DNA of 64,000 nucleotides from positions 186,001-250,000 of the forward strand of contig JAEUTZ010000004.1 of NCBI GenBank assembly GCA_016787725.1, written 5' to 3'. Origin of the DNA: Cyclobacteriaceae bacterium. Its GTDB lineage: Bacteria; Bacteroidota; Bacteroidia; Cytophagales; Cyclobacteriaceae. The notes under the pieces were generated by a model. The model saw only the letters and a list, made by a program, of their open reading frames with translations. It made no database searches and was not told where the DNA came from. Shown in pieces: positions 1 through 64,000 of the stretch. Position numbers and translations under genes: made by a program. Every line of letters starts with the position of its first letter. The stretch's first letter is position 1.

Positions 1-2
1 GC

Positions 3-317
3 GCTAAATTGTTGTTGGTGATTTTTGATGTCAACAAGGCTTCTGTTAGAAATATTGCAGCCGTGCGCGATCTGACCCAACAGTTGGAGGGCAAAGTGGA
101 TTGTTTTATTCTCACCTCATCCGGCTCGGAAGCGATGGAAGCATTTCGCCATGAGCACCAGTTGGGCGTTCCTTTTTATTATGCCGATGCTACTGTTTTA
201 AAAACCATCATTCGCTCCAATCCTGGAATAGCCCTGTGGAATAATGGGACAGTATTGGGCAACTGGCATCATAATGACACCCCCTCTCCGGACGAAATTC
301 TCAACTTGCTGAGATGA
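3..317 (+). CDS. C-terminal part of a DoxX/BT_3928-like membrane protein (partial)
   Basis: The frame is open to the left edge, so only the last ~104 codons are present and the true start lies outside. What is visible looks like a small soluble alpha/beta domain: a hydrophobic strand (LLVIFDVN), a helix, a second strand (FILTSS), then VPFYYAD and IALWNNG. In Bacteroidota such a tail follows the four membrane helices of DoxX-type BT_3928 family proteins. No CxxC motif is seen, so thiol redox activity is not supported. The gene overlaps the following aroK by an ATGA, implying translational coupling. The family assignment rests on pattern memory only. Confidence 0.5.
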   Translation, partial: AKLLLVIFDVNKASVRNIAAVRDLTQQLEGKVDCFILTSSGSEAMEAFRHEHQLGVPFYYADATVLKTIIRSNPGIALWNNGTVLGNWHHNDTPSPDEILNLLR

Positions 318-820
318 AAATCTTTCTGGTTGGCTTACCCGGCAGTGGCAAATCTACACTCGGAAAGCAATTGGCCGGGAAATTGAATTTCTCCTTCATT
401 GATCTGGATACTGAAATCGAAAAATCAATAGGGTTATCCGTTAAGTCAATATTTAAGCAATATGGGGAGAGTTTTTTCCGGAAGGAGGAATCAGAAATGT
501 TGCATCGCCTCGGAGAAAGTAACGAGTCAATGGTGATCGCTACAGGCGGAGGAGCTCCGGTTTACTTCGATAACATGAAGTATATGAACACGAGAGGACA
601 AACTATTTTTTTAGATGTTCCGCCCCGGGAAATTGCCACCCGGATTCAAAACTCAAAAAAGGAAGAGCGGCCACTGCTTGCGAATCTGGCTCCCGATGAA
701 CTCAAAGACCAGATTGAGTTTCTTCGGTCGCAGCGAATCTCATTTTATAACCAAGCTCATCATAGGTTAACCGGGATTGTTCAGATAGCTGATCTGCTGC
801 ACGTATTGAATGTCCCTTAA
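314..820 (+). CDS. aroK: Shikimate kinase
   Basis: A 168-residue cytosolic enzyme that phosphorylates shikimate with ATP, the fifth step of the chorismate pathway. The Walker A loop GLPGSGKST is at residues 7-15. The shikimate-binding DLDTEIE follows at about 31, FRKEES at about 56 and the ATGGGAP loop at about 76. The lid arginine lies in EERPLL. Length is normal for a monofunctional kinase. The start overlaps the stop of the upstream gene (ATGA at 314-317). Its stop overlaps, tail to tail, the stop of the outer membrane protein gene on the other strand, so no spacer is left for a private terminator. Confidence 0.95.
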   Translation: MKIFLVGLPGSGKSTLGKQLAGKLNFSFIDLDTEIEKSIGLSVKSIFKQYGESFFRKEESEMLHRLGESNESMVIATGGGAPVYFDNMKYMNTRGQTIFLDVPPREIATRIQNSKKEERPLLANLAPDELKDQIEFLRSQRISFYNQAHHRLTGIVQIADLLHVLNVP

Positions 821-2373
821 AAGGGGAATCCAATCGTAAGCACTCCCAATGTGTTTTTAGTATCAAGGGTAACCAATGGACTGGTGGGAGAGTTGACACG
901 GTAGGGGCGGTAGGAGTTTTCACCTTGTGTGAAGACCAATGCAAAATCTGCGTAGAACTTTTTACTACGAAAGCCCAGTCCGGTCGAATACGAGGTTATG
1001 TCCCGGGAGATTCCGTTTTGTTCTGAAACAAAGGGATCGGGCATGTAGGAGAACCCGGCTCGTACCCGCCATACATTGAACCGGAATTCACCCCCGATCC
1101 GATAGTTCACAACGGTTTGATACAATTCCTGGATGTTCTCATTATCCGAATCAAAGGAAATACCGGAGATTCCAGAGGAATATTTGGCGCGGGCATAGTT
1201 CACCAGTTCTGCATCGGCTGAAACAAAGCCGAACTTCTGGAAAAAGAAGGAAGCACCCAGACTGAGCCGGTCCGGGGTTCTTAAATCATATTCAGAAATG
1301 AGCTCATCCGTTTGTTCATTAACGTCCAGAAGCAAGTCACCGTCTCCGAAATAATCAAAGTTGTTCCAGAGTGTTTTCATGGAGCCTTGATAGATGTCGG
1401 TAATCTGATAATAGGTGGGGGTCGTGTAAGAGATCCCAACCTGTAACAAATCCAAGGGTCGATAGATCATGCCCAAGGTTCCATTAAATCCAGATCCTGT
1501 TATTTTTAATTCTTCTTCTAGAAGCAGATTGTTGAGAGGTTTAAACGTAGGATCGAGCACAAAAACGAAATCTGACTCCCGGTATGTCTTCTTAACCTCG
1601 TATCGGATGGAAGCCAGGCCAACACCAGCCCCAATAAAAAACTTATCGGAGAGGTTGGCCCCATAAGAAAAACTCCATTGATTTTGGGCTCCTGAGAAGA
1701 TTACTTCTTCTTGCTGGAATACCGTACGGATGTCGTTCGGATTGTTTGGAAAGGTTCCGAGTACGGATAAATATTCATACGGAGAGGCACTGGGATTCAA
1801 AAAGGTGGAGTCTTCTATCAGATAATTATTGTAGGCCAGGCCGGTAGGCGTGTTGAAATAATCTCCACCCACCAGAAATTCATCCGCCAATAAACCCGTT
1901 GCATCTGCTATGAAATAATCAATGATCGAATTATTCGCATTCGTACCTTCGTAACTGAAGCGTTGATTAAAATTATTCGTTCGATTGAAGGTAATGGCAA
2001 AGGTGCCGCTCAAAAACCCTTTGCTGCGGTTTTGATTGTTTTGAAAAACCAACCCAACCCCCGGAACATGAAGATTGGTTTGATTATCGGAGGTAGTATT
2101 ATCCAGGTAGGAAGATTCACTGGAGCCTGAATTATATCCTGTTGAAAAACTGAACTCTGAACGGTTATACATTCCCAATCCGGCCGGATTGGAGAAAGCT
2201 GAACTGTAATCGCCACCCAGGCTGATCTGCGCACCACCCATGGCCTGGATGCGCGCGCTGCCGCCCGGCTTGGTCCTGCTAAACAGTAAGGCCGTTTCCG
2301 TAAAGCTTTGCGCACTTACCAATACCGGTAGGCACACAAGTATTCCAGGAAGCCCAACGCCCCAAATTTTCAT
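817..2373 (-). CDS. FadL/OmpP1-like outer membrane transport protein
   Basis: A 518-residue exported beta-barrel. It has an N-terminal signal peptide ending near VLVSAQS. The mature N-terminus carries the OmpP1/FadL/TodX signature RIQAMGGAQISLGGDYSSAFSNPAG shortened here to its key parts: AMGGA, the S-x-x-FSNPAG motif and the following GLGMY. The rest is alternating hydrophobic/aromatic strands (FSFGYG-like segments, repeated GxGxxxR stretches) and it ends in a terminal phenylalanine (GFPF), as barrels recognised by the BAM complex do. Members of this family import hydrophobic compounds; the substrate here is unknown. It is transcribed leftward and meets aroK stop to stop. Confidence 0.85.
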   Translation of the reverse strand: MKIWGVGLPGILVCLPVLVSAQSFTETALLFSRTKPGGSARIQAMGGAQISLGGDYSSAFSNPAGLGMYNRSEFSFSTGYNSGSSESSYLDNTTSDNQTNLHVPGVGLVFQNNQNRSKGFLSGTFAITFNRTNNFNQRFSYEGTNANNSIIDYFIADATGLLADEFLVGGDYFNTPTGLAYNNYLIEDSTFLNPSASPYEYLSVLGTFPNNPNDIRTVFQQEEVIFSGAQNQWSFSYGANLSDKFFIGAGVGLASIRYEVKKTYRESDFVFVLDPTFKPLNNLLLEEELKITGSGFNGTLGMIYRPLDLLQVGISYTTPTYYQITDIYQGSMKTLWNNFDYFGDGDLLLDVNEQTDELISEYDLRTPDRLSLGASFFFQKFGFVSADAELVNYARAKYSSGISGISFDSDNENIQELYQTVVNYRIGGEFRFNVWRVRAGFSYMPDPFVSEQNGISRDITSYSTGLGFRSKKFYADFALVFTQGENSYRPYRVNSPTSPLVTLDTKNTLGVLTIGFPF

Positions 2374-2393
2374 ACACCTCTTATTTGTTTAGT

Positions 2394-3542
2394 TTAATCG
2401 CGTCCGCGTCTGCCTCCGGATGAAGAACTGCCACCACTGGAAATTCCGCTGCTGCTTCGGCTTCCGCTACCACTGGAAAAGCTATTATTGCTTCCGGACC
2501 AACCTGAGCTGCGACTTCCGCTGTTGCTGTTGAACCACGAATTGTCTGAGCTGCGCGAAGTTCGGTTATTCGTGTTCGACCACGAAGAAATACCGGATCC
2601 CGTTCTGCCTGAACTTGAATTGCTCCACGAAGACCGGGTCTCCGGATTGGTCCTCCAACCACGTTGATAATAATCCGAAGTTGAATTTGCAGCTACGCGA
2701 CCAGACGAACCGCGATTGCGTCCCTGGCTATCAACGGTTGCAGTCGATCCATAATTGCGATTGTTGACGGTTACCGGATTATTTAAATCCGTGCTGCGCG
2801 AAGTTCTTTTTCCGTAGGCAGGGGCCCGGCCACCATTGGTTGGATCAGTGTTTATAATATATACAGGATAGCCGAAACCGCCTCCATACCAAGGATTATA
2901 AAAACCACCCCCGTAGCCAAAGTTCATCCAGGGATTCATTCCATAATAACCTCCGGAGCCCCACATCATCGACATACCCAACGACCACGACCAACCAGGT
3001 CGATAGTAGCTGTTATACCCAAACGGATCATACCCCCAAGGGGAATAGAAATTGGAATACGGATTATATCCCATCATGCCAAAACTAGAGTAGGGATTAT
3101 ATCCCATCATGCCGAAACTGGAGTAGGGATAGAACGAATTGCCCCAACCCATGTTCGGACAACTCATGCAGTTATTGGCGGTTGTTGAACGATAGGAATC
3201 GAAAAGATTTGCATTGACACTTACCGGTGCAAAGTCGGTTGTGAAATAAGGAGCTGGATCATCGCTTGAGTTGGGATCAACCTTAGTTTGAGATATATAT
3301 TCCGGGTTCACATTCCGGGCTGAATAGCTATCGGTAGGGTTAATAACAGGTGCCCCTTCAAGTTGCTTGGCAGTTTCCTTCACTGAGGTCTGGCGCACCA
3401 ATTCCTGACTCACCTTGGCGGTTACTAAAACAGGTCTGTCTTTCGACCGGAAATACAGGTCATCATATTCCATCTCCTGCGCCTGACCAACCCAGGTCAT
3501 CAACATCAGCAGGCTGCCTAAGAAAGTGATTCTTGATTTCAT
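2394..3542 (-). CDS. Exported Tyr/Gly/Ser-rich low-complexity protein
   Basis: A 382-residue protein of unknown function. I chose the ATG at 3542 over a GTG 21 bases upstream because it places a clean signal peptide (MKSRITFLG, cleavage near GQAQE) at the N-terminus. Residues ~30-120 are of ordinary composition. Residues ~125-225 are rich in Tyr, Gly, Met, Asn and Pro and contain an 11-residue tandem repeat. The last ~110 residues are almost entirely Ser, Gly, Asn and Arg, ending in GGRRGRD. Such composition suggests an extended surface or matrix protein. It lies 20 bases upstream of the FadL-like gene in the same direction and may share its transcript. Confidence 0.7.
   Translation of the reverse strand: MKSRITFLGSLLMLMTWVGQAQEMEYDDLYFRSKDRPVLVTAKVSQELVRQTSVKETAKQLEGAPVINPTDSYSARNVNPEYISQTKVDPNSSDDPAPYFTTDFAPVSVNANLFDSYRSTTANNCMSCPNMGWGNSFYPYSSFGMMGYNPYSSFGMMGYNPYSNFYSPWGYDPFGYNSYYRPGWSWSLGMSMMWGSGGYYGMNPWMNFGYGGGFYNPWYGGGFGYPVYIINTDPTNGGRAPAYGKRTSRSTDLNNPVTVNNRNYGSTATVDSQGRNRGSSGRVAANSTSDYYQRGWRTNPETRSSWSNSSSGRTGSGISSWSNTNNRTSRSSDNSWFNSNSGSRSSGWSGSNNSFSSGSGSRSSSGISSGGSSSSGGRRGRD
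3061..3126 (-). repeat. 33-bp tandem repeat, two full copies inside a CDS
   Basis: Two adjacent 33-base units (3061-3093 and 3094-3126) differ at only two positions. They encode two copies of an 11-residue unit, GYNPYSSFGMM, and a partial third copy follows. The unit length is a multiple of three, so copy-number change would keep the frame. Confidence 0.85.
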
Positions 3543-3715
3543 ACCTTTTGATTTAGTGAACACTTTATCTAACGCAAAACCGGAGTTTCCGGGTACATTA
3601 ACAGAACAAGTTTAAGCCTAAAATTGTGCGAAAACCAGCATTTTTAATGTGGTAGTTATGCCATTTTTCAGGCTATTTTTTCCCGCTATCTCCAAGCCCG
3701 CTCCCAAACCTCTTC

Positions 3716-3723
3716 TATATTTG
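3716..3723 (+). promoter_or_regulatory. Possible -7 element for proS
   Basis: TATATTTG matches the Bacteroidota -7 consensus TAnnTTTG and lies 42 bases before the proS start. No convincing TTG -33 element is seen at the right spacing, so this is a half-supported promoter. The rest of the 3543-3765 gap shows no gene. Confidence 0.3.
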
Positions 3724-3765
3724 CCGAACTATTCAAAGTTACGAAATAAATACGACTGATTTCTG

Positions 3766-5244
3766 ATGGGAAAAGAGATAACAAGCCGCAGTGAAGATTA
3801 TGCACAGTGGTACATCGACCTGGTAAAAAAGGCAGATTTGGCAGAAAACTCCGATGTGCGCGGGTGTATGGTCATCAAGCCCTATGGTTATAGTATTTGG
3901 GAGAAAATGCAGGCGGGATTGGACAAAATGTTTAAAGACACCGGTCACGTAAATGCGTATTTCCCCCTGTTTGTTCCGAAGAGTATGTTCGAGGCGGAAG
4001 AAAAGAATGCCGAAGGGTTTGCGAAGGAGTGTGCCATCGTTACCCATTACCGGTTGAAAAGTGATCCTCTGAAAAAAGGGAAGTTAATGGTTGATCCGGA
4101 TGCCAAGTTGGAAGAAGAGCTGGTGGTACGCCCCACCAGTGAAGCCATTATCTGGAGTACCTATAAGCGCTGGATTCAATCGTATCGCGATTTACCGGTT
4201 CTCATTAATCAGTGGGCCAACGTGGTGCGCTGGGAAATGCGTACGCGCCTATTTCTCCGCACTGCGGAATTTCTTTGGCAGGAAGGTCACACCGCCCACG
4301 CTACCGCTCCGGAAGCCATTCAGGAAACAGAACAGATGTTGAACGTGTATGCGGAGTTTGTTGAAACCTTTATGGCCGTGCCGGTGATAAAGGGAAAGAA
4401 ATCGGAGGGGGAACGCTTTCCGGGAGCCGTAGAGACGTATTGCATCGAGGCCATGATGCAGGATGGCAAGGCTTTACAAGCTGGAACTTCACACTTCCTC
4501 GGTCAGAATTTTGCCGATGCCTTTGGCGTTCAGTTCACAAACAAGGAAGGTAAACTCGACAAAGTATGGGGCACGTCCTGGGGTGTAAGTACTCGCCTTA
4601 TTGGTGCGCTGATCATGGCCCACAGCGATGATGATGGCTTGGTGCTACCACCAAAATTAGCCCCGATTCACGTGGTGATCGTTCCCATTTTTAAAACCGA
4701 GCAAGAGCTTGAGAAGATTTCTGAACAGGCCAATCAGATTGCAGGCGCGTTGCGCAAACAGGGGTATTCTGTAAAATTTGACAACCGCGATACGCACAAG
4801 CCCGGATTTAAGTTCGCGGAATGGGAATTGAAAGGTGTACCGGTACGAATTGCGATTGGTCCGCGCGACCTTGAAAATAAGACGGTAGAAGTTGCCCGCA
4901 GAGACACCAAGGAGAAGCAGGTTGTGGCACTGGATGCGATTGCTACATCAATTCCGGCTTTACTGGATTCAATTCAGGAAAACATCTATCAAAAAGCACT
5001 CGCCTTCCGCAATTCAATGATTACACCGGTCAACAGCTTTGATGAATTCAAGCAAGTACTGGATGGAAAGGGTGGGTTTGTATTAGCACATTGGGACGGA
5101 ACCGCAGAAACGGAAGCCGCCATTAAAGAAGATACAAAAGCAACCATTCGGTGTATTCCGCTGGATGCAAAGCCTGAGTCAGGGGTATGTGTTTATTCCG
5201 GTAAACCCTCGGATAAACGGGTTCTTTTTGCACGCGCGTATTGA
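3766..5244 (+). CDS. proS: Prolyl-tRNA synthetase, short (archaeal/eukaryal-type) form
   Basis: A 492-residue class II aminoacyl-tRNA synthetase charging tRNA-Pro. Class II motif 2 is around RPTSEAI and VVRWEMRTR (residues ~125-160). Motif 3 lies near residue 266 onward, followed by [12 protein letters not shown]. An anticodon-binding domain spans about 305-405. The extra C-terminal domain ends in the conserved terminal tyrosine (LFARAY). The bacterial INS editing domain is absent, as expected for the ProS type 3 used by Bacteroidota. It is monocistronic or leads into the nfeD-floA pair 48 bases downstream. Confidence 0.96.
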
Positions 5245-5292
5245 GAAATGATTTCAATAAACGATCGTAAAATTGACTACTTTTAGAGCTCG

Positions 5293-5784
5293 TTGTTTAT
5301 AACCCTGCCTGCTGTGATTGAATGGATAACTGTTGTTTCGCTGATTTTGTTTGGTCTTGTCCTGATCATTGCGGAGATCATTTTTGTTCCGGGAACAACG
5401 GTCGTTGGAATTCTTGGCTTTATCTTTCTGATCATCGGCATTGCCCTGAGCTTTAGTTATTTCGGTGCAGAAACGGGATGGACAACGGTAGGCGTCACCG
5501 CGGTGGCTTCCGGCCTGATCATTTACTACGCATTCAAATCGAATGTCTGGGGGCGATTTTCCCTTCGATCGTCCATTGATAGCAAGGTTAATGAAGGCGA
5601 AACGTTAGCGGTAACCGTTGGTATGGAGGGAAGCACCGTTTCGGCATTGCGGCCCATCGGCAAGGCAACCCTGGGTGATAAACTGTATGAAGTAAAAACC
5701 CTCGGTGAGTACCTCGACAGCGGACATAAAGTGCGCGTCATTCAAGTTATCTCGAATCAAATAATCGTAGAACCTATAAACTAA
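5293..5784 (+). CDS. NfeD family membrane protein
   Basis: A 163-residue short-form NfeD protein: three or four hydrophobic segments in residues ~10-80 ([42 protein letters not shown]) then a C-terminal OB-fold domain ([15 protein letters not shown] ... [12 protein letters not shown]). NfeD proteins pair with flotillin-like scaffolds in membrane microdomains, and the next gene is floA only 4 bases away, which supports the call. The start is uncertain: TTG at 5293 is the longest, GTG at 5314 is possible, and no strong ribosome-binding site decides it. Confidence 0.85.
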
Positions 5785-5788
5785 CACT

Positions 5789-6772
5789 ATGGAAGGCTTA
5801 GCATTTATTTTTATTGTTTTTATCGGCATCGTTGGATTTTTCATGTTCCTCTACTTTGTTCCGGTGGGCTTGTGGATCACCGCCATCTTTGCCGGAGTTA
5901 AAGTGACTATCGGATCCTTGATTGGAATGAGAATCCGAAAAGTACCACCCGGTGTAATCGTTAACTCCTTGATTACCGCCAACAAGGCCGGATTAAAATT
6001 AACAGCAAATGAATTGGAAACCCATTACCTGGCAGGAGGCAACGTACCCAACGTTATCCGGGCGCTAATCTCGGCAGAGAAAGCCAATATCAACCTTGAC
6101 TTTAAACAAGCAACCGCCATTGACCTGGCCGGTCGCGATGTTTTTGAGGCGGTACAAATTTCGGTTAATCCAAAAGTGATCACCACACCCAAGGTGGCAG
6201 CCGTGGCTGCTGATGGGATACAACTTATTGCTGTGGCACGGGTTACCGTACGGGCCAGTATTCAACAATTGGTGGGGGGTGCCGGTGAAGATACCATTCT
6301 GGCGCGCGTGGGTGAAGGTATTGTGACATCCATCGGATCGGCACAATCCCATAAGGAAGTGTTGGCCAATCCGGATAAGATTTCGAAACTGGTGTTATCC
6401 CGCGGATTAGATGCCGGAACCGCTTTTGAAATTCTTTCGATTGACATTGCCGATGTGGATGTGGGTGCTAACATTGGCGCGAAACTTCAAATCGATCAGG
6501 CTTCAGCCGATTTAAAAGTGGCGGAGGCCCGGGCTGAAGAGCGCAGGGCCATGGCCGTTGCATTGGAGCAGGAGATGATTGCCAAAGCGCAGGAAGCCCG
6601 TGCAAATGTAATTCAGGCGGAAGCAGAAATTCCAAAAGCAATTGCAGAAGCTTTTGTGAAGGGGAACCTGGGGGTAATGGATTATTACAAAATGCAAAAT
6701 GTGCAGGCCGATACGGAAATGAGACAATCCATCTCCGGCACCGGTAAATCGGGCCCGAATCCAAATCAATAA
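5789..6772 (+). CDS. floA: Flotillin-like protein FloA
   Basis: A 327-residue UPF0365/FloA family protein that scaffolds functional membrane microdomains. A single N-terminal hydrophobic hairpin (about residues 4-45) is followed by a SPFH/PHB-like domain with the family signature [13 protein letters not shown] near residue 45 and [12 protein letters not shown] near 170. The C-terminal coiled-coil tail is rich in Ala and Glu ([19 protein letters not shown] shortened). Length matches the family. It is coupled to nfeD (4-base gap), the same order as in Firmicutes, and is followed by a clear intrinsic terminator. Confidence 0.95.
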
Positions 6773-6790
6773 ACAATCTGAAAACACAAT

Positions 6791-6819
6791 AAGAAAGCTG
6801 TCTTGAGGGCAGCTTTCTT
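6791..6819 (+). terminator. Intrinsic terminator after nfeD-floA
   Basis: A 10-bp stem AAGAAAGCTG/CAGCTTTCTT, extendable by two inner pairs, with a small loop, followed by TGTTT. It sits 18 bases past the floA stop and, since the next gene is convergent, may serve both strands. Confidence 0.8.
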
Positions 6820-6832
6820 TGTTTATGCGTAA

Positions 6833-8938
6833 TTAGTTTAGCACAATTTCTTTCCAGACCGATTTGATGGAGGCAAGAAACTGATTTTGAATAGGATCGT
6901 AGGTGATTGAATCGTAGATAACCGGAATTACCGGTAAGCCTGTGCCGGAAATGACTCCATGTCTTGAACCTTGCACTACCATAATTAAACCGTTGTTCAG
7001 TTCTTCCAATTGTGAAAACCGGGTTTCAATCAAGAGTGTTCCCTGAGCATCGGCCAACCCGACTAACCCGTCCTTGTAAAGTTTGATTTTGTTGTTAGGC
7101 AGTCGTTCCATTGAATCATAATGAAGTGACAATATGTACTTCCCGTTCCGGTCGATAATACCGGCCTTACCACCTCTGCGCACCAACGATAATCCCTGAA
7201 CAAAAGGGCTTGCTGCTTCATAATTGGGATGGATAACAATTTGATCTTCTGCATTGATAAATCCCCATTTACCAATCAACTTTACTGCGGCCAATCCCTC
7301 CTGAAAATACCCGATGTCATCGTACCGGTTGGCGATACGAAGCCGGTTTCGGTCGTCAATAAAGCCATACTTTCCATCGCGTTTGATGCCGCGCATCCCT
7401 TCATGCCCTGCATAAATTTCTTCAAGCCGATCCAGCACCGGAGCGGGGGTTCGTGCCAGAACACTGCCGTTGTAATCGAGGGTCTTGATGGTTCCATCGG
7501 GAACGTATTCATTCCAATAGGCTTCTTTGAAGACGATTGGATTTTCCGTGAAATAGATTGTTTCGCCCGAATATTTTTTAAGGAAGGTAAGGGGTGCCTG
7601 CTTTTGTAAATAGCAGGAATCATTTAAAAGTTGAAGCGGATACGGCTGAGGGGCCACCAACCATTCTTCCCGCGTTGAAATGATGCCATACTGATTTCGG
7701 AATTTAACCACAATTCGATCTTCAGAAATTTCAAGTAGGGAATCAAACACGCAATGCACAGTTTCGATACCGGCTGAGTTAAGTAATCCCCAAAATCCAA
7801 AATTTCTGACTGGCCAATACGCCTCTTTGGATTCACCAATAAAATCATACTGCTTTTCGGTTTTGAAGCTTTGATTAAGATTGGTTAAGATCCAGCCTTT
7901 GGGTTTTTGATAGGCCCGGATTAATTCATTGCTAGTTTGGAGCGAGTCGTACTGGAAAGGAAACACAACAACATTGTCGGCCTGTATTATCCCTTGTTTT
8001 CCGTTCCGGGAAGCAAGAAATAAATCCACTTTTAGCGGGACCAACTGATCGTATTGAGCCGGTACCAGCACATTCAACGCAGTGTCCAGCAATCCGAATT
8101 GTGTACCATATCGGTAGATATACCCTCGTTCAATGGGGACAATTGATTCGGCACTAAATTTTTGTTTTAGTTTGTTTGTTGGGGTTATAATCAGCCACTC
8201 ATCGTGCGGCAATACCTTCACTTCCTCAGTGTCAACATCAATCTCTTGATACACAGGTTCCACCACAATATTCCCTTCCCGATCCAGTAACCCTTGATTC
8301 AGATTCTGATACATAATCGCCTTGCTATTTCGGAACGCAGCGATGCTATCGATGTTGAATGCCGAAATGGCTTTTCCGGTTTCGGTGAACAACGCAATTT
8401 TTCCGTGCTCATCTTCTACAGCATACCGCAGCGTGCCCAATGGATAAATCTGTTTATATAGAACCGGAATGACAATTCGGTTTTCTAGGTCGGTGAGTCC
8501 ATAATAATAGCGTCCCTTCTGCAGATGAAAGACAATCGCCCGCAAGCCATGAACTTGTATTCCATCATATTGAAAAGGAATCTTTGTTTCACCACGCAAG
8601 TTCAAACAACCTGCCTTTACCTGTGCCGGGTTTATTTTTTTCCTGGCGACCAGATACTCTCCACTGCTATAAACGATGGATTCGAATTCTGCTTTGGTGA
8701 TGAATTCCTTTTTCAGGTTGATCATGCCCCACTGATTGTTCAGGCGGTAACCGGTTACATCGCCAATCACCGAAAAACTTCCATCGGCCCACCCCAAGGC
8801 ATCAAAAGAAGCTGGTAACACAACTTTTCCATCCTGGTCTTTAATCCCCACTTTTCCATTTTCCTCAAACACAAGAAAGGAATCTGCCCGGCATGAGAAC
8901 CCGATCAGGAACAGGACAATAACAAACAACCCTTTCAT
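6833..8938 (-). CDS. WG-repeat exported protein
   Basis: A 701-residue protein built of WG repeats, each with a W/Y-G-[LIF]-[LI]-[DN]-x-x-G core followed by I-x-P-x-x-Y-D. Clear examples are GKWGFINAEDQIVIHPNYE, KYGFIDDRNR, FGLLDTALN, FWGLLNSAG and QYGIIST, giving roughly a dozen repeats across the length. The N-terminus is a signal sequence, and LIGFSC could be a lipobox with the lipidated Cys at residue 16. WG-repeat proteins are widespread in Bacteroidota with no defined enzymatic role. It is transcribed alone, convergent to floA. Confidence 0.85.
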   Translation of the reverse strand: MKGLFVIVLFLIGFSCRADSFLVFEENGKVGIKDQDGKVVLPASFDALGWADGSFSVIGDVTGYRLNNQWGMINLKKEFITKAEFESIVYSSGEYLVARKKINPAQVKAGCLNLRGETKIPFQYDGIQVHGLRAIVFHLQKGRYYYGLTDLENRIVIPVLYKQIYPLGTLRYAVEDEHGKIALFTETGKAISAFNIDSIAAFRNSKAIMYQNLNQGLLDREGNIVVEPVYQEIDVDTEEVKVLPHDEWLIITPTNKLKQKFSAESIVPIERGYIYRYGTQFGLLDTALNVLVPAQYDQLVPLKVDLFLASRNGKQGIIQADNVVVFPFQYDSLQTSNELIRAYQKPKGWILTNLNQSFKTEKQYDFIGESKEAYWPVRNFGFWGLLNSAGIETVHCVFDSLLEISEDRIVVKFRNQYGIISTREEWLVAPQPYPLQLLNDSCYLQKQAPLTFLKKYSGETIYFTENPIVFKEAYWNEYVPDGTIKTLDYNGSVLARTPAPVLDRLEEIYAGHEGMRGIKRDGKYGFIDDRNRLRIANRYDDIGYFQEGLAAVKLIGKWGFINAEDQIVIHPNYEAASPFVQGLSLVRRGGKAGIIDRNGKYILSLHYDSMERLPNNKIKLYKDGLVGLADAQGTLLIETRFSQLEELNNGLIMVVQGSRHGVISGTGLPVIPVIYDSITYDPIQNQFLASIKSVWKEIVLN

Positions 8939-9027
8939 CCCTGTAAAGGTAGAGGGTTCAGCCTTGATTTGAGAATTTTTTTAAAGTTTGGTCAGCCGGA
9001 TTGACGGAACAGGATGTTGGATGGTAG

Positions 9028-9612
9028 TCAGGGCTTTACCCGATCCAGATCGGCCGGGGTATCCAGATCGACATCACCATTTTCGAAGGGCACGGTTAAA
9101 AGAGTTCCCGTGTGATGTTGAATAATTTTTCGCGCGCCCTGAGCATCATCAATCTCAAGTAGATTTGGGAAGACAGATCGGCTGAAAAGGGCCGGAACTC
9201 CATGAACATTCTTGTAGGAACAAGCTACAATATCGGCTGATTTACGCTGGTAGGTCGCGATGAGTGAATCCAGAATGGCCGTGGTAAGGTACGGTTGATC
9301 GCAAACCATCACGATCACCGCTTCCGAATCGGGATGTTTTTCCAGAAGTACCTTCATTCCTGCTTTCAGGGAACTGCCCATCCCTCGTTCCCATTGTTCA
9401 TGGTAAACGGTTTCAACTGGAAACCCGGCAATCAATTGCTGATGCTCTTCGGCCTGGGCTCCTAAAACCACAAGCACATGTTTTGCTTTGCTGTTCAACG
9501 CCACCTGCACGGTCTTCGCTAGCAAGCTAACCCCGCCTACAATAAATTTTTGTTTGGATTGTCCAAGACGGGAGGAAGAACCCGCTGCGAGAATCAGGAT
9601 GTTTACCTTCAT
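9028..9612 (-). CDS. MobA/MocA-like nucleotidyltransferase
   Basis: A 194-residue NTP transferase. The N-terminal nucleotide-binding signature LAAGSSSRLGQSKQ (residues ~8-21) is followed by GMGSSLKAG near 80, the metal-binding CDQPY near 107 and GDVDLDTPADL at the C-terminus. This is the MocA/MobA-like class that activates molybdopterin with CTP or GTP. An XdhC homologue lies two genes upstream, and the MocA-XdhC pairing points to molybdenum hydroxylase maturation. No hydroxylase subunit is in this window. Its ATG overlaps the stop of the preceding gene (ATGA, 9609-9612). Confidence 0.85.
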   Translation of the reverse strand: MKVNILILAAGSSSRLGQSKQKFIVGGVSLLAKTVQVALNSKAKHVLVVLGAQAEEHQQLIAGFPVETVYHEQWERGMGSSLKAGMKVLLEKHPDSEAVIVMVCDQPYLTTAILDSLIATYQRKSADIVACSYKNVHGVPALFSRSVFPNLLEIDDAQGARKIIQHHTGTLLTVPFENGDVDLDTPADLDRVKP

Positions 9613-10097
9613 TCCATCGGGTTGGCTGCAAGAAAATCCTTTTCTCCAACGGTGCCCCCTTCGGTTGAATCCATGTCTACCAGAATTTTCCAGATTCCGG
9701 TTTCCTTTCTCAAAACGACATGAAATCGTCCAAAAAATGATTGCGTCTGTCCGTTCGGAAGTAAATACGAAGTTTTATATATGCCCACTTCCACGGCCAG
9801 GTCATTATTAGAAATTCTCTCGGTAAATCGCAGTTCCAGGGTTCGCTTTCGGTTTGTTGCAAGATCTTGTTTATCACCGGTAGCCTGTTGCGTTCGATAT
9901 GCATCCCAACCCCAAACAACTTTTGCATCGCGTGGAGAACGGATGACATCTTTCGAATGCACCGCCATAAACCCTTCTGTATTATTGGAATTAAAATGTT
10001 GAATGAACGGTTTCCATACCTGGCTATTGATTTCAGTTTGCGGGGTGGAGGGCAGTGCTTGAAAAAGACTTGCCCCCAAAAACAAGAACCAATACAT
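9609..10097 (-). CDS. Exported NTF2-like (DUF4440/SnoaL-type) protein
   Basis: About 162 residues from the ATG at 10097, chosen because it begins a signal peptide (MYWFLFLGASLFQAL). The mature part fits a cone-shaped NTF2-like fold: WKPFIQHFNSNN at the start, WGWDAY, LELRFTERI, then FFGRFHVVLRKETGIWKILVDMD shortened to its core GIWKILVD. Such proteins bind small molecules or act as isomerases; nothing here fixes the substrate. It lies between xdhC (4 bases upstream) and the MocA-like gene (ATGA overlap), so it is co-transcribed with both. Confidence 0.7.
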   Translation of the reverse strand: MYWFLFLGASLFQALPSTPQTEINSQVWKPFIQHFNSNNTEGFMAVHSKDVIRSPRDAKVVWGWDAYRTQQATGDKQDLATNRKRTLELRFTERISNNDLAVEVGIYKTSYLLPNGQTQSFFGRFHVVLRKETGIWKILVDMDSTEGGTVGEKDFLAANPME

Positions 10098-10101
10098 TCT
10101 T

Positions 10102-11283
10102 TTATTTTTTAGCGTGTTTTGGAGTATCCTCTTGTAAGTACACTTGTTTAAAAACCTGATCGCTGTTTGCATCCCGTTGATGGATCGGTCCGCTGTGATA
10201 TTTCAGGAACCCGCCCGAGCGGTTGGTAAACTTGCTTTGGATTTCCGAAATGATGGAGAGGGCAATTTCATCGGGAGCTTCGGCCCCGATGTCCAGGCCA
10301 ATGGGAGAATGTATTCGTTGATAATCAGAATCCGACAGCGCGATATTCTCCTCTTCAAACTCTTTCAACATTTTATCAAAACGTTTCCGTGGCCCCAGGA
10401 TACCAATATAAGGAGCACTGGTTTTGAGTAATTTTTTCAATACATCCCGGTCGTATTCATAATTATGGGACATCAGCACACAGGCTGTATATTGCGTGAT
10501 GGTAAAATCGCGATCTATAAACTCCCGTTGACATAGTGAAAGCTTATCGGCTGTGGGGAAAAAAACGGGGGCTATATGGGCAACGCATTCATCCGTAACA
10601 GAAACCAACCAGCCCAGTGACTTGGCGAGTTCACTTACGGGACGAGCATCAAAACCACCGCCAAAAATGATCAATGATAATGCCGGCTGAATGAGTTCCA
10701 GAAAGACTTCGTACGATTGGGTACCAACCTCATATTTTTTTGCTTCCGATTTTTTAGAGGCAAATATTGTCTTCAAATCGGCAATTGCCATCTCCGTAAG
10801 CTGCGGTTGACCGAGCGTACCGGTTAAGATTCCATTGTTGGCGATCATAATTTTCCGGCCCACCCCGTCAGGTCCTTGAAAAACGGTGGCCATCGCCAGG
10901 GGTTCTTCTGTGCGTATCAAGGATTGAAATTGTTTCACCGGATTATGATCATTACCGGCATCTACGGGTTCAATCAACACATCAATAACTCCGTTGCATC
11001 CAAGCCCAATCCCTAAATTTTGATTGCTTTCTTCGCGTGTATCATACGTGACGGTCATCGGTTGTTTCTCCAGCATGACAGTACGGGCTTTCCGAAGCGC
11101 ATCGCCCTCCAGACAACCCCCGCTGATCGATCCCACCCAGCGGCCATCATCGGTAATGAGCATGCGCGCACCCGGACTGCGGTACGAGGATCCCCGTACT
11201 TTTACTACGGTTGCCAGCGCAGCTTTTCGCTGGTGGAAGTCCACTTGCTGGTAGGCCGAAACAATGGCTATGAAATCTTTCAT
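10102..11283 (-). CDS. XdhC/CoxI family maturation protein
   Basis: A 393-residue protein with the XdhC N-terminal domain (VVKVRGSSYRSPGARML, GSISGGCLEGD with its conserved Cys, near residues 27-60) and a C-terminal Rossmann-like domain (IIFGGGFDARPVSELA near 215; ILGPRKR near 300; HSPIGLDIGAEAPDEIALSI at the end, cited by its core GLDIGAE). XdhC binds molybdenum cofactor, promotes its sulfuration and delivers it to xanthine dehydrogenase-type enzymes. It starts 2 bases after a small membrane protein gene and is followed by the NTF2-like and MocA-like genes. Confidence 0.9.
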   Translation of the reverse strand: MKDFIAIVSAYQQVDFHQRKAALATVVKVRGSSYRSPGARMLITDDGRWVGSISGGCLEGDALRKARTVMLEKQPMTVTYDTREESNQNLGIGLGCNGVIDVLIEPVDAGNDHNPVKQFQSLIRTEEPLAMATVFQGPDGVGRKIMIANNGILTGTLGQPQLTEMAIADLKTIFASKKSEAKKYEVGTQSYEVFLELIQPALSLIIFGGGFDARPVSELAKSLGWLVSVTDECVAHIAPVFFPTADKLSLCQREFIDRDFTITQYTACVLMSHNYEYDRDVLKKLLKTSAPYIGILGPRKRFDKMLKEFEEENIALSDSDYQRIHSPIGLDIGAEAPDEIALSIISEIQSKFTNRSGGFLKYHSGPIHQRDANSDQVFKQVYLQEDTPKHAKK

Positions 11284-11285
11284 TC

Positions 11286-11705
11286 TTATTTTGTGCTGGT
11301 CCTTTCCAATTCCTGATCTTCTTCATTGTGCGAAAAGTAGTCGATGTGAAGCAACTCACCGGTGTATTCTTTGAAATGAAGGGTATCGCCAATTTGCTTC
11401 ACTTCATAATGGTCGGTATGGCAGTTTACCTTTAAAACGGTTCCATCATCAATGCGAACAAAGGCAATCCATTGATCCTGTTTTTCGGCTGTCACGGTAT
11501 AGTCGTAGGCCTTATAATTACCGTAGGGAAGGAGGTGAGGTCCGACTGCATTTTTCTTGGGTACATAAACCTTTTCGACAATCACCCCTTTCATGATTAG
11601 CGGTTTTGAAAAGAGTACATCGTATACGACCAGTCCCAAAAGTGAGAATAGCCCAATAACTACAGTGAGAATAAGTCCGGTTTTTAAATTCTTCGTAACA
11701 ACCAT
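11286..11705 (-). CDS. Small single-pass membrane protein of unknown function
   Basis: 139 residues with one N-terminal membrane segment (about 9-31, LILTVVIGLFSLLGLVVYDVL) and a soluble beta-rich remainder (MKGVIVEKVYVP, YKAYDYTVTAEK, IGDTLHFKEYTG). The later strands resemble small OB-like domains seen downstream of membrane anchors, but no family is recognised. It is first in the leftward run with xdhC, separated from it by only two bases; this suggests co-expression rather than function. Confidence 0.6.
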   Translation of the reverse strand: MVVTKNLKTGLILTVVIGLFSLLGLVVYDVLFSKPLIMKGVIVEKVYVPKKNAVGPHLLPYGNYKAYDYTVTAEKQDQWIAFVRIDDGTVLKVNCHTDHYEVKQIGDTLHFKEYTGELLHIDYFSHNEEDQELERTSTK

Positions 11706-11774
11706 AGCGCTACGGGTTCGCCTAACACCCTAAAGATAAGGGTTAAAGATAAGTTCAGAAGTACAATAAACGGG

Positions 11775-12185
11775 TTATTTCTTTCTAGCTGCTTTTACGT
11801 CCGCGGGAGAAATAACTCCCTGAGCATTCCCAAAGGAGTTAAAAATATAATTCATCAGATCACTCATTTGGTCATCAGTAAGATCAAAGGCATTCATCTC
11901 ACCATTGTAGGTGACTCCATTTACCGTCATTGAACCGGACACGCCATAAAGTGTTTGTTGGATCGCGCGCTTCTTGTCGGCTAACATATAATCCGATTTT
12001 GCAATCGGGGGAAAAATTCCTTCGAGGCCCTCACCTTGTTCCATGTGGCAGGAGATACAATTGAGTTGGTAAATTTCTTTCCCTCGCTCCATGCTGGCCT
12101 TTAAATCTTGTTGAGGTTTTTTCTGAAATGACAAAAAGCAAAGAACAGCCAAAACTGAAAAAATTAAACCAATTCTCTTTCGCAT
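11775..12185 (-). CDS. Periplasmic class I cytochrome c
   Basis: About 136 residues from the ATG at 12185, chosen because it opens a signal anchor (MRKRIGLIFSVLAVLCFLSF). One heme-binding site, CISCH, is followed by EGLEGIFPPIAKSDYM; the axial methionine is probably in NGEMNAFDL. The layout GLxGxxPPLxxSD...NGxMxx is typical of small cytochromes that accompany nitrite reductase or oxidase modules. A second cytochrome of the same layout is encoded at 18310-18759. A TPR gene lies upstream, 82 bases away, in the same direction. Confidence 0.85.
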   Translation of the reverse strand: MRKRIGLIFSVLAVLCFLSFQKKPQQDLKASMERGKEIYQLNCISCHMEQGEGLEGIFPPIAKSDYMLADKKRAIQQTLYGVSGSMTVNGVTYNGEMNAFDLTDDQMSDLMNYIFNSFGNAQGVISPADVKAARKK

Positions 12186-12267
12186 ACATTCCATCAATAA
12201 AGAATTTAATGCCCCAAAATACGAAATCTCGTTCAACTACTTTGAGGGGATTAAAGCACCCGGTTCA

Positions 12268-13068
12268 TTATTTACCCTGAAAATTTTTCGGTGACAAGGT
12301 TTTGGCTTCAATTTGCTGAAGCAGAGCTGAACACCGTTCTTTCCGGATTACATCATCGGGTTCGGCCAGCGGTAATTGCAAGGCCCTGTACAGTGTAATT
12401 CGTGCCTTTGCATTTTCCTCCAGATCAATATAGGCAGAGGCCTGACCAAACATAAACAGAATGCTGTTCGGATTGTAGTGGAGTGCTTTGTTGAAATACC
12501 GAAGGGATGCTTCCGTTGATACCGCCTCGGGGAACCCTCCAAAAAAAATCTTGCAAGCCATCAATTCCATCCAATTTAACCGGGCCAGTTCCAGGTGCCA
12601 TTTCCCTAGTACAAAGTAGGCTTCGGCAAACGTAGTATCGTGTTCTAAAATTTTAATCGCTTCTTCATGAATGAGGCGTGCATCCACTACTTTCTCCTTA
12701 GGATTGGTTGCAATTTCCGAGAGTAACCCCAGGGAGATGATATGCGCAAGCCGAGTGTGTGGATCGGTTGAACGCAACGCAATTGCTTTTTTGGCATGCA
12801 GTTGAGCCTGCAACAGGAGAGATCGCTTTTTCTCCAGGTCAGTTTGAGTGAGCCGTCCTGCTATGTTCGAGAGCATCCGGCTGGCATGAGTAAGTGCCGG
12901 TACATGGTTTGGCTGGGTTTTTAGTACCGATTGATATTTTTCAAGAGCAGCTTCTACCTGAAAATTCTTTTCCAACTCCAACCCGGCAAGAAAGATTGAT
13001 TCATTCGTTTGGGCCAAAGCCGGAGGAATCGACCCCATACCCAAACAAATCAACAATACCCTGATCAT
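12268..13068 (-). CDS. Exported TPR-repeat protein (RMDN-like)
   Basis: 266 residues: signal peptide ending near ALAQT, then helical repeats. A canonical TPR (VEAALEKYQSVLKTQPNHVPAL) covers about residues 37-58. A conserved middle (LGKWHLELARLNWMELMACK) and a last repeat (LRYFNKALHYNPNSILF) follow. The middle resembles regulator-of-microtubule-dynamics-type TPR proteins that are common, and uncharacterised, in Bacteroidota. It is a protein-interaction scaffold in the periplasm or at the membrane; partner unknown. Confidence 0.75.
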   Translation of the reverse strand: MIRVLLICLGMGSIPPALAQTNESIFLAGLELEKNFQVEAALEKYQSVLKTQPNHVPALTHASRMLSNIAGRLTQTDLEKKRSLLLQAQLHAKKAIALRSTDPHTRLAHIISLGLLSEIATNPKEKVVDARLIHEEAIKILEHDTTFAEAYFVLGKWHLELARLNWMELMACKIFFGGFPEAVSTEASLRYFNKALHYNPNSILFMFGQASAYIDLEENAKARITLYRALQLPLAEPDDVIRKERCSALLQQIEAKTLSPKNFQGK

Positions 13069-13230
13069 GAAACAAAAGTACGTTTAAAGATGAAACAAGT
13101 TTAGAATTAAACCTTAAAACAATCGATTGCGAAACCCTGTTTTTGTACCTATCCAGATTTTATAAACTCAATTGCCGCTCATTTGTTACTTTCGCAACCC
13201 ATTGAGGGAACCCTAAATCTACCCAGACTC

Positions 13231-14934
13231 ATGATGACGCCTGCTGAACTGTTTTCCTATCCGATCGACACTAAATATTCAAAGCCTGTAGCCTATTTCT
13301 CGATGGAGTTTGCCATCGATCAGCCCCTTAAAATTTATAGTGGTGGATTAGGTTTTTTAGCAGGTTCGCACATGCGCAGTGCTTACGAGCTTAAGCAGAA
13401 CCTGATTGGGATTGGCATTCTATGGAAATACGGATATTATGATCAGGAGCGTAACATGGATGGTACCCTGAAAGCCGCCTATGTTGAAAAAAATTATTCC
13501 TTTCTGACGGACACCGGCATTGTGTTTCCAATCACCATACATAATCATGAGGTGAAAGTGAAAGCCTGGCTATTGAAGCCCGAAGTCTTTCAAACTGCTC
13601 CTATATTTTTATTGAGCACCGATCTTCCGGAGAATGATCATTTGGCGAAAACAATTTGTCATCGCCTTTACGATAACCATGAATCAGCCCGTATCGCTCA
13701 ATCCATTTTATTAGGGAAGGGTGGCGCTAAGTTATTGGATGTGTTGGGCCGTGAAACGGAAATCTATCACATGAATGAAGGCCATGCCCTGCCGCTATGC
13801 TTTTATTTGCTTAGCAAATTCAACAATGATTTGGAAGAGGTTAGAAAGCGGGTAGTATTCACAACACACACCCCGGAGAAGGCGGGAAATGAGGAACACG
13901 GAATCTCGTACCTGGAGGTGATGAGTTTCTTTCATAAAGTGCCAAGAGAGACCGTGTTAAAGTTAGCCGCCCCCGATGATCACAATTTGAGTTATACGTT
14001 GGCGGCCCTGCGCATGTCTCGTAAGGCAAATGGTGTTTCGGCCTTACATGGTGAGGTGTCGCGCAAAATGTGGGCTGGATTTGATGATATCTGCGAGATT
14101 ACCGCTATTACCAATGCACAAAATCAGAAATTCTGGATGGATCCTCCGCTCGCAACCAGTTTGCAGCAAGAAAATGATGCGGCTCTTATAGCCAGAAAAA
14201 AGGAGCTGAAGCGCGAGTTGTTTAAAGTAGTGGCCAACCAAACGGGTAAATTGTTTGATGAAAATGTATTAACCATTGTGTGGGCACGAAGGTTTGCCGC
14301 ATACAAGCGTGCGAATCTATTACTGAGGGATTTTGAACGCTTCCAAAAACTGGTAAATGATAGTGAGAAGCCTGTTCAGGTAATTTGGGCAGGTAAACCA
14401 TATCCGGAGGATCATGGAGCCATTGCTATTTTCAATGATATTTATTTGAAAACAAAAGAGCTTGCCAACTGTGCAATCCTGACCGGGTATGAAATGCAGT
14501 TATCCGCTTTGCTCAAGCGGGGTTCTGATCTTTGGTTGAATACCCCAAAAATTTATCGCGAGGCGTCCGGTACCTCCGGCATGACCGCTGCGATGAACGG
14601 AAGCTTGAATCTCTCTATTCCGGACGGATGGATACCTGAATTTGCCCACCATGGTAAGAATTGCTTCATCATTCCACCGGCTGAAGCAGAAGACCAGGAA
14701 GAACGGGATCGCATCGAAAATAACAACCTTCTTTCCTTGCTGGAGAACGAAGTGATCCCGCTGTATTACAACAATCCTGCTGCCTGGTATGAAGCAGTGA
14801 AGCAAAGCATGCAGGACATTGTCCCGGCTTTTGACTCAAACCGCATGGCACAGGAGTACTATGAGAAGATGTACCTGGCACCGTATTCAACTGCCGAAAG
14901 AAGCAAGGCGATCCGGGAGGTGGAGGTAATTTAA
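13231..14934 (+). CDS. glgP: Alpha-glucan (glycogen) phosphorylase, short GT35 form
   Basis: About 567 residues; releases glucose-1-phosphate from glycogen using pyridoxal phosphate. Key elements: YFSMEFAI and IYSGGLGFLAG near the N-terminus, YHMNEGHA at about residue 178, VFTTHTPEKAG near 207, RRFAAYKRANL near 352, and the PLP-region motif EASGTSGMTAAMNG near 445. This is the compact bacterial type without the long N-terminal allosteric region. The start is ATG at 13231 (or 13234); a TTG 48 bases upstream is also open. The GT3 glycogen synthase is encoded 8 kb away. Confidence 0.92.
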   Translation: MMTPAELFSYPIDTKYSKPVAYFSMEFAIDQPLKIYSGGLGFLAGSHMRSAYELKQNLIGIGILWKYGYYDQERNMDGTLKAAYVEKNYSFLTDTGIVFPITIHNHEVKVKAWLLKPEVFQTAPIFLLSTDLPENDHLAKTICHRLYDNHESARIAQSILLGKGGAKLLDVLGRETEIYHMNEGHALPLCFYLLSKFNNDLEEVRKRVVFTTHTPEKAGNEEHGISYLEVMSFFHKVPRETVLKLAAPDDHNLSYTLAALRMSRKANGVSALHGEVSRKMWAGFDDICEITAITNAQNQKFWMDPPLATSLQQENDAALIARKKELKRELFKVVANQTGKLFDENVLTIVWARRFAAYKRANLLLRDFERFQKLVNDSEKPVQVIWAGKPYPEDHGAIAIFNDIYLKTKELANCAILTGYEMQLSALLKRGSDLWLNTPKIYREASGTSGMTAAMNGSLNLSIPDGWIPEFAHHGKNCFIIPPAEAEDQEERDRIENNNLLSLLENEVIPLYYNNPAAWYEAVKQSMQDIVPAFDSNRMAQEYYEKMYLAPYSTAERSKAIREVEVI

Positions 14935-14936
14935 TG

Positions 14937-15356
14937 TTACTTTAGCTCAGCGCGTGCAAATTCAACCGAAAATTGCTCGCACCAGACATGGAAATACGGG
15001 TATTCATTTACCTGTACGCTGCCGGAGATTGTATAAGATTGTTTGCCAGAAGTTGATTTAAGATTGCCCAGTCGAACAAAACTGCTGGCCCCCACATCTT
15101 TGCTTAAATACACTTTCAAGTCAGGACCGTTTTGAGATTGGAAGGGGTCTAACACCAAAGTGTATTGCCCATCCAACACATACAGTGAGGCAGTTCCACT
15201 CACGGTGTGATTTACGCCCATGATGGATCCTGTACGCACAAGAGTCGCTTTATCCGTCATAAAGGTATCATTGACAGGAGCGGTAGGAGTAGCTTCCTCC
15301 GTGTCACAGGCCATACCAAAAGCAAATACTAAAACAAGCAGCATCAGTTTATTCAT
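14937..15356 (-). CDS. DM13-domain lipoprotein
   Basis: 139 residues. The N-terminus has a lipobox, FGMAC, with the lipidated Cys near residue 17. A DM13 domain follows: GTASLYVLDGQYTLVLDPF, GPDLKVYLSKD, LGNLKSTSGKQSYTI and PYFHVWCEQFSVEFA, with the conserved cysteine late in the domain. DM13 domains are predicted electron-transfer modules attached to the outside of the membrane. The gene converges on glgP (2-base gap) and follows a barrel-like gene 4 bases away in the same direction. Confidence 0.85.
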   Translation of the reverse strand: MNKLMLLVLVFAFGMACDTEEATPTAPVNDTFMTDKATLVRTGSIMGVNHTVSGTASLYVLDGQYTLVLDPFQSQNGPDLKVYLSKDVGASSFVRLGNLKSTSGKQSYTISGSVQVNEYPYFHVWCEQFSVEFARAELK

Positions 15357-15360
15357 GGAG

Positions 15361-16074
15361 TTATTTTTTTGTGGTTAAGGATTTTGTTACTCCGATTGCC
15401 AGCAATAGGGACTTATCGCGAAACCGATCGTTGGGTTCGGGTAGTTGCTGTACTTCGGTTTCGGTGGTGTATTCTGTAAACAGAAATTGAATGCCGGCCT
15501 TTATACCCCACTGCGAAGGCCAGTAATACCGGGCACACAGTTCTGAATTAAGAGATCCCAAATCATTGTCGCTGATCAGCAGGAAATTGAAGGCCGTTGG
15601 GGTGACCTGGGTTTGCTGACCAAAGGCTCCATTAATGTAGCTACCTGATTTTTGCTGACCGAACGAAAATCCAATAACATCGATGTTAAACCCGATGGAG
15701 AGCCGGCTATTAAATTGATATCCAAGATGAATGGCAACATTCAATGCATTGATCTGGGGCCAATTAATCAGCACAGAGTCAATATTCTCAGGAATGTTCT
15801 CTTTAAAAATTACAAACGGTCCGGTGCTGCCGGAAGTAAGCTCGGCAGGAGCCGTGATATAGTATTGATTTTGCCCCAGGTAGGAAGTGAATCGGCCAGC
15901 GATCGCGAATTCAAATTTCTGATGCTGACCAAACCGCCATCCGTGGCTATACATCATGGATAGGGTTCCTTCATAGTTGCCAATACCCCCTGAAAAATCA
16001 ACTGCCTTTATCCGCGGTTGACTCATGAGGGGTGTGGTGGCGATCAGAAAAAGACAACTATATAAATATCTCAT
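15361..16074 (-). CDS. Putative outer membrane beta-barrel protein
   Basis: 237 residues with a signal peptide (cleavage near LMSQP) and alternating hydrophobic strands with aromatic girdles: FEFAIAGRFTSYLG, ALNVAIHLGYQFN, LSIGFNIDVIGFSFG, SELCARYYWPSQWGIKAGIQFLF cited here by its end KAGIQFLF. About eight to ten strands could form a small barrel. No family is recognised. It is followed 4 bases later by the DM13 lipoprotein gene, so the two probably form a unit. Confidence 0.6.
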   Translation of the reverse strand: MRYLYSCLFLIATTPLMSQPRIKAVDFSGGIGNYEGTLSMMYSHGWRFGQHQKFEFAIAGRFTSYLGQNQYYITAPAELTSGSTGPFVIFKENIPENIDSVLINWPQINALNVAIHLGYQFNSRLSIGFNIDVIGFSFGQQKSGSYINGAFGQQTQVTPTAFNFLLISDNDLGSLNSELCARYYWPSQWGIKAGIQFLFTEYTTETEVQQLPEPNDRFRDKSLLLAIGVTKSLTTKK

Positions 16075-16148
16075 GATAAATATCTCATGTTTTGAAGTGC
16101 TTCCAAGGTAAATTTCTAATGCTTAGCCCGCTGTCGGGTTGCTGACAC

Positions 16149-16829
16149 TTACCGAAGATTGTCCAGGTCCCGAATCAAAATTTTCTTACGATCGAAATTA
16201 ATCAGGTTCTTTTCTTTCAACTCATTTAAAATGGTCGTAACGGTTTGACGGGAGGTTCCGGTTAACGCGGCAATATCCTTATGGGTTAGCCGGGTGGGGA
16301 TCATCGTTTCAAAGCCCACCTTTTTTCCTTTCCACGAAGCCGCATCTTTTAAAAATTCAATAACACGGGTACGAGCATCTTTAAAAACCAGAAGTTCCAA
16401 TTTTCTTTCCAGTTTCATTAAACGCAATCCTACCAGTTTTAGAAGTTTGAAACTTAACTCCCGGTTTTCTTTCATCAGGGCTTTCAACTCCTCAATGCTA
16501 AGCGGGCAAATCGTTGTATTGGCCTCCATAGCTTGTGCAAAGTCAGTTCGCTTTTCCTCACCGGCAATTGCCAATTCACCAAAAATTTCACCGGTAGTTA
16601 AGATGGCCGAAATAACTTCCTTTCCGTCATCCTGATGGTGCCCAAGCCGTACCCGGCCGGATACAATCATGTAAATGTGTGTGGCAGGTTCTTCCGGGAA
16701 ATAGATGTATTGATCCTTCTGGTAGTAATTATAAGAGTGTTTATTTGCCATCGTCTTTACCTTGTGCGGGCAAAGAATCTGATAAAGGTTTACGCTTTCA
16801 AAATACCAAAGGGCAGATGAATTATTCAT
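16149..16829 (-). CDS. Crp/Fnr family transcriptional regulator
   Basis: 226 residues. A cyclic-nucleotide-binding-like beta-roll spans about residues 35-125 (IYMIVSGRVRLG; GEIFGELAIAGEEKRT). A long dimerisation helix (KLLKLVGLRLMKLERKLE) and a C-terminal HTH_Crp follow, with LTHKDIAALTGTSRQTVTTI as recognition helix region at ~185-204. There is no Fnr-type cysteine cluster. The neighbours on the right are MOSC, SCO and cytochrome c genes, divergent from it across 47 bases; regulation of them is plausible but only inferred. Confidence 0.92.
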   Translation of the reverse strand: MNNSSALWYFESVNLYQILCPHKVKTMANKHSYNYYQKDQYIYFPEEPATHIYMIVSGRVRLGHHQDDGKEVISAILTTGEIFGELAIAGEEKRTDFAQAMEANTTICPLSIEELKALMKENRELSFKLLKLVGLRLMKLERKLELLVFKDARTRVIEFLKDAASWKGKKVGFETMIPTRLTHKDIAALTGTSRQTVTTILNELKEKNLINFDRKKILIRDLDNLR

Positions 16830-16876
16830 TTCGGATTAAGAATATTAAGTTAGCAAAAAATTGAAGGAAATAGTTC

Positions 16877-17680
16877 ATGATACCTCACACCCTGTCAGAG
16901 ATTTGGATTTACCCGATTAAGTCGTTAGCCGGAGTTCGACAGGCCAAGGCAAAGGTTAAACAAAAGGGCCTGGAGTTTGACAGGCGTTGGATGCTGGTGG
17001 ATGAGCAAGGTCGTTTTTTAACCCAAAGGGAGCATCCTGAGATGTCGTTATTCCACATGACATTGACTCATGAAACCTTGACGGTCATTGGCCATACAAC
17101 ACAGGATCAGGTACGCCTCGATTTGATTGGTCCGGAGGAGGGCGAGTTGCAACCGGTCGTTATTTGGGATGATCAGGTGGAGGCCATCGAACCAGACCCG
17201 CGTCTTAGTGATTGGTTTTCCGAACATCTAAAATTGCGGTGCCGACTCGTGTTCTTTCCTGAGTCAAACAGACGGGATGTTGATCCTGATTACGCAAAGA
17301 ACCGCGAACAGGTGAGCTTGGCCGATGGCTATCCCTTTTTAATCATTGGGCAACCATCGCTGGATGATTTAAATAATCGACTGACTTCACCCATTTCCAT
17401 GAGACGCTTTCGGCCTAATTTTGTGTTTACCGGGGGTACACCCTATGAGGAAGATACGTGGAAGAATATTCGGATTGGAGGCAGTGAGTTTTTGGGAGTG
17501 AAACCATGCGGCCGCTGTGTACTAACTACAGTAAATCCCGAAACCGGGGTAAAGGAGAAAGAACCGTTGGCTACTTTGTCAACCTACCGGAAAAAGGGAA
17601 GCAAGATTTTATTTGGACAAAATTTGGTAGGGGTTGTTTTAAATGAAGTTTATGAAGGCGATGAAATTGAAATTAATTGA
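16877..17680 (+). CDS. MOSC domain protein (YcbX/MOCS-type)
   Basis: 267 residues with an N-terminal beta-barrel MOSC_N domain (LSEIWIYPIKSLAGV; GLEFDRRWMLVDEQG; FLTQREHP) and a C-terminal MOSC domain (YPFLIIGQPSLDDLN; MRRFRPNFVFTGGTPYEEDTW; the cysteine in GVKPCGRCVLTTV that would bind molybdenum cofactor, about residue 212-215). Such proteins handle sulfurated Mo cofactor or reduce N-hydroxylated substrates. The 3' end overlaps the SCO gene by 38 bases. Confidence 0.9.
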   Translation: MIPHTLSEIWIYPIKSLAGVRQAKAKVKQKGLEFDRRWMLVDEQGRFLTQREHPEMSLFHMTLTHETLTVIGHTTQDQVRLDLIGPEEGELQPVVIWDDQVEAIEPDPRLSDWFSEHLKLRCRLVFFPESNRRDVDPDYAKNREQVSLADGYPFLIIGQPSLDDLNNRLTSPISMRRFRPNFVFTGGTPYEEDTWKNIRIGGSEFLGVKPCGRCVLTTVNPETGVKEKEPLATLSTYRKKGSKILFGQNLVGVVLNEVYEGDEIEIN

Positions 17681-18317
17681 GTGCTGCCTGCAGACTACAG
17701 CCAGACCTGCATTTACTTTTATATTAACAACATGGGTCGTGCTGGTTAGTGCCTGTGGTACCAAAGAGCAGAAGTTACCCATCTTCGGGCAACGTGAAGT
17801 AGTTGGCGCGGATACGGTTTACCACACCATAGCACCCTTCTCATTTGTAAATCAGGACAGTGCCTTGATCACCAATGCTACCTTTAGAGACAATATATAT
17901 GTGGCCGATTTCTTTTTCACCTCATGCCGCACGATATGTCCAATTATGAAAACTCAAATGTTACGGGTGTACCAGGCAACCGCAGAGATGCCCGATGTAA
18001 AAATTCTTTCGCACACGATAGACCCTGAATACGACACGGTAGCGCTGTTACACGATTTTGCTGAACGCCTGGGCGTAAGCAGTGACCGTTGGCATTTTGT
18101 TACCGGCATTAAAGATTCCATTTACAAGATCGCTCAAACCAGCTATTTCGCTACGGCCATGGAGGACAAGTCCGAACCCGATGGATTTATCCACAGTGGT
18201 GCCTTTCTCTTGATTGATAAGAAGCAACGGATTCGTGGAAAGTATGACGGCACTAAGGAAGAAGATGTAAATCGACTGATTGTGGATATCAAAAAGCTAC
18301 GAAGGGAAGATGAGTAG
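17643..18317 (+). CDS. SCO1/SenC/PrrC-type copper chaperone lipoprotein
   Basis: 224 residues from the longest ATG (others at 17652 and 17661). The N-terminal membrane segment ends with a lipobox, LVSAC, at residues ~32-36. The thioredoxin-like SCO domain has the copper-binding CxxxC (CRTIC, near 98-102) and the later essential histidine in FIHSGAF. SCO proteins load copper into cytochrome oxidase or act as thiol reductases. It overlaps the MOSC gene upstream and, by 8 bases, the cytochrome c gene downstream, forming one operon. Confidence 0.9.
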   Translation: MKFMKAMKLKLIECCLQTTARPAFTFILTTWVVLVSACGTKEQKLPIFGQREVVGADTVYHTIAPFSFVNQDSALITNATFRDNIYVADFFFTSCRTICPIMKTQMLRVYQATAEMPDVKILSHTIDPEYDTVALLHDFAERLGVSSDRWHFVTGIKDSIYKIAQTSYFATAMEDKSEPDGFIHSGAFLLIDKKQRIRGKYDGTKEEDVNRLIVDIKKLRREDE

Positions 18318-18759
18318 TGCTGATCGAATACGCATTCTCACGGTATTGATAAGTGCGTTTAACATTAACTGTGTTCCCAGAAGCGATACGAGTGGAGATC
18401 AATCCGTTAAGTTCCAGCAATATTTTGTTGCGGGCGAGACTCTCTACCAAAAGCATTGTGCCAATTGTCATCAGGTAAATGGAACGGGGTTAGGAAAGGT
18501 CTACCCACCTCTTGACAAATCTGATTTCATGGAAAGAAATTTTGAAGAGGTGGTTTGCCTTTTGAAGTTCGGAAAGAAGGGTCAAATTTGGGTGAACGGC
18601 AGCATGTACAACCAGGAAATGAAAGGTATTCCAGAGCTTACGGATTTGGAAGTCGCATCGATTACAACCTACATCTATAATAAGTGGAGTCACAAACGGG
18701 GGCTTGTGGAGGTGACCGAAACCACTGCTATTTTGAATGCTTGTGCGGCTCGCAGATGA
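18310..18759 (+). CDS. Class I cytochrome c, paralogous to the one near 12 kb
   Basis: 149 residues from the ATG at 18310, which has a good ribosome-binding site (GAAGGGAAG) and overlaps the SCO stop. A hydrophobic N-terminus (IRILTVLISAFNIN-C) may be a lipoprotein signal. The heme site is CANCH, followed by GTGLGKVYPPLDKSDFM and a candidate ligand methionine in NQEMKGIPEL. The arrangement of motifs is the same as in the protein at 11775-12185, so the two are likely paralogues. SCO plus cytochrome c points to respiratory electron transfer. Confidence 0.85.
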   Translation: MSSADRIRILTVLISAFNINCVPRSDTSGDQSVKFQQYFVAGETLYQKHCANCHQVNGTGLGKVYPPLDKSDFMERNFEEVVCLLKFGKKGQIWVNGSMYNQEMKGIPELTDLEVASITTYIYNKWSHKRGLVEVTETTAILNACAARR

Positions 18760-18817
18760 GGAACTTATTTTTACTTTCTGTTTTTTTTAACGTACTTAAG
18801 CGTGGTTTCAATAGCCT

Positions 18818-19867
18818 GTGAAAAAGCCCGACCACCGAAAGCTAATCTTCTCTCTGTTTGGTATTTTTCTCTTCTACGGGGTGATCATCTATCTGCTCCA
18901 TTCGATTGAACCTTCTGCACCTGGAGCCAAATTGAATAGCTGGCAGGATGGCCTATGGTATGTGGTGGCTACCATTACAACGGTTGGCTACGGAGATGTA
19001 TATCCGGTTACCTATTGGGGCCGCGCTCTCGGGTTTGTTGTTATGTTATCAAGTTTGGGTATTTATGGTTTTATTATCGGTCAGATCGCAAATTTTATGT
19101 CTACACTAAAAGAACAACGCGAACTCGGTCTCAATGGAACCGACTTCAAAGACCACGTAGTGATCATCGGGTGGAATGATTTCGGAAAATCAGTAATTAG
19201 TCACCTGGTTGCTGCCGGAAAACAAGTTGCAGTAATCACCAAAGAAAGGGCCTCGATCGATACGATCCGCGAGTATTACGATGATGACCATGTGTATACT
19301 CTGTACACTGACTATTCCAACTTCGATATGTTGGAGAAATCAAATATCCGGTACGCGTCCATTGTATTTGTTAACCTGAATGACGATACCGAAAAGCTTG
19401 TGTATGTTATCAACCTAAAGAAGCACTATGCCAATTTGAGTTATGTTGTAACCCTGGACAACGGGAACCTGAAAGGCACTTTTCAGAATGCCGGGGTTAC
19501 CTACACCATTTCTAAAAATGAAATTTCAGCCAAGTTACTGGCCAGCTACATTTTTGAACCAAACGTAGCCTTGTTCAGCGAAGAGATCCTGGCTTATGCA
19601 CACAATGAACACGAGTATGATATTAAAGAAATGAAAATTGCAGCCGACAATCCGTTCGTTGGTGTCTTTTATGATAAAGTCTTTTTCGATCTTAAAAAGA
19701 CCTGCAACGTGATTTTGATTGGATTGGTGAAAGTGGAAGGAACAGAGCGCAAGTTCTATAAAAATCCGGATGGGGCCATCAAGGTGGAGGCCGGTGATTT
19801 TTTAGTCATGATGATGGATGGAAAGGGCCAGACTTCAATCAAGAAACAATACCGGATGCAGGAATAA
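18818..19867 (+). CDS. Potassium channel with RCK (TrkA-N) domains
   Basis: 349 residues, GTG start. Two membrane helices (about 11-29 and 66-90) flank a pore loop with the selectivity filter TTVGYGD at residues 54-60. A cytosolic TrkA-N domain starts near 107 (HVVIIGWNDFGKSV, a Rossmann dinucleotide site), and a TrkA-C-like domain occupies the last ~75 residues (IKVEAGDFLVMMM). This is the two-helix MthK/Kch-like architecture of ligand-gated potassium channels. It is separated by 58 bases from the cytochrome c gene, so it may be the last gene of that transcript. Confidence 0.93.
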   Translation: MKKPDHRKLIFSLFGIFLFYGVIIYLLHSIEPSAPGAKLNSWQDGLWYVVATITTVGYGDVYPVTYWGRALGFVVMLSSLGIYGFIIGQIANFMSTLKEQRELGLNGTDFKDHVVIIGWNDFGKSVISHLVAAGKQVAVITKERASIDTIREYYDDDHVYTLYTDYSNFDMLEKSNIRYASIVFVNLNDDTEKLVYVINLKKHYANLSYVVTLDNGNLKGTFQNAGVTYTISKNEISAKLLASYIFEPNVALFSEEILAYAHNEHEYDIKEMKIAADNPFVGVFYDKVFFDLKKTCNVILIGLVKVEGTERKFYKNPDGAIKVEAGDFLVMMMDGKGQTSIKKQYRMQE

Positions 19868-19883
19868 AAATGCCCCAAAATGA

Positions 19884-19907
19884 AGGGCGGGCCCCTCAGC
19901 CCGCCCT
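19884..19907 (-). terminator. GC-rich hairpin between the channel gene and clpB
   Basis: A perfect 9-bp stem AGGGCGGGC/GCCCGCCCT with a 6-base loop. Read leftward it is followed by a T-rich stretch, fitting a terminator for clpB; read rightward it lacks a U tract. A second small hairpin (CCCGG-TGAC-CCGGG) lies at about 19938-19951. Confidence 0.6.
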
Positions 19908-19969
19908 AACCCCAAAAACCAAACCCCACAACACTTCCCGGTGACCCGGGACCTCACAGCCTTTATTGT

Positions 19970-22585
19970 TTAATTAACAACTTCCACTTCATCGAGGTTG
20001 ATAAACTCAAATTCAACCCCGTCCTTTAGATCAACAAAAATTACCGAGTCCTTGTTCACTTTTCCGGATAAAATTTGCTTCGATAATTCATTGAGAATTT
20101 CACGCTGCATCACCCGTTTAAGCGGCCTGGCGCCAAACTGAGGATCAAACCCTAATTTGGCAAGGCGATCGAGCGCTGCCTCGGAAATATCCAATTTCAC
20201 AGCCGTCTCTAATAAACGCTTTTGTACCAGCTTAAATTGTATCTCTACAATTTTTCTAATATCTGATTTGCTAAGTGGCCGGAACATAATGATTTCGTCA
20301 ATCCGGTTGATGAACTCGGGTCGTACGGATTTCTTCAACAGGGCCAACACCTCTTCTTTGGTGTTTTCAAGCACCTCGAAATAGTTATTCTCGGTGATTT
20401 TCTCAAAGTTCTCCTGGATCAGGTGCGACCCAATGTTCGTGGTCATAATAATAATCGTGTTCTTGAAGTTGGCCACACGACCTTTATTGTCGGTTAACCG
20501 GCCATCATCCAGTACCTGTAGTAAAATGTTGAACACATCCGGGTGCGCTTTCTCGATTTCATCTAACAAAATTACTGAATAAGGTTTGCGTCTCACCGAT
20601 TCCGTCAGCTGTCCACCCTCATCATACCCTACGTAGCCGGGGGGTGCACCAATCAACCGGCTTACACTGTGGCGTTCCTGGTATTCACTCATGTCAATGC
20701 GCACCATGGCGTTGTCATCATTAAAGAGATAATCAGCCAGTGCTTTCGATAATTCGGTTTTACCAACCCCGGTCGTTCCCATAAAAATGAACGAACCGAT
20801 AGGACGTTTTGGGTCTTGCAAACCGGCCCGGCTTCTGCGCACGGCATCACTGAGTGCCCGGATGGCCTCTTCTTGTCCGGCCACACGCTTACTTAACTCC
20901 TCTTCGAGGAGCAACAATTTTTCGCGTTCACTTTGCAGCATTTTGGAAACCGGAATGCCGGTCCACTTGGCAACGACCTCGGCAATGTCTTCACTGTCTA
21001 CCTCTTCTTTTAACAGAGAATGTTCGCCCTGCATCGCTTTCATTTTCACTTGCAGGTCCTTGAGTTGTTTCTCCGCCTGGGTGATTTTACCATATCGGAT
21101 TTCGGCCACCTTCCCATAGTCACCGGCTTTTTCTGCTTGTTCAGCTTCAAACTTCAGTCGTTCTATGTTTTCTTTTTCCTGGCGTAAATTGTTTACAATT
21201 GATTTTTCATTTTCCCACTGCGCTTTCAAGGCATTTCGTTTCTCGCTCAGCTCGGCAATTTCTTTGGTGAGAATCACTTCTTTTTCTTTATCCTTTTCTC
21301 TGCGGATTGCCTCCCGTTCAATTTCCAACTGCATGATTTTACGGTTTAGCTCATCGAGCTCTTCAGGTAAGGAATCCATCTCCAGCCGCAACTTGGCAGC
21401 AGCTTCATCCATCAGGTCAATTGCCTTGTCGGGAAGAAAGCGGTCGGAAATGTACCGGCTGGATAACTCCACCGAAGCGATTACAGCATCATCTTTAATG
21501 CGTACTCCGTGGTGCAATTCATATTTATCCTTGATGCCGCGCAAAATGGAAATGGAATCTTCTACCGAAGGTTCATCTACCATTACGGCCTGGAATCTTC
21601 TTTCCAGAGCTTTGTCCTTTTCAATGTATTTCTGATATTCTTTTAAGGTGGTGGCACCAATGGCATGCAATTCGCCCCGGGCCAGGGCTGGCTTCAACAG
21701 GTTGGCTGCATCCATAGCACCTTCACCGCCACCCGCTCCAATCAACGTGTGGATCTCATCAATGAAAAGAATTATCTCCCCATTCGAATCTGTTACCTCC
21801 TTGATCACCGCCTTTAATCGTTCTTCAAATTCTCCTTTGTATTTGGCACCGGCAACCAGCAGTCCCATATCCAGGGAAACCAGAATTTTTGATTTCAGAT
21901 TCTCAGGCACATCGCCATTCACAATCCGTTGAGCCATGCCCTCAACGATGGCCGTCTTGCCCACACCAGGTTCTCCTAAAAGAATGGGATTGTTTTTTGT
22001 TCTGCGCGAAAGGATCTGGAGCACCCGCCTGATCTCTTCATCGCGTCCAATCACCGGATCAATTTTTCCATTTTTGGCCAGTTCGTTCAGATTTTTCGAA
22101 TACCGCTCCAACGATTTATATTTCGCTTCCGCATTTTGATCGGTAACCTTGGCTCCGCCCCGTAATTCTTTAATGGCTTTGATCAACCCGGCTTTTTCAA
22201 AGCCGGCATCTTTCATCAGGGACGATACTTTGTCTTTGGTAGCCAGCAGCGCTAACAGCAAATGCTCTACAGCAATGTAGTCGTCTTTAAATTCCCGCAA
22301 CTCCTTTTCAGCCTGTTGTAACACGGTATTGATCGTGCCCGATAGGTAAGGTTGTTGACCGGAAACTTTTGGATAAGAATTGACAATTTCCTCCAACTTG
22401 GACTCCAGTATGGTCGAGTTGATGTTCAGCTTTTTGAACAAATAATTGGAAACATTTTCATCGGTTTCCAAAATCGCTTTCAGCAAGTGACCAGGTTCAA
22501 TGGCTTGTTGTTGTCGCGAAGTGGCAAGCTCGGCCGACTTCTGCAATGCTTCCTGCGACTTTATCGTGAATTTATCAAAGTTCAT
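19970..22585 (-). CDS. clpB: ATP-dependent disaggregase ClpB
   Basis: 871 residues, full length for ClpB. An N-terminal Clp_N domain (residues ~1-150) precedes AAA+ module 1 with Walker [10 protein letters not shown] near 207. The coiled-coil M-domain covers about 410-530 (rich in Glu, Lys, Arg). AAA+ module 2 has Walker [10 protein letters not shown] near 607 and the C-terminal small domain has FGARPLKR. The M-domain distinguishes it from ClpA/ClpC. It works with DnaK to rescue aggregated proteins after heat stress. It is divergent from the glycogen synthase gene; no CIRCE-type operator was found. Confidence 0.97.
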
Positions 22586-22709
22586 GAGTGATTGTGATTT
22601 GACTCGTTATCAACAAATTAGAATCCAGCTATGGTGCATTGGGTTTTTAAGAAATTTTGTCATTAAATTGTTCAGAAAACCGTGAGATTCAGTCACTTTG
22701 ACTTACCCT

Positions 22710-24521
22710 ATGCCAAAACGAACTCTTGTCGCTAAACCAACTAATCCAGCGTTGCTTGTAGAAGTTGCCTGGGAAGTGTGTAACCAAGTTGGGGGAATCT
22801 ATACAGTAATTCGATCAAAAGCACCCGCCATGATGAACCATTGGGCTGGGCATTTTTGTATGGTTGGACCCTATCTGAACAAGAACATATTAGCAGAATT
22901 GGAACCCTTGGAAGATGCAGCCGATGTATTTGGATTAGCAGCAGCCAACTTAAAGAAACGGGGATATGATGTGCTTTATGCAGAATGGTTGATTACCGGC
23001 AAACCGCGTGTCGTGCTACTCAATCCTAACGCGGTGGAAGAGAAGGCACTAAACGTTGTGAAATATCTTCTGTGGAAGAACCATCAGATCAGCACACCGC
23101 AAAAGAATCCATTAATTGATCAGGTTATTGGTTTTGCTTACCTCACCAAGTTGTTTATTGATGAATTGGTGAAGATCACGCGCGATCATCGCGTGTTGGC
23201 ACATTTTCATGAATGGATGGCAGGGTTACCCATTCTGGATATTAAGCGCGAGCGAATGCCTGTTAAAACGATCTTCACAACACACGCTACCCAATTGGGA
23301 AGGCACCTGGCAATCAACTCGCCCTTATTTTATGCACACCTACCGTTTTTCCGGTGGGAAGATGAAGCCGGCAAGTTTGGCGTGGAAACCGAGGCCGCGG
23401 TTGAGTACGGTTGTGCCCAGAGCTGTGATGTAATGACTACAGTAAGCGATGTTACGGCCCGCGAATGCAAACATTTGTTGCGAAGGAAGCCCGATTTCAT
23501 ATTACCAAACGGCTTGAACATCCAACGGTTTGAGGCCTTGCATGAATTTCAAAATCTGCACTCCACTTATAAAGATCAGATCCATCAGTTTGTGATGGGG
23601 CATTTCTTCAGTTCCTATTCGTTTGATTTGGATAAAACTGTTTATTTCTTCACCTCCGGCCGCTATGAGTATAAAAACAAAGGTTTCGATCTCACCCTGG
23701 AGGCGCTGGTGCACCTAAACCAACAATTAAAAGCGGAAAAATCGAACCTTACCGTTGTGATGTTCTTTGTCACCAAGCGTGAGTTTTATAGCATCAAACC
23801 GGAAGTGTTGCAGTCGCGTGCTGTGATGGAGGAGATCCGGCAAACCTGTGATGCCATTCAACGGCAGGTGGGCAAGCGGTTGTTTTTTGAAAGCACCATG
23901 CGGCAGGACCATCGCCTCCCGGCATTGAATGACTTCGTGGATGAATATTGGAAACTCCGGTATCGCAGAACCATTCAATCCTGGAAGAGCCAGAAAATGC
24001 CGTTGCCGGTAACCCATAAACTAGTTAACGAAGAGACTGATGAGATTTTACAGTTTCTGGTTCGGAGAAATTTATTGAATCGCGAAGAAGATAAGGTGAA
24101 GATAGTTTACCATCCGGATTTTATTAATCCGACCAACCCGCTCTTCGGAATGGACTACAGCCAGTTTGTACGCGGTTGCCATTTGGGAATATTCCCCAGC
24201 TACTATGAACCATGGGGATATACCCCGTTGGAGTGCATGGCCAGTGGAGTACCGGCCGTGACCAGCGACTTAAGCGGATTTGGAGACTACCTGCTCGATA
24301 ACATGCCGGATCATGAGAAGGGCGGCATGTTTGTAGTGGAGCGGGGAAAAAGAACGTTTGACTGGAGCGCCCGTCAATTAGCTTCTTTTTTGTATAAATT
24401 CTTACAACAAGACCGCAGGAGCCGGATCATGCAACGCAATAATGTCGAAAACTATTCCTCCGCTTTTGATTGGGAAAGCCTGATTAAGCATTATGAAGCG
24501 GCTTATGAATCCGTACTGTAA
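22710..24521 (+). CDS. Glycogen synthase, GT3 (eukaryote-like) family
   Basis: 603 residues from the ATG at 22710 (a TTG 12 bases upstream is also open). The N-terminus reads LLVEVAWEVCNQVGGIYTVI, the hallmark start of GT3 glycogen synthases; FTTHATQLGRHLA follows near 195. The C-terminal catalytic motif is FPSYYEPWGYTPLECMASG near 500-518 with the two conserved glutamates. It elongates glycogen from UDP-glucose. Most bacteria use GT5 GlgA; Bacteroidota frequently carry this type. It pairs functionally with glgP upstream. Confidence 0.9.
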   Translation: MPKRTLVAKPTNPALLVEVAWEVCNQVGGIYTVIRSKAPAMMNHWAGHFCMVGPYLNKNILAELEPLEDAADVFGLAAANLKKRGYDVLYAEWLITGKPRVVLLNPNAVEEKALNVVKYLLWKNHQISTPQKNPLIDQVIGFAYLTKLFIDELVKITRDHRVLAHFHEWMAGLPILDIKRERMPVKTIFTTHATQLGRHLAINSPLFYAHLPFFRWEDEAGKFGVETEAAVEYGCAQSCDVMTTVSDVTARECKHLLRRKPDFILPNGLNIQRFEALHEFQNLHSTYKDQIHQFVMGHFFSSYSFDLDKTVYFFTSGRYEYKNKGFDLTLEALVHLNQQLKAEKSNLTVVMFFVTKREFYSIKPEVLQSRAVMEEIRQTCDAIQRQVGKRLFFESTMRQDHRLPALNDFVDEYWKLRYRRTIQSWKSQKMPLPVTHKLVNEETDEILQFLVRRNLLNREEDKVKIVYHPDFINPTNPLFGMDYSQFVRGCHLGIFPSYYEPWGYTPLECMASGVPAVTSDLSGFGDYLLDNMPDHEKGGMFVVERGKRTFDWSARQLASFLYKFLQQDRRSRIMQRNNVENYSSAFDWESLIKHYEAAYESVL

Positions 24522-24543
24522 CATCAGAAAAACATACTTACAG

Positions 24544-24574
24544 TTGTTAGTCTGGCCCTGTTTAAATAAATTTC
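24544..24574 (+). promoter_or_regulatory. Bacteroidota-type promoter candidate
   Basis: TTG at 24544-24546, a 20-base spacer, then TAAATTTC at 24567-24574, close to the -33 TTG / -7 TAnnTTTG consensus of the Bacteroidota primary sigma factor. It is 31 bases before the metalloprotease start. Confidence 0.4.
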
Positions 24575-24604
24575 AAAATCATTAACCTAAACCTAACCAT
24601 ATTT

Positions 24605-25405
24605 ATGCTCAAACTAAGAACGCTCTCTTTTGGGGCTATCCTTACTGCGGGGGCCCTTTTTTCATGCCAAACGGAAGAAGTTCCGATGATGCAAGATGAG
24701 ATTTCGGATCTCACCCTTTCTCAAATCAGAAACCTAGGTTTCAATACCGACAATGTTACCCGTACTGAAGAGGGTTATCTGGTAGAGGGTGACATACTCT
24801 TACGAGATCAGGACTTATCCGGCCCTGCCGATTCAAAGAAATTAAGGATTGCCGAAGTTGAGCAATACCATACGTTTAACCTGGTATCCGGAGCCCCACG
24901 TACAATAGTGGTCACCACCAGTGGAAGCAACATAACTTCCCGGCTTTCTGATGGCATTGATGGAGCTATTGCCCGTTACAATGCACAAAATCTGGGACTC
25001 ACGTTTGTTCGGGGTGGCTCATCCGGTGGTGGGGATATTAACATCCGTGTTGTAAATACACGTCAATACATTGCATCGGCAGGTTTCCCTTCCGGTGGAG
25101 ACCCTTATGGTTCCATTAGCTATGCCAAGGCTTACAACAACTACAGCTTGGGATTTGTTACCACCGTAATTGCCCATGAAATAGGGCATTGCATTGGCTT
25201 CCGTCACACGGATTACATGAATCGTGCGTACAGTTGCGGATCGGGTGGTAATGAAGGTCAGGAAACGTCAGGAGTTGGCGCTGTTCACATCCCGGGCACC
25301 CCTACTGGTCCGGATGCAGCTTCCTGGATGTTGGCCTGCTTGAGCAGCACGACCGATAGACCGTTTAACAATAATGACCGAACTGCATTGGATTATCTGT
25401 ATTGA
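24605..25405 (+). CDS. Secreted zinc metalloprotease lipoprotein (HEIGH type)
   Basis: 266 residues. A lipoprotein signal ends in LFSC (Cys near residue 21). The catalytic zinc site HEIGHCIGFRH is at residues 191-201, the extended HExxHxxGxxH of metzincin-like peptidases, followed by a conserved Asp-Tyr (TDYMN). Upstream strands (RTIVVTTSG; GGDINIRVV) fit the Bacteroidota dual-action HEIGH peptidase family that includes flavastacin-like and protease B-like enzymes. Protein substrates and location (outer membrane surface) are inferred. Confidence 0.85.
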   Translation: MLKLRTLSFGAILTAGALFSCQTEEVPMMQDEISDLTLSQIRNLGFNTDNVTRTEEGYLVEGDILLRDQDLSGPADSKKLRIAEVEQYHTFNLVSGAPRTIVVTTSGSNITSRLSDGIDGAIARYNAQNLGLTFVRGGSSGGGDINIRVVNTRQYIASAGFPSGGDPYGSISYAKAYNNYSLGFVTTVIAHEIGHCIGFRHTDYMNRAYSCGSGGNEGQETSGVGAVHIPGTPTGPDAASWMLACLSSTTDRPFNNNDRTALDYLY

Positions 25406-25423
25406 TTATCGAATTAAGCTTTT

Positions 25424-25458
25424 AAAAAAGATGCCGGTTATTAACCGGCATCTTTTTT
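25424..25458. terminator. Bidirectional intrinsic terminator
   Basis: Perfect inverted repeat with 17-base arms (AAAAAAGATGCCGGTTA / its complement) around one central base, with A and T runs on both sides. It sits between the convergent metalloprotease and S8 protease genes and overlaps the stop end of the latter. Confidence 0.92.
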
Positions 25459-28061
25459 TATAGGATGATCAATCGCGAGGTGAGAATTCGACCATCATTT
25501 TTGAACACCCGCAACAGATAAGTTCCTCCCTTGAAATCTGAAAGATCCATACTCTTGACCGCTCCCGTATCTTCTATTCCCCGAATTAGCCGGCCGTATA
25601 CATCATAAATTCGGATGATGGCCGCTTCTTCGGTATCAATCACGATGCTTAACACATCCGTGCGCTGAACCGGATTGGGATATACATAAAGCCCGGATTC
25701 CTCCGCATAAAACACGACTTCTTCCTGACTAAAAACGGAAGCCTGTGAAGCAGGTTTTAATTGAACCCGATACATACCGATTCCAGGAAATGGTGCAGGG
25801 TCCTTCAATATGAGCGATGGGGATGTTGGATTCATGATACTTTCAATGGGTTGAAAAATGCCGTTGATGTTTCGCTCAAGTAGAATGGACTGGAGTTGGT
25901 AAGTAGTCCCCAATTCCAAATAAAAGCGGGCAGTATCGGTAACCAGGTATTGTTCTGCCCGGAAGCTAACCAGGTAGCAACCGGTTCCTTGTTGCCCATA
26001 ATCGATGGTTAATTCTCTTAACCCTGTTTTTCCGCCTACCACAGGGGCAACCGAAAAGTGTTGATTGGTTTGTGATTTTACAATTATGGCCAGTGTGTCG
26101 GAGGTAGAAAGAAAAGGTTCCAGGTATTGATCTCTCAAGGAATATAGTACATAGGATTCAGCTTGCGGATTCTTTCTCCACGTAAGCATCACATTGTCAT
26201 CGCAATTGAATCCAACCGTTAACCGATCAGGCCGGGAGATAGGAAAAACAACAGATTCATATTGATCCGAACCAATGGATAACCGGAGTTGCACGAGTGC
26301 CGTAGTATCCGGTACCTGCCAGTCATAGGAAAGTAATTTTAAATTCAGGTTCGGTTCAAGAACGGTCCAGTTGCTTTCTGAATCAAATCGATAAGCAAGG
26401 ACAGCCATGTCTTCAACTCCTTGCCAATGCCATCGAAGCAGCGTGGTTGTTCCGGACGCCATCGCGTCATTCTTTTGTGGGAAGGTCCATTCAAAACCAT
26501 TTCTGAATTCATAAGCAATAAAAAATTTCTGTGGACCCACTGGAACGTTGTGACCTGCGATCGTTAGCTGATAGGTTCCTGCTTCCGGAAATGATACGGT
26601 AATTTGTTCGACATTATTTAAGTGGTCTGCCCCACGCACTGCGTCTGCATTCAAAGCGCCCAGCGCTGGCGAAGGATTCAAAATCCAGGGATGCCAGACT
26701 TGTCCGCTGTTTGGGTGGTTCAAACTCATATCAAGATCATTCACTAAAGCATTGGATTGTACAGGATCGGCAGGAGGGTCACTCCAGACCAGCGTTATTC
26801 TAAGTTCAGCTTGATTGGTTGGCACAGGCAATGAAACGACAATTTCCTCCTGATCTTGGATGGTCGCTTCGAAATACGATCCTCGCTCCACGGTTCGCAA
26901 CGCATATAAAGCATCCACATTTCCATACCCGGACTCATAATCTACTTGGGGTCGTCCGGTGTCGAGGGCGCTGTTTATAAGAATCGCTTTTACTAATGCC
27001 GCATCGGGCAGCGTCAGGTTCTGTGAAAGAAAATGATTTTGTACCAGGGCGGCAATTCCGGAAACGACTGCAGCCGATTCGGATGAGCCGGCATCTCCAA
27101 AAGCCAGTAACTCTGGCTTAATACGACCATCATAAGCTGGGCCTCGCGAACTTTTTGGAACTACATTTCCATTGCGATCGGAAGAACCAACCGCCAAGGT
27201 GTTTTTGGAAACTTTGAATTGCCCGGTGAGATTGGCGACACCGGGTAGCCCTTGATAGGTGCCCTCGGGGGGTGTATTGTCGCCTGCGTTCCCGGACGAA
27301 AAGATGTGCAGGATTTTGGGATTGTCAATCACCGCCTGGTCATAAGCGGCTGATTCAACACCATAATAATTTTCAAGACCAACACCGTAAGAATGATTTT
27401 GGATCGATACATTCAAGGCCAGTAAGTCTGTGCTGGGGTCAGGTAGCAGACGCGAAAAATCGGACGTGGTAAGAGACGAACCCCAGGCAGCCCCCTTCGC
27501 CACCGGGTTGGAATTGCCACCACCTCCCGCCAGGGTAGCCATGAATGTTGCATGTAGGGTGGGCGGCTCATCAAATTGACTACTAAGTTTAACGCGGCCC
27601 CGAACATCCAGGTCCTGATGATCAAACGGTTTTTCCTTGATCGACAAGGTAATGGCATCACCGGTTATTTGTTCATACAACGAATGCACGGCAGTAGTTC
27701 CATTCAGTGTATGATCAAAGTTCCCCAAAATGGTTTCCTCTACGGCTATACGGTCCGCGCGATCAATAAAGTGTACGCCCGGCATAGTATGGAAGTCAGC
27801 AATCGAAAACTTCCTTTTGTTTGTGAGCTGAAACAGATTTTTGCCCAATCTCGTAAGCGTTAAGTCTTCAGGTTGATGGCTAGACCAGTTCAGGAATTCA
27901 CTGCTGTCGGAGGTAATCAATAAAACACGGTGGGCCTCATGTGTCAAAAGCGAGGGAGCAATACCCGGTAGTTGAGCGGTGATTTTTTGACTAAACGAGT
28001 TTGTAAATGTCAACACCATCCAAACCAGTAGCTGTGACTTTCGTTGCGAAGAAAAGGTCAT
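25458..28061 (-). CDS. Subtilisin-family (S8) protease with type IX secretion sorting domain
   Basis: 867 residues from the ATG at 28061, chosen because it gives a signal peptide (LLVWMVLTFTNSFSQ). The peptidase domain has the His region LHATFMATLAGGGG, the oxyanion Asn in SSGNAGDN and the Ser region GSSESAAVVSG. The usual DTG aspartate is not obvious; the aligned stretch is SIKEKPFDHQDLDV. Beta-sandwich domains follow and the last ~75 residues are a type A T9SS sorting domain (VYPNPV; IYDVYGRLI; GGTYLLRVF). It is secreted across the outer membrane by the gliding-associated type IX system. Confidence 0.88.
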   Translation of the reverse strand: MTFSSQRKSQLLVWMVLTFTNSFSQKITAQLPGIAPSLLTHEAHRVLLITSDSSEFLNWSSHQPEDLTLTRLGKNLFQLTNKRKFSIADFHTMPGVHFIDRADRIAVEETILGNFDHTLNGTTAVHSLYEQITGDAITLSIKEKPFDHQDLDVRGRVKLSSQFDEPPTLHATFMATLAGGGGNSNPVAKGAAWGSSLTTSDFSRLLPDPSTDLLALNVSIQNHSYGVGLENYYGVESAAYDQAVIDNPKILHIFSSGNAGDNTPPEGTYQGLPGVANLTGQFKVSKNTLAVGSSDRNGNVVPKSSRGPAYDGRIKPELLAFGDAGSSESAAVVSGIAALVQNHFLSQNLTLPDAALVKAILINSALDTGRPQVDYESGYGNVDALYALRTVERGSYFEATIQDQEEIVVSLPVPTNQAELRITLVWSDPPADPVQSNALVNDLDMSLNHPNSGQVWHPWILNPSPALGALNADAVRGADHLNNVEQITVSFPEAGTYQLTIAGHNVPVGPQKFFIAYEFRNGFEWTFPQKNDAMASGTTTLLRWHWQGVEDMAVLAYRFDSESNWTVLEPNLNLKLLSYDWQVPDTTALVQLRLSIGSDQYESVVFPISRPDRLTVGFNCDDNVMLTWRKNPQAESYVLYSLRDQYLEPFLSTSDTLAIIVKSQTNQHFSVAPVVGGKTGLRELTIDYGQQGTGCYLVSFRAEQYLVTDTARFYLELGTTYQLQSILLERNINGIFQPIESIMNPTSPSLILKDPAPFPGIGMYRVQLKPASQASVFSQEEVVFYAEESGLYVYPNPVQRTDVLSIVIDTEEAAIIRIYDVYGRLIRGIEDTGAVKSMDLSDFKGGTYLLRVFKNDGRILTSRLIIL

Positions 28062-28178
28062 GGGAAGTTCAATCGACCCATGCAAAGTAAGCATTCAACT
28101 GGACTTACGCCATTGGTATAAAATCATTGGCCGGCCGGCTTTAAATCACTACCTTCATCCCGGTTAAATCCATCTACC

Positions 28179-29087
28179 ATGACTACATCACGCAGAGATT
28201 TTATTAAGAAAAGTGCCTTCGCTGTAGCAGGCACATCCTTGTTTTCTTCCTCCTTGTTCGCAAGACCAGTGGGCAAAGAAGTATTGGGGTTGCAATTGTA
28301 TTGTGTTCGCAACGAAATGAAGGCGGATCCCCTCGGTACCTTGAAAGAACTCGCTGCGATGGGCTATCAGCATGTTGAACATGCAAACTATGTAAACCGT
28401 AAATTTTATGGCTGGACTCCGGCCGAATTTAAGAAGATTCTGACGGACCTTGGAATGACCATGCCCAGTGGACACACCGTGTTGGGCCCGAACCATTGGG
28501 ATGCTACCAAAAAGGATTTTACCGAAGCGTGGAAGTTCACGGTGGAAGATGCCGCCTACATGGGCCAGCAGTTTGTGATCAGTCCCTGGATGGATCAGAA
28601 AGTGCGCCAGTCAAAAGATGCGCTGATGCAGCAACTCGAGATCTTCAATAAATCCGGTGAGTTATGTAAAAAATCCGGGATGAAGTTTGGCTACCACAAT
28701 CATGATTTTGAATTCAGCGAGAAATTTGGAGATAAGACCTTGTACGACATCATTCTGGAGAATACTGATCCCAACCTGGTCATGCAGCAATTGGATACCG
28801 GAAATCTTTACAACGGTGGTGCCAAGGCAATTGATGTAGTTACCAAGTATCCAGGCCGCTTCGAGTCGTTACATGTAAAAGACGAAATTGCTGTACAGGG
28901 AGGAAATGAAAAATATGAAAGTACCATTCTGGGCAAGGGCATCGTCAACGTGAAAGAAGTTGTTGACTTATGCCGCAAGTCCGGAGGCACCACTCATTTT
29001 ATTATCGAGCAGGAGGCCTACCAGGGAAAAACTCCGCTTCAGTGCATGAAGGAGGATCTGGAAATCATGAAGAAGTGGGGGTATTGA
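28179..29087 (+). CDS. Sugar phosphate isomerase/epimerase-like TIM-barrel protein, Tat-exported
   Basis: 302 residues. The N-terminus is a twin-arginine signal (SRRDFIKKSAFAVAG). The body is an AP-endonuclease-2/xylose-isomerase-like TIM barrel with metal ligands in YHNHDFEF (near 166-173), QQLDTGN (near 203), SLHVKDE (near 229) and a terminal IIEQEAYQG. These proteins act on sugars or inositol-like compounds in the periplasm. The next gene, a flavin-binding protein, begins 24 bases later. Confidence 0.85.
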   Translation: MTTSRRDFIKKSAFAVAGTSLFSSSLFARPVGKEVLGLQLYCVRNEMKADPLGTLKELAAMGYQHVEHANYVNRKFYGWTPAEFKKILTDLGMTMPSGHTVLGPNHWDATKKDFTEAWKFTVEDAAYMGQQFVISPWMDQKVRQSKDALMQQLEIFNKSGELCKKSGMKFGYHNHDFEFSEKFGDKTLYDIILENTDPNLVMQQLDTGNLYNGGAKAIDVVTKYPGRFESLHVKDEIAVQGGNEKYESTILGKGIVNVKEVVDLCRKSGGTTHFIIEQEAYQGKTPLQCMKEDLEIMKKWGY

Positions 29088-29111
29088 AGCAATCGCTAAA
29101 AATTTAACACC

Positions 29112-29561
29112 ATGCTGGGCAAACTAAGTCCGGAAGAAATTGAAGCTGTTCTCACCAGAAACGTGATTGGCAGGATCGGCACTGCAGCGGAAGGGAAAGT
29201 GTATGTCGTTCCGGTTACGTATGTATACCAGGATGGCTACGTGTTGGGCCATACTTCCGAAGGAATGAAGATGGAGTTTTTGCGCAGCAACCCGGAGTGC
29301 TGCTTTGAAGTGGATGAAATGAAAAGCATTTCCAATTGGCAAAGTGTAATTGGGTGGGGCACTTTTGAAGAATTGCAGGGCGAAATAGCAAACCAGGTGA
29401 TGGACACATTGGTTGCAAAACTAGCCCCCCTCGTACCCAGTGAAACCACCCATGCAGCACGGATGGGACCCATGCCCTCACACCGCACTTCTACTCAGCA
29501 GGGCAATGCCATTGTGTACCGCATCCTGTTAAGAGAAAGATCCGGTCGATACGAACGGTAG
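29112..29561 (+). CDS. Pyridoxamine 5'-phosphate oxidase-like flavin-binding protein (Nim-like)
   Basis: 149 residues of the split-barrel flavin-binding fold. VIGRIGTAAEGKVYVVPVTYVYQDG (core GRIGT...VVPVTYVY) and YVLGHTSEGMKMEFLRSNPECCFEVDE (core GMKMEFLRSNP) match the family of NimA-type nitroimidazole reductases and general stress flavoproteins. Substrate is unknown. It lies 24 bases after the TIM-barrel gene and converges with the PIG-L gene. Confidence 0.8.
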   Translation: MLGKLSPEEIEAVLTRNVIGRIGTAAEGKVYVVPVTYVYQDGYVLGHTSEGMKMEFLRSNPECCFEVDEMKSISNWQSVIGWGTFEELQGEIANQVMDTLVAKLAPLVPSETTHAARMGPMPSHRTSTQQGNAIVYRILLRERSGRYER

Positions 29562-30425
29562 CTATTTCTTTAGCATCGGAAAAATTCGTTGTAAATCCTC
29601 GGGGGTAGGCTGCATTCCATATTCACAAATCTCAAAAGCTTCGGCATACTTGACTTTCGCTGCGCGTTCCGGTCCGTACCATTTCTCCAGGGCTCCCTTC
29701 ACATCCGCCCGCAACGGATAGCTGTACCGGGAAGCCAGCCATTTCTTTCGCTCGGCAGGATTTTTCGGAACCTCAGCTTCGTACCCACCAATCCAGGGCA
29801 ACCATTCATATACTTGCGATTCGTGCGCACTCACGGCATGTACTTTCTGCTCAAACACGGAAGTAATGTCAATGGCAACATCGGGCCGGAAGGGGTTGGG
29901 GCGTTGAAAATTGTCTTGCGAATAGAGGAAGATCGGATTCTTCTTTAAGGGAGGCGTATCGGGCGCCACGTTTGGCACGGCTACCATGTAGGCCGCATCC
30001 TGAACCAAGACACCGGTATAACGATGGTCGGGGTGATAATCATTGGGTCGGGGCGCAATCACCACATCTGCATTCCATTCCCGGATTTCCCGGATTACCT
30101 GCAACCGTATTTCCAGGGTGGGCAACAGTTCGCCATCGTGATTGTCGAGAACGACATAGGTAACACCAAATCGCTTTCCGGCTTCTTGTGCTTCGGCCAT
30201 CCTGCGCTTTGCCAGGGCTCCGCCCCCTTCACGTTGGTGACCGGCATCCCCATTGGTAACGGATACGAATTTAACCGCATACCCTGCCTGCGAAAGTAAA
30301 ATGGCGGTACCACCTGCATCGAGATCGCAATCATCCGGATGGGCGCCAATCACAATAATTCGTGCGGAATTGGATTGGGCGAAAACCGCAACCGGGAAGA
30401 GGAGGATAATTAAGAATCGCTTCAT
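29562..30425 (-). CDS. PIG-L/LmbE family deacetylase
   Basis: 287 residues with a signal peptide (cleavage near AVFAQS). The zinc motif AHPDD is at residues 28-32, and the third histidine ligand lies in DYHPDHR near 127. This is the fold of N-acetylglucosaminyl deacetylases such as BshB and MshB. The signal peptide suggests periplasmic action on glycans rather than bacillithiol synthesis in the cytosol. It converges with the PPOX-like gene with no spacer and is divergent from a CBM9-like gene. Confidence 0.88.
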   Translation of the reverse strand: MKRFLIILLFPVAVFAQSNSARIIVIGAHPDDCDLDAGGTAILLSQAGYAVKFVSVTNGDAGHQREGGGALAKRRMAEAQEAGKRFGVTYVVLDNHDGELLPTLEIRLQVIREIREWNADVVIAPRPNDYHPDHRYTGVLVQDAAYMVAVPNVAPDTPPLKKNPIFLYSQDNFQRPNPFRPDVAIDITSVFEQKVHAVSAHESQVYEWLPWIGGYEAEVPKNPAERKKWLASRYSYPLRADVKGALEKWYGPERAAKVKYAEAFEICEYGMQPTPEDLQRIFPMLKK

Positions 30426-30499
30426 GGAAATTGGGGTAATGGTAGAGACTCCAAGTTCAATTTATTAAATTCAGGCAATTAAGAGTGACCAGCGTTGAC

Positions 30500-31192
30500 A
30501 TGCGCACCCATTTTATGAAGAGCGGTTTGTTTCTGGCAGGATTGTTTTTGCCCTGGTTCGGGATGGGCCAAAAGGCAGAATCGATGGTACGAATTAAATC
30601 GACTCCTGACTTTGAACTAACAGGTGATGGTTCATCCATGGAGTGGAAGTCTGCCGACTGGATACCCGTTCCGCATCGGCAGGGCCAGAAGACGTACGAA
30701 ACGAAAGTCAAACTGTTGTATTCCGAAACCGGCATTTACGGACTCTTCTTCTGCGAGGACGAAGTCATTACCTCCACCCTGCGCGAAGACTTTGCCGATT
30801 TGTATAACGAAGATGTAGTGGAAATTTTTTTCTGGACGGATGAATCTAAACCACTCTATTTTGAATACGAACTTTCGCCCCATAATTTCGAATTACCCAT
30901 TCTGGTACCGAATTCAAAGGGTACGTTCTTGGGCTGGCAGCCCTGGCACTACGAAGGTGATCGAAAGACGCGCCATGCAACCCGAATCGATAACCGACAT
31001 TGGACTGCTGAATTTTTTATCCCTTATGCCTTGTTGCGGCCGCTGGACAATGTGCCTCCAAGGAAGGGGATGAAATGGCGCTGCAATTTTTACCGCATTG
31101 ATTACGATGCCGGAACGTCTACCTGGTCGTGGCAGAAAACGCGGACCAACTTTCACGACTACGAAAAATTCGGGACGATCGTATTTGATTAA
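30500..31192 (+). CDS. Exported carbohydrate-binding (CBM9-like) protein
   Basis: 230 residues from the ATG at 30500 (30515 also possible), with a signal peptide ending near GMGQ. The fold is a CBM9/DOMON-like beta sandwich: WKSADWIPV, VKLLYSETGIYGLFFCED, DVVEIFFWTDES, FEYELSPHN, RIDNRHWTAEFFIPYALL (core WTAEFFIPY) and WRCNFYRID. Proteins of this type are common in Bacteroidota carbohydrate utilisation. Its stop overlaps the stop of the hydrolase gene on the other strand. Confidence 0.8.
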   Translation: MRTHFMKSGLFLAGLFLPWFGMGQKAESMVRIKSTPDFELTGDGSSMEWKSADWIPVPHRQGQKTYETKVKLLYSETGIYGLFFCEDEVITSTLREDFADLYNEDVVEIFFWTDESKPLYFEYELSPHNFELPILVPNSKGTFLGWQPWHYEGDRKTRHATRIDNRHWTAEFFIPYALLRPLDNVPPRKGMKWRCNFYRIDYDAGTSTWSWQKTRTNFHDYEKFGTIVFD

Positions 31193-31842
31193 CGCAGGGC
31201 AGTAAGCCACCCGACTGTTTCAGAGGCCAGCACGGGAATAAGATTTTTTCCGGAAGCTTTAAAGCTGTGATCGGCCCCTTCCAGTTTAATGAGTGTTGCC
31301 GAAGGTAATTTTTTGCAGACACCCTCTATTAAATCCCATTGTGCCAGGGTATCGCGGGTGCCCTGTAGAAATAACATCGGTGTTTTTATTTTTTCAAGAT
31401 GAACCGCCCGATCGATGCCGGGCTTTCCGGCCGGATGCAGCGGAAATCCAACGAAGACGAGACCCTTCACAAACGGTACTTGCACCGCTGAGAAATAGTG
31501 TGATGTCATGCGCCCGCCAAACGATTTACCTCCGGCAAGAATGGGAAGTCCCGGAAACAGTTCATGCGCTTTCTCGACCGCTGCCGCTACAGCCAGATGT
31601 GCTACGGCCGGAAAATCAGGGCGCTTTTTCTTTTGCTCCATGTACAGAAAGTTATAACGGAGTGTAGCGATTCCCAGGTTGGCTAACTCGGTTGACAATG
31701 CCTTCATAAAGGGATGATGCATGCCTGCGCCTGCCCCGTGCGCAAACACAAACAGGGACTTCGGTGAAGTTGGTTCGTAAACCTCCGCGGAAACATTTCC
31801 AGACTTGGTAACGAGGGTATGTTGCGTGGCCGCAATACTCAT
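31189..31842 (-). CDS. Alpha/beta hydrolase (Tex30/KANL3-like)
   Basis: 217 residues. FVFAHGAGAGMHHPFM forms the oxyanion-hole loop near residue 31, the nucleophile elbow is GGKSFGGRM (Ser near 108), the acid lies in FLQGTRDTLAQW and the catalytic His in EGADHSF. This is the KANL3/Tex30 subgroup of dienelactone hydrolase-like proteins, with no fixed substrate. The start overlaps the stop of the upstream Ada-type gene by ATGA, so the two are coupled. Confidence 0.82.
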   Translation of the reverse strand: MSIAATQHTLVTKSGNVSAEVYEPTSPKSLFVFAHGAGAGMHHPFMKALSTELANLGIATLRYNFLYMEQKKKRPDFPAVAHLAVAAAVEKAHELFPGLPILAGGKSFGGRMTSHYFSAVQVPFVKGLVFVGFPLHPAGKPGIDRAVHLEKIKTPMLFLQGTRDTLAQWDLIEGVCKKLPSATLIKLEGADHSFKASGKNLIPVLASETVGWLTALR

Positions 31843-32714
31843 CGGGTCACCATTTCAGAAGTTTCCTTTTTCGCCATCTCCCACCCAAGGATGCTTTTCT
31901 TTCGGGTCGAATCCCAACGGTAGTCACCCAGAATACCATCCTTCCGGATTACACGATGGCAGGGAATCAGGTAGGCGATATGATTGGACCCCACCGCGCT
32001 GCCCACCGCCTGTAGTGCTTTTGGATTTTGAATTTGACCTGCAATATTCTGATAGGTGGTAACGCTGCCCAACGGAAGCTTCAAAAGCGCTTCCCAAACC
32101 TTCACCTGAAAATTGGTACCCTTTACGAACAAATGAATTTTCGGGGTACGCTTCATCCGGGGTTCAAAAAAAATATTTTCCATGATGGACTGCGTCAACG
32201 GTTGGTCCTGGTGAAACACCGACTGATGCCAGTGCTCTTTCATTTGTTCCAACTGCCCCCGCGGATCTTCCTCGGTGGCCAAAAACGAAAGCCAACAGAC
32301 ACCACGGTCCGTTACTCCCAGCAAGGCCTGGCCAAAAGGGGTGTCGTGAATTCCGTAGCGAATATGAATTCCCTCGCCCCGCTGTTTGTACGCTGCCGGA
32401 GTTACCGCCTCCAATGTGGTGAATAAATCATACACCCGCGATTGACTGGAAAGCCCGGCCGTCTCCGCGGCTTCCACCAGGTTTTTGGTTTGATCCAGTT
32501 TTGTTTTCAGAAAATTAACGGTAAGAAATTGAAGGAACCTTTTCGGACTGATACCGGCCCATTCCGTAAACAACCGTTGAAAGTGAAACGGGGAAAGGTG
32601 CACCTCTTCAGCAATTTCATCCAATTCGGGTTGGCGATTGAAATTCTTCTCCAGATACTGAATGGCGCGTTCAATGCGCACATAATTAATATCCTGTTCC
32701 TGGGTCATGATCAT
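31839..32714 (-). CDS. Ada-like AraC-HTH / methylated-DNA-protein-cysteine methyltransferase
   Basis: About 291 residues. The N-terminal ~100 residues are an AraC-type double HTH (LDEIAEEVHLSPFHFQRLFTEWAGISPKRFLQ, core LSPFHFQRLF). The C-terminal half is an O6-alkylguanine-DNA alkyltransferase with the acceptor cysteine in the IPCHRVI motif and GDYRW near the end. Unlike E. coli Ada it lacks the N-terminal zinc-cysteine phosphotriester domain. It repairs alkylated guanine and may activate repair genes. Starts: ATG at 32714 or 32708; a GTG at 32738 is less likely. Confidence 0.9.
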   Translation of the reverse strand: MIMTQEQDINYVRIERAIQYLEKNFNRQPELDEIAEEVHLSPFHFQRLFTEWAGISPKRFLQFLTVNFLKTKLDQTKNLVEAAETAGLSSQSRVYDLFTTLEAVTPAAYKQRGEGIHIRYGIHDTPFGQALLGVTDRGVCWLSFLATEEDPRGQLEQMKEHWHQSVFHQDQPLTQSIMENIFFEPRMKRTPKIHLFVKGTNFQVKVWEALLKLPLGSVTTYQNIAGQIQNPKALQAVGSAVGSNHIAYLIPCHRVIRKDGILGDYRWDSTRKKSILGWEMAKKETSEMVTR

Positions 32715-32812
32715 AAAGCTAAACGTTTTTGTTGACACAAACTTCGCTTATCCCTCTAAGGGGTTCAACCCGATTCTTGCGAAGGTAATTATGCCAAAGC
32801 CCGGGCAGGCTT

Positions 32813-33319
32813 GTGTATACTGTATACCTTACGAGGGTGAAATTTACAATAGGCGCAACATTTCTGATTTTCTTAGGGGTCGCTTCCAACGCGTGGGCAC
32901 AAGAAAAGATTCGTAGTACAACGTTATTTCTAGAGGGGGGTGGCCCGGCCGGTTTTTATTCTATGAACCTGGATCAAATTGTATTTGACCGGGAGTACAT
33001 CAAAGCGGCTGCACGCATAGGATATAGCTACAGCAGCGGCTCGCTTTTACCCCTGGGATTTTCGTTGTTGACCGGGAAAGAGGGCAATTATTTTGAGCTG
33101 GGTGTTGGCTATTCACTGTATTGGCCACAAACCGAAACGGTGGACACCTCCAACTTCTTTTCGGCACGCATCGGGTATCGTTATCAAAATCCGGAAGGTG
33201 GGTTTTTTATGAACCTGGGACCCATGTACCTGAATGGCGGAACGCTGGGTAATTCTCCACCACTGAGCAACCGGATTTGGTTTGGCGTAGGCCTGGGGTA
33301 CACGCTGCACGGTCATTAG
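32813..33319 (+). CDS. Small exported barrel-like protein of unknown function
   Basis: 168 residues from a GTG at 32813; another GTG at 32837 would give a tidier signal peptide (VKFTIGATFLIFLGVASNAWAQ region, cleavage after AWAQ). The mature part has alternating strands with glycine and tyrosine (ARIGYSYSS, ELGVGYSLYW, ARIGYRYQN, GVGLGYTLHG), suggesting a small outer membrane barrel. No family is recognised. The metallo-beta-lactamase gene begins 35 bases downstream. Confidence 0.55.
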   Translation: MYTVYLTRVKFTIGATFLIFLGVASNAWAQEKIRSTTLFLEGGGPAGFYSMNLDQIVFDREYIKAAARIGYSYSSGSLLPLGFSLLTGKEGNYFELGVGYSLYWPQTETVDTSNFFSARIGYRYQNPEGGFFMNLGPMYLNGGTLGNSPPLSNRIWFGVGLGYTLHGH

Positions 33320-33354
33320 AAAAATAGCTACCTTCATTTTCTAAACCTTATCCT

Positions 33355-34239
33355 ATGAGATTTCTACCGGCCTTGCTGCTGATCAGCCTATCCAGCTTCG
33401 CACAGACAAATTATGACACTGTACGCATTCGCCCGGTAAAAATCACCGACCAGATTTATATGCTGCAGGGTGCTGGTGGCAATATTGGGGTGTTCCTGGG
33501 GAAGGAAGGTACGCTGATGATCGACAATCAATTTGCACCCCTTTCCAATAAAATTAATGGCGCTATTAAAACGCTCGACCCGGGCGAGATCCGGTTTGCC
33601 ATTAATACTCACCTGCATGGCGATCATTCGGGGGGTAATGAAAATTTTAAACGGATGGGTGCTACTCTGGTAGCGCACGATCATGTGCGCGAACGCATGA
33701 TGAAAGAGACTGTGAACCGGGCGGGCAATAAGGTGCCGCCTCGAAATGCGGATGCCTGGCCCCTAATCACGTTTGCGGATAAACTTAATTTTCATTTGAA
33801 TGAGGAAGATATTGTCCTCCATCACCTAGATCGTGGGCATACCGATGGCGATGTAATCATTCAGTTCACCAAAGCCAATGTAGTGCATACGGGAGATGCC
33901 TTTGTGCGCTACGGATATCCCTTCATCGATTTGAACAGTGGCGGGTCGGTGAACGGATTCGTTTCTACATTGGATAAGATCCTATCATTGGTTGATGAGA
34001 ACACCAAAATCATTCCCGGTCATGGTGAACTGGCTTCCAAAGCGGATGTGAAAAAACTACGCGATGCGATAGCCGATATCCGCGATCAGGTAGCCGCTGC
34101 CCTGAAGAAGGGAAAGAAGCCGGAGGATATTCCAGCCCTGGGCATTACCGATAAGTATGAAGCGGAATACGGCAGGGGATTTGTGAAGGGAAAGGATTTT
34201 GTGCTGGTGGTGACGGAGAGTTTGAGGGGTGGAATGTAA
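33355..34239 (+). CDS. Exported metallo-beta-lactamase-fold hydrolase
   Basis: 294 residues with a signal peptide (MRFLPALLLISLSSFAQ). Zinc ligands are in THLHGDHSGG near residue 85-94, HTGDAF near 179 and the last histidine in IPGHGE near 222; GHTDGD precedes them. The spacing and QMAGAGGN-like N-terminus (LQGAGGNIGVF) fit the cyclase/SoxH-like MBL hydrolases seen in the periplasm of Bacteroidota rather than a true beta-lactamase. Substrate unknown. Confidence 0.85.
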   Translation: MRFLPALLLISLSSFAQTNYDTVRIRPVKITDQIYMLQGAGGNIGVFLGKEGTLMIDNQFAPLSNKINGAIKTLDPGEIRFAINTHLHGDHSGGNENFKRMGATLVAHDHVRERMMKETVNRAGNKVPPRNADAWPLITFADKLNFHLNEEDIVLHHLDRGHTDGDVIIQFTKANVVHTGDAFVRYGYPFIDLNSGGSVNGFVSTLDKILSLVDENTKIIPGHGELASKADVKKLRDAIADIRDQVAAALKKGKKPEDIPALGITDKYEAEYGRGFVKGKDFVLVVTESLRGGM

Positions 34240-34294
34240 ATTGTCGCATGAAATATCAACTGACTAAAATGAAAACAAAGACCACTCGGCTTTC

Positions 34295-35569
34295 ATGAGC
34301 TTCACCAAACTCCATCGCATGCAACTAAATCAAAGAAGAAAGTTTGTTAAACAACTGCTGGCAACTTCACTTGCCGGCCTGGCACTTCCCTCAATGGCAG
34401 GTGTCAGCGACCTAAAATCACCAACGGCTGTTGAAGACGAATCCTATTGGGAGAATATAAAAAAGCAATTTACTATATCAGAGAATCGAGTGATGATGAA
34501 TGCCGCGAACCTCTGTCCTTGTCCCACTATCGTGCAGAAAAGGGTGCAGGAATTAACAGACGCCCTCAACCAGGATGTTTCTTTTCAATACCGATCGCTG
34601 TTTACAACACTTAGAAAGAAATCAGTGGCTATGTTGGCTCAATTTGTCGGAGCCGATGAAAGCGAGATCGGCATCACCCGCAACACCAGCGAAAGCAACT
34701 GCATGATTGCCCACGGTCTTGACTTGAAACCCGGGGATGAAATTATTATCTGGGATCAAAATCATCCTTCTAACCGGGAAGTGTGGCTGAGTCAGGCCAG
34801 GCGTCTTGGCTTTAATGTGAAATCGATTGGTGTTCCGGCAGATCCTGCTTCTGTGAATGATTTGCTTCAGCCCTTCATCAAGGCCATTACCCCCAACACA
34901 AAACTGATCGCTTTCTCGCACCTCTCCAACCTGAGCGGATTAGCACTTCCCGCCAAAGCGATCTGTCAGCTGGCCAACGCACGGGGCATAATGACGTTGG
35001 TGGACGGAGCCCAAACATTTGGATCGATGAACATTGATGTTCATGATCTGGGCTGCACCTTTTTCACAGCCAGTACCCACAAGTGGCTGATGGGACCTTT
35101 TGAAAACGGAATCCTCTATGTTCACAAAGATCATTTCAAGAAAATCTGGCCGGCCGTGATTGGTGGAGGGTGGAAGGAAGCCACTACGGTGGATCAGCAG
35201 CTCTGTGTGCTGGGTCAACGCAACGATCCGTCTCCCGCTGCCTTGCCCGAGATTCTTGCCTTTCATGAAGCCATTGGCAAAAAGAATGTCGAGAGTAGAA
35301 TTGTGAAACTCACTACGTACCTGAAGCAACAGCTAAAAACCAACGTGCCACTCGCTACGTTTGTCACGCCCATGGCAGCACAACACAGTGGTGGAATTGT
35401 TATCTTCAATCTGCCCGGCAAAGACCTGCAGCAGGTAACGGATACATTATACCATACTCATCATATTGCTGCTGCCCCTTCTGGCGGAATTCGGTTATCG
35501 CCTCATATCTATAACACGTTGAAGGACATTGATTATACCGTAAAGGCGATTCAGGAAGTAGCGCGATAA
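34295..35569 (+). CDS. Class V aminotransferase-fold enzyme with Tat-like signal
   Basis: 424 residues (ATG at 34295; ATG at 34319 would also keep the signal). QRRKFVKQLLATSLAG is a twin-arginine-like export signal. The catalytic domain has ITRNTSESN near 127, VDGAQTFGS near 233 and the PLP lysine in TASTHKWLMGP near 262, the pattern of isopenicillin-N-epimerase/cysteine desulfurase-like enzymes. Exported members of this fold are frequent in Bacteroidota; substrate unknown. Confidence 0.85.
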   Translation: MSFTKLHRMQLNQRRKFVKQLLATSLAGLALPSMAGVSDLKSPTAVEDESYWENIKKQFTISENRVMMNAANLCPCPTIVQKRVQELTDALNQDVSFQYRSLFTTLRKKSVAMLAQFVGADESEIGITRNTSESNCMIAHGLDLKPGDEIIIWDQNHPSNREVWLSQARRLGFNVKSIGVPADPASVNDLLQPFIKAITPNTKLIAFSHLSNLSGLALPAKAICQLANARGIMTLVDGAQTFGSMNIDVHDLGCTFFTASTHKWLMGPFENGILYVHKDHFKKIWPAVIGGGWKEATTVDQQLCVLGQRNDPSPAALPEILAFHEAIGKKNVESRIVKLTTYLKQQLKTNVPLATFVTPMAAQHSGGIVIFNLPGKDLQQVTDTLYHTHHIAAAPSGGIRLSPHIYNTLKDIDYTVKAIQEVAR

Positions 35570-35578
35570 AGGAACAAT

Positions 35579-36310
35579 TCATTTAGCCTTTTTCCTGGTG
35601 GGTCTCGGAACCTCCAGCAATTTCTCAATATCTTCATCCCCCTCCAGGTTATTCATTTGAGTTAAGATCCAAGATGTGCGCCTGCTCACATAGGGCGATG
35701 CCGGTTCCGCTTTGTATTTTTTAGGATTGGGCAGACAGGCAGCGATGCGGGCAGCCTCCGTGCGGGTGAGTTTGCTCGCAGACTTCTTAAAGTATTTTTT
35801 CGAGGCCGCTTCAATGCCAAAAATGCCCGTGCCCATTTCCGATACGTTGAGGTACATTTCAAGAATCCGCTCTTTGCTCCAGAGCAATTCAATCATAAAC
35901 GTGAAGTATACTTCCAGTCCTTTGCGAAACCAACTGCGTCCTTGCCACAGAAATACATTCTTCGCCACCTGCTGACTGATGGTGGAGGCTCCGCGAATGC
36001 GTTTGCTCTTCTTATTATTCGCCAACGCCTTTTTGATACTGGAGATATCAAACCCGTTGTGATCGGGAAACAACTGATCCTCCGAAGCCATTACCGCCAG
36101 CCGGATGTTGGGCGACATCGCATCAAAGTCAATATAGTCGCGCTTTAATCCGTAACTAAACCAATTGTTGAGTTGGGTGATCGTGATGGGCGGATTAATC
36201 CACCGCAGCGCAATCAGATAAATCAACTGCAGTATAAAGACTATGATGATCAGCTTGCGGAGCCGTAGCAGTAGATTTTTTACCCAGGGCTTACGTGTCA
36301 TGCTCGGCAA
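35579..36310 (-). CDS. mtgA: Monofunctional peptidoglycan glycosyltransferase
   Basis: 243 residues (an ATG at 36301 is an equally likely start). One membrane helix (about 20-37) precedes a GT51 domain with the catalytic Glu in MASEDQLFPDHNG, then RGASTISQQVAKN, the second Glu in WSKERILEMYLN, and GIEAASKKYF. It polymerises lipid II into glycan strands without a transpeptidase domain. It converges with the aminotransferase gene and is 11 bases downstream of the SRPBCC gene. Confidence 0.95.
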   Translation of the reverse strand: MPSMTRKPWVKNLLLRLRKLIIIVFILQLIYLIALRWINPPITITQLNNWFSYGLKRDYIDFDAMSPNIRLAVMASEDQLFPDHNGFDISSIKKALANNKKSKRIRGASTISQQVAKNVFLWQGRSWFRKGLEVYFTFMIELLWSKERILEMYLNVSEMGTGIFGIEAASKKYFKKSASKLTRTEAARIAACLPNPKKYKAEPASPYVSRRTSWILTQMNNLEGDEDIEKLLEVPRPTRKKAK

Positions 36311-36321
36311 TCAGGTAAAAA

Positions 36322-36735
36322 TCATTTTTTCTTTTTCTTTGTCAGGTAGGCTTTCATCGGTTGCCAGTAGAATTCTTTCCAACCGGATTTCAACGCTTCG
36401 GCTTTGTGTTCGGGAACAGCTTCTTGCATAAAATGCAATTTAGTTCCGCCCGGTACCTTTTCGAAGCGAAAGGTACAAATGGAGAAATGATCATCTGGCC
36501 AGCCGTCTTCGGCAAAGTGCCAGCCTTGTACAATTTTCTTCCCTTCGTTCAGCTCCATGTTAAAACCATGGCAATAACCATCAAACATCGTAAACCGGCC
36601 GTCTACCTTGGTACTCATGGATACGTTGCTTCCTGTAAAGGCGCTGTGTTTTTTCGCATCCATAATCAGTTTATAAACTTCCAATGGCCGGGCGGCAGGA
36701 AAGGTGACTGTTTGTTTGATGGTTTTGGTTTTCAT
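36322..36735 (-). CDS. SRPBCC/AHSA1-domain protein
   Basis: 137 residues of an Aha1-like START fold: TVTFPAARPLEVYKLIMD at the start, FTMFDGYCHGFNMEL, IVQGWHF and KLHFMQEAVPEH before the long C-terminal helix GWKEFYWQPMKAYL. The fold binds hydrophobic ligands; the biological role is unassigned. The C-terminus is a lysine run (KKKKK). It lies just upstream of mtgA on the same strand. Confidence 0.82.
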   Translation of the reverse strand: MKTKTIKQTVTFPAARPLEVYKLIMDAKKHSAFTGSNVSMSTKVDGRFTMFDGYCHGFNMELNEGKKIVQGWHFAEDGWPDDHFSICTFRFEKVPGGTKLHFMQEAVPEHKAEALKSGWKEFYWQPMKAYLTKKKKK

Positions 36736-36779
36736 TCTTTATTAATTTCGGTGGAGACATCGAGGTACCTAATAAAGCA

Positions 36780-36816
36780 AAAAGCTTTTCACAGACTAAA
36801 TCTATGAAAAGCTTTT
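36780..36816 (-). terminator. Intrinsic terminator of the leu genes
   Basis: A 12-bp perfect stem AAAAGCTTTTCA/TGAAAAGCTTTT with a 13-base loop, 20 bases past the leuA stop; on the leftward strand it is followed by TTTTTGC. It closes the leuCDBA transcript. Confidence 0.8.
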
Positions 36817-36835
36817 GGTAGTTGGTGTACGTAGG

Positions 36836-38002
36836 CTAGGGTAACTTGGCCAGTACCGGCATGCTGGAGACGATCATGATCAGATCGCCATCGTTCACTT
36901 CTTTCTTCTCATCGGCCACCACCAGGAAGCTTTCGTATACCGTGTTCAGGTCTTCTCCGGCAACATGATAGCCCAACAATTCCAGACGGTGCTTCAACGC
37001 AGCCCGGCCGCTGCGGGCGGTTAAAACAATCGAAGAGGAGGGAACCCCCACATCGGCAGGATTCATGATCTCATAATTCTCGGCATGCTTCAGGAATCCA
37101 TCCTGATGGATACCCGAAGAATGCGCAAAAGCATTCTTGCCCACCACGGCCTTGTTCGCCTGCACCGGCATGCGCATCATGCTCGATACCAATTGGCTGA
37201 GCGCATAAATTTTTTGCGACTTGATGTTGGTGTATAAATCTAAGTCTTTATGGGTCTGCAAAATCATGGCTACTTCTTCGAGGGAAGTATTCCCCGCCCG
37301 CTCACCAATACCGTTGATGGTTACTTCGGCCTGGCCGGCTCCGTTAATCAACCCGGCAATGGTGTTGGCCGTGGCCAATCCCAAATCATTATGACAATGC
37401 ACCGAAATCACCGCCCGATGAATGTTCTTCACATTCTCCACCAGGTACTGGATGCGTTTGCCATACAGGTGCGGCAAACAATATCCGGTCGTATCCGGAA
37501 TATTGACTACATCCGCTCCGGCACCAATTACCGCTTCCACCAGTTGTGCCAGAAACACCAGATCCGCACGACCGGCATCCTCGGCATAAAACTCCACTTC
37601 ATAGCCTTTTGCTTTGGCGTATTTCGTAGCCCACACTCCTTGTTCTAATATCTGTTCGCGCGTACTGCGAAACTTATGCTTGATGTGCACATCGCTGGAA
37701 CCAATACCGGTGTGAATTCTTCCCCGCTTCGCATGATGCAACGCTTCGGCTGCCACGTCAATATCTTCCTTTTTGGAGCGGGTAAGGCCGCACACAATGG
37801 GTTCACTCACCGCCTTGGAGATTTCAACCACCGAAAGAAAATCTCCGGGGCTTGAAATCGGGAATCCCGCTTCAATCACATCCACCCCCAACTGTTCCAG
37901 TTCACGGGCGATGATTACCTTTTCTTCGGTCTTCAATTGACAACCCGGCACCTGCTCGCCATCGCGAAGCGTGGTGTCGAAGATTTGAATTTTTTTACTC
38001 AT
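36836..38002 (-). CDS. leuA: 2-isopropylmalate synthase, short form without regulatory domain
   Basis: 388 residues. It condenses acetyl-CoA with 2-ketoisovalerate, the first committed step of leucine synthesis. The N-terminal TIM barrel has the HMGL-like signature [14 protein letters not shown], then [17 protein letters not shown] and the metal-binding [26 protein letters not shown] and SSGIHQDG follow. The protein ends near [11 protein letters not shown], so the ~120-residue C-terminal leucine-sensing domain of the 510-residue form is missing. Feedback inhibition by that domain is therefore not expected; the cluster has attenuator-like control instead. It is last in leuC-leuD-leuB-leuA. Confidence 0.92.
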
Positions 38003-38040
38003 AAAATCAGGAGTTAGGATAGAGAGTTTAGGAGTTCGAG

Positions 38041-39144
38041 TTATTGTTTAACCATTTGCTTATTCACCACCTTTTCAATTTGCCCGATCACGTTAGTTCC
38101 CATCTGCGTGGTGTTTAAGATATTTTCTTTCCTGGTCTTGCTATCGGCTATGTCGGTGGTTCGGTAACCGGCTTTCAAAGTTTGTTCCACGGCCCGGATC
38201 ACCGCCTCCGATTCTTCTTTTAGTCCGAAAGAAATGTCCAGCAGCAAAGCTGCCGATAAGATGGACGCGAGCGGATTCGCAATCCCTTTGCCGGTGATGT
38301 CATGAGCGCTTCCGTGAATGGGTTCATACAAACCTACCTGATCGCCCACCGAGGCGGAGGCGAGCATGCCCATCGAACCGGCAATCTGCGATGCTTCATC
38401 CGTCAGGATGTCTCCAAACAGATTTCCGGTAACCACCACATCAAAACTTCTTGGGCTTTGAATCAGTTTCATGGCGGCAGCATCCACAAACTGGTGTTCC
38501 AATGTTACATCCGGATATTGTTTACTAACCTCATTCACTACTTCACGCCACAGCCTTGAACTTTCCAGTACATTGGCCTTATCGACCGAGGTTACTTTCT
38601 TTTTGCGCGTCCGCGCAGCTTGAAAGGCCTTGTGTGCAATGCGTTCCACTTCGTATTTCTGATAGATCATCAGATCATAAGCCGTCTTGCCTTCGTCTTT
38701 TCTTCCCTTATCACCGAAATACACATCCCCGGTAAGTTCGCGGAAGAACAGGATATCCGATCCTTTCAGAATTTCAGGTTTGATGCTGGAGGCTTCAAGC
38801 AGTTCGTCAAATAATTTGATGGGCCGAAGGTTGGCATATAAGCCCAGCTCCTTGCGCATTTTCAATAAGCCTTGCTCCGGACGAACCTTTAACGTGGGGT
38901 CATTATCATACTTTGGATGACCTACCGCACCAAATAAAATCGCATCACAGTTTTTCAATTTAGTTAAGGTTTCTTCCGGCAGGGGCTGGCCGGTCGCTTC
39001 AATAGCATCGTGCCCGATGGAAGCCGTATCAAAAACAAACTGGTGATCAAACAACTCTGCAATTTTTTCCAATACCTTCTTGCCCTCGGTGGTTACTTCC
39101 TTGCCGATGCCGTCTCCGGGCAGAATGACTATTTTTTTCTTCAT
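38041..39144 (-). CDS. leuB: 3-isopropylmalate dehydrogenase
   Basis: 367 residues from the ATG at 39144 (an upstream in-frame start at 39201 would add an unconvincing 19 residues and overlap leuD). [11 protein letters not shown] opens the Rossmann-like fold; [13 protein letters not shown] binds substrate, [11 protein letters not shown] and [14 protein letters not shown] are family signatures, and [14 protein letters not shown] carries the NAD-binding part. It oxidises and decarboxylates 3-isopropylmalate. It is 38 bases upstream of leuA. Confidence 0.96.
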
Positions 39145-39200
39145 GCTTGTTCCTCGTCTGTTTGGGGCAGATTGGTCTTCTAACAACCATCCACTACCCA

Positions 39201-39785
39201 CTAATGACTTAAATCAAATTCTCTAATCTCCTTATTCAAACTCAGCAGGTAATCAATATCATCATACCCGTTGATCAGGCACTCTTTCTTGTACGCATTG
39301 ATCTCAAACGTTTCACGCTTCCCGGCAAAACTGATTTCCTGGTTAACGAGATCCACCGTCACCGGGGTAGTTGGATCTTTTTGAATGGCTTCCAGCAGCA
39401 CCGCCAAAAACGAATCCGACACGACCACCGGCAATACTGCGTTGTTCAGCGCATTGTTCTTGAAAATGTCCGCAAAGAAACTGGACACCACCACCCGAAA
39501 TCCATAATCGTAAATCGACCACGCGGCATGCTCGCGGCTGCTGCCGCAACCAAAGTTTTTACCGGCCACCAGGATCTTACCACCAAAAGCAGCGTTGTTC
39601 AATACAAATTCGTTGATCGGTTGGTTGTCGCTGGTATAGCGCCAGTCGCGAAACAAGTTCTCACCAAACCCTTCTCGTGTAGTTGCCTTTAAGAAACGGG
39701 CCGGAATAATCTGGTCGGTATCAATATTCTCCACCGGCAGCGGCACCGCAGTGGAAGTTAGTATTGTGAATTTGTCTTTACTCAT
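39201..39785 (-). CDS. leuD: 3-isopropylmalate dehydratase small subunit
   Basis: 194 residues. [15 protein letters not shown] is the swivelling-domain start, and [15 protein letters not shown] carries the substrate-binding serine and arginine. It assembles with LeuC to isomerise 2- to 3-isopropylmalate. It lies 69 bases after leuC and 56 before leuB, with spacer DNA that looks like word-like repeats rather than coding sequence. Confidence 0.96.
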
Positions 39786-39854
39786 GGTAGTTGATCGTTA
39801 CGGGTTGTTAGTTGTTCGGGAGCGATGACCTGTGCACCAACAACGGGCAACTTT

Positions 39855-41267
39855 TTATATATACTCCCTCACATCCGTTACTTTACCCGTAATGGCCGCC
39901 ACCGCGGCACTCAACGGGCTGGCCAAAAAGGTTCTCGACTTGGGCCCCTGCCGCCCTTCAAAATTCCGGTTGCTGGTGCTGATGCAATATTTGCCCGGAG
40001 GCACTTTATCTTCATTCATCCCCAGGCAAGCCGAGCATCCCGGGCTGCGCAATTCAAATCCCGCTTCTTCAAATACTTTATTCAGTCCTTCTTTCACCGC
40101 TTGCTGTTCCACCTGCTTCGAACCGGGGATTACCCACACCTCCACACCGGCTGCTTTCTTTTTTCCTTTTACAATGGAGGCTACCAGCCGCAAGTCTTCG
40201 ATGCGAGCGTTGGTACAACTGCCAATGAAGACATAGTCAACCGGCTTGCCGAGCAAAGCCGAACCGGGTTCCAGCCCCATGTACTCCAGCGATTTCTTAA
40301 ATGATTTCTGTTCGTTGATTTCCTTCAATTCTTCAACCGTTGGAATGCGATCCGTTACCCGCATGCCCATGCCCGGGTTGGTTCCATACGTAATCATCGG
40401 GGCAATGTCAGCGGCATCGAAAGTCAACACCGAATCATAGACGGCCCCGGAATCCGAAGGCAGCTGTTTCCATTTCGCCACCGCACGATCAAAGGCTTCG
40501 CCCTGGGGTGCAAACTTTCTTCCTTTGAGGTAATTGAAGGTGGTCTCATCCGGAGCAATTAATCCTCCCCGCGCACCCATTTCAATACTCATGTTGCAGA
40601 TGGTCATCCTCGCTTCCATCGAAAGCTGTTGGATGGCCTCCCCGGCATATTCAACAAAAAAACCAGTGGCACCACTGGCTGAGATTTTCGAAATGATGTA
40701 CAAAATAATATCCTTGCTGACCACACCCTTCCCCAACGTACCCTTGATTTCAATCTTCATGGTCTTGGGCTTGTATTGCAAAATGCATTGGGTAGCCAAC
40801 ACTTGCTCTACTTCCGAAGTGCCAATACCAAACGCTACACTGCCAAACGCACCATGCGTGGAAGTATGACTGTCGCCACACACAATCGTCATGCCCGGTT
40901 GTGTTAACCCCAACTCCGGACCAATGATGTGCACAATGCCCTGAAACGGATGCCCCAGATCGTATAACTCAATTCCAAAGTCCCGGCAGTTCTTTCGCAG
41001 GGTCTCCACCTGATGCCTCGACAGGGCTTCCTTGATAGGAAGATGTTGATCCTTCGTAGGAACGTTGTGATCGGCTGTGGCTGTGGTGCGCTGAATGTTG
41101 AATACCGGAATGCCCCGTTGACGCAATCCATCAAAGGCTTGCGGACTGGTAACTTCATGTATAAAATGGCGATCGATAAACAATGCATCCGGATAGCCCT
41201 CCGCCCGTTTCACCACATGGGCATCCCAGATTTTTTCAAAAATTGTTTTCGGTTTTTGCGCGCTCAC
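39855..41267 (-). CDS. leuC: 3-isopropylmalate dehydratase large subunit
   Basis: 470 residues, GTG start at 41267. The 4Fe-4S cysteines are in [13 protein letters not shown] (near 347) and [11 protein letters not shown] (near 408-411). [13 protein letters not shown] and IEMGARGG are aconitase-superfamily signatures. It is the first gene of leuCDBA. Just upstream of its start is a 16-base tag shared with the region upstream of ilvE and a terminator-like hairpin, pointing to attenuator-type control. Confidence 0.96.
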
Positions 41268-41303
41268 AACAATCGTTAGTTTGTACCCGACTCCTAAAAA
41301 CGA

Positions 41304-41330
41304 AACCGTCCCGCTTGGGGCGGGACGGTT
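41304..41330 (-). terminator. Terminator/attenuator hairpin upstream of leuC
   Basis: An 11-bp stem AACCGTCCCGC/GCGGGACGGTT with a 5-base loop; on the leftward strand it is followed by TTTCGTTTTT. The stem is identical to that upstream of ilvE. Position between GH97 and leuC means it may simply end the GH97 transcript, but the copy at ilvE and the shared tag 41268-41283 favour a regulatory role. The gap contains a short Leu-rich reading frame (about 41348-41389, TTG start, four Leu codons in its first five) of uncertain meaning. Confidence 0.7.
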
Positions 41331-41470
41331 ATCATAGGTTTAGGTTAGGTTATTGGGTAATCATTTTGATTCTCTAATAACAAGTTCAAAGATGCAGAAT
41401 CCGGTGCGATAACTCAAGTCAATTAGTAAGAAAATGGTACACCGACTTACAAGTGTTTGGTTTGGTTTTC

Positions 41471-43534
41471 TTATTGCTTTTCGCGGATGGAAATAGCGCA
41501 ACCCCCTCCGGCTGCCAGGTTTAATTTTAGTTTAGTTTTTTTAGTAACCGGTTTCTTTTCAATTACATAGGCTTCCGGCTGGGTTTTCCAATCGGCCTCA
41601 TCGGCATCGCGGTAAACGATCGCTTCGTATTTCTTGCCGGCATCTAAAAAATCAAATGCAAGATTCAAGGTACGCTTGTTTTCATCGGTGATGGCACCTA
41701 CATACCATTCGTTTTTATTTTTTGCTTTTCGCGCCACGGTCAGGTAGTCGCCTGGTTCGGCTTCGAGAATCTTGGTGTCCTCCCAATCCACCGCCACATC
41801 GCTGATGAATTGCAAGGCATCCAAATGCTTTTCATAATTCTCAGGAAGATCAGCCGCCATTTGCAGCGGACTGTAAAGTGTAACGTACAGGGCCAGTTGT
41901 TTTGCCAGGGTGGTTCGCACTTCCGTAGTGCGGGTGGGTTCAAACTGGTTCAACTTGAAATGAAATAATCCCGGAGTAAAATCCATGGGTCCACCCATCA
42001 GGCGGGTGAAGGGAAGGATGGTAGTATGTTCCGGAGTAATTCCCAAAGCCGGAGCGTTGTTAAACTCACTGCCACGGGCCGCTTCAGACGCCATCCAGTT
42101 TGGATACGTGCGGTGTAATCCGGTGGGCCGCACCGATTCATGCGAGGCCACCATCACCTTGTAGTCAGCCGCTTTTTTTACTACGCGCTCGTAATGATTA
42201 ATCATCCACTGACTGTCGTGATGTTCTCCGCGGGGAATGATTTTTCCTACATACCCGGTCTTTACCATATTCATGTTGTAATCTACCATCAGCTGAAAAG
42301 CCTTGTCCATCCAGCGTTCGTAGTTGAAAGCAGAGCCGGAAGTTTCATGATGCATGATCAGCCGCACCCCTTTCTGGTTTGCATAGGCGGTAAGTTCCTT
42401 CAGGTCGTAATCCGGGTAAGGTGTGATGAAATCAAACACATCTTCTTTCCAGTTGCCGAACCAATCCTCCCAGCCTACATTCCAACCCTCTATCAACACG
42501 CCATCAAAACCATGTTGGGCGGCAAAGTCCAGGTAGCGTTTTACATTGTTCGTGTTGGCACCATGTTTACCACTGCTCAGTTCCCAGGTGGCTTTGCCAA
42601 CGTGCATCTCCCACCACATGCCCACAAACTTTTGTGGCTTGATCCAACTCGTTTCTTTCAAGGCAGACGGCTCATTTAAATTCAAAATCAACTTCGAACT
42701 TAAAATTTCGGTAGCCTTATCGCTCACGATAATCGTGCGCCAGGGTGTGCGCGATGGATTTTCAAGGTAGGCTTTGTTGCCCACCGCATCGGGTACCAGG
42801 TGCGCAGTAAGCGTGAAAGTTTTTTTATCCAGCATCAGGTGCATGGCCGGGTACTTCAACAAGGCCGCTTCATGAATGTTGATGTACAGCCCATCGGCTG
42901 TCTTCATCATGAGTGGAGTTTGTACGGCATCAGGGCCAATCACCGCCTTCACGGCAATGTCGGGTTCTTTGTTCGCTGCGGCTACGGCATCAATCGCGCT
43001 GAGCGGAGTGGTGTTGTATAAATATTCATTGCTGTCATAATCTCCGGGAATCCAAAAAGTTTTATGGTCTCCGGACAAGGCAAATTGTGTTTGCTCTTCA
43101 GCGACAATCAAATATTTGGTGGCTTGCGCAGGAAACTCATACCGGAAACCAAGCCCATCATCAAACACGCGAAAGACCACCGTGAGCTGGAGCCCGGCTG
43201 GCGATTGATCCTTTAACGATAACCTCAACTCTTTATACTGGTTGCGGATGGTCCGCACTTCACCCCACACCGGAGTCCAGGTTTCTTCGAATGTGGTTGT
43301 GTCGGCACGGAGCAGTGTGAATTGGGTAAGGGTCGCTACCGGTTTGTTCAGCCGGAAGCCGAGACGGGAAGGAGCAATCACGCTTTTGCCTTTGTAGGTA
43401 AGGCTATACGTTAATGTTGTTGCATTCGAAACCTCCAACCGGATCAATCCGGTAGGAGAGGTGATTGAAAAGTTCTGGGCACCCGCGGTTTGAAATAGGA
43501 AGAAGACGAGTGCAACAAGAGGTGATCGTTGCAT
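41471..43534 (-). CDS. Glycoside hydrolase family 97 alpha-glucosidase
   Basis: 687 residues with a signal peptide (VFFLFQTAGAQN). The N-terminal beta-sandwich (LRYEFP-like GLGFRYEFPAQAT) precedes a TIM barrel with DGVLIEGWNVGWEDW, LIMHHETSG, VASHESVRPTG and ASEAARGSEFN; a C-terminal Greek-key domain follows. The glutamates in HHET and AHE-type motifs are those of the inverting alpha-glucosidase branch (SusB-like), not the retaining alpha-galactosidase branch. It likely works in the periplasm on maltooligosaccharides. It lies inside the branched-chain cluster, 17 bases after the HAD gene. Confidence 0.9.
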   Translation of the reverse strand: MQRSPLVALVFFLFQTAGAQNFSITSPTGLIRLEVSNATTLTYSLTYKGKSVIAPSRLGFRLNKPVATLTQFTLLRADTTTFEETWTPVWGEVRTIRNQYKELRLSLKDQSPAGLQLTVVFRVFDDGLGFRYEFPAQATKYLIVAEEQTQFALSGDHKTFWIPGDYDSNEYLYNTTPLSAIDAVAAANKEPDIAVKAVIGPDAVQTPLMMKTADGLYINIHEAALLKYPAMHLMLDKKTFTLTAHLVPDAVGNKAYLENPSRTPWRTIIVSDKATEILSSKLILNLNEPSALKETSWIKPQKFVGMWWEMHVGKATWELSSGKHGANTNNVKRYLDFAAQHGFDGVLIEGWNVGWEDWFGNWKEDVFDFITPYPDYDLKELTAYANQKGVRLIMHHETSGSAFNYERWMDKAFQLMVDYNMNMVKTGYVGKIIPRGEHHDSQWMINHYERVVKKAADYKVMVASHESVRPTGLHRTYPNWMASEAARGSEFNNAPALGITPEHTTILPFTRLMGGPMDFTPGLFHFKLNQFEPTRTTEVRTTLAKQLALYVTLYSPLQMAADLPENYEKHLDALQFISDVAVDWEDTKILEAEPGDYLTVARKAKNKNEWYVGAITDENKRTLNLAFDFLDAGKKYEAIVYRDADEADWKTQPEAYVIEKKPVTKKTKLKLNLAAGGGCAISIREKQ

Positions 43535-43551
43535 GGTATTCGGGAGTTATA

Positions 43552-44325
43552 TTACCACCAGGGAAGCGGCAGTGTAATTTCATTAACGGATTCAACTACG
43601 AGGTCGGGTTTATAGGCGTAGCGGATCAGGTGTTCCTTCTTGGTAATGCCACTCAATACCAGAATGGTTTTATACCCCATCTGCACACCCCCGCGAATGT
43701 CGGTATCCATCGTGTCGCCTATAATAGTAGTCTCAGCGGTCTCAAGGCCCAAAGCCTTGCGGGCTCCGCGCATCATCACCGGGCCGGGCTTGCCCACCAC
43801 AAACGATTTGATACCCGTAGCTTCTTCAATCATGGCTGTGGTGGAAGCAATGCCCAGATTATCCCACCCTTTTTTCTTGGGCGAAGGATCGCGGTTGGTG
43901 GTTACAAACTTGGCGCCTGCCAGAATCATATCCACCGCCCGTTGTACCATCTCCAGCGTAAAGTTGCGGCCCTCACCCAGCACCACAAAATCAGGATCGG
44001 TATTCACCAACGTAATTCCATTTTCATGCAACGAAGAAAGTAACCCACCTTCGCCTAACACATAGGCGGTACCATTCGGGATCTGGCTCGCCAGAAATTT
44101 TCCGGTGGCCATCGCACTGGTGTACACATGATTCTCCGTGACCTTAATGCCCAACCGCCCCAGTTTCCGTACAGCTTCGAGGCGCGTACGCTGGCTGTTG
44201 TTGGTCATAAACATAAAGGGAATATTCTCTTTCAACAGGCGCGCCACAAAGACATCCGCCCCGGGAATCATGGTGTCGCCACCATACACCACCCCATCCA
44301 TATCAATCAGTAATCCCTGTGCCAT
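43552..44325 (-). CDS. HAD-IIA (NagD-like) phosphatase
   Basis: 257 residues. The motif I nucleophile is in LLIDMDGVVYGG near residue 5-9; FMTNNSQRTR is motif II; VGKPGPVMM carries motif III lysine; IGDTMDTDIRGG is motif IV. Between motifs II and III lies a C2-type cap, the HAD-IIA layout of NagD and 4-nitrophenylphosphatase. It dephosphorylates sugar or nucleotide monophosphates. It is upstream of GH97 in the same direction. Confidence 0.9.
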   Translation of the reverse strand: MAQGLLIDMDGVVYGGDTMIPGADVFVARLLKENIPFMFMTNNSQRTRLEAVRKLGRLGIKVTENHVYTSAMATGKFLASQIPNGTAYVLGEGGLLSSLHENGITLVNTDPDFVVLGEGRNFTLEMVQRAVDMILAGAKFVTTNRDPSPKKKGWDNLGIASTTAMIEEATGIKSFVVGKPGPVMMRGARKALGLETAETTIIGDTMDTDIRGGVQMGYKTILVLSGITKKEHLIRYAYKPDLVVESVNEITLPLPWW

Positions 44326-44406
44326 ACATTTCTTTTAGTTAAAGATACGATCTACGAATCTTAGTTAGGATGGACGGTGTAATTTAATTTTCGCTAACTT
44401 TATCCG

Positions 44407-44679
44407 GTGATGAAAGTATTCCCTTTTTCAAAAAATTTATTTTGGGATGTGGCTCCGGAATCGATTGAATTATCGAGACACAAAAAGTTCGTGATAGAGC
44501 GAGTCCTGCTCCGGGGGAATCTGGCTGACTTCAAACAATTGATTCAACTTTATACGAAGGACGAAATCCGGGATGCAATTCGAAAGTCGAAAGAACTGGA
44601 TCTCAGGACGCAACATTTTTGTAGTTGGTATTTTGATATTCCTGCCGAAGAAATTCATGCTTCACCTTTCTACCGTTGA
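44407..44679 (+). CDS. DUF6922-like antitoxin-type protein
   Basis: 90 residues. FSKNLFWDVAPESIELSRHKKFVIERVL at the start (core LFWDVAPESIE) and LYTKDEIRDAIRKSKELD fit the small Bacteroidota family DUF6922 that sits directly upstream of AbiEii-type nucleotidyltransferase toxins; the overlap of 23 bases with exactly such a gene supports this. It is in the opposite direction to the surrounding ilv/leu genes. I infer a transcription-level antitoxin role; no HTH is certain. Confidence 0.75.
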   Translation: MMKVFPFSKNLFWDVAPESIELSRHKKFVIERVLLRGNLADFKQLIQLYTKDEIRDAIRKSKELDLRTQHFCSWYFDIPAEEIHASPFYR

Positions 44680-44950
44680 ACCGGAGACACTAAAACTTGC
44701 TCAGGAGATATTTAAAGTTCCTTTTGTAGCGGAACAGTTTGCCTTAGCGGGAGGCACATCACTGGCGCTACAGATCGGGCACCGGTCCTCTATTGATCTC
44801 GATTTATTTTCACCGAGTCCATTCTATCGCAGGCAATATTCGTTCAAGACCTTTTCCTCTTCGTCTGATAAACGCACGGTAAGCATGATGCTTAAGTTGT
44901 ATTACAAAGGTAATACATACTCGAGTTCTCGAACGGAATCGGACGGGTAA
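44657..44950 (+). pseudogene. Truncated AbiEii/AbiGii-type nucleotidyltransferase toxin
   Basis: 97 residues from the ATG at 44657, which overlaps the DUF6922-like gene by 23 bases. The N-terminal core matches: FALAGGTSLALQIGHRSSIDLDLFSPSPF, i.e. the GGTxLAL and DLDLF metal-binding motifs of the minimal nucleotidyltransferase fold. Normal members are about 200-250 residues. After SPSPF the sequence becomes serine-rich and unrecognisable and stops 23 bases before ilvA. The C-terminal helical domain is gone, so this is probably an inactivated remnant. Confidence 0.75.
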
Positions 44951-44972
44951 ATTTTAAAGACGCAGCAACCGC

Positions 44973-46223
44973 CTAAACCAGGTACTCAAACAAGTTCTCG
45001 TTCTGATTGACGAGCGTATAGTTCAGATGGTGGCCATCCATCCGCTCGATCAGCAGCGCGAAATCTTCGCGCGACTTCACTTCAATGCCAATTAAGGCGG
45101 GGCCGGTTTCTTTGTTGTGCTTTTGAATAAACTCAAAACGTACAATATCATCGTTGGGGCCCAGGATGTGATTCACAAACTCTTTCAACGCTCCGGGACG
45201 CTGGGCAAAGCGCACAATAAAATAATGTTTTAATCCTTCGTACAGGAGCGACCGCTCTTTGATCTCCTGCATCCGGTCGATGTCGTTGTTGCCACCGCTC
45301 ACAATACACACCACTTTCTTTCCTTTCAGGTGGTGCGCATATTGATCGAGGGCGGCAATCGAAAGGGCGCCTGCCGGCTCGGCAACAATCGCATCTTCAT
45401 TATAGAGTTGCAAAATGGTAGAACTCACTTTTCCCTCCGGTACCAAAAGCATGTCGGTAATCAGATCTTTGCATAAGGCAAAAGTCAAGTCCCCCACCTT
45501 TTTTACGGAGGCGCCATCCACAAAGCGTTGGATGGTATCAAGCACCACCGGCTTGCCGGCTTTCAACGCTTCCTTCATAGAGGGCGCCCCGGTGGGTTCT
45601 ACGCCAATGATTTTCGTGTGGGGCGAGTAGGTTTGAAAGTAGGTACCCAGCCCGGCACACAAGCCCCCGCCACCCACAGGCACAAATACAAAATCAATGT
45701 TCGATTGCTCCTCCAGAATTTCTTTGGCCACCGTTCCCTGACCTTCGATCACCTTCACATGATCAAATGGCGGGATGAAGATCATCTCCTTCTCCGAAGC
45801 AAATTGCAGGGCGTGCGCCTGGCATTCATCGAACGTATCGCCAATGAGTACAATTTCAATCGTGTCGCCACCAAACATCTTTACCTGGTTGATCTTTTGT
45901 TTGGGTGTAATGGCGGGCATGTAAATCACCCCGTGAATGTTCAACTCGCGGCAGGAGAAGGCAACCCCCTGGGCATGGTTGCCGGCACTCGCACACACCA
46001 CCCCGCGCTGGCGTTGTTCTTCCGTCAGACTTTGAATCAAATTATAGGCACCCCGGATTTTGTACGAACGTACCACCTGCAAGTCTTCCCGCTTCAGGTA
46101 AACTTCAGCGCCAAACTTCTCCGACAGCTTGCGATGGTACTGCAACGGAGTTTTCAGCGCCACATGCTTCAGCACATAGGCAGCCTTGTTGGTGTCGATT
46201 TGGGAAGTAAGGGTCTTTATCAT
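44973..46223 (-). CDS. ilvA: Threonine ammonia-lyase (biosynthetic threonine dehydratase)
   Basis: 416 residues. It deaminates threonine to 2-oxobutanoate for isoleucine. The PLP lysine is in VRSYKIRGAYN near residue 54; SAGNHAQGVAFS and VPVGGGGLCAGLG bind the cofactor phosphate. A single C-terminal ACT-like domain (~335-416; HYFIVRFAQRPGALKEFV) offers allosteric control by isoleucine. The length is the short 400-420 residue form rather than the two-ACT enteric form. A long imperfect hairpin separates it from ilvC upstream. Confidence 0.94.
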   Translation of the reverse strand: MIKTLTSQIDTNKAAYVLKHVALKTPLQYHRKLSEKFGAEVYLKREDLQVVRSYKIRGAYNLIQSLTEEQRQRGVVCASAGNHAQGVAFSCRELNIHGVIYMPAITPKQKINQVKMFGGDTIEIVLIGDTFDECQAHALQFASEKEMIFIPPFDHVKVIEGQGTVAKEILEEQSNIDFVFVPVGGGGLCAGLGTYFQTYSPHTKIIGVEPTGAPSMKEALKAGKPVVLDTIQRFVDGASVKKVGDLTFALCKDLITDMLLVPEGKVSSTILQLYNEDAIVAEPAGALSIAALDQYAHHLKGKKVVCIVSGGNNDIDRMQEIKERSLLYEGLKHYFIVRFAQRPGALKEFVNHILGPNDDIVRFEFIQKHNKETGPALIGIEVKSREDFALLIERMDGHHLNYTLVNQNENLFEYLV

Positions 46224-46238
46224 GTTTTTTCAGACGTT

Positions 46239-46290
46239 GTAGCAAGACCGAAGACATAAGATTTTTTTCTTAGGTCTAACGTCTTGCTAC
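46239..46290. repeat. Imperfect inverted repeat between ilvC and ilvA
   Basis: Outer arms GTAGCAAGAC (46239-46248) and GTCTTGCTAC (46281-46290) are perfectly complementary. Inner arms AGACATAAGA/TCTTAGGTCT pair with one mismatch around a T-run. It could slow or end transcription between the two genes, or it may be a mobile word-like spacer; the same words recur near 47790-47810. Confidence 0.6.
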
Positions 46291-46298
46291 GGGTGTCT

Positions 46299-47369
46299 CT
46301 AATTTATCATCGAAGCTTCCACCTGTTGCTTCTCCGGGCGCAGTTTGCGCACGGCCGCACCGGCTTGCCACAATTCACTGTCGCGAACTTCTTTCAATTC
46401 CTCCGCCAGTTTCTCGCGGTAATCGGGTTTGCTGCAGGTGTCGATGGTGCGCTTGGCTTCGGCACCGCTGGCCACACTTTCATACAATTCTTTGAAGACC
46501 GGCAACGTAGCAGCCTTGAATTTCTTCTTCCAATCCAGCGCACCGCGTTGGGCCGTAGTCGAACAATTGGCGTACATCCAGTCCATTCCGTTTTCAGCCA
46601 CCAGCGGCATCAACGATTGGGTCAGTTCTTCCACCGTTTCGTTGAAGGCTTCCGAAGGCGTATGTCCTTTCGACCGGAGTACTTCGTATTGTGCTTCAAA
46701 GATTCCGGCAATGGCGCCCATCAGGGTTCCGCGCTCACCGGTCAGATCGGAATACACTTCTTTCTTGAAGTCGGTTTGAAACAGGTAGCCGGAGCCCACA
46801 CCGATGCCCAGCGCGATGGCTTTCTCGGTTGCTTTTCCGGTGGCATCCTGAAATACCGCATAGCTGGAGTTAATGCCCTTGCCCTGCAGGAATAATCTGC
46901 GCACCGATGTGCCCGATCCTTTCGGAGCAGCCAACACCACGTCAATATCTGCCGGAGGAATGATGCCGGTTTGTTCTTTGAACGTAATGCCAAAGCCGTG
47001 TGAGAAATAAAGTGTTTTGCCTTTGGTCAGAAACGGTTTGATGGTGGGCCATAGGGCAATCTGACCGGCATCCGAAAGCAAGAACTCAATCACCGTTCCG
47101 CGCTTGGCAGCTTCTTCAATATCAAACAAGGTCTCTCCGGGTACCCAGCCGTGTTCCACCGCTTTGTCCCACGTTTTCGATCCCTTGCGCTGGCCAACAA
47201 TTACTTTAAAGCCGTTGTCGCGCAGGTTCAAGGCCTGGGCCGGACCTTGTACCCCGTATCCGATAATTGCAATGGTCTCATTCTTTAATACATCCAATGC
47301 TTTCTCCATCGGGAATTCTTCGCGGGTCACCACGTCTTCCCATACTCCTCCAAAATTGATCTTTGCCAT
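46299..47369 (-). CDS. ilvC: Ketol-acid reductoisomerase
   Basis: 356 residues. The NADPH-binding Rossmann motif is GYGVQGPAQALNLRDNG near residue 37. The second half has the knotted helical domain with the magnesium-binding acidic residues in DLTGERGTLMGAIAG and the EVLRSKGHTPSEA segment. It converts acetolactate and acetohydroxybutyrate to the dihydroxy acids. This N-terminal extension (MAKINFGGVWEDVVT) is characteristic of the Bacteroidota enzyme. It lies 91 bases after ilvN; the gap contains AT-rich word-like repeats. Confidence 0.97.
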   Translation of the reverse strand: MAKINFGGVWEDVVTREEFPMEKALDVLKNETIAIIGYGVQGPAQALNLRDNGFKVIVGQRKGSKTWDKAVEHGWVPGETLFDIEEAAKRGTVIEFLLSDAGQIALWPTIKPFLTKGKTLYFSHGFGITFKEQTGIIPPADIDVVLAAPKGSGTSVRRLFLQGKGINSSYAVFQDATGKATEKAIALGIGVGSGYLFQTDFKKEVYSDLTGERGTLMGAIAGIFEAQYEVLRSKGHTPSEAFNETVEELTQSLMPLVAENGMDWMYANCSTTAQRGALDWKKKFKAATLPVFKELYESVASGAEAKRTIDTCSKPDYREKLAEELKEVRDSELWQAGAAVRKLRPEKQQVEASMIN

Positions 47370-47419
47370 TTCTTTTTGTATTTAGTAGTTAGTATATAGT
47401 AGTTAGTATGATGTTGAAC

Positions 47420-47460
47420 CTTAAAACCTTTAAACTTTGAACTTTAAACTTTAAACTTTT
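47420..47460. repeat. CTTTAAACTTTGAACTTT word-like repeat
   Basis: A run of variants of the 7-9 base unit ACTTTAA/ACTTTGA fills the ilvN-ilvC gap. The same family appears at 53862-53929, 53985-54020, 56482-56547 and 59781-59825. Just left of it, 47385-47412 has a second simple repeat of TAGTAGTTAGTATA words. Confidence 0.7.
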
Positions 47461-47751
47461 TCAATCTACGTCTACAATCCGCTCACTCAACTCCAGATAC
47501 TGATCGCTGCCCAGCGAATAGTTCGCATACTCCACCTCAATCAGTTTCTCCAGTTGATGTTTTACTTTTTCCATCAGGTCAGGCGTGGTGTGTAACAGCA
47601 ACACGGCCCCGCCTTTGCGGAAATCATTTTCATTTTCGTGGGCCATCAACTTCTTAATCCGCACCCGCCTGCGATTCAACACATTCACAATCCGGTTCAG
47701 GATGGAGAAGTTGTTTTCGGCCAGTATTTCCAAGGTATAGTCCTGTTTCAT
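47461..47751 (-). CDS. ilvN: Acetolactate synthase small (regulatory) subunit, short form
   Basis: 96 residues, essentially a single ACT domain: YTLEILAENNFSILNRIVNVLNRRRVRIKKL (core NFSILNRIVNVLNRR) then GAVLLLHTTPDLMEKVKHQLEKLIEVEYANY. It lacks the C-terminal domain of the ~160-residue IlvH. It should confer valine feedback sensitivity on IlvB. It follows ilvB after 64 bases. Confidence 0.92.
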   Translation of the reverse strand: MKQDYTLEILAENNFSILNRIVNVLNRRRVRIKKLMAHENENDFRKGGAVLLLHTTPDLMEKVKHQLEKLIEVEYANYSLGSDQYLELSERIVDVD

Positions 47752-47815
47752 GTTCTTGTTTACTTAGCAGTAAGACAATTTGTTTTTTTTATGTCTTGAT
47801 ACGTATGTCTCACCT

Positions 47816-49558
47816 CTATTTCGGTAGTTCCAAAATCACTTCCGCTACCCCGGCTCCGGCCGGCACCATGGGAAACACATTGTCTTCTTTTTCCACCACC
47901 ACTTCCAGAAAATAGGAAGTAGGAGCGGCCAGCATCTTCTTTAGTGCAGCTTCCAGATCTTTTTGCTCGGTGACTTTCGCGGCCGGGATGCCGTACGCGT
48001 CCGCAATCTTCACAAAGTCCGGGTTCTGCATCTCCGTAAAGGAATAGCGCTTGCCATGAAACAACTGTTGCCACTGGCGTACCATGCCCAGGAAATTATT
48101 ATTCAACACCAGAATTTTTACCGGGATCTTGTATTGCATGATGGTCCCCAACTCCTGGATCGTCATCTGGTATCCGCCATCACCAATCACAGCAATCACC
48201 GGCTTGTCAGGCGCAGCCACCTTGGCGCCCAGGGCAGCCGGCAAGGCAAAGCCCATCGTACCCGCACCACCCGAGGTGATGTTCGTGCGGGGATTTTTAT
48301 ATTGATAGTACCGCGAAGTCACCATCTGATGCTGGCCCACATCGGTAACCACCACCGCTTCACCCTGTGTTAATTGCGACAGCAGGTAGATGACCTCCGC
48401 CATTTTCAGGCTGGCCGTGTTGCGGATTTCCTTCTCCACCACTTTTTCAAATTCAAGGGCATTCAGCTTCCGGAAACTCGCTATCCATTCGGCATGGGCA
48501 TTTTTTGTACAGTGGGCAACCAACGCTCTCAACGCCTCTTTGGCATCAGCATGAACGGCCACCGTGGGCTGAATGATTTTGTTAATCTCCGCCTTATCAA
48601 TGTCGATGTGAATCACCTTGGCTTGTTTCGCATACTTGCTCACATTGCCGGTAACGCGATCATCAAAGCGCATGCCGATGGCAATCAGCACATCACACTC
48701 GTTCGTGTTGAGATTCGGTCCATAGTTGCCATGCATGCCCAGATACCCGACATAGTTCGGATGGTCACCCGGAATGGCACCCAACCCCAGCAACGTGCAG
48801 GCCACCGGGATTCCGGTTTTCTCTGTGAAAGCAATCAACTCCTGGGTGGCACCGGACAGCAGAATTCCTTGTCCTGCTAAAATATAAGGACGCTTGGCCT
48901 GGTTGATTAATGCTGCGGCTGCTTCCACCTGGGCAACTTGCAGTACCGGCTTCGGCTTGTACGTGCGCACCGCATGGCAGGCTTCATAGTCAAACTCTTC
49001 AATCAATTCATTCTGTGCATTCTTGGTAATGTCTACCAGCACCGGCCCGGGCCGGCCACTGCCCGCTATATAAAATGCTTTCGCGATGGCCGGGGCAATG
49101 TCTTTCGCTTCCGTTACCTGCACATTCCATTTGGTTACCGGCAACGTGGTATTGATTACATCGGTTTCCTGAAATGCATCGGTACCCAACAAGTGCGCAA
49201 ACACCTGGCCCGTAATGCACACCACCGGGGTAGAGTCAATCAACGCATCGGCCAGGCCGGTAACAAGATTCGTTGCCCCTGGTCCGGAGGTGGCCAACAC
49301 CACACCCGTTTTTCCCGACACGCGGGCATAGCCCTGCGCTGCATGAATGGCGCCTTGCTCGTGGCGCACTAATAAATGCGTGAGCTTCTCGGCATAGTGA
49401 TACAAGGCATCGTATACCGGCATGATGGCCCCACCCGGATATCCGAAGATGTGCTCTACCTTCTCTGCCACCAGGCAGCGCAGCAACACTTCCGATCCGG
49501 AGATCGTTTGTTTTGTTAAAGCCTTCTTCTCCTCAGTCTTCGTCAGTAACGCATCCAT
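47816..49558 (-). CDS. ilvB: Acetolactate synthase large (catalytic) subunit
   Basis: 580 residues. The thiamine diphosphate-binding activator Glu is in [15 protein letters not shown] near 60; [14 protein letters not shown] near 38 and [18 protein letters not shown] are AHAS signatures. The C-terminal ThDP motif is [13 protein letters not shown] (~450) through [14 protein letters not shown]. It forms acetolactate or acetohydroxybutyrate. The start overlaps ilvD by 26 bases, so the two are translationally coupled. Confidence 0.97.
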
Positions 49559-51212
49559 CAGCAGCTGTTTTTACGTGTTGAGCATATTTATAGAGTACCC
49601 CGCTTTTTGCCCGTAAAGCCGGTGCTTTGTAGTGCGACTTCCGGATCGCAATCGTCTTTTCATCCACCAGCAGATTGATCTGATGCTTCTTCACATCAAT
49701 TTCAATCCAGTCGCCATCTTCCACCAGCGAAAGCAACCCGCCATCAAAGGCTTCGGGGGTAATGTGACCGATCACAAAGCCGTGCGACCCGCCACTGAAT
49801 CGACCATCGGTAATCAACGCCACACTCTTTCCCAATCCTGAACCCATGATCAAACTGGTGGGCTTCAACATCTCGGGCATGCCCGGTGCACCTTTCGGAC
49901 CCACGTAGCGGATCACCACCACATCGCCTTCTTTAATGCGACCGGATTTTATTCCATCCACCAGTTCGAATTCGCCATTAAAAACCCGGGCCGTTCCTTT
50001 GAAACGTTCACCTTCCTTGCCGGTGATTTTGGCCACCGAACCTTGGGGCGCCAGGTTGCCATACAGTATTTGCAGGTGCCCGGTCTTCTTGATGGGCCGT
50101 TCGAAGGGCACGATCACATCTTGCTTTTCAAAGTCAAGGTCCCGGGCGTGAGCTACATTATCTGCGATTGTTTTTCCGGTTACGGTCAGGCATTCGCCAT
50201 GCAGATAACCATGCTTTAATAAGTACTTCATCACCGCAGGCACTCCGCCAATCTTGTGCACGGCTTCCATCAGGTATTTGCCGCTGGGCTTTAAGTCGGC
50301 AATCAACGGGGTCTTATCGGAGATGCGTTGAAAATCTTCCTGCGTGATTTTTACACCCACACTCTTCGCCATGGCAATCAAATGCAACACGGCATTGGTA
50401 GAGCCGCCCAGCACCATCACGATGGTGATCGCATTCTCAAACGCTTTCAACGTCATAATGTCGCGCGGCTTGATGTCTTTTTCCAATAAGTGACGGATGG
50501 CTTTTCCGGCTTCCGCACACTCGGCTGATTTCTCTTTGCTCAGCGCGGGGTTGGAGGAAGAGTAGGGCAACGACATGCCCAGCGCTTCAATGGCCGAAGC
50601 CATCGTGTTAGCCGTATACATGCCGCCACAGGCACCGGCACCCGGGCACGAATTCTGAATGATGCCTTTGTAATCTTCTTCCGACAATTTGCCCTGGATC
50701 TTTTCGCCCAACGCTTCGAAGGAAGAGATGATGTTCAGCTCACGCCCTTTGTAATGCCCTCCGGCAATGGTGCCGCCATACACCATGATGGCCGGGCGGT
50801 TGAGCCGGCCCATCGCGATCAGTGAGCCCGGCATGTTTTTATCGCACCCCACTACGGCAATCAACCCATCATAATATTGTGCACCACAGACGGTTTCAAT
50901 CGAGTCGGCAATCACTTCGCGGCTCACCAACGAGTAGCGCATGCCTTCCGTACCGTTGCTGATGCCATCGCTCACGCCAATCGTGTGGAAGATGAGCCCC
51001 ACCAGCTCCTGATCCCACACGGCTTGCTTCACTTCGCTTGCCAATGCATTCAGGTGCATGTTGCAGGTGTTGCCGTCAAAGCCGGTGCTCACAATGCCCA
51101 CCTGTGCTTTCTTCAAATCGTGCTCCGTCAACCCAATGCCATACAACATCGCCTGCGAAGCGGGCAACGTGGGGTCCTGAGTAATGGTCTTGCTATATTT
51201 ATTAAGTTCCAT
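49533..51212 (-). CDS. ilvD: Dihydroxy-acid dehydratase
   Basis: 559 residues from the ATG at 51212; an in-frame upstream extension to 51326 reads through spacer DNA and was rejected. Fe-S ligands are in [12 protein letters not shown] (near 120) and [18 protein letters not shown] (near 193). [31 protein letters not shown] contains the C-terminal substrate motif (core [12 protein letters not shown]). It dehydrates the dihydroxy acids to 2-keto acids. The 71-base gap before it is an imperfect inverted repeat of GGTTACTGGTTACT words. Confidence 0.97.
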
Positions 51213-51283
51213 TCTGGTTGCTAGTAGCGGGTTACTGGTTACTGACTTGCGAGCAGCGAGTAACCAGAAACCAGCAACTGATT

Positions 51284-52171
51284 TTAAACAATCACATACG
51301 AATAACTCTTGTCCAACACAATGCACTTGTAGGCCTCTTGTACAACGGCACCCATCGATTGCTTCCAGGGCTTGCTGAACTTCTGACCTTCGATGGATTC
51401 GAGCCCGATCACTTCGGCAGCGGTGCCGCAGAAGAAAGCGCTGTCGGCTTCAAACAACTCTTCGGGCCGGAAAAACTTTTCTACTACGGGCAGGTCCATC
51501 TCGCGGCAAATCTCCAACACCGTTTGGCGCGTGATGCCGGGCAGGATGTTGCCGAGCGGAGGCGTATACAACACTCCGTCTTTCTCAAAAAAGAAATTGG
51601 CTCCGGGCCCTTCCGCCACGAAGCCATTCATATCCAACATCAGGGCTTCATCAAAGCCGCGTTGCTTCGCTTCATTGGTTGCCAGGATCGAGTTTACATA
51701 GTGACCTGTTACCTTGGCTTCCACTTTTACCGATTTCGGGTTGGGTCGTTGGTAGGAGGAGATGCACACCTTCACCAACTGATCGCCCAGGTACTTGCCC
51801 CATTCCCAGGCCGCGATCATCAGCGATACACCCTTCGGTGCCGACAGCGTCATGTTGGGTGCGCAGTACACCAACGGCCGCAGGTACGCATCCTTCAGAT
51901 TATTTTTTTCCAACACCTGGTACGAGAGCTGCGTCAGTTCTTCCGCAGCGTAATCAAACGGAATTCCCACCAGCGCGCAGCTGCGCTTCAACCGCTCGTA
52001 GTGCTCGTGGGCTTTGAAGATTTTTACACCGTGCACGGTTTGATAGGAGCGGATGCCCTCAAAGGTTCCATACCCGTAGTGCAGGGTCTGACTGTACAAA
52101 TCGGTGGCGGCATCTTTTGCCTTTACAAATTTTCCATCCAGAAACAAGATCGTGGTGTCGGTGTAATACAT
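51284..52171 (-). CDS. ilvE: Branched-chain amino acid aminotransferase
   Basis: 295 residues from the ATG at 52171 (a TTG 12 bases upstream is less likely). Fold-type IV PLP enzyme: [14 protein letters not shown] near 33, LRPLVYCA, the Schiff-base lysine in [14 protein letters not shown] near 153, and [23 protein letters not shown] (core [12 protein letters not shown]). It performs the last step to valine, leucine and isoleucine. It is the first gene of the ilv unit and sits behind the leader-attenuator at 52215-52359. Confidence 0.95.
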
Positions 52172-52214
52172 GGGTTGAAACAATCGTTAGTTTGCGGTTC
52201 CTGCTATAAAACAA

Positions 52215-52241
52215 AACCGTCCCGCTGTTGGCGGGACGGTT
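52215..52241 (-). terminator. Attenuator terminator of the ilv operon
   Basis: Leftward strand: 11-bp stem AACCGTCCCGC/GCGGGACGGTT, 5-base loop, then TTTTGTTTTA. It lies 22 bases after the leader stop and 43 before the ilvE ATG. Its left arm (leftward RNA ACCGUCCC, plus-strand 52233-52240) can pair over 8 bp, one G-U, with GGGGCGGU at the end of the leader reading frame (52266-52273), giving a mutually exclusive antiterminator. Confidence 0.88.
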
Positions 52242-52263
52242 GACATGACTCTATATAATATCG

Positions 52264-52359
52264 TCACCGCCCCGGTTTTCGGAGAATGACGTTGAGCACC
52301 AACACCCGGAACATCATCCGTGTGCTATTGCTGGTTATAATTTCAAGTTGTTGATTCAT
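52264..52359 (-). CDS. ilv leader peptide (attenuation), 31 residues
   Basis: A small reading frame upstream of ilvE, ATG at 52359 and TGA at 52264-52266. Its residues 19-26 read VLVLNVIL and residues 5-8 LEII, so nine of 31 codons are Val, Leu or Ile. It ends RKPGR just before the attenuator. In-frame ATGs at 52317 and 52314 would give a 17- or 16-residue version with the same core. Ribosome stalling at the branched-chain codons should leave the GGGGCGGU tail free to form the antiterminator. No Shine-Dalgarno sequence is seen, normal for this phylum. Confidence 0.85.
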   Translation of the reverse strand: MNQQLEIITSNSTRMMFRVLVLNVILRKPGR

Positions 52360-52532
52360 TTTGTTGTGCCGGACTACAAGATTGAAAAATTTTATTATGA
52401 CATTCAATCAAACCGGAATAAAAAGTTTCAAAAAATGACTATAACGAATGTTAGGTGGGAATCTCAGATCTAACTTTATGCTCAGAAGTTGTGCATAAAG
52501 TATAACTATTTGCACAGAAAAAATGCAATTAG

Positions 52533-53834
52533 TTAACTCGCCAGATACTCCACGATGCCATCGCGGATGGCCGTAAAGGTGTTGATCAGAATTTCTTCGT
52601 CCTCTTCCAGCAACGTAACCCGGAAGCCCTGCAGCTCCGAACAGAACGAAGAGATGGGCACCACACAAACGCCTTTCGCGCCCAACAGATAATACACGAA
52701 GCGCTTGTCGTGCGGAATGTCCTGCCGCACCCAGTCTTCTACCAACGCCCGCACGCGCGCATCGGCAATCTGAATTTTTTGTCCCGGCTTCAACGTACCC
52801 GCGCGAAAGATGATCGTGTTGTAAAACGCGCCAAAGGTTTCGTTGAACGTTAGCTGCGGCACCGTATGCAAAATATCGGCAATGATCTTGCTGCGCTTGC
52901 CGATGTTGCGGTTCGTTTCATCGCGGTAGGTTTTGAAGCGCGCATCACCCAGAATTTTCGGAATCGCCAGCTGCGGCAACTTGGTGCTGCACACTTCAAT
53001 CATCTTGGCGTTGTCCAGCGCCTGGCAGAAGCGGTTGAAGTCAGCATCTTTGTCGCGGTTGTAATATTCCATCCACCCGCAGCGCGCCCCCGGCCACGGC
53101 AACTCTTTCGAGATGCCCTTCATCGAGATGCCCGGCACTTCGCCAATCACTTCGGCCAGCGACCAGGCCCGCGTCCCGTTGTAGGTGATGTTGATGTAAA
53201 TCTCATCCGCCACCAGAAACAACTTAAACTCTTTGGCAATCTCAACGATGCGCTGCAGCGTTTCCTTCGGGTATACCATGCCCGTGGGGTTGTCGGGGTT
53301 GATGATCAGGATGCCGACAATGTTGGGGTTGTACTTCACCTTATTATATAAGTCCTCCAGGTCCGGATACCATTTGTTGTTGGGGTCCAGCGTGTAGGTG
53401 AGGGGCTCATGACCGGCATGGGCCGCTTCGGCACTCGAGTGGGTGGAGTAGGCAGGCGAAGGCCCGATCACCCGCGAGGTGGGCGTGATGTATTGATACA
53501 CTTTGCCGATGGCATCGCCCAGGCCGTTGAAGAAACAAATATCGTCTGGAGTAATCTGCACGCCCCCCAGTTGGTTGGTGTGGGCTGCCAGAAATTTGCG
53601 CGTCTCTAAAATTCCTTTACTCGGACAATAACTGTAGGCTTCGTTCTGCAATGCCAGGTCGGCAATGATCTGCCGGATCCACTCCGGCAACTTGTGATTT
53701 TTCTGAATCGGGTCGCCAATGTTTTCCCAATAGATCTCCTGGCCCAGGTTCCGGATCTGCTCCGCCTTCTTTACAATCTCGCGGATTTCATAACTGAGTT
53801 CCTTCGCCCCTTCACTGAGTAATTGCTGTCGCAT
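52533..53834 (-). CDS. Class I/II PLP-dependent aminotransferase (aspartate/alanine type)
   Basis: 433 residues of fold-type I. WENIGDPIQKNHKLP binds at the N-terminus, YCPSKGILETRKFLA aligns with the Y70 region, INPDNPTG is the classical motif near 182, VADEIYINITYNG carries the PLP-binding Asp and Tyr, and the Schiff-base lysine is in MKGISKELPWPGARCGW near 243. Closest in pattern to the AlaA/AspC-like branch. Its location just upstream of the ilv attenuator suggests a link with amino acid metabolism; substrate not fixed. Confidence 0.88.
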   Translation of the reverse strand: MRQQLLSEGAKELSYEIREIVKKAEQIRNLGQEIYWENIGDPIQKNHKLPEWIRQIIADLALQNEAYSYCPSKGILETRKFLAAHTNQLGGVQITPDDICFFNGLGDAIGKVYQYITPTSRVIGPSPAYSTHSSAEAAHAGHEPLTYTLDPNNKWYPDLEDLYNKVKYNPNIVGILIINPDNPTGMVYPKETLQRIVEIAKEFKLFLVADEIYINITYNGTRAWSLAEVIGEVPGISMKGISKELPWPGARCGWMEYYNRDKDADFNRFCQALDNAKMIEVCSTKLPQLAIPKILGDARFKTYRDETNRNIGKRSKIIADILHTVPQLTFNETFGAFYNTIIFRAGTLKPGQKIQIADARVRALVEDWVRQDIPHDKRFVYYLLGAKGVCVVPISSFCSELQGFRVTLLEEDEEILINTFTAIRDGIVEYLAS

Positions 53835-53861
53835 GGATGCAAATAACAGAATTTCGAGGTA

Positions 53862-53929
53862 GAAGTTAAAAGTTCAAAGTTGAAAGTTGAAAGTTGAAAG
53901 TTGAAAGCTTAAAGCGGAAAGCATAAAGT
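53862..53929. repeat. AAAGTTG tandem word-like repeat
   Basis: Units of 7 bases (GTTGAAA) repeat about four times without change, flanked by degenerate copies (AGTTCAAA, AGCTTAAA, AGCGGAAA). It is intergenic, directly upstream of the aminotransferase gene, and belongs to the same family as the repeats at 47.4, 56.5 and 59.8 kb. Confidence 0.75.
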
Positions 53930-53938
53930 AAAAGCAAT

Positions 53939-53983
53939 AAAGAAACTGTCACGCTTCGAGAGCCTCAGCATGACAGTTTCTTT
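53939..53983 (-). terminator. Long hairpin after the DUF885-like gene
   Basis: Perfect 13-base arms AAAGAAACTGTCA/TGACAGTTTCTTT enclose an inner segment (CGCTTCGAGAGCCTCAGCA) that pairs further. The core resembles a repeat word common in Bacteroidota intergenic DNA (TGTCATGCTGAGGCTCTCGA), so it may be a repeat element acting as terminator. Confidence 0.7.
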
Positions 53984-54040
53984 AATTCTTTAGCTTTCAG
54001 CTTTAAGCTTTTAATCTTTCCCTGCACACCTTCTTCAATT

Positions 54041-55687
54041 TCATCGTTCATTAATAAGATCGGAGGTGCTGCCGGTAATCTCCCAGTTCGCCAGGGCCAT
54101 CGGTATGCAGTCGCTGGCATTAAGGGCATCAAAAAAATCCTTCAGTAGGAACGGCTCGCTTTTGGTTTCCTTCAGCCGCGCGTAGTCGGCCAGGGCGCGC
54201 TCCAGCAAATATTTTCCCGTGATGTAGCTGGTGCCGTAGCCCGGCTGGCGCATATACAGATGCTGTTCAAACACCATCAGCTCTTTTTCTACTTTCATCC
54301 AGCCACGCGGGGTATAGTCGGTATGGATTTTTCCGGCCTCTTCCATGGTCGTTTCGTTGGCCTGCGCATATAATGAGCCCAGGCCTCGGGCGGCCCGTTG
54401 GGCAATCATGATGTACACAATTTCTTTCACGCGCGGGTCGTCATCATACAATCCGGCCTGCATAAACATTTCTTCCACGGCTGTGGCTGTACCTTCATTG
54501 CGGGTATCGAAAATATTGTAGAGCAGCGGGCCTTTGCGCAGTTCACTGGCATGCGGCTCGCGATCCATACGGGCCAGTTCAAACCAATGGTAGAAGTGTG
54601 AGTACAGCGGGCGCGGATCATAGTGCATGGTGATCGCGAAGAAATTACGCGTGTCAGCCGGTACAAAACTGCCGAGGTGCGCGCGCAAAGCCGGTTCGAA
54701 ATATTCTTTCACGGTAACAATGTCATCCTTCTCCAGAAAGGTGAGCAGGCTGCGGGCCGAGCGCTCCGCCAGTGCAGTAAAGGCTTCCGGTGTATCGACA
54801 GCCGGAAGCGGTGGTAACTTGCGGTTTCGGTGTTCTTCCAGTTTCAGCGCGGTCCAGGCCCGGGCCAGCTCCCGTTTTAATAGCAGCACTTCATCGTCCC
54901 AGGTTAAGGGCAGCAGGTGCACATGTTGCTGATACCACGTATAGTTTTCTTTTCCGATGCCGGAAGGACCGGTCTTCTTAGAGGCTTCTTTCTCCAGCCA
55001 GTCGGCAAAACGGGCCGTAGCCTGCGTAGCCGATTGAATGGCAGCAATCAGATCCGGGAGTTCCGCCACCCCAGGCTGTTGAAGCATGTCCTGAAGATCG
55101 TTTACTTGTGCGCGGATGTCGCGAATCCCCGCTAGCCAAAGTTCTTTCGCGTTGCCGGTAAGGTTCTGTTGTGCCTGTTCATAGAAGGGAGTAATGGCTT
55201 GCAGCTGCCGGATCAGAGTTGCTTGATCAGGTTGCGAGAGCGGAAACGTGTACTGCCAGAGTTCAATGATGCCGTGGTTGACAGGTCCTTCGTGTGCCGG
55301 CACATCACTGCGGTCGGTCCACAGAACTTTATAGAAGGCGGGGTCGCGCACCCACGGTTGCAATACCCGGTGGTTAAAATCGAAACCATTCATCTCGGCC
55401 CATACCAGCATCCAATCCACGCGGTGGGGTACCGGCCAATGAGTTGTGTCGATGGCCAGCAACCGGGCCTGTATGTTTTTGAACTGCGGCATGCGTTGCG
55501 TGAAGGTGGCTGTGGAATAATCGGGGGCACCAGTAAGCAGCGGTGGATTTTCAAAGGTGCGCCATTCCTTAAACAGGGTAACGAGGCTGGCATAGTCAGA
55601 GGCGGTTTCGACTCTTGATAATTCCGGTTTAGGCTGGCAACCCATGATGGTAACCAGGAGCCACGCAAGCAACAGGGATCGGGTCAT
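54041..55687 (-). CDS. DUF885-like lipoprotein
   Basis: 548 residues from the ATG at 55687; the open frame extends 82 codons upstream but through repeat-like DNA, and the chosen start yields a lipobox (VTIMGC, Cys near residue 16). The protein is largely helical. [25 protein letters not shown] (core [10 protein letters not shown]) and [17 protein letters not shown] resemble the DUF885 family of predicted zinc-peptidase-like proteins, although the classical HExxH is replaced by VEEMF. Catalytic activity is thus uncertain. Confidence 0.65.
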
Positions 55688-55829
55688 AGCAGGTAATTTC
55701 AGGAACAGAAAGGTAGTACTCTGCTTCCGGATTTTGATACCGATAGAAACATGGAATTGCAGATTATTTTTTGCGTCATTGTCTTTGGTATGAAGAAAAT
55801 TCTTTTGCTCGCGTTGTTGCTGAACCAAT

Positions 55830-56482
55830 CCAATAAGAAGCGGGGATAACAGTTTTCGCTCGGGGATCAAACAAAAAAGCAACAGCAATCCAGAGCAGCG
55901 TTGGTTTGAGGGCGGAAGCGAAGGATCCCCCAATAAGAAACCAGATAACGTGCTTCGACCGAGGGGATTCTTCGCTCCATTCCGTTTCTTTCTTCAACAA
56001 TTCCTTACTAGTAAAGAACCTTTTCATCCACCAAGCGCAGCCACGATCCGCTCTGAATTGCTTTCAATATTTTTAGTAGACTCCGAAAAAAAGCAACCGC
56101 AATCCAGAGCAGCGGAGCAAGTGGGTTGGGGCGAAGGATCCCCCATAAAGAAGAGAGATAACGTGCTTCGCTCAAGGGGATTCTCCGCCAGTAGTCGGAC
56201 CAGCTGCTCCATTCCGTTTCTTTCTTCAACAATCCCTTACTCATAAAGAACCCTTTCATCCACCAAGCGCAGCCACGATCCGCTCTGAATTGCTTTCAAT
56301 TATTATTGTTATAAAAAGCAACCGCAATCCAGTCCAAGGGACTCCTTTGGAGAGCTTGGGTGGGGCTGAGCGGAGCGGGCGAAGGATCCCCCAATAAGAA
56401 GCGGGATAACAGTCTTCGCTCAAGGGGATTCTTCTCTGCCAGCTGGCGGAGAAGAATTGCTTTCAATATTTTGAGTAGACTC
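55830..56482. repeat. Degenerate multi-copy repeat block (no gene)
   Basis: The 862-base gap 55688-56549 contains no convincing gene. It holds at least three imperfect copies (about 55872-56080, 56089-56310, 56313-56482) and a partial one (55830-55866). Shared segments: AAAAAGCAACCGCAATCCAG at each start, GCGAAGGATCCCCCAATAAGAA, AAGGGGATTCT, CATTCCGTTTCTTTCTTCAA, and in copies 1 and 2 a 40+ base identical tail from CATCCACCAAGCGCAGCC to GAATTGCTTTCAAT. Open frames inside are products of the repeats. Confidence 0.8.
56428..56457. repeat. 30-bp near-perfect palindrome in the third repeat copy
   Basis: ATTCTTCTC-T-GCCAGCTGGC-G-GAGAAGAAT: one mismatched pair in a 30-base palindrome. Copy 2 of the block carries CCGCCAGTAGTCGGACCAGC at this place and copy 1 has nothing, so this looks like a separate small element inserted into the repeat. 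Confidence 0.75.
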
Positions 56483-56547
56483 AAGCTTTAAGCTTAAAAG
56501 CTTTAAGCTTTCCGCTTTAAACTTTAAACTTTCTACTTTAAACTTTC
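56482..56547. repeat. AAGCTTTAAGCTT/ACTTTAAACTTT word-like repeat
   Basis: A continuous run of CTTTAAGCTT and CTTTAAACTT units directly after the response-regulator stop codon. Same family as the repeats at 47.4, 53.9 and 59.8 kb; several units are self-complementary. Confidence 0.75.
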
Positions 56548-56549
56548 CC

Positions 56550-57182
56550 TCACAACTTAACTATCCCTCTCCTCACTGCCTCCAGCGCCAGCCCCGTACG
56601 ACTGCCCACATTGAACTTCTCAAACAAACTCTCGCGATAGCCATCCACCGTGCGTTCACTCACTTTCATGCGCCCGGCAATCTGCCGGTAGGTAAGGTCG
56701 CTGCAGGCCCACTGCAAAAACTCGCGCTCTTTGTCCGTGAGCGTAGCCGCCACCGGGTTCAGCATCAGCGTGGCCAGGTTGTTTTGTTTCAGGTCGGAGT
56801 TATAGTAGTTCTTGTGATACACTTCCGTCAGCGCCTGCTCCAGCACCTCAGGGGTGATGTCTTTTAATAAATACGAACAACAGCCGGCCCGGATCATCTC
56901 CAGCACAATCGTCTCCTGGTCATTCATCGACAACGCCACCAGCTTCATGGCCGGATACTGCTGCCGCAACCACCGCGCGGTGTCGCGCCCATTCAGCACC
57001 GGCATCTCCACATCCAGCAACATGATCTGGGGGATCACCGTTTGCCCATTCAGTTTCTCTTGTAAATCTTTTCCATTTTCAGCATCCACCACCACCTCAA
57101 AGCCCACAAAGCTCTGCACCATCATCGACAGCGCTTTGCGAAACAGGTGATGATCATCCACAAGGCCTACCGCAATCTTCAT
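56550..57182 (-). CDS. NarL/LuxR-family response regulator
   Basis: 210 residues from the ATG at 57182 (an ATG at 57188 overlaps the kinase stop as ATGA and is equally possible). The receiver domain has the acidic pocket VDDHH at 8-12, the phosphorylation site D57 in MLLDVEMPVLNG and the conserved Lys in YLLKDI. The C-terminal LuxR-type HTH covers ~145-205 (LTDKEREFLQWACSDLTYRQIAGRMKVSERTVDGYRESLFEK, core SERTVDGYR). It is the DNA-binding output of the kinase encoded next to it and may bind the palindromes at 58870-58925. Confidence 0.93.
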   Translation of the reverse strand: MKIAVGLVDDHHLFRKALSMMVQSFVGFEVVVDAENGKDLQEKLNGQTVIPQIMLLDVEMPVLNGRDTARWLRQQYPAMKLVALSMNDQETIVLEMIRAGCCSYLLKDITPEVLEQALTEVYHKNYYNSDLKQNNLATLMLNPVAATLTDKEREFLQWACSDLTYRQIAGRMKVSERTVDGYRESLFEKFNVGSRTGLALEAVRRGIVKL

Positions 57183-57184
57183 GG

Positions 57185-57946
57185 TCATCCGGTTATGGGG
57201 ATCTGAATCAGTACGACTGTGCCGGGGTGGCCGGCCTTCCATTGCACGGTGCCCCCCAACAGGGCCGTGCGCAACTTGATGTTGGTGATGCCAAACCCCT
57301 GCCGGGCCGGGTCCTGGAGGTCAAACCCTTTGCCATCATCGGTGATGTCAATGTGCAGGTGGCCATTCACCATTCGTAAAGTGATATGGATATGGCTCGG
57401 CTCGCCATGCTTCAATGCATTTTGAAAGGCTTCCTGTACGATGCGATACAGCACCAGTTGCCGGTCTTTGGGCATCGTCAGCGGAACCTGCTCCACCGTC
57501 ATGCGGATTTTGTTCGAGGCGTTGATGCGCTTCACTTCCGCTTCCAGGTTTTCCGTGAAGCTGAACTGCTCCAGCCACTCGTTGTTCAGCGACTTGCTCA
57601 GGCTGCGCAGCTCCTGGATGGCCAATGCCAACGTGTCGGCAGCCGTTTGCAGCGTGTCGGGTTGAGGCGCGCGTTGGGCCACCCCGATCAGCAACTTGCT
57701 GCTGTTCAGCAGCTGGCCGATGTTGTCGTGAATTTCCCGGCTTACCGTGTTGAGTGTGTACTCCTGCGTTTCGATGCGCGTCTTCAACAACTCTTCGCTG
57801 TACTGGTTCTGCAATTGCTGCTTTTCAAACTGGTACCGCAGTTGCCGTTTCTGGTACACGAGCAGCAACGATATAATGCCCACCGCCACCAGCAACAGAA
57901 AGACGCTGGCTATGACGATGATGTAAATTTCCTGCGCGAGATCCAT
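57185..57946 (-). CDS. Sensor histidine kinase (HisKA_3, NarX/DesK type)
   Basis: 253 residues. One membrane helix at about 9-30, then a coiled-coil linker. The phosphoacceptor is H73 in SREIHDNIGQLLNSSK. The ATPase domain has the N box in FQNALKHGEPSHI and the G boxes DDGKGFDL and GFGITNIK. There is no sensory domain of its own; the multi-pass protein encoded immediately upstream, overlapping by 37 bases, is the likely sensor. It hands phosphate to the regulator whose gene overlaps its stop. Confidence 0.92.
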   Translation of the reverse strand: MDLAQEIYIIVIASVFLLLVAVGIISLLLVYQKRQLRYQFEKQQLQNQYSEELLKTRIETQEYTLNTVSREIHDNIGQLLNSSKLLIGVAQRAPQPDTLQTAADTLALAIQELRSLSKSLNNEWLEQFSFTENLEAEVKRINASNKIRMTVEQVPLTMPKDRQLVLYRIVQEAFQNALKHGEPSHIHITLRMVNGHLHIDITDDGKGFDLQDPARQGFGITNIKLRTALLGGTVQWKAGHPGTVVLIQIPITG

Positions 57947-58620
57947 GCGGTGCCGTAAGCAGTAATGAGGCCTCCTAAAAATAAGATAACATTATGTACG
58001 ATCCACAGGTATGTAAGAATTATACCGATTTCATTCGCGTTGTCAGCGGCCAGCATCTTGTACGTAAAGTAGTTGTACGTTAAAAAGATGGCAAAGCTGC
58101 CCAGGTGATAAAACAACAACACACAGCTGAACCAGAACTCAAAATTCATCGACAACCGCTCGGTAATGTTTTGCAACAACTGAAGCAAATGCAGGAAAAT
58201 CAGAATTACGATGCCCAGCGATACGAGCGTATACCCGATGCTGTCGAAGTAGGGCTGGTGGCCCACCACCGAGTTCATTATATAATAGAGTGCGGTGCCC
58301 GCACTTACCCCCGCGGCAATCACTTTCTTCCAGGGGCGCTGCATCAGCAAAAAATAATACCCGCCTACAAACACCCCCGTGAGCAGGTACAGCATGTTGT
58401 AGAAGTGGGTGTTTACTTCCTGCGATTTGAAGCCGATGGACACGCGGGCCATCAGGGCCGTGGCTAGTCCGTAATACACGCACAGCCACACGATGGGTCG
58501 TCTGCGATCTACCTTGCGCGCATAATACAACAGCGCCCCAAAGTACAAACCAAAGGCAACGGGCTCCAGGTACGTTGAAAAGTAGATTTTCACTGCTCTC
58601 CACACGGGGGCCGGGGGCAC
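57910..58620 (-). CDS. Multi-pass membrane protein, probable sensory partner of the kinase
   Basis: 236 residues with about seven hydrophobic helices (LEPVAFGLYFGALLYYA; IVWLCVYYGLATAL; YNMLYLLTGVFVGGYYFLL; VIAAGVSAGTALYYIM; GYTLVSLGIVILIFLHLLQLL; FWFSCVLLFYHLGSFAIFL; LTYLWIVHNVILFLGGLI). No family is recognised. It is translationally coupled to the histidine kinase (37-base overlap), and the kinase lacks a sensor, so a joint signalling role is inferred. Confidence 0.75.
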   Translation of the reverse strand: MPPAPVWRAVKIYFSTYLEPVAFGLYFGALLYYARKVDRRRPIVWLCVYYGLATALMARVSIGFKSQEVNTHFYNMLYLLTGVFVGGYYFLLMQRPWKKVIAAGVSAGTALYYIMNSVVGHQPYFDSIGYTLVSLGIVILIFLHLLQLLQNITERLSMNFEFWFSCVLLFYHLGSFAIFLTYNYFTYKMLAADNANEIGIILTYLWIVHNVILFLGGLITAYGTAWISRRKFTSSS

Positions 58621-58814
58621 CCTTCAATTTCAAACTGGGTGGCTTGCGAACTTCCTTGCGGTCCACGGGCAATGATCTTCAACGCTCCGCGCTTCTCCGT
58701 GCCCACCAGCACTTCTTCAATACTCACCACACACACTACCTGGCCGGGCTTCGTGTCCAGCAGCCGCTGCATGTCTGCCGGGTTGAAAAAAAAGGTAAAG
58801 GCTTCAACAGTCAT
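58590..58814 (-). CDS. Small conserved-looking protein at the head of the two-component operon
   Basis: 74 residues from the ATG at 58814, chosen because the operator-like palindromes occupy the DNA just upstream. The sequence is a compact alpha/beta mix (AFTFFFNPADMQRLLDTKPG; VVCVVSIEEVLVGTEKRGALKIIA; core VVCVVSIEEV) and ends in a Cys-Pro-rich tail (GCPRPPCGEQ). No family recognised. It overlaps the membrane protein start by 31 bases, so the operon reads small protein - membrane protein - kinase - regulator. Confidence 0.55.
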   Translation of the reverse strand: MTVEAFTFFFNPADMQRLLDTKPGQVVCVVSIEEVLVGTEKRGALKIIARGPQGSSQATQFEIEGCPRPPCGEQ

Positions 58815-58869
58815 AAGGGGTTTTGGTTGATCCGGTTCAAAGATCACCATTTCCCCGGGCTTTGGGTAC

Positions 58870-58925
58870 GGGAAAAATCCCAACCCGCAGGGGAAATTTC
58901 CCGGACTGGAACCGGGGAAATTCCC
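58870..58925. promoter_or_regulatory. Three phased palindromes in a divergent promoter region
   Basis: Sites: GGGAAAAATCCC (58870-58881), GGGAAATTTCCC (58891-58902, perfect) and GGGAAATTCCC (58915-58925, perfect). Centres are 21 and 23.5 bases apart, about two helical turns, so dimers would sit on one face. They lie in the 146-base gap between the small-protein/kinase operon and the two helical-protein genes. A candidate operator for the adjacent NarL-type regulator. Confidence 0.7.
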
Positions 58926-58960
58926 GTTGTACACCCAGCCGCGGTACAGCACCTTCGGGT

Positions 58961-59416
58961 ATGAAAAAACTTCCTGTGGTTACTGAGGCGGTGGACAAGG
59001 GCGTGTCCATGGCGCTCGTCATCGATGTGCTGCGCGCCAGCCGCGAGCTCTACTATTTTTCAAAGGTGCTGTACCTGCAAGATGATACCGACCGGCACCA
59101 GCTCGCACACCTGCTTACGCAGATTGGCGGGATGGTGAAAACCTTATACGGGTCGTTGGTGGATGGCCACCTGCCCATGAACCTTACCCTTCGGCTGGAG
59201 CAACTCGGCTACGAACTGGACTACCGGCTCGAGCCGGTGCTGGGCCGCATGCGCGCACAAACGCTGGCCGACAAATTCAATCAATCCCACCGCGTGCGCC
59301 TGCTGCATCGCGAACTGGAAAGCGGCATGCTCGATGTGCGCGAGCTGGTGCTGCTCGATGAAGCCGCCAATCATTTATTGGAAACCGCCAACCGCCTGCG
59401 GGCCGAAGCGCTATGA
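58961..59416 (+). CDS. Helical protein of unknown function, paralogue 1
   Basis: 151 residues from the ATG at 58961; an open extension upstream runs through the palindromes and was rejected. All-helical and hydrophilic. IDVLRASRELYYFSKVL and TDRHQLAHLLTQIGGMVKTLYGSLVDG open it; it closes with LLDEAANHLLETANRLRAE. The central TDR-x-x-LA-x-LL...IGxxV pattern and the end recur in the next protein. No family recognised. GC content is visibly above that of the left half of the window. ATGA overlap with the next gene. Confidence 0.65.
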   Translation: MKKLPVVTEAVDKGVSMALVIDVLRASRELYYFSKVLYLQDDTDRHQLAHLLTQIGGMVKTLYGSLVDGHLPMNLTLRLEQLGYELDYRLEPVLGRMRAQTLADKFNQSHRVRLLHRELESGMLDVRELVLLDEAANHLLETANRLRAEAL

Positions 59417-59784
59417 TCCACGACATCTGGCACATCGGGCAGGCCGTGCGCAAAGCGGTAACAGAACTACACCAACGCAACACGATCGACCGCTTCCGGC
59501 TCGCCAACCTGCTTGAACACCTGGGCCATGTGCTGCTGCACACGCACGACCAACTAAACGCGGGCCTCGACCCGCATCCGGAAGACCGCATTCAATTATT
59601 AAGTGAAGAAGTGTATTTCAAGCTGGCGGTACTGGTAACGGAAACACCCGCCATGGCCCACGACCACCTGCTGCGCATGGGCCAGGGCCCCCTGCGCCTC
59701 ACCACCGACCCGCACGCGCTGCACCTGCTGCGCGAAGCCGCTCATGATTTTATTGAAAGCTCGAAGGAATTGCGGGGAAGTTAA
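59413..59784 (+). CDS. Helical protein of unknown function, paralogue 2
   Basis: 123 residues, starting in the ATGA shared with paralogue 1. IDRFRLANLLEHLGHVLLHTHDQLNAG matches TDRHQLAHLLTQIGGMVKTLYGSLVDG of the upstream protein, and HLLREAAHDFIESSKELR matches its C-terminus, so the pair is a tandem duplication. Coupled translation suggests they act together, perhaps as a heteromer. Function unknown; position next to a two-component system suggests they are its targets. Confidence 0.65.
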   Translation: MIHDIWHIGQAVRKAVTELHQRNTIDRFRLANLLEHLGHVLLHTHDQLNAGLDPHPEDRIQLLSEEVYFKLAVLVTETPAMAHDHLLRMGQGPLRLTTDPHALHLLREAAHDFIESSKELRGS

Positions 59785-59861
59785 AAGTTGAAAGTTTAAA
59801 GTAGAAAGCTAAAAAGCTGAAAGGGATGGAATCAGAAAATTGTCAATTATCAATTGTCAAT
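59781..59861. repeat. AAAGTTGAAAGTTTAAAG and TTGTCAATTATCAA word-like repeats
   Basis: Directly after the stop of the second helical gene: GTTGAAAGTTTAAAGTAGAA, then at 59836-59861 TTGTCAATTATCAATTGTCAATTCTC. The remaining gap to 60032 shows no gene and no clear promoter match. Confidence 0.65.
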
Positions 59862-60032
59862 TCTCAACGAATGCAGTGTGTATGTAAGACTTGTGTAATA
59901 AAAGGGAATTAAACTAACGCAAAAAAATTTGTGCCTGAAAATCCTTTTAGGGTAAGATAAAAGATCGGTAAATTCATTAACCCCAAAATCGAAGCATAAC
60001 CACCGAATCATTCATCAACAAACTCCAGTCAT

Positions 60033-60950
60033 ATGTCATTCATCCTCATCAAAGGTACGTTTCACATCCTGGGCAAGGAACCGGATGGAGACTCGGTTCG
60101 CTTTAAAGCAAACAACAAAGCACACTGGAAAAAGCTGACCACCGAAGACGGCAAGCCGGTAACCAAAGACATTACCAGCAAAGCAGACGGCACCGTACAA
60201 CTGCGCATCGAATCGATCGATGCACTGGAAACACACTACAAAGGCAAGAACCAACCCATGCGCCTGGCAAAACCGGCAACGATGAAAATCCTTTCGTTGT
60301 TGGGATTCAGAAATGTGCAACTGGGACCTTCCGGTAAAAAGGTGGTGGCCGTAGATAACGATGGCGTGCCCGGCTACATCCTCACGCGGTACATCGACAA
60401 CCCGCTCTACAGCCGGCCCGTGGCTTTTGTGTTCGCGGGCAGCAGCAGTTTACCGGATGGCAAGGACAACGTATTTCTCGATGTGCCCCTGCTGCGCAAG
60501 AGCATCAATTATAAAATGATGCAGTCGGGCCTGGTCTATCCGGTGTATTACAATACGTTGTTTTACGATTTGCGCAATGCGTTTACCAATGCCCTGCAGG
60601 GGGCCCGGCAAAAGCGCGAACACCTGTGGCACCGGCAACAAGGCGACTCTACCAACACCGGGTTCAAAGCGATTAAGATTGTGGACCTGGAGGACAAGGA
60701 AATTGTGTTTCCGAAACTGTTTCGCAGGCTGGCCGATTTTCACAGCGACAAGAAAATCACCTACACCAAATCGTTGAAGAATTTCAAGGACAAGTATTTA
60801 CCGCCCAAAGGCGATGTGGTGGAGATCATGCCGATTAACCATACCACCGATGCCCTCGATTACCTGATTGACGTGGTCAACGCCAGCACGCTGCGATTGA
60901 AGTACAAACCGGAAGAACTCAAGTTCTTCCAGCCACGGCCGAAAAAGTAA
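60033..60950 (+). CDS. SNase-like (thermonuclease-fold) protein
   Basis: 305 residues, no signal peptide. The N-terminal ~150 residues fit the staphylococcal nuclease OB-fold: ILGKEPDGDSVRFKAN supplies the calcium-type acidic residues, and VQLRIESIDALETH (about residues 56-69) keeps the spacing R-x-x-x-I-D-A-x-E of the catalytic RLxGIDAPE motif. A later arginine needed for catalysis is not assigned with certainty. The C-terminal half is helical and unknown. Cytosolic location differs from secreted thermonucleases. First of a four-gene unit, 13 bases before the oxygenase-like gene. Confidence 0.7.
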   Translation: MSFILIKGTFHILGKEPDGDSVRFKANNKAHWKKLTTEDGKPVTKDITSKADGTVQLRIESIDALETHYKGKNQPMRLAKPATMKILSLLGFRNVQLGPSGKKVVAVDNDGVPGYILTRYIDNPLYSRPVAFVFAGSSSLPDGKDNVFLDVPLLRKSINYKMMQSGLVYPVYYNTLFYDLRNAFTNALQGARQKREHLWHRQQGDSTNTGFKAIKIVDLEDKEIVFPKLFRRLADFHSDKKITYTKSLKNFKDKYLPPKGDVVEIMPINHTTDALDYLIDVVNASTLRLKYKPEELKFFQPRPKK

Positions 60951-60963
60951 AACACTTTCCATC

Positions 60964-61727
60964 ATGAATCGATTCCCAAACGAGTTTGAAGACCTGCTTA
61001 CCAGGAAGGGACGTAAAATACTCAGGCATGGTTTACCGGAATCACCATTTACAAACAAGCGCAAAACACCGGTAGTGGTGATTGATGGGATCATCAATGA
61101 ACGCCTGGCGCAGGATTGCATGAAACTCCTGAATCAGCATTTCAGTGCGCATCTTAAAACAATCGCAGGGCCCATAGATAAAGACGAGTTGCGCAACATG
61201 AAGGAGAATTATTCCGAGAAATTGGCCAAGACGCTGCGTATGCAAACACTGGAGATTGGCGGTCGCAGATCCAACTCCTTTCAGATAGCCACGCAATGCG
61301 GATTGATCCAGATGCTGAATTCGTCATCGCTAAAAGCCTTTGGCGAAGCTGTAACCGGAAGCACGTTTGGCACCCCGGAGAATAATCAAATCATCCTGTA
61401 CCGCCATGAAGATTATGTGAGTCCGCACAACGACCACCACCCCGAGAACCGGAAGTACGAAAGGGGTATTATGACATGCACCTCATGTTTTCTAACCGCC
61501 ACGTAGCGCATCAGTATTTGATTTACGAAAATCAGGGATTTCTAAACGGTGTGGCAGACATTGCGGGAACCGCAGCAATGGCTATTTATCGCCTGCCCTT
61601 TTGGCATTATACTACGCCTCTGATTGCAAAGCGAGGACAGGAACGAACAGCCATGCGCTGGCTGCTTCTCCGCTCATTTCAAATGAACAATAAACATCTC
61701 GGCAATGGCAAATACAACAAAAAATGA
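60964..61727 (+). pseudogene. 2-oxoglutarate/Fe(II) oxygenase-like gene split by a one-base frameshift
   Basis: The first frame runs 60964-61506 (180 codons) and the continuation 61476-61727. The break is at the G run 61463-61466: five Gs instead of four would give YERGYYDMHLMF and join the frames into one protein of about 254 residues. Across the join the oxygenase ligands are complete: H-N-D (HxD) in YVSPHNDHH, the distal His in PFWHYTTPL and the 2OG-binding Arg in GQERTAMRW. Unjoined, the product lacks the distal His and Arg. The 3' end overlaps the deaminase gene by 23 bases. Confidence 0.75.
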
Positions 61728-62709
61728 AATCCTGATTCAATACTGGGATAAGTCCGTATCAACATTAGCGACCCGGGCCGTCAATAAAATTTCGGAGCCC
61801 CAACAGGAACGCCACCGACTATACGCATTACTGGCCATGGCCGCCACCCACTATTTTTGGAATGGCGACAAGCGCGGGAAGAATGGCCGCTACCCGATGA
61901 ACGTACCAGTAACAGCCAATAGCTCAAAATACCTGAAGGGAGATTACCTGGGACACAACATCCTGGCGCTGGCGGTCGATTTTGATGGTCACATCATCGA
62001 CTTTGAAATGAACCATAACCTGATCTATAACAGTTCGGCTGAGCATGCCGAAGCCCGCCTCATTAAAAGAATTTTTAGTCTTGCTTCGTTGGCCGACACC
62101 TGGAAATTTGAAGTCTCCGGACACGACCAAAATGATTACAACACCTTTCGCGATGTCAGCATATACACCACCCTGGAATCCTGCTCGCAGTGTTCCGGGG
62201 TCATGGCCCTCGCTCAGGTAAAAGAGGTAATCTACCTGCAAACAGACAACGGCATGTATTTGATTGGAAATATATTAAGAAACTTAACGCAAGGCACCAA
62301 ACTGCAGGCGCCCAACCCGATTGACGGTACTGAAATCAGCCTTCCTTATTTTTCGCAATTGAATGAGGCCTTTGATGCATTCTGTAAAACGGTTTCCGAA
62401 TCAAAACCGTTCTTTATTCCCACTGATCCGAACGAGAAGGTGGATGCTTCCAAATCCGTTACCTCGTTTCTCTGTACAGAAAGTGCTTACCGGATCTTCG
62501 AAGCCGCAAAAGAAGAGCTCGGGAATTACCTCTCCGGAAAAACACCGCTTCGGTTTCCGGACTATCAGCCAAGCCGCAGCGTAACCAACTTGCACGGTAA
62601 GTCCATCACTACCGAATCGACCATGACCAACAAAGCGGTAATAAAGGAAATCGCTTCTTTCTATTCCTACATTCAAATTAATGGCAGACGGGCAACCCCA
62701 CACCGATAA
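61705..62709 (+). CDS. Zinc-dependent nucleoside/nucleic-acid deaminase-like protein
   Basis: 334 residues. The cytidine-deaminase-fold zinc site is present: H-A-E in SAEHAEARLIKRIF (about residue 114, proton-shuttling Glu) and the C-x-x-C in TLESCSQCSGVMALAQV near 151-157; the usual PCxxC has Ser before the first Cys. About 90 residues precede the domain and 130 follow, longer than free-nucleotide deaminases. Substrate (nucleotide, tRNA, DNA) cannot be told. It overlaps the oxygenase-like gene by 23 bases and precedes the membrane protein by 12. Confidence 0.82.
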   Translation: MANTTKNEILIQYWDKSVSTLATRAVNKISEPQQERHRLYALLAMAATHYFWNGDKRGKNGRYPMNVPVTANSSKYLKGDYLGHNILALAVDFDGHIIDFEMNHNLIYNSSAEHAEARLIKRIFSLASLADTWKFEVSGHDQNDYNTFRDVSIYTTLESCSQCSGVMALAQVKEVIYLQTDNGMYLIGNILRNLTQGTKLQAPNPIDGTEISLPYFSQLNEAFDAFCKTVSESKPFFIPTDPNEKVDASKSVTSFLCTESAYRIFEAAKEELGNYLSGKTPLRFPDYQPSRSVTNLHGKSITTESTMTNKAVIKEIASFYSYIQINGRRATPHR

Positions 62710-62721
62710 ACAAAATTCACC

Positions 62722-63411
62722 ATGTCCCTCAAAACCTACCTCACCACCCTCGCCACCGAGCGCAGCCCGGTGCCCGAGGTCATCTCGTTCCGCGCCACGC
62801 GCCAGGCCATTGGGTGGTTCGGCATGCTGCTGCCCTTGGCGCTCTCGTTCGGCAACTGGCTGTTGGGCAACTGTTGCGTGCTGCAGCCCTCCATCAGCCA
62901 CTACTATTATACCAACATGCGCGAGCTGTTCGTAGGCACACTGTGTGCGGTGGCGTTGTTCCTGTTTACCTACAAAGGCCACAGCAAGCTGGACAGCTAT
63001 GCCGCCAACGCAGCCGGGTTGTTTTGCCTGGGCATTGCCCTCTTTCCCACCGAGCTTGCGACTATTTCCTGCCAGGCACCGGTAGTCAGCATCTTTGCGA
63101 TCGACTGGCAATGGATCCTGCACTACATTAGTGCGGCCTTGTTCTTTTTGGTGTTGGCTTATATGAGCGGCTTTTTGTTTACCAAAAGCAACCTGCCGCC
63201 TGCGCAACAACCACTACGCAAGCGCCAACGCAACCGCCTCTATAAAGCCTGTGCGGCCATCATGGTAGGGTGTATTGTTGGGATCGGTGTGAACCACCTC
63301 TTTTTTGATCCGCAGCCCGAAAGCACGCTAACCTTCTGGCTCGAAGCATTGGCCCTCGTGGCCTTTGGCGTGAGTTGGTTAACGAAGGGGGAGGCGATGT
63401 TGGCGGATTGA
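62722..63411 (+). CDS. Multi-pass membrane protein of the deaminase cassette
   Basis: 229 residues with six or seven hydrophobic helices (AIGWFGMLLPLALSFGNWLL; ELFVGTLCAVALFLFTY; AANAAGLFCLGIALFP; WILHYISAALFFLVLAYMSGF; ACAAIMVGCIVGIGVNHLFF, core IMVGCIVGIGV; ALALVAFGVSWL). The loop motif PSISHYYYTNMRELFVG is characteristic of an uncharacterised family of small membrane proteins. Last gene of the four-gene unit; it could be its membrane effector or sensor. Confidence 0.75.
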   Translation: MSLKTYLTTLATERSPVPEVISFRATRQAIGWFGMLLPLALSFGNWLLGNCCVLQPSISHYYYTNMRELFVGTLCAVALFLFTYKGHSKLDSYAANAAGLFCLGIALFPTELATISCQAPVVSIFAIDWQWILHYISAALFFLVLAYMSGFLFTKSNLPPAQQPLRKRQRNRLYKACAAIMVGCIVGIGVNHLFFDPQPESTLTFWLEALALVAFGVSWLTKGEAMLAD

Positions 63412-63426
63412 GAAATAATTTCTTGG

Positions 63427-63443
63427 GATCACAGATTGTGACC
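63427..63443 (+). promoter_or_regulatory. Operator-like inverted repeat upstream of the ORF6N gene
   Basis: GATCACAGATTGTGACC: inverted TCACA/TGTGA halves around GAT, 15 bases before the ATG. It nearly repeats the core of the 29-bp palindrome inside the gene, suggesting one protein binds both. Confidence 0.5.
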
Positions 63444-63660
63444 TTAAAAAAATGAGACATGAAAGAATTATCCATACTAACCACACCTGATTTCATCGCC
63501 ACAAGAATTCTGTTTCTGCGAGGCGAAAAAGTGCTGCTGGATGCTGATTTAGCCTTGCTATACGGTGTTGAAACCAAAGTCTTGAAGCAAGCGGTCAGAA
63601 GAAATATCGACCGTTTTCCTGAAGATTTTCTTTTTGAATTATCAACCGAAGAGTGGAATT

Positions 63661-63689
63661 CTCTAAGGTCACAAATTGTGACCTTAGAG
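63661..63689. repeat. 29-bp perfect palindrome inside the ORF6N coding region
   Basis: Fourteen-base arms CTCTAAGGTCACAA/TTGTGACCTTAGAG around a single A. It encodes SLRSQIVTLE in frame. The central GTCACAAATTGTGAC resembles the inverted repeat upstream of the same gene. Confidence 0.9.
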
Positions 63690-63806
63690 AAAGGAAGAGG
63701 TAAATATTCCAAATACCCACCCTTCGCCTTCACCGAGCAAGGCGTGGCCATGCTCAGCGGTATTCTCAACAGCCCCCGTGCTGTGGAAACCAACATTGCT
63801 ATTATG

Positions 63807-63826
63807 CCTGCCTGCCGGTAGGCAGG
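63807..63826. mobile_element. 20-bp palindromic insertion CCTGCCTGCCGGTAGGCAGG
   Basis: The element lies between an in-frame ATG and AGAACC of the ORF6N gene. Removing exactly these 20 bases restores the conserved reading frame. It is a palindrome except for one G-T pair near the centre, a form seen as scattered small repeats in Bacteroidota genomes. Confidence 0.75.
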
Positions 63827-64000
63827 AGAACCTTTGTAGCCCTGCGCAAGCTTATGGAAACCAATAAAGACCTGGCTGCTAAAATCCGGCAGTTGGAAAA
63901 GAAATACGATCAGCGTTTTAAGTTGGTATTCGATGCCATTCAAAAACTGATCCGACAGGAAAAGGAAGCCCGACCCATTGGCTTTGAGATCGGGAAGAAG

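What the first reader, a model, noticed from the sequence alone, without database searches (positions are those of the whole stretch)
60033..63411. Candidate undescribed module: SNase-like protein, 2OG/Fe(II) oxygenase, zinc deaminase, membrane protein
Four genes in one direction with gaps of 13 and 12 bases and one 23-base overlap form a tight unit. Three carry folds that act on nucleic acids or nucleotides: a nuclease-like OB-fold with the R..IDA.E motif, an HxD...H...R oxygenase and a HAE/CxxC deaminase; the fourth is a multi-pass membrane protein. I know of no named pathway with this set. Modification or damage of bases followed by nuclease and membrane action would suit a defence or stress response, but this is inference. 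Its flanks (repeats, a broken ORF6N gene) fit an accessory locus.
Basis: partly seen in the sequence, partly recalled or inferred. Interest (0 to 1): 0.8.

Follow-up and report, generated by a model that had tools for sequence, protein, structure and literature searches.

The report
Unrelated accessory genes beside defence island
Four neighbouring bacterial genes look like a team, but no other genome examined has them together, one of them is split by a frameshift, and they sit in a variable spot next to a DNA-restriction system, so they are probably unrelated passengers and not a new pathway.

Summary
Three of the four genes are intact and lie as described: an SNase-like protein (60033-60950), a zinc deaminase (61705-62709) and a membrane protein (62722-63411). 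The "oxygenase" is not one open reading frame: its HxD half (60964-61506) and distal H...R half (to 61727) lie in different frames, while a class relative (G588) carries the protein intact at 55% identity. SNase fold and deaminase zinc motif are supported; the oxygenase fold rests on a motif alone. No conserved module was seen: in a 395-genome phylum sample only the own genome matches any two of SNase, oxygenase N-piece and deaminase, and none of 93 other neighbourhoods examined holds a second member (27, 65, one). Gene composition is mixed. The set begins where synteny with a same-genus genome ends, and past the window lie two Fic genes and a type I restriction system. Best reading: accessory genes collected at a variable site beside a defence island, perhaps co-transcribed, not a pathway. 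One lead remains: both known copies of the oxygenase-like gene lie near type I restriction genes (n = 2). Sampling was limited, so a rare module is not excluded.

The parts
60033..60950 (+). SNase-like protein, 305 aa: SNase-type domain (about residues 1-190) plus conserved C-terminal extension
   Evidence: ORF; D18, D20, R58, D63, E66, R128 the same in 10 of 10 aligned; 8 of 10 aligned proteins match PF00565 at E<=0.01, the window protein itself not (E 0.017); Foldseek best matches are staphylococcal nuclease entries
60964..61506 (+). N-terminal piece of the oxygenase-like gene (HxD half), ends in a premature stop
   Evidence: 85 of 166 residues identical to the intact G588 protein
61410..61727 (+). 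C-terminal piece of the oxygenase-like gene in another frame (distal H and R/K); open frame from 61410, alignable with G588 from about 61464
   Evidence: 49 of 75 residues identical to the intact G588 protein
61705..62709 (+). zinc-dependent deaminase, 334 aa, HAE and TLESCSQC motifs
   Evidence: PF00383 above cut-off (28.2 vs 25 bits); H114, E116, C160, C163 the same in 8 of 8 aligned
62722..63411 (+). membrane protein, 229 aa, at least four hydrophobic segments, weakly DUF7103-like
63459..63826 (+). ORF6N gene, ORF ends within a 20-base palindrome (63807-63826)
   Evidence: PF10543 E 1.1e-32
58976..59784 (+). left flank: two small genes with relatives in order in same-genus G553; the shared order stops after them

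Best explanation
A variable chromosomal site next to a type I restriction-modification island has collected accessory genes of different origin. The four genes point one way and are close enough to share a transcript (inferred), but they do not form a conserved pathway. Each most likely acts alone. The SNase-like protein is a nuclease that cuts nucleic acid by the staphylococcal-nuclease mechanism (fold and residues shown, activity inferred). The deaminase is a zinc-dependent hydrolytic deaminase of a free base, nucleoside or nucleic acid (zinc motif shown, substrate unknown). The membrane protein belongs to a more widespread family that occurs without the others. The oxygenase-like gene is frameshifted: either recently lost or a sequencing error.
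For: In phylum samples of 395 genomes (same handles in each call, so taken as one sample) the deaminase matches in 17 genomes, the oxygenase N-piece in 1, the own, the SNase in 7, the membrane protein in 34, own genome counted in each; SNase and deaminase meet only in the own genome. In a 148-genome family sample the deaminase is in 1, the own. Of 27 other loci with one member, none has a second at BLASTP E<=0.01. Of 65 genome contigs deaminase loci none has an SNase, oxygenase or membrane match at E<=0.05. G588 has the oxygenase without the other three within about 10 kb on each side. SNase relatives have other neighbours, e.g. a GMC oxidoreductase in 4 of 8 plasmid loci, two of the four nearly identical. 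GC3 differs by gene: 0.68, 0.57/0.48, 0.55, 0.76. Gene order shared with G553 ends at 59784, before the set. Downstream: two Fic genes and DUF3800, hsdM, and hsdS and hsdR named by my reading of the ORFs and their similarity to G588's.
Against: The gaps of 13 and 12 bases and the 23-base overlap are operon-like. The only oxygenase orthologue turned up in a separate 149-genome class sample, so rare relatives exist outside the phylum sample. The oxygenase's C-terminal piece was not searched on its own in the phylum sample.
Confidence: 0.72

Rival explanations
1. A real but very rare multi-gene defence or stress module: the oxygenase and deaminase modify bases, the SNase cuts modified or foreign nucleic acid, and the membrane protein executes or anchors the response.
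For: Tight same-strand spacing; position beside the only PF02384 (HsdM-type) gene of the genome, with Fic and DUF3800 genes.
Against: No second genome with any two members adjacent among those examined; no PADLOC match except one at E 0.033; oxygenase frameshifted in this assembly; mixed composition.
Confidence: 0.08
2. Only the oxygenase-like gene matters: it is an accessory enzyme of type I restriction islands, acting near or on DNA, and its neighbours here are incidental.
For: Both known copies lie near type I restriction genes: about 6.6 kb from hsdM here (one PF02384 match in 4.2 Mb) and 0.8 kb after hsdR in G588 (two strong PF02384 matches, E<1e-100, and two weak ones in 4.6 Mb). The two restriction systems differ strongly (hsdM 30%, hsdR 23% identity).
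Against: Only two copies, counted after the fact. It is sporadic: 1 of 40 genomes of G588's genus, G588 itself. Defence islands collect many unrelated genes (recalled). The oxygenase fold is unproven.
Confidence: 0.15
3. The frameshift is a sequencing or assembly error, and the operon has four intact genes in the living strain. (A question within either reading above, so these odds are separate.)
For: Both pieces remain similar to the intact G588 protein (85 of 166 and 49 of 75 residues), so the loss, if real, is recent. The tools show no reads.
Against: A neighbouring accessory gene, ORF6N, is also truncated, so decay at this site is plausible. Whether a programmed shift could join the frames was considered only by reading the sequence, not tested.
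Confidence: 0.4

Closest known systems
Staphylococcal nuclease family (PF00565)
   Same: Fold: best Foldseek match prob 1.00, E 3.2e-4, TM 0.62 by target length, rmsd 5.0; catalytic-type R, D, E, R positions
   Different: Window protein alone is below the Pfam cut-off (16 vs 21 bits); conserved C-terminal extension with PKLFRR
Zinc deaminase superfamily: PF00383, MafB19-deam PF14437, Bd3614-deam PF14439
   Same: HxE and CxxC motifs; PF00383 above cut-off; weak matches to dCMP deaminase and TadA models or chains
   Different: Below cut-off for PF14437 (25 vs 27 bits) and PF14439 (19.4 vs 38.5); a 334-aa protein, not the C-terminal end of a large toxin; TLESC where its seven aligned relatives have TLEPC
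2OG/Fe(II) oxygenases (PF13640/PF13661)
   Same: HxD-X57-H-X12-[RK] in the two pieces taken together and in G588
   Different: No Pfam match at E<=10; profile comparison below the best shuffles; model unusable
Type I restriction-modification islands
   Same: Both oxygenase-like loci lie in or next to one
   Different: None of the four genes is a restriction component

Membership tests
SNase (PF00565) | SNase OB-type fold | tested here: met
   Foldseek: 22 matches at E<=0.001; 19 have staphylococcal nuclease in the title, the other three (1kda, 1kdb, 1kdc) do not name the protein. Model mean pLDDT 58.8; residues 195-305 below 50
SNase (PF00565) | Catalytic R, D, E and second R (roles recalled from staphylococcal nuclease) | tested here: met
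   R58, D63, E66, R128 the same in 10 of 10
SNase (PF00565) | Profile score over the Pfam cut-off | tested here: not met
   16 vs 21 bits, E 0.017, for the window protein; 8 of 10 aligned members match at E<=0.01, the window protein not among them
Zinc deaminase superfamily (PF00383) | HxE and CxxC zinc site, profile over cut-off | tested here: met
   28.2 vs 25 bits; 8 of 8 aligned
MafB19 / Bd3614 deaminases | Profile over the curated cut-off | tested here: not met
   25 vs 27 and 19.4 vs 38.5 bits
2OG/Fe(II) oxygenase superfamily | HxD...H...R/K in one polypeptide (motif recalled) | tested here: inconclusive
   Present in intact G588; split over two frames in the window; a lax form also occurs in 19 of 155 ORFs of 200-350 aa
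2OG/Fe(II) oxygenase superfamily | Double-stranded beta-helix fold | tested here: inconclusive
   AlphaFold model of G588 mean pLDDT 33.5 with 3 rows; hhalign score 15.6, reversed control 18.3, best of 100 shuffles 22.5, with only two sequences in the query
Conserved multi-gene module | Members found together in other genomes | tested here: not met
   Samples and neighbourhoods
Known anti-phage system (PADLOC) | Match to a PADLOC model | tested here: not met
   Five proteins scanned at E<=1; one match, E 0.033
DUF7103 | Profile over the Pfam cut-off | tested here: not met
   24.5 vs 27 bits, E 2.9e-5
Any of the enzymes | Catalytic activity | not testable with these tools
   Needs purified protein

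The most novel reading that the evidence does not exclude
An unclassified protein family with an HxD...H...R/K signature, seen so far in two genomes of different families, travels with type I restriction islands and may be a DNA- or nucleotide-acting iron oxygenase that supports or counteracts restriction; in this genome it has been joined in one transcription unit with a deaminase and an SNase to give a base-modifying, nucleic-acid-cutting defence operon.
Probability: 0.08. Interest if true: 0.6.

Novelty: new member of a known kind. Interest (0 to 1): 0.2.

Why it matters
It closes what is probably a false lead: a set of genes that looks like a pathway by content and spacing is, on the comparative evidence gathered, a collection beside a defence island, with one member broken in this assembly. 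It leaves one narrow lead, an unclassified HxD...H protein family found twice near type I restriction genes.

Tried and rejected
Single-protein scans of viral contigs for the deaminase, SNase, oxygenase N-piece, oxygenase C-piece and the G588 protein found no relative. Protein searches of plasmids and phages for the deaminase and the oxygenase-like protein (for the window; 67, plasmids only, for G588) found no match or only matches at E of 0.5 or worse. The four weak class matches to the oxygenase string (E 0.04 to 0.09) were not followed up. The idea that the deaminase is a polymorphic-toxin domain was set aside: toxin-type profiles score below cut-off and the aligned relatives are 214-285 aa proteins. 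A sigma-70-type and terminator-like scan gave counts near the shuffle means (5 vs 4.2 and 6 vs 5.6), and the TTTG/TAnnTTTG pattern (recalled as Bacteroidetes-type) has one match in the window, far from the genes, so transcription as one unit was neither supported nor refuted. The oxygenase model was too poor for a fold search and none was run. Paper searches showed no description of this gene set in their listings; that is all these searches can say. I recalled, but could not see, a 2011 survey of deaminase evolution by Iyer and colleagues. Of PMC3482391 and PMC7641849 I saw passages only; other papers as search listings.

Full report
What is in the sequence. The window (G000:C15:186001-250000) has, on the + strand, ORFs at 60033-60950 (305 aa), 60964-61506 (180 aa), 61476-61727 (83 aa from its first ATG), 61705-62709 (334 aa) and 62722-63411 (229 aa). 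The gaps of 13 and 12 bases and the 23-base overlap in the finding are right, but the second gene is two ORFs in different frames. The HxD piece stops at 61504-61506; the piece with the distal H and R/K is open in another frame from 61410 to 61727. A search of 149 genomes of the class with the two pieces read as one string (X at the change of frame) gave 6 genomes at E<=0.1: the own, G588 (E 1.3e-89, 55% identity, one open frame) and four weak ones at E 0.04 to 0.09 that I did not follow. In the aligned pair 85 of 166 residues of the first part and 49 of 75 of the second are identical. So the pieces belong to one protein that is intact elsewhere and frameshifted in this assembly. Whether the shift is real or a sequencing error cannot be told here.

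What each protein is. SNase: weak for the window protein alone (PF00565, 16 bits against a cut-off of 21), but 8 of 10 aligned proteins match PF00565 at E<=0.01, the window's not among them, the catalytic-type positions are the same in 10 of 10, and the model (mean pLDDT 58.8, residues 195-305 below 50) has 22 Foldseek matches at E<=0.001, 19 titled as staphylococcal nuclease and three whose titles name no protein. Deaminase: PF00383 above cut-off, MafB19 and Bd3614 profiles below theirs, zinc site kept in 8 of 8. Membrane protein: at least four hydrophobic segments, nearest DUF7103 below cut-off. Oxygenase-like protein: no Pfam match at E<=10 for the window string or the G588 protein; an unusable model (mean pLDDT 33.5); and a profile comparison with 15 PF13640 relatives that scores 15.6, below a reversed control (18.3) and the best of 100 shuffles (22.5), with only two sequences in the query and so little power. 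A lax form of the motif is found in 19 of 155 ORFs of 200-350 aa. The likeness to prolyl-hydroxylase-type sequences that I see by eye is therefore a lead, not a result.

Do the four travel together? In phylum samples of 395 genomes (the handles recur from call to call, so I take it as one sample) the deaminase matches in 17 genomes (6 of them at E<=7.1e-9, own included), the oxygenase N-piece in 1, the SNase in 7 (4 at E<=3e-23, own included) and the membrane protein in 34. Only the own genome combines SNase and deaminase. Three other genomes (G433, G384, G472) combine a weak deaminase match (E 1.5e-4 to 8.1e-4) with a membrane match; in G433 these lie about 23 kb apart, in G384 and G472 on different contigs. 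In a 148-genome family sample the deaminase is found only in the own genome. I took wider flanks for 27 loci with one member: 10 of 33 other membrane genomes, 6 of 16 other deaminase genomes, 3 of 6 other SNase genomes, and 8 of 9 plasmid SNase records; two of these contigs are shorter than 8 kb. None has a second member at BLASTP E<=0.01. None of the 65 has an SNase, oxygenase or membrane match at E<=0.05 in flanks of up to 8 kb. SNase relatives on plasmids lie beside a GMC oxidoreductase in 4 of 8 loci, two of them nearly identical records. The G588 oxygenase has none of the other three within about 10 kb on each side, and no relative was found in the other 39 genomes of its genus. This is against a conserved module. 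The limit is sampling: rarer relatives may exist.

Where they sit. Same-genus G553 shares the genes from 56550 to 59784 in order and then differs; G538 and G537 share only the 56550-58620 block. One own ORF about 16 kb past the window's end matches G553 further along the same stretch (29% identity), which may or may not mark the far side of the variable region. To the right, past the truncated ORF6N gene and the window's end, lie two Fic genes and a DUF3800 gene (Pfam), hsdM (PF02384) and, by my reading of the ORFs, an hsdS piece, hsdS and hsdR (L067; window-equivalent about 64676-75454). This hsdM is the only PF02384 match in the genome. Gene composition is mixed: GC3 0.68 (SNase), 0.57 and 0.48 (oxygenase pieces), 0.55 (deaminase), 0.76 (membrane). 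Together this reads as a variable site beside a defence island that has collected genes of different origin.

A residual lead. In G588 the intact oxygenase-like gene starts 0.8 kb after an hsdR-like gene of a type I system that has a RhuM gene (PF13310) and, by reading, a transposase-like gene inside. That system differs strongly from the one here (hsdM 30%, hsdR 23% identity). With one PF02384 match in 4.2 Mb here and two strong and two weak ones in 4.6 Mb there, lying within 8 kb of hsdM in both genomes would be unlikely for random placement, but the count is two, made after the fact, and defence islands hold many unrelated genes (recalled). I give an association 0.15.

Likely working. Shown: nuclease fold and residues, deaminase zinc site, frame break in this assembly, lack of co-occurrence in the samples, the restriction-system neighbour. 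Inferred: co-transcription (promoter and terminator scans were uninformative), enzyme activities, independent roles. Not known: substrates, and whether the oxygenase-like protein is an oxygenase.

Noticed in passing
63807-63826: A 20-base near-perfect palindrome lies where the ORF6N frame ends early. It has no other copy in the window with up to 2 mismatches; among 193 fetched loci a variant pattern is found only in five loci of the own genome that overlap this site.
   Followed up: partly
L067 5328-5442 and 6410-6524; 6028-6336 and 8040-8347: 115 bases at the end of the membrane gene recur 1082 bases downstream (83%), and a direct repeat of about 310 bases in two adjoining pieces (90-93%) brackets the first Fic gene, signs of duplication at this site.
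   Followed up: partly
L068, L069, L071, L072, L087 (weaker in L088): Five of the seven aligned deaminase relatives, and more weakly a sixth, have a hydrophobic N-terminal segment like an export signal, which the window protein and L076 lack: a stand-alone, perhaps exported deaminase family.
   Followed up: partly
L073 5371-6093, L074 8275-8994: In two genomes the SNase relative lies directly beside a gene on the same strand that looks sirtuin-like (by recall of the FTGAGMSAESGVPTYRG stretch; no family search).
   Followed up: no
L021, L024, L027, L028: SNase relatives on one Methylobacterium and three Streptomycetaceae plasmids are neighbours of a GMC oxidoreductase and a small dehydrogenase subunit; L024 and L028 are nearly identical records.
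   Followed up: partly
L160 8226-12513: After the same conserved block, G553 carries other genes, including an RDD-family and a patatin-like phospholipase gene (PF06271, PF01734), which suggests a site that varies between relatives.
   Followed up: partly
55776-56484: Several overlapping ORFs here share repeated segments (for example SNSERIVAALGG twice), pointing to an intergenic repeat array.
   Followed up: no
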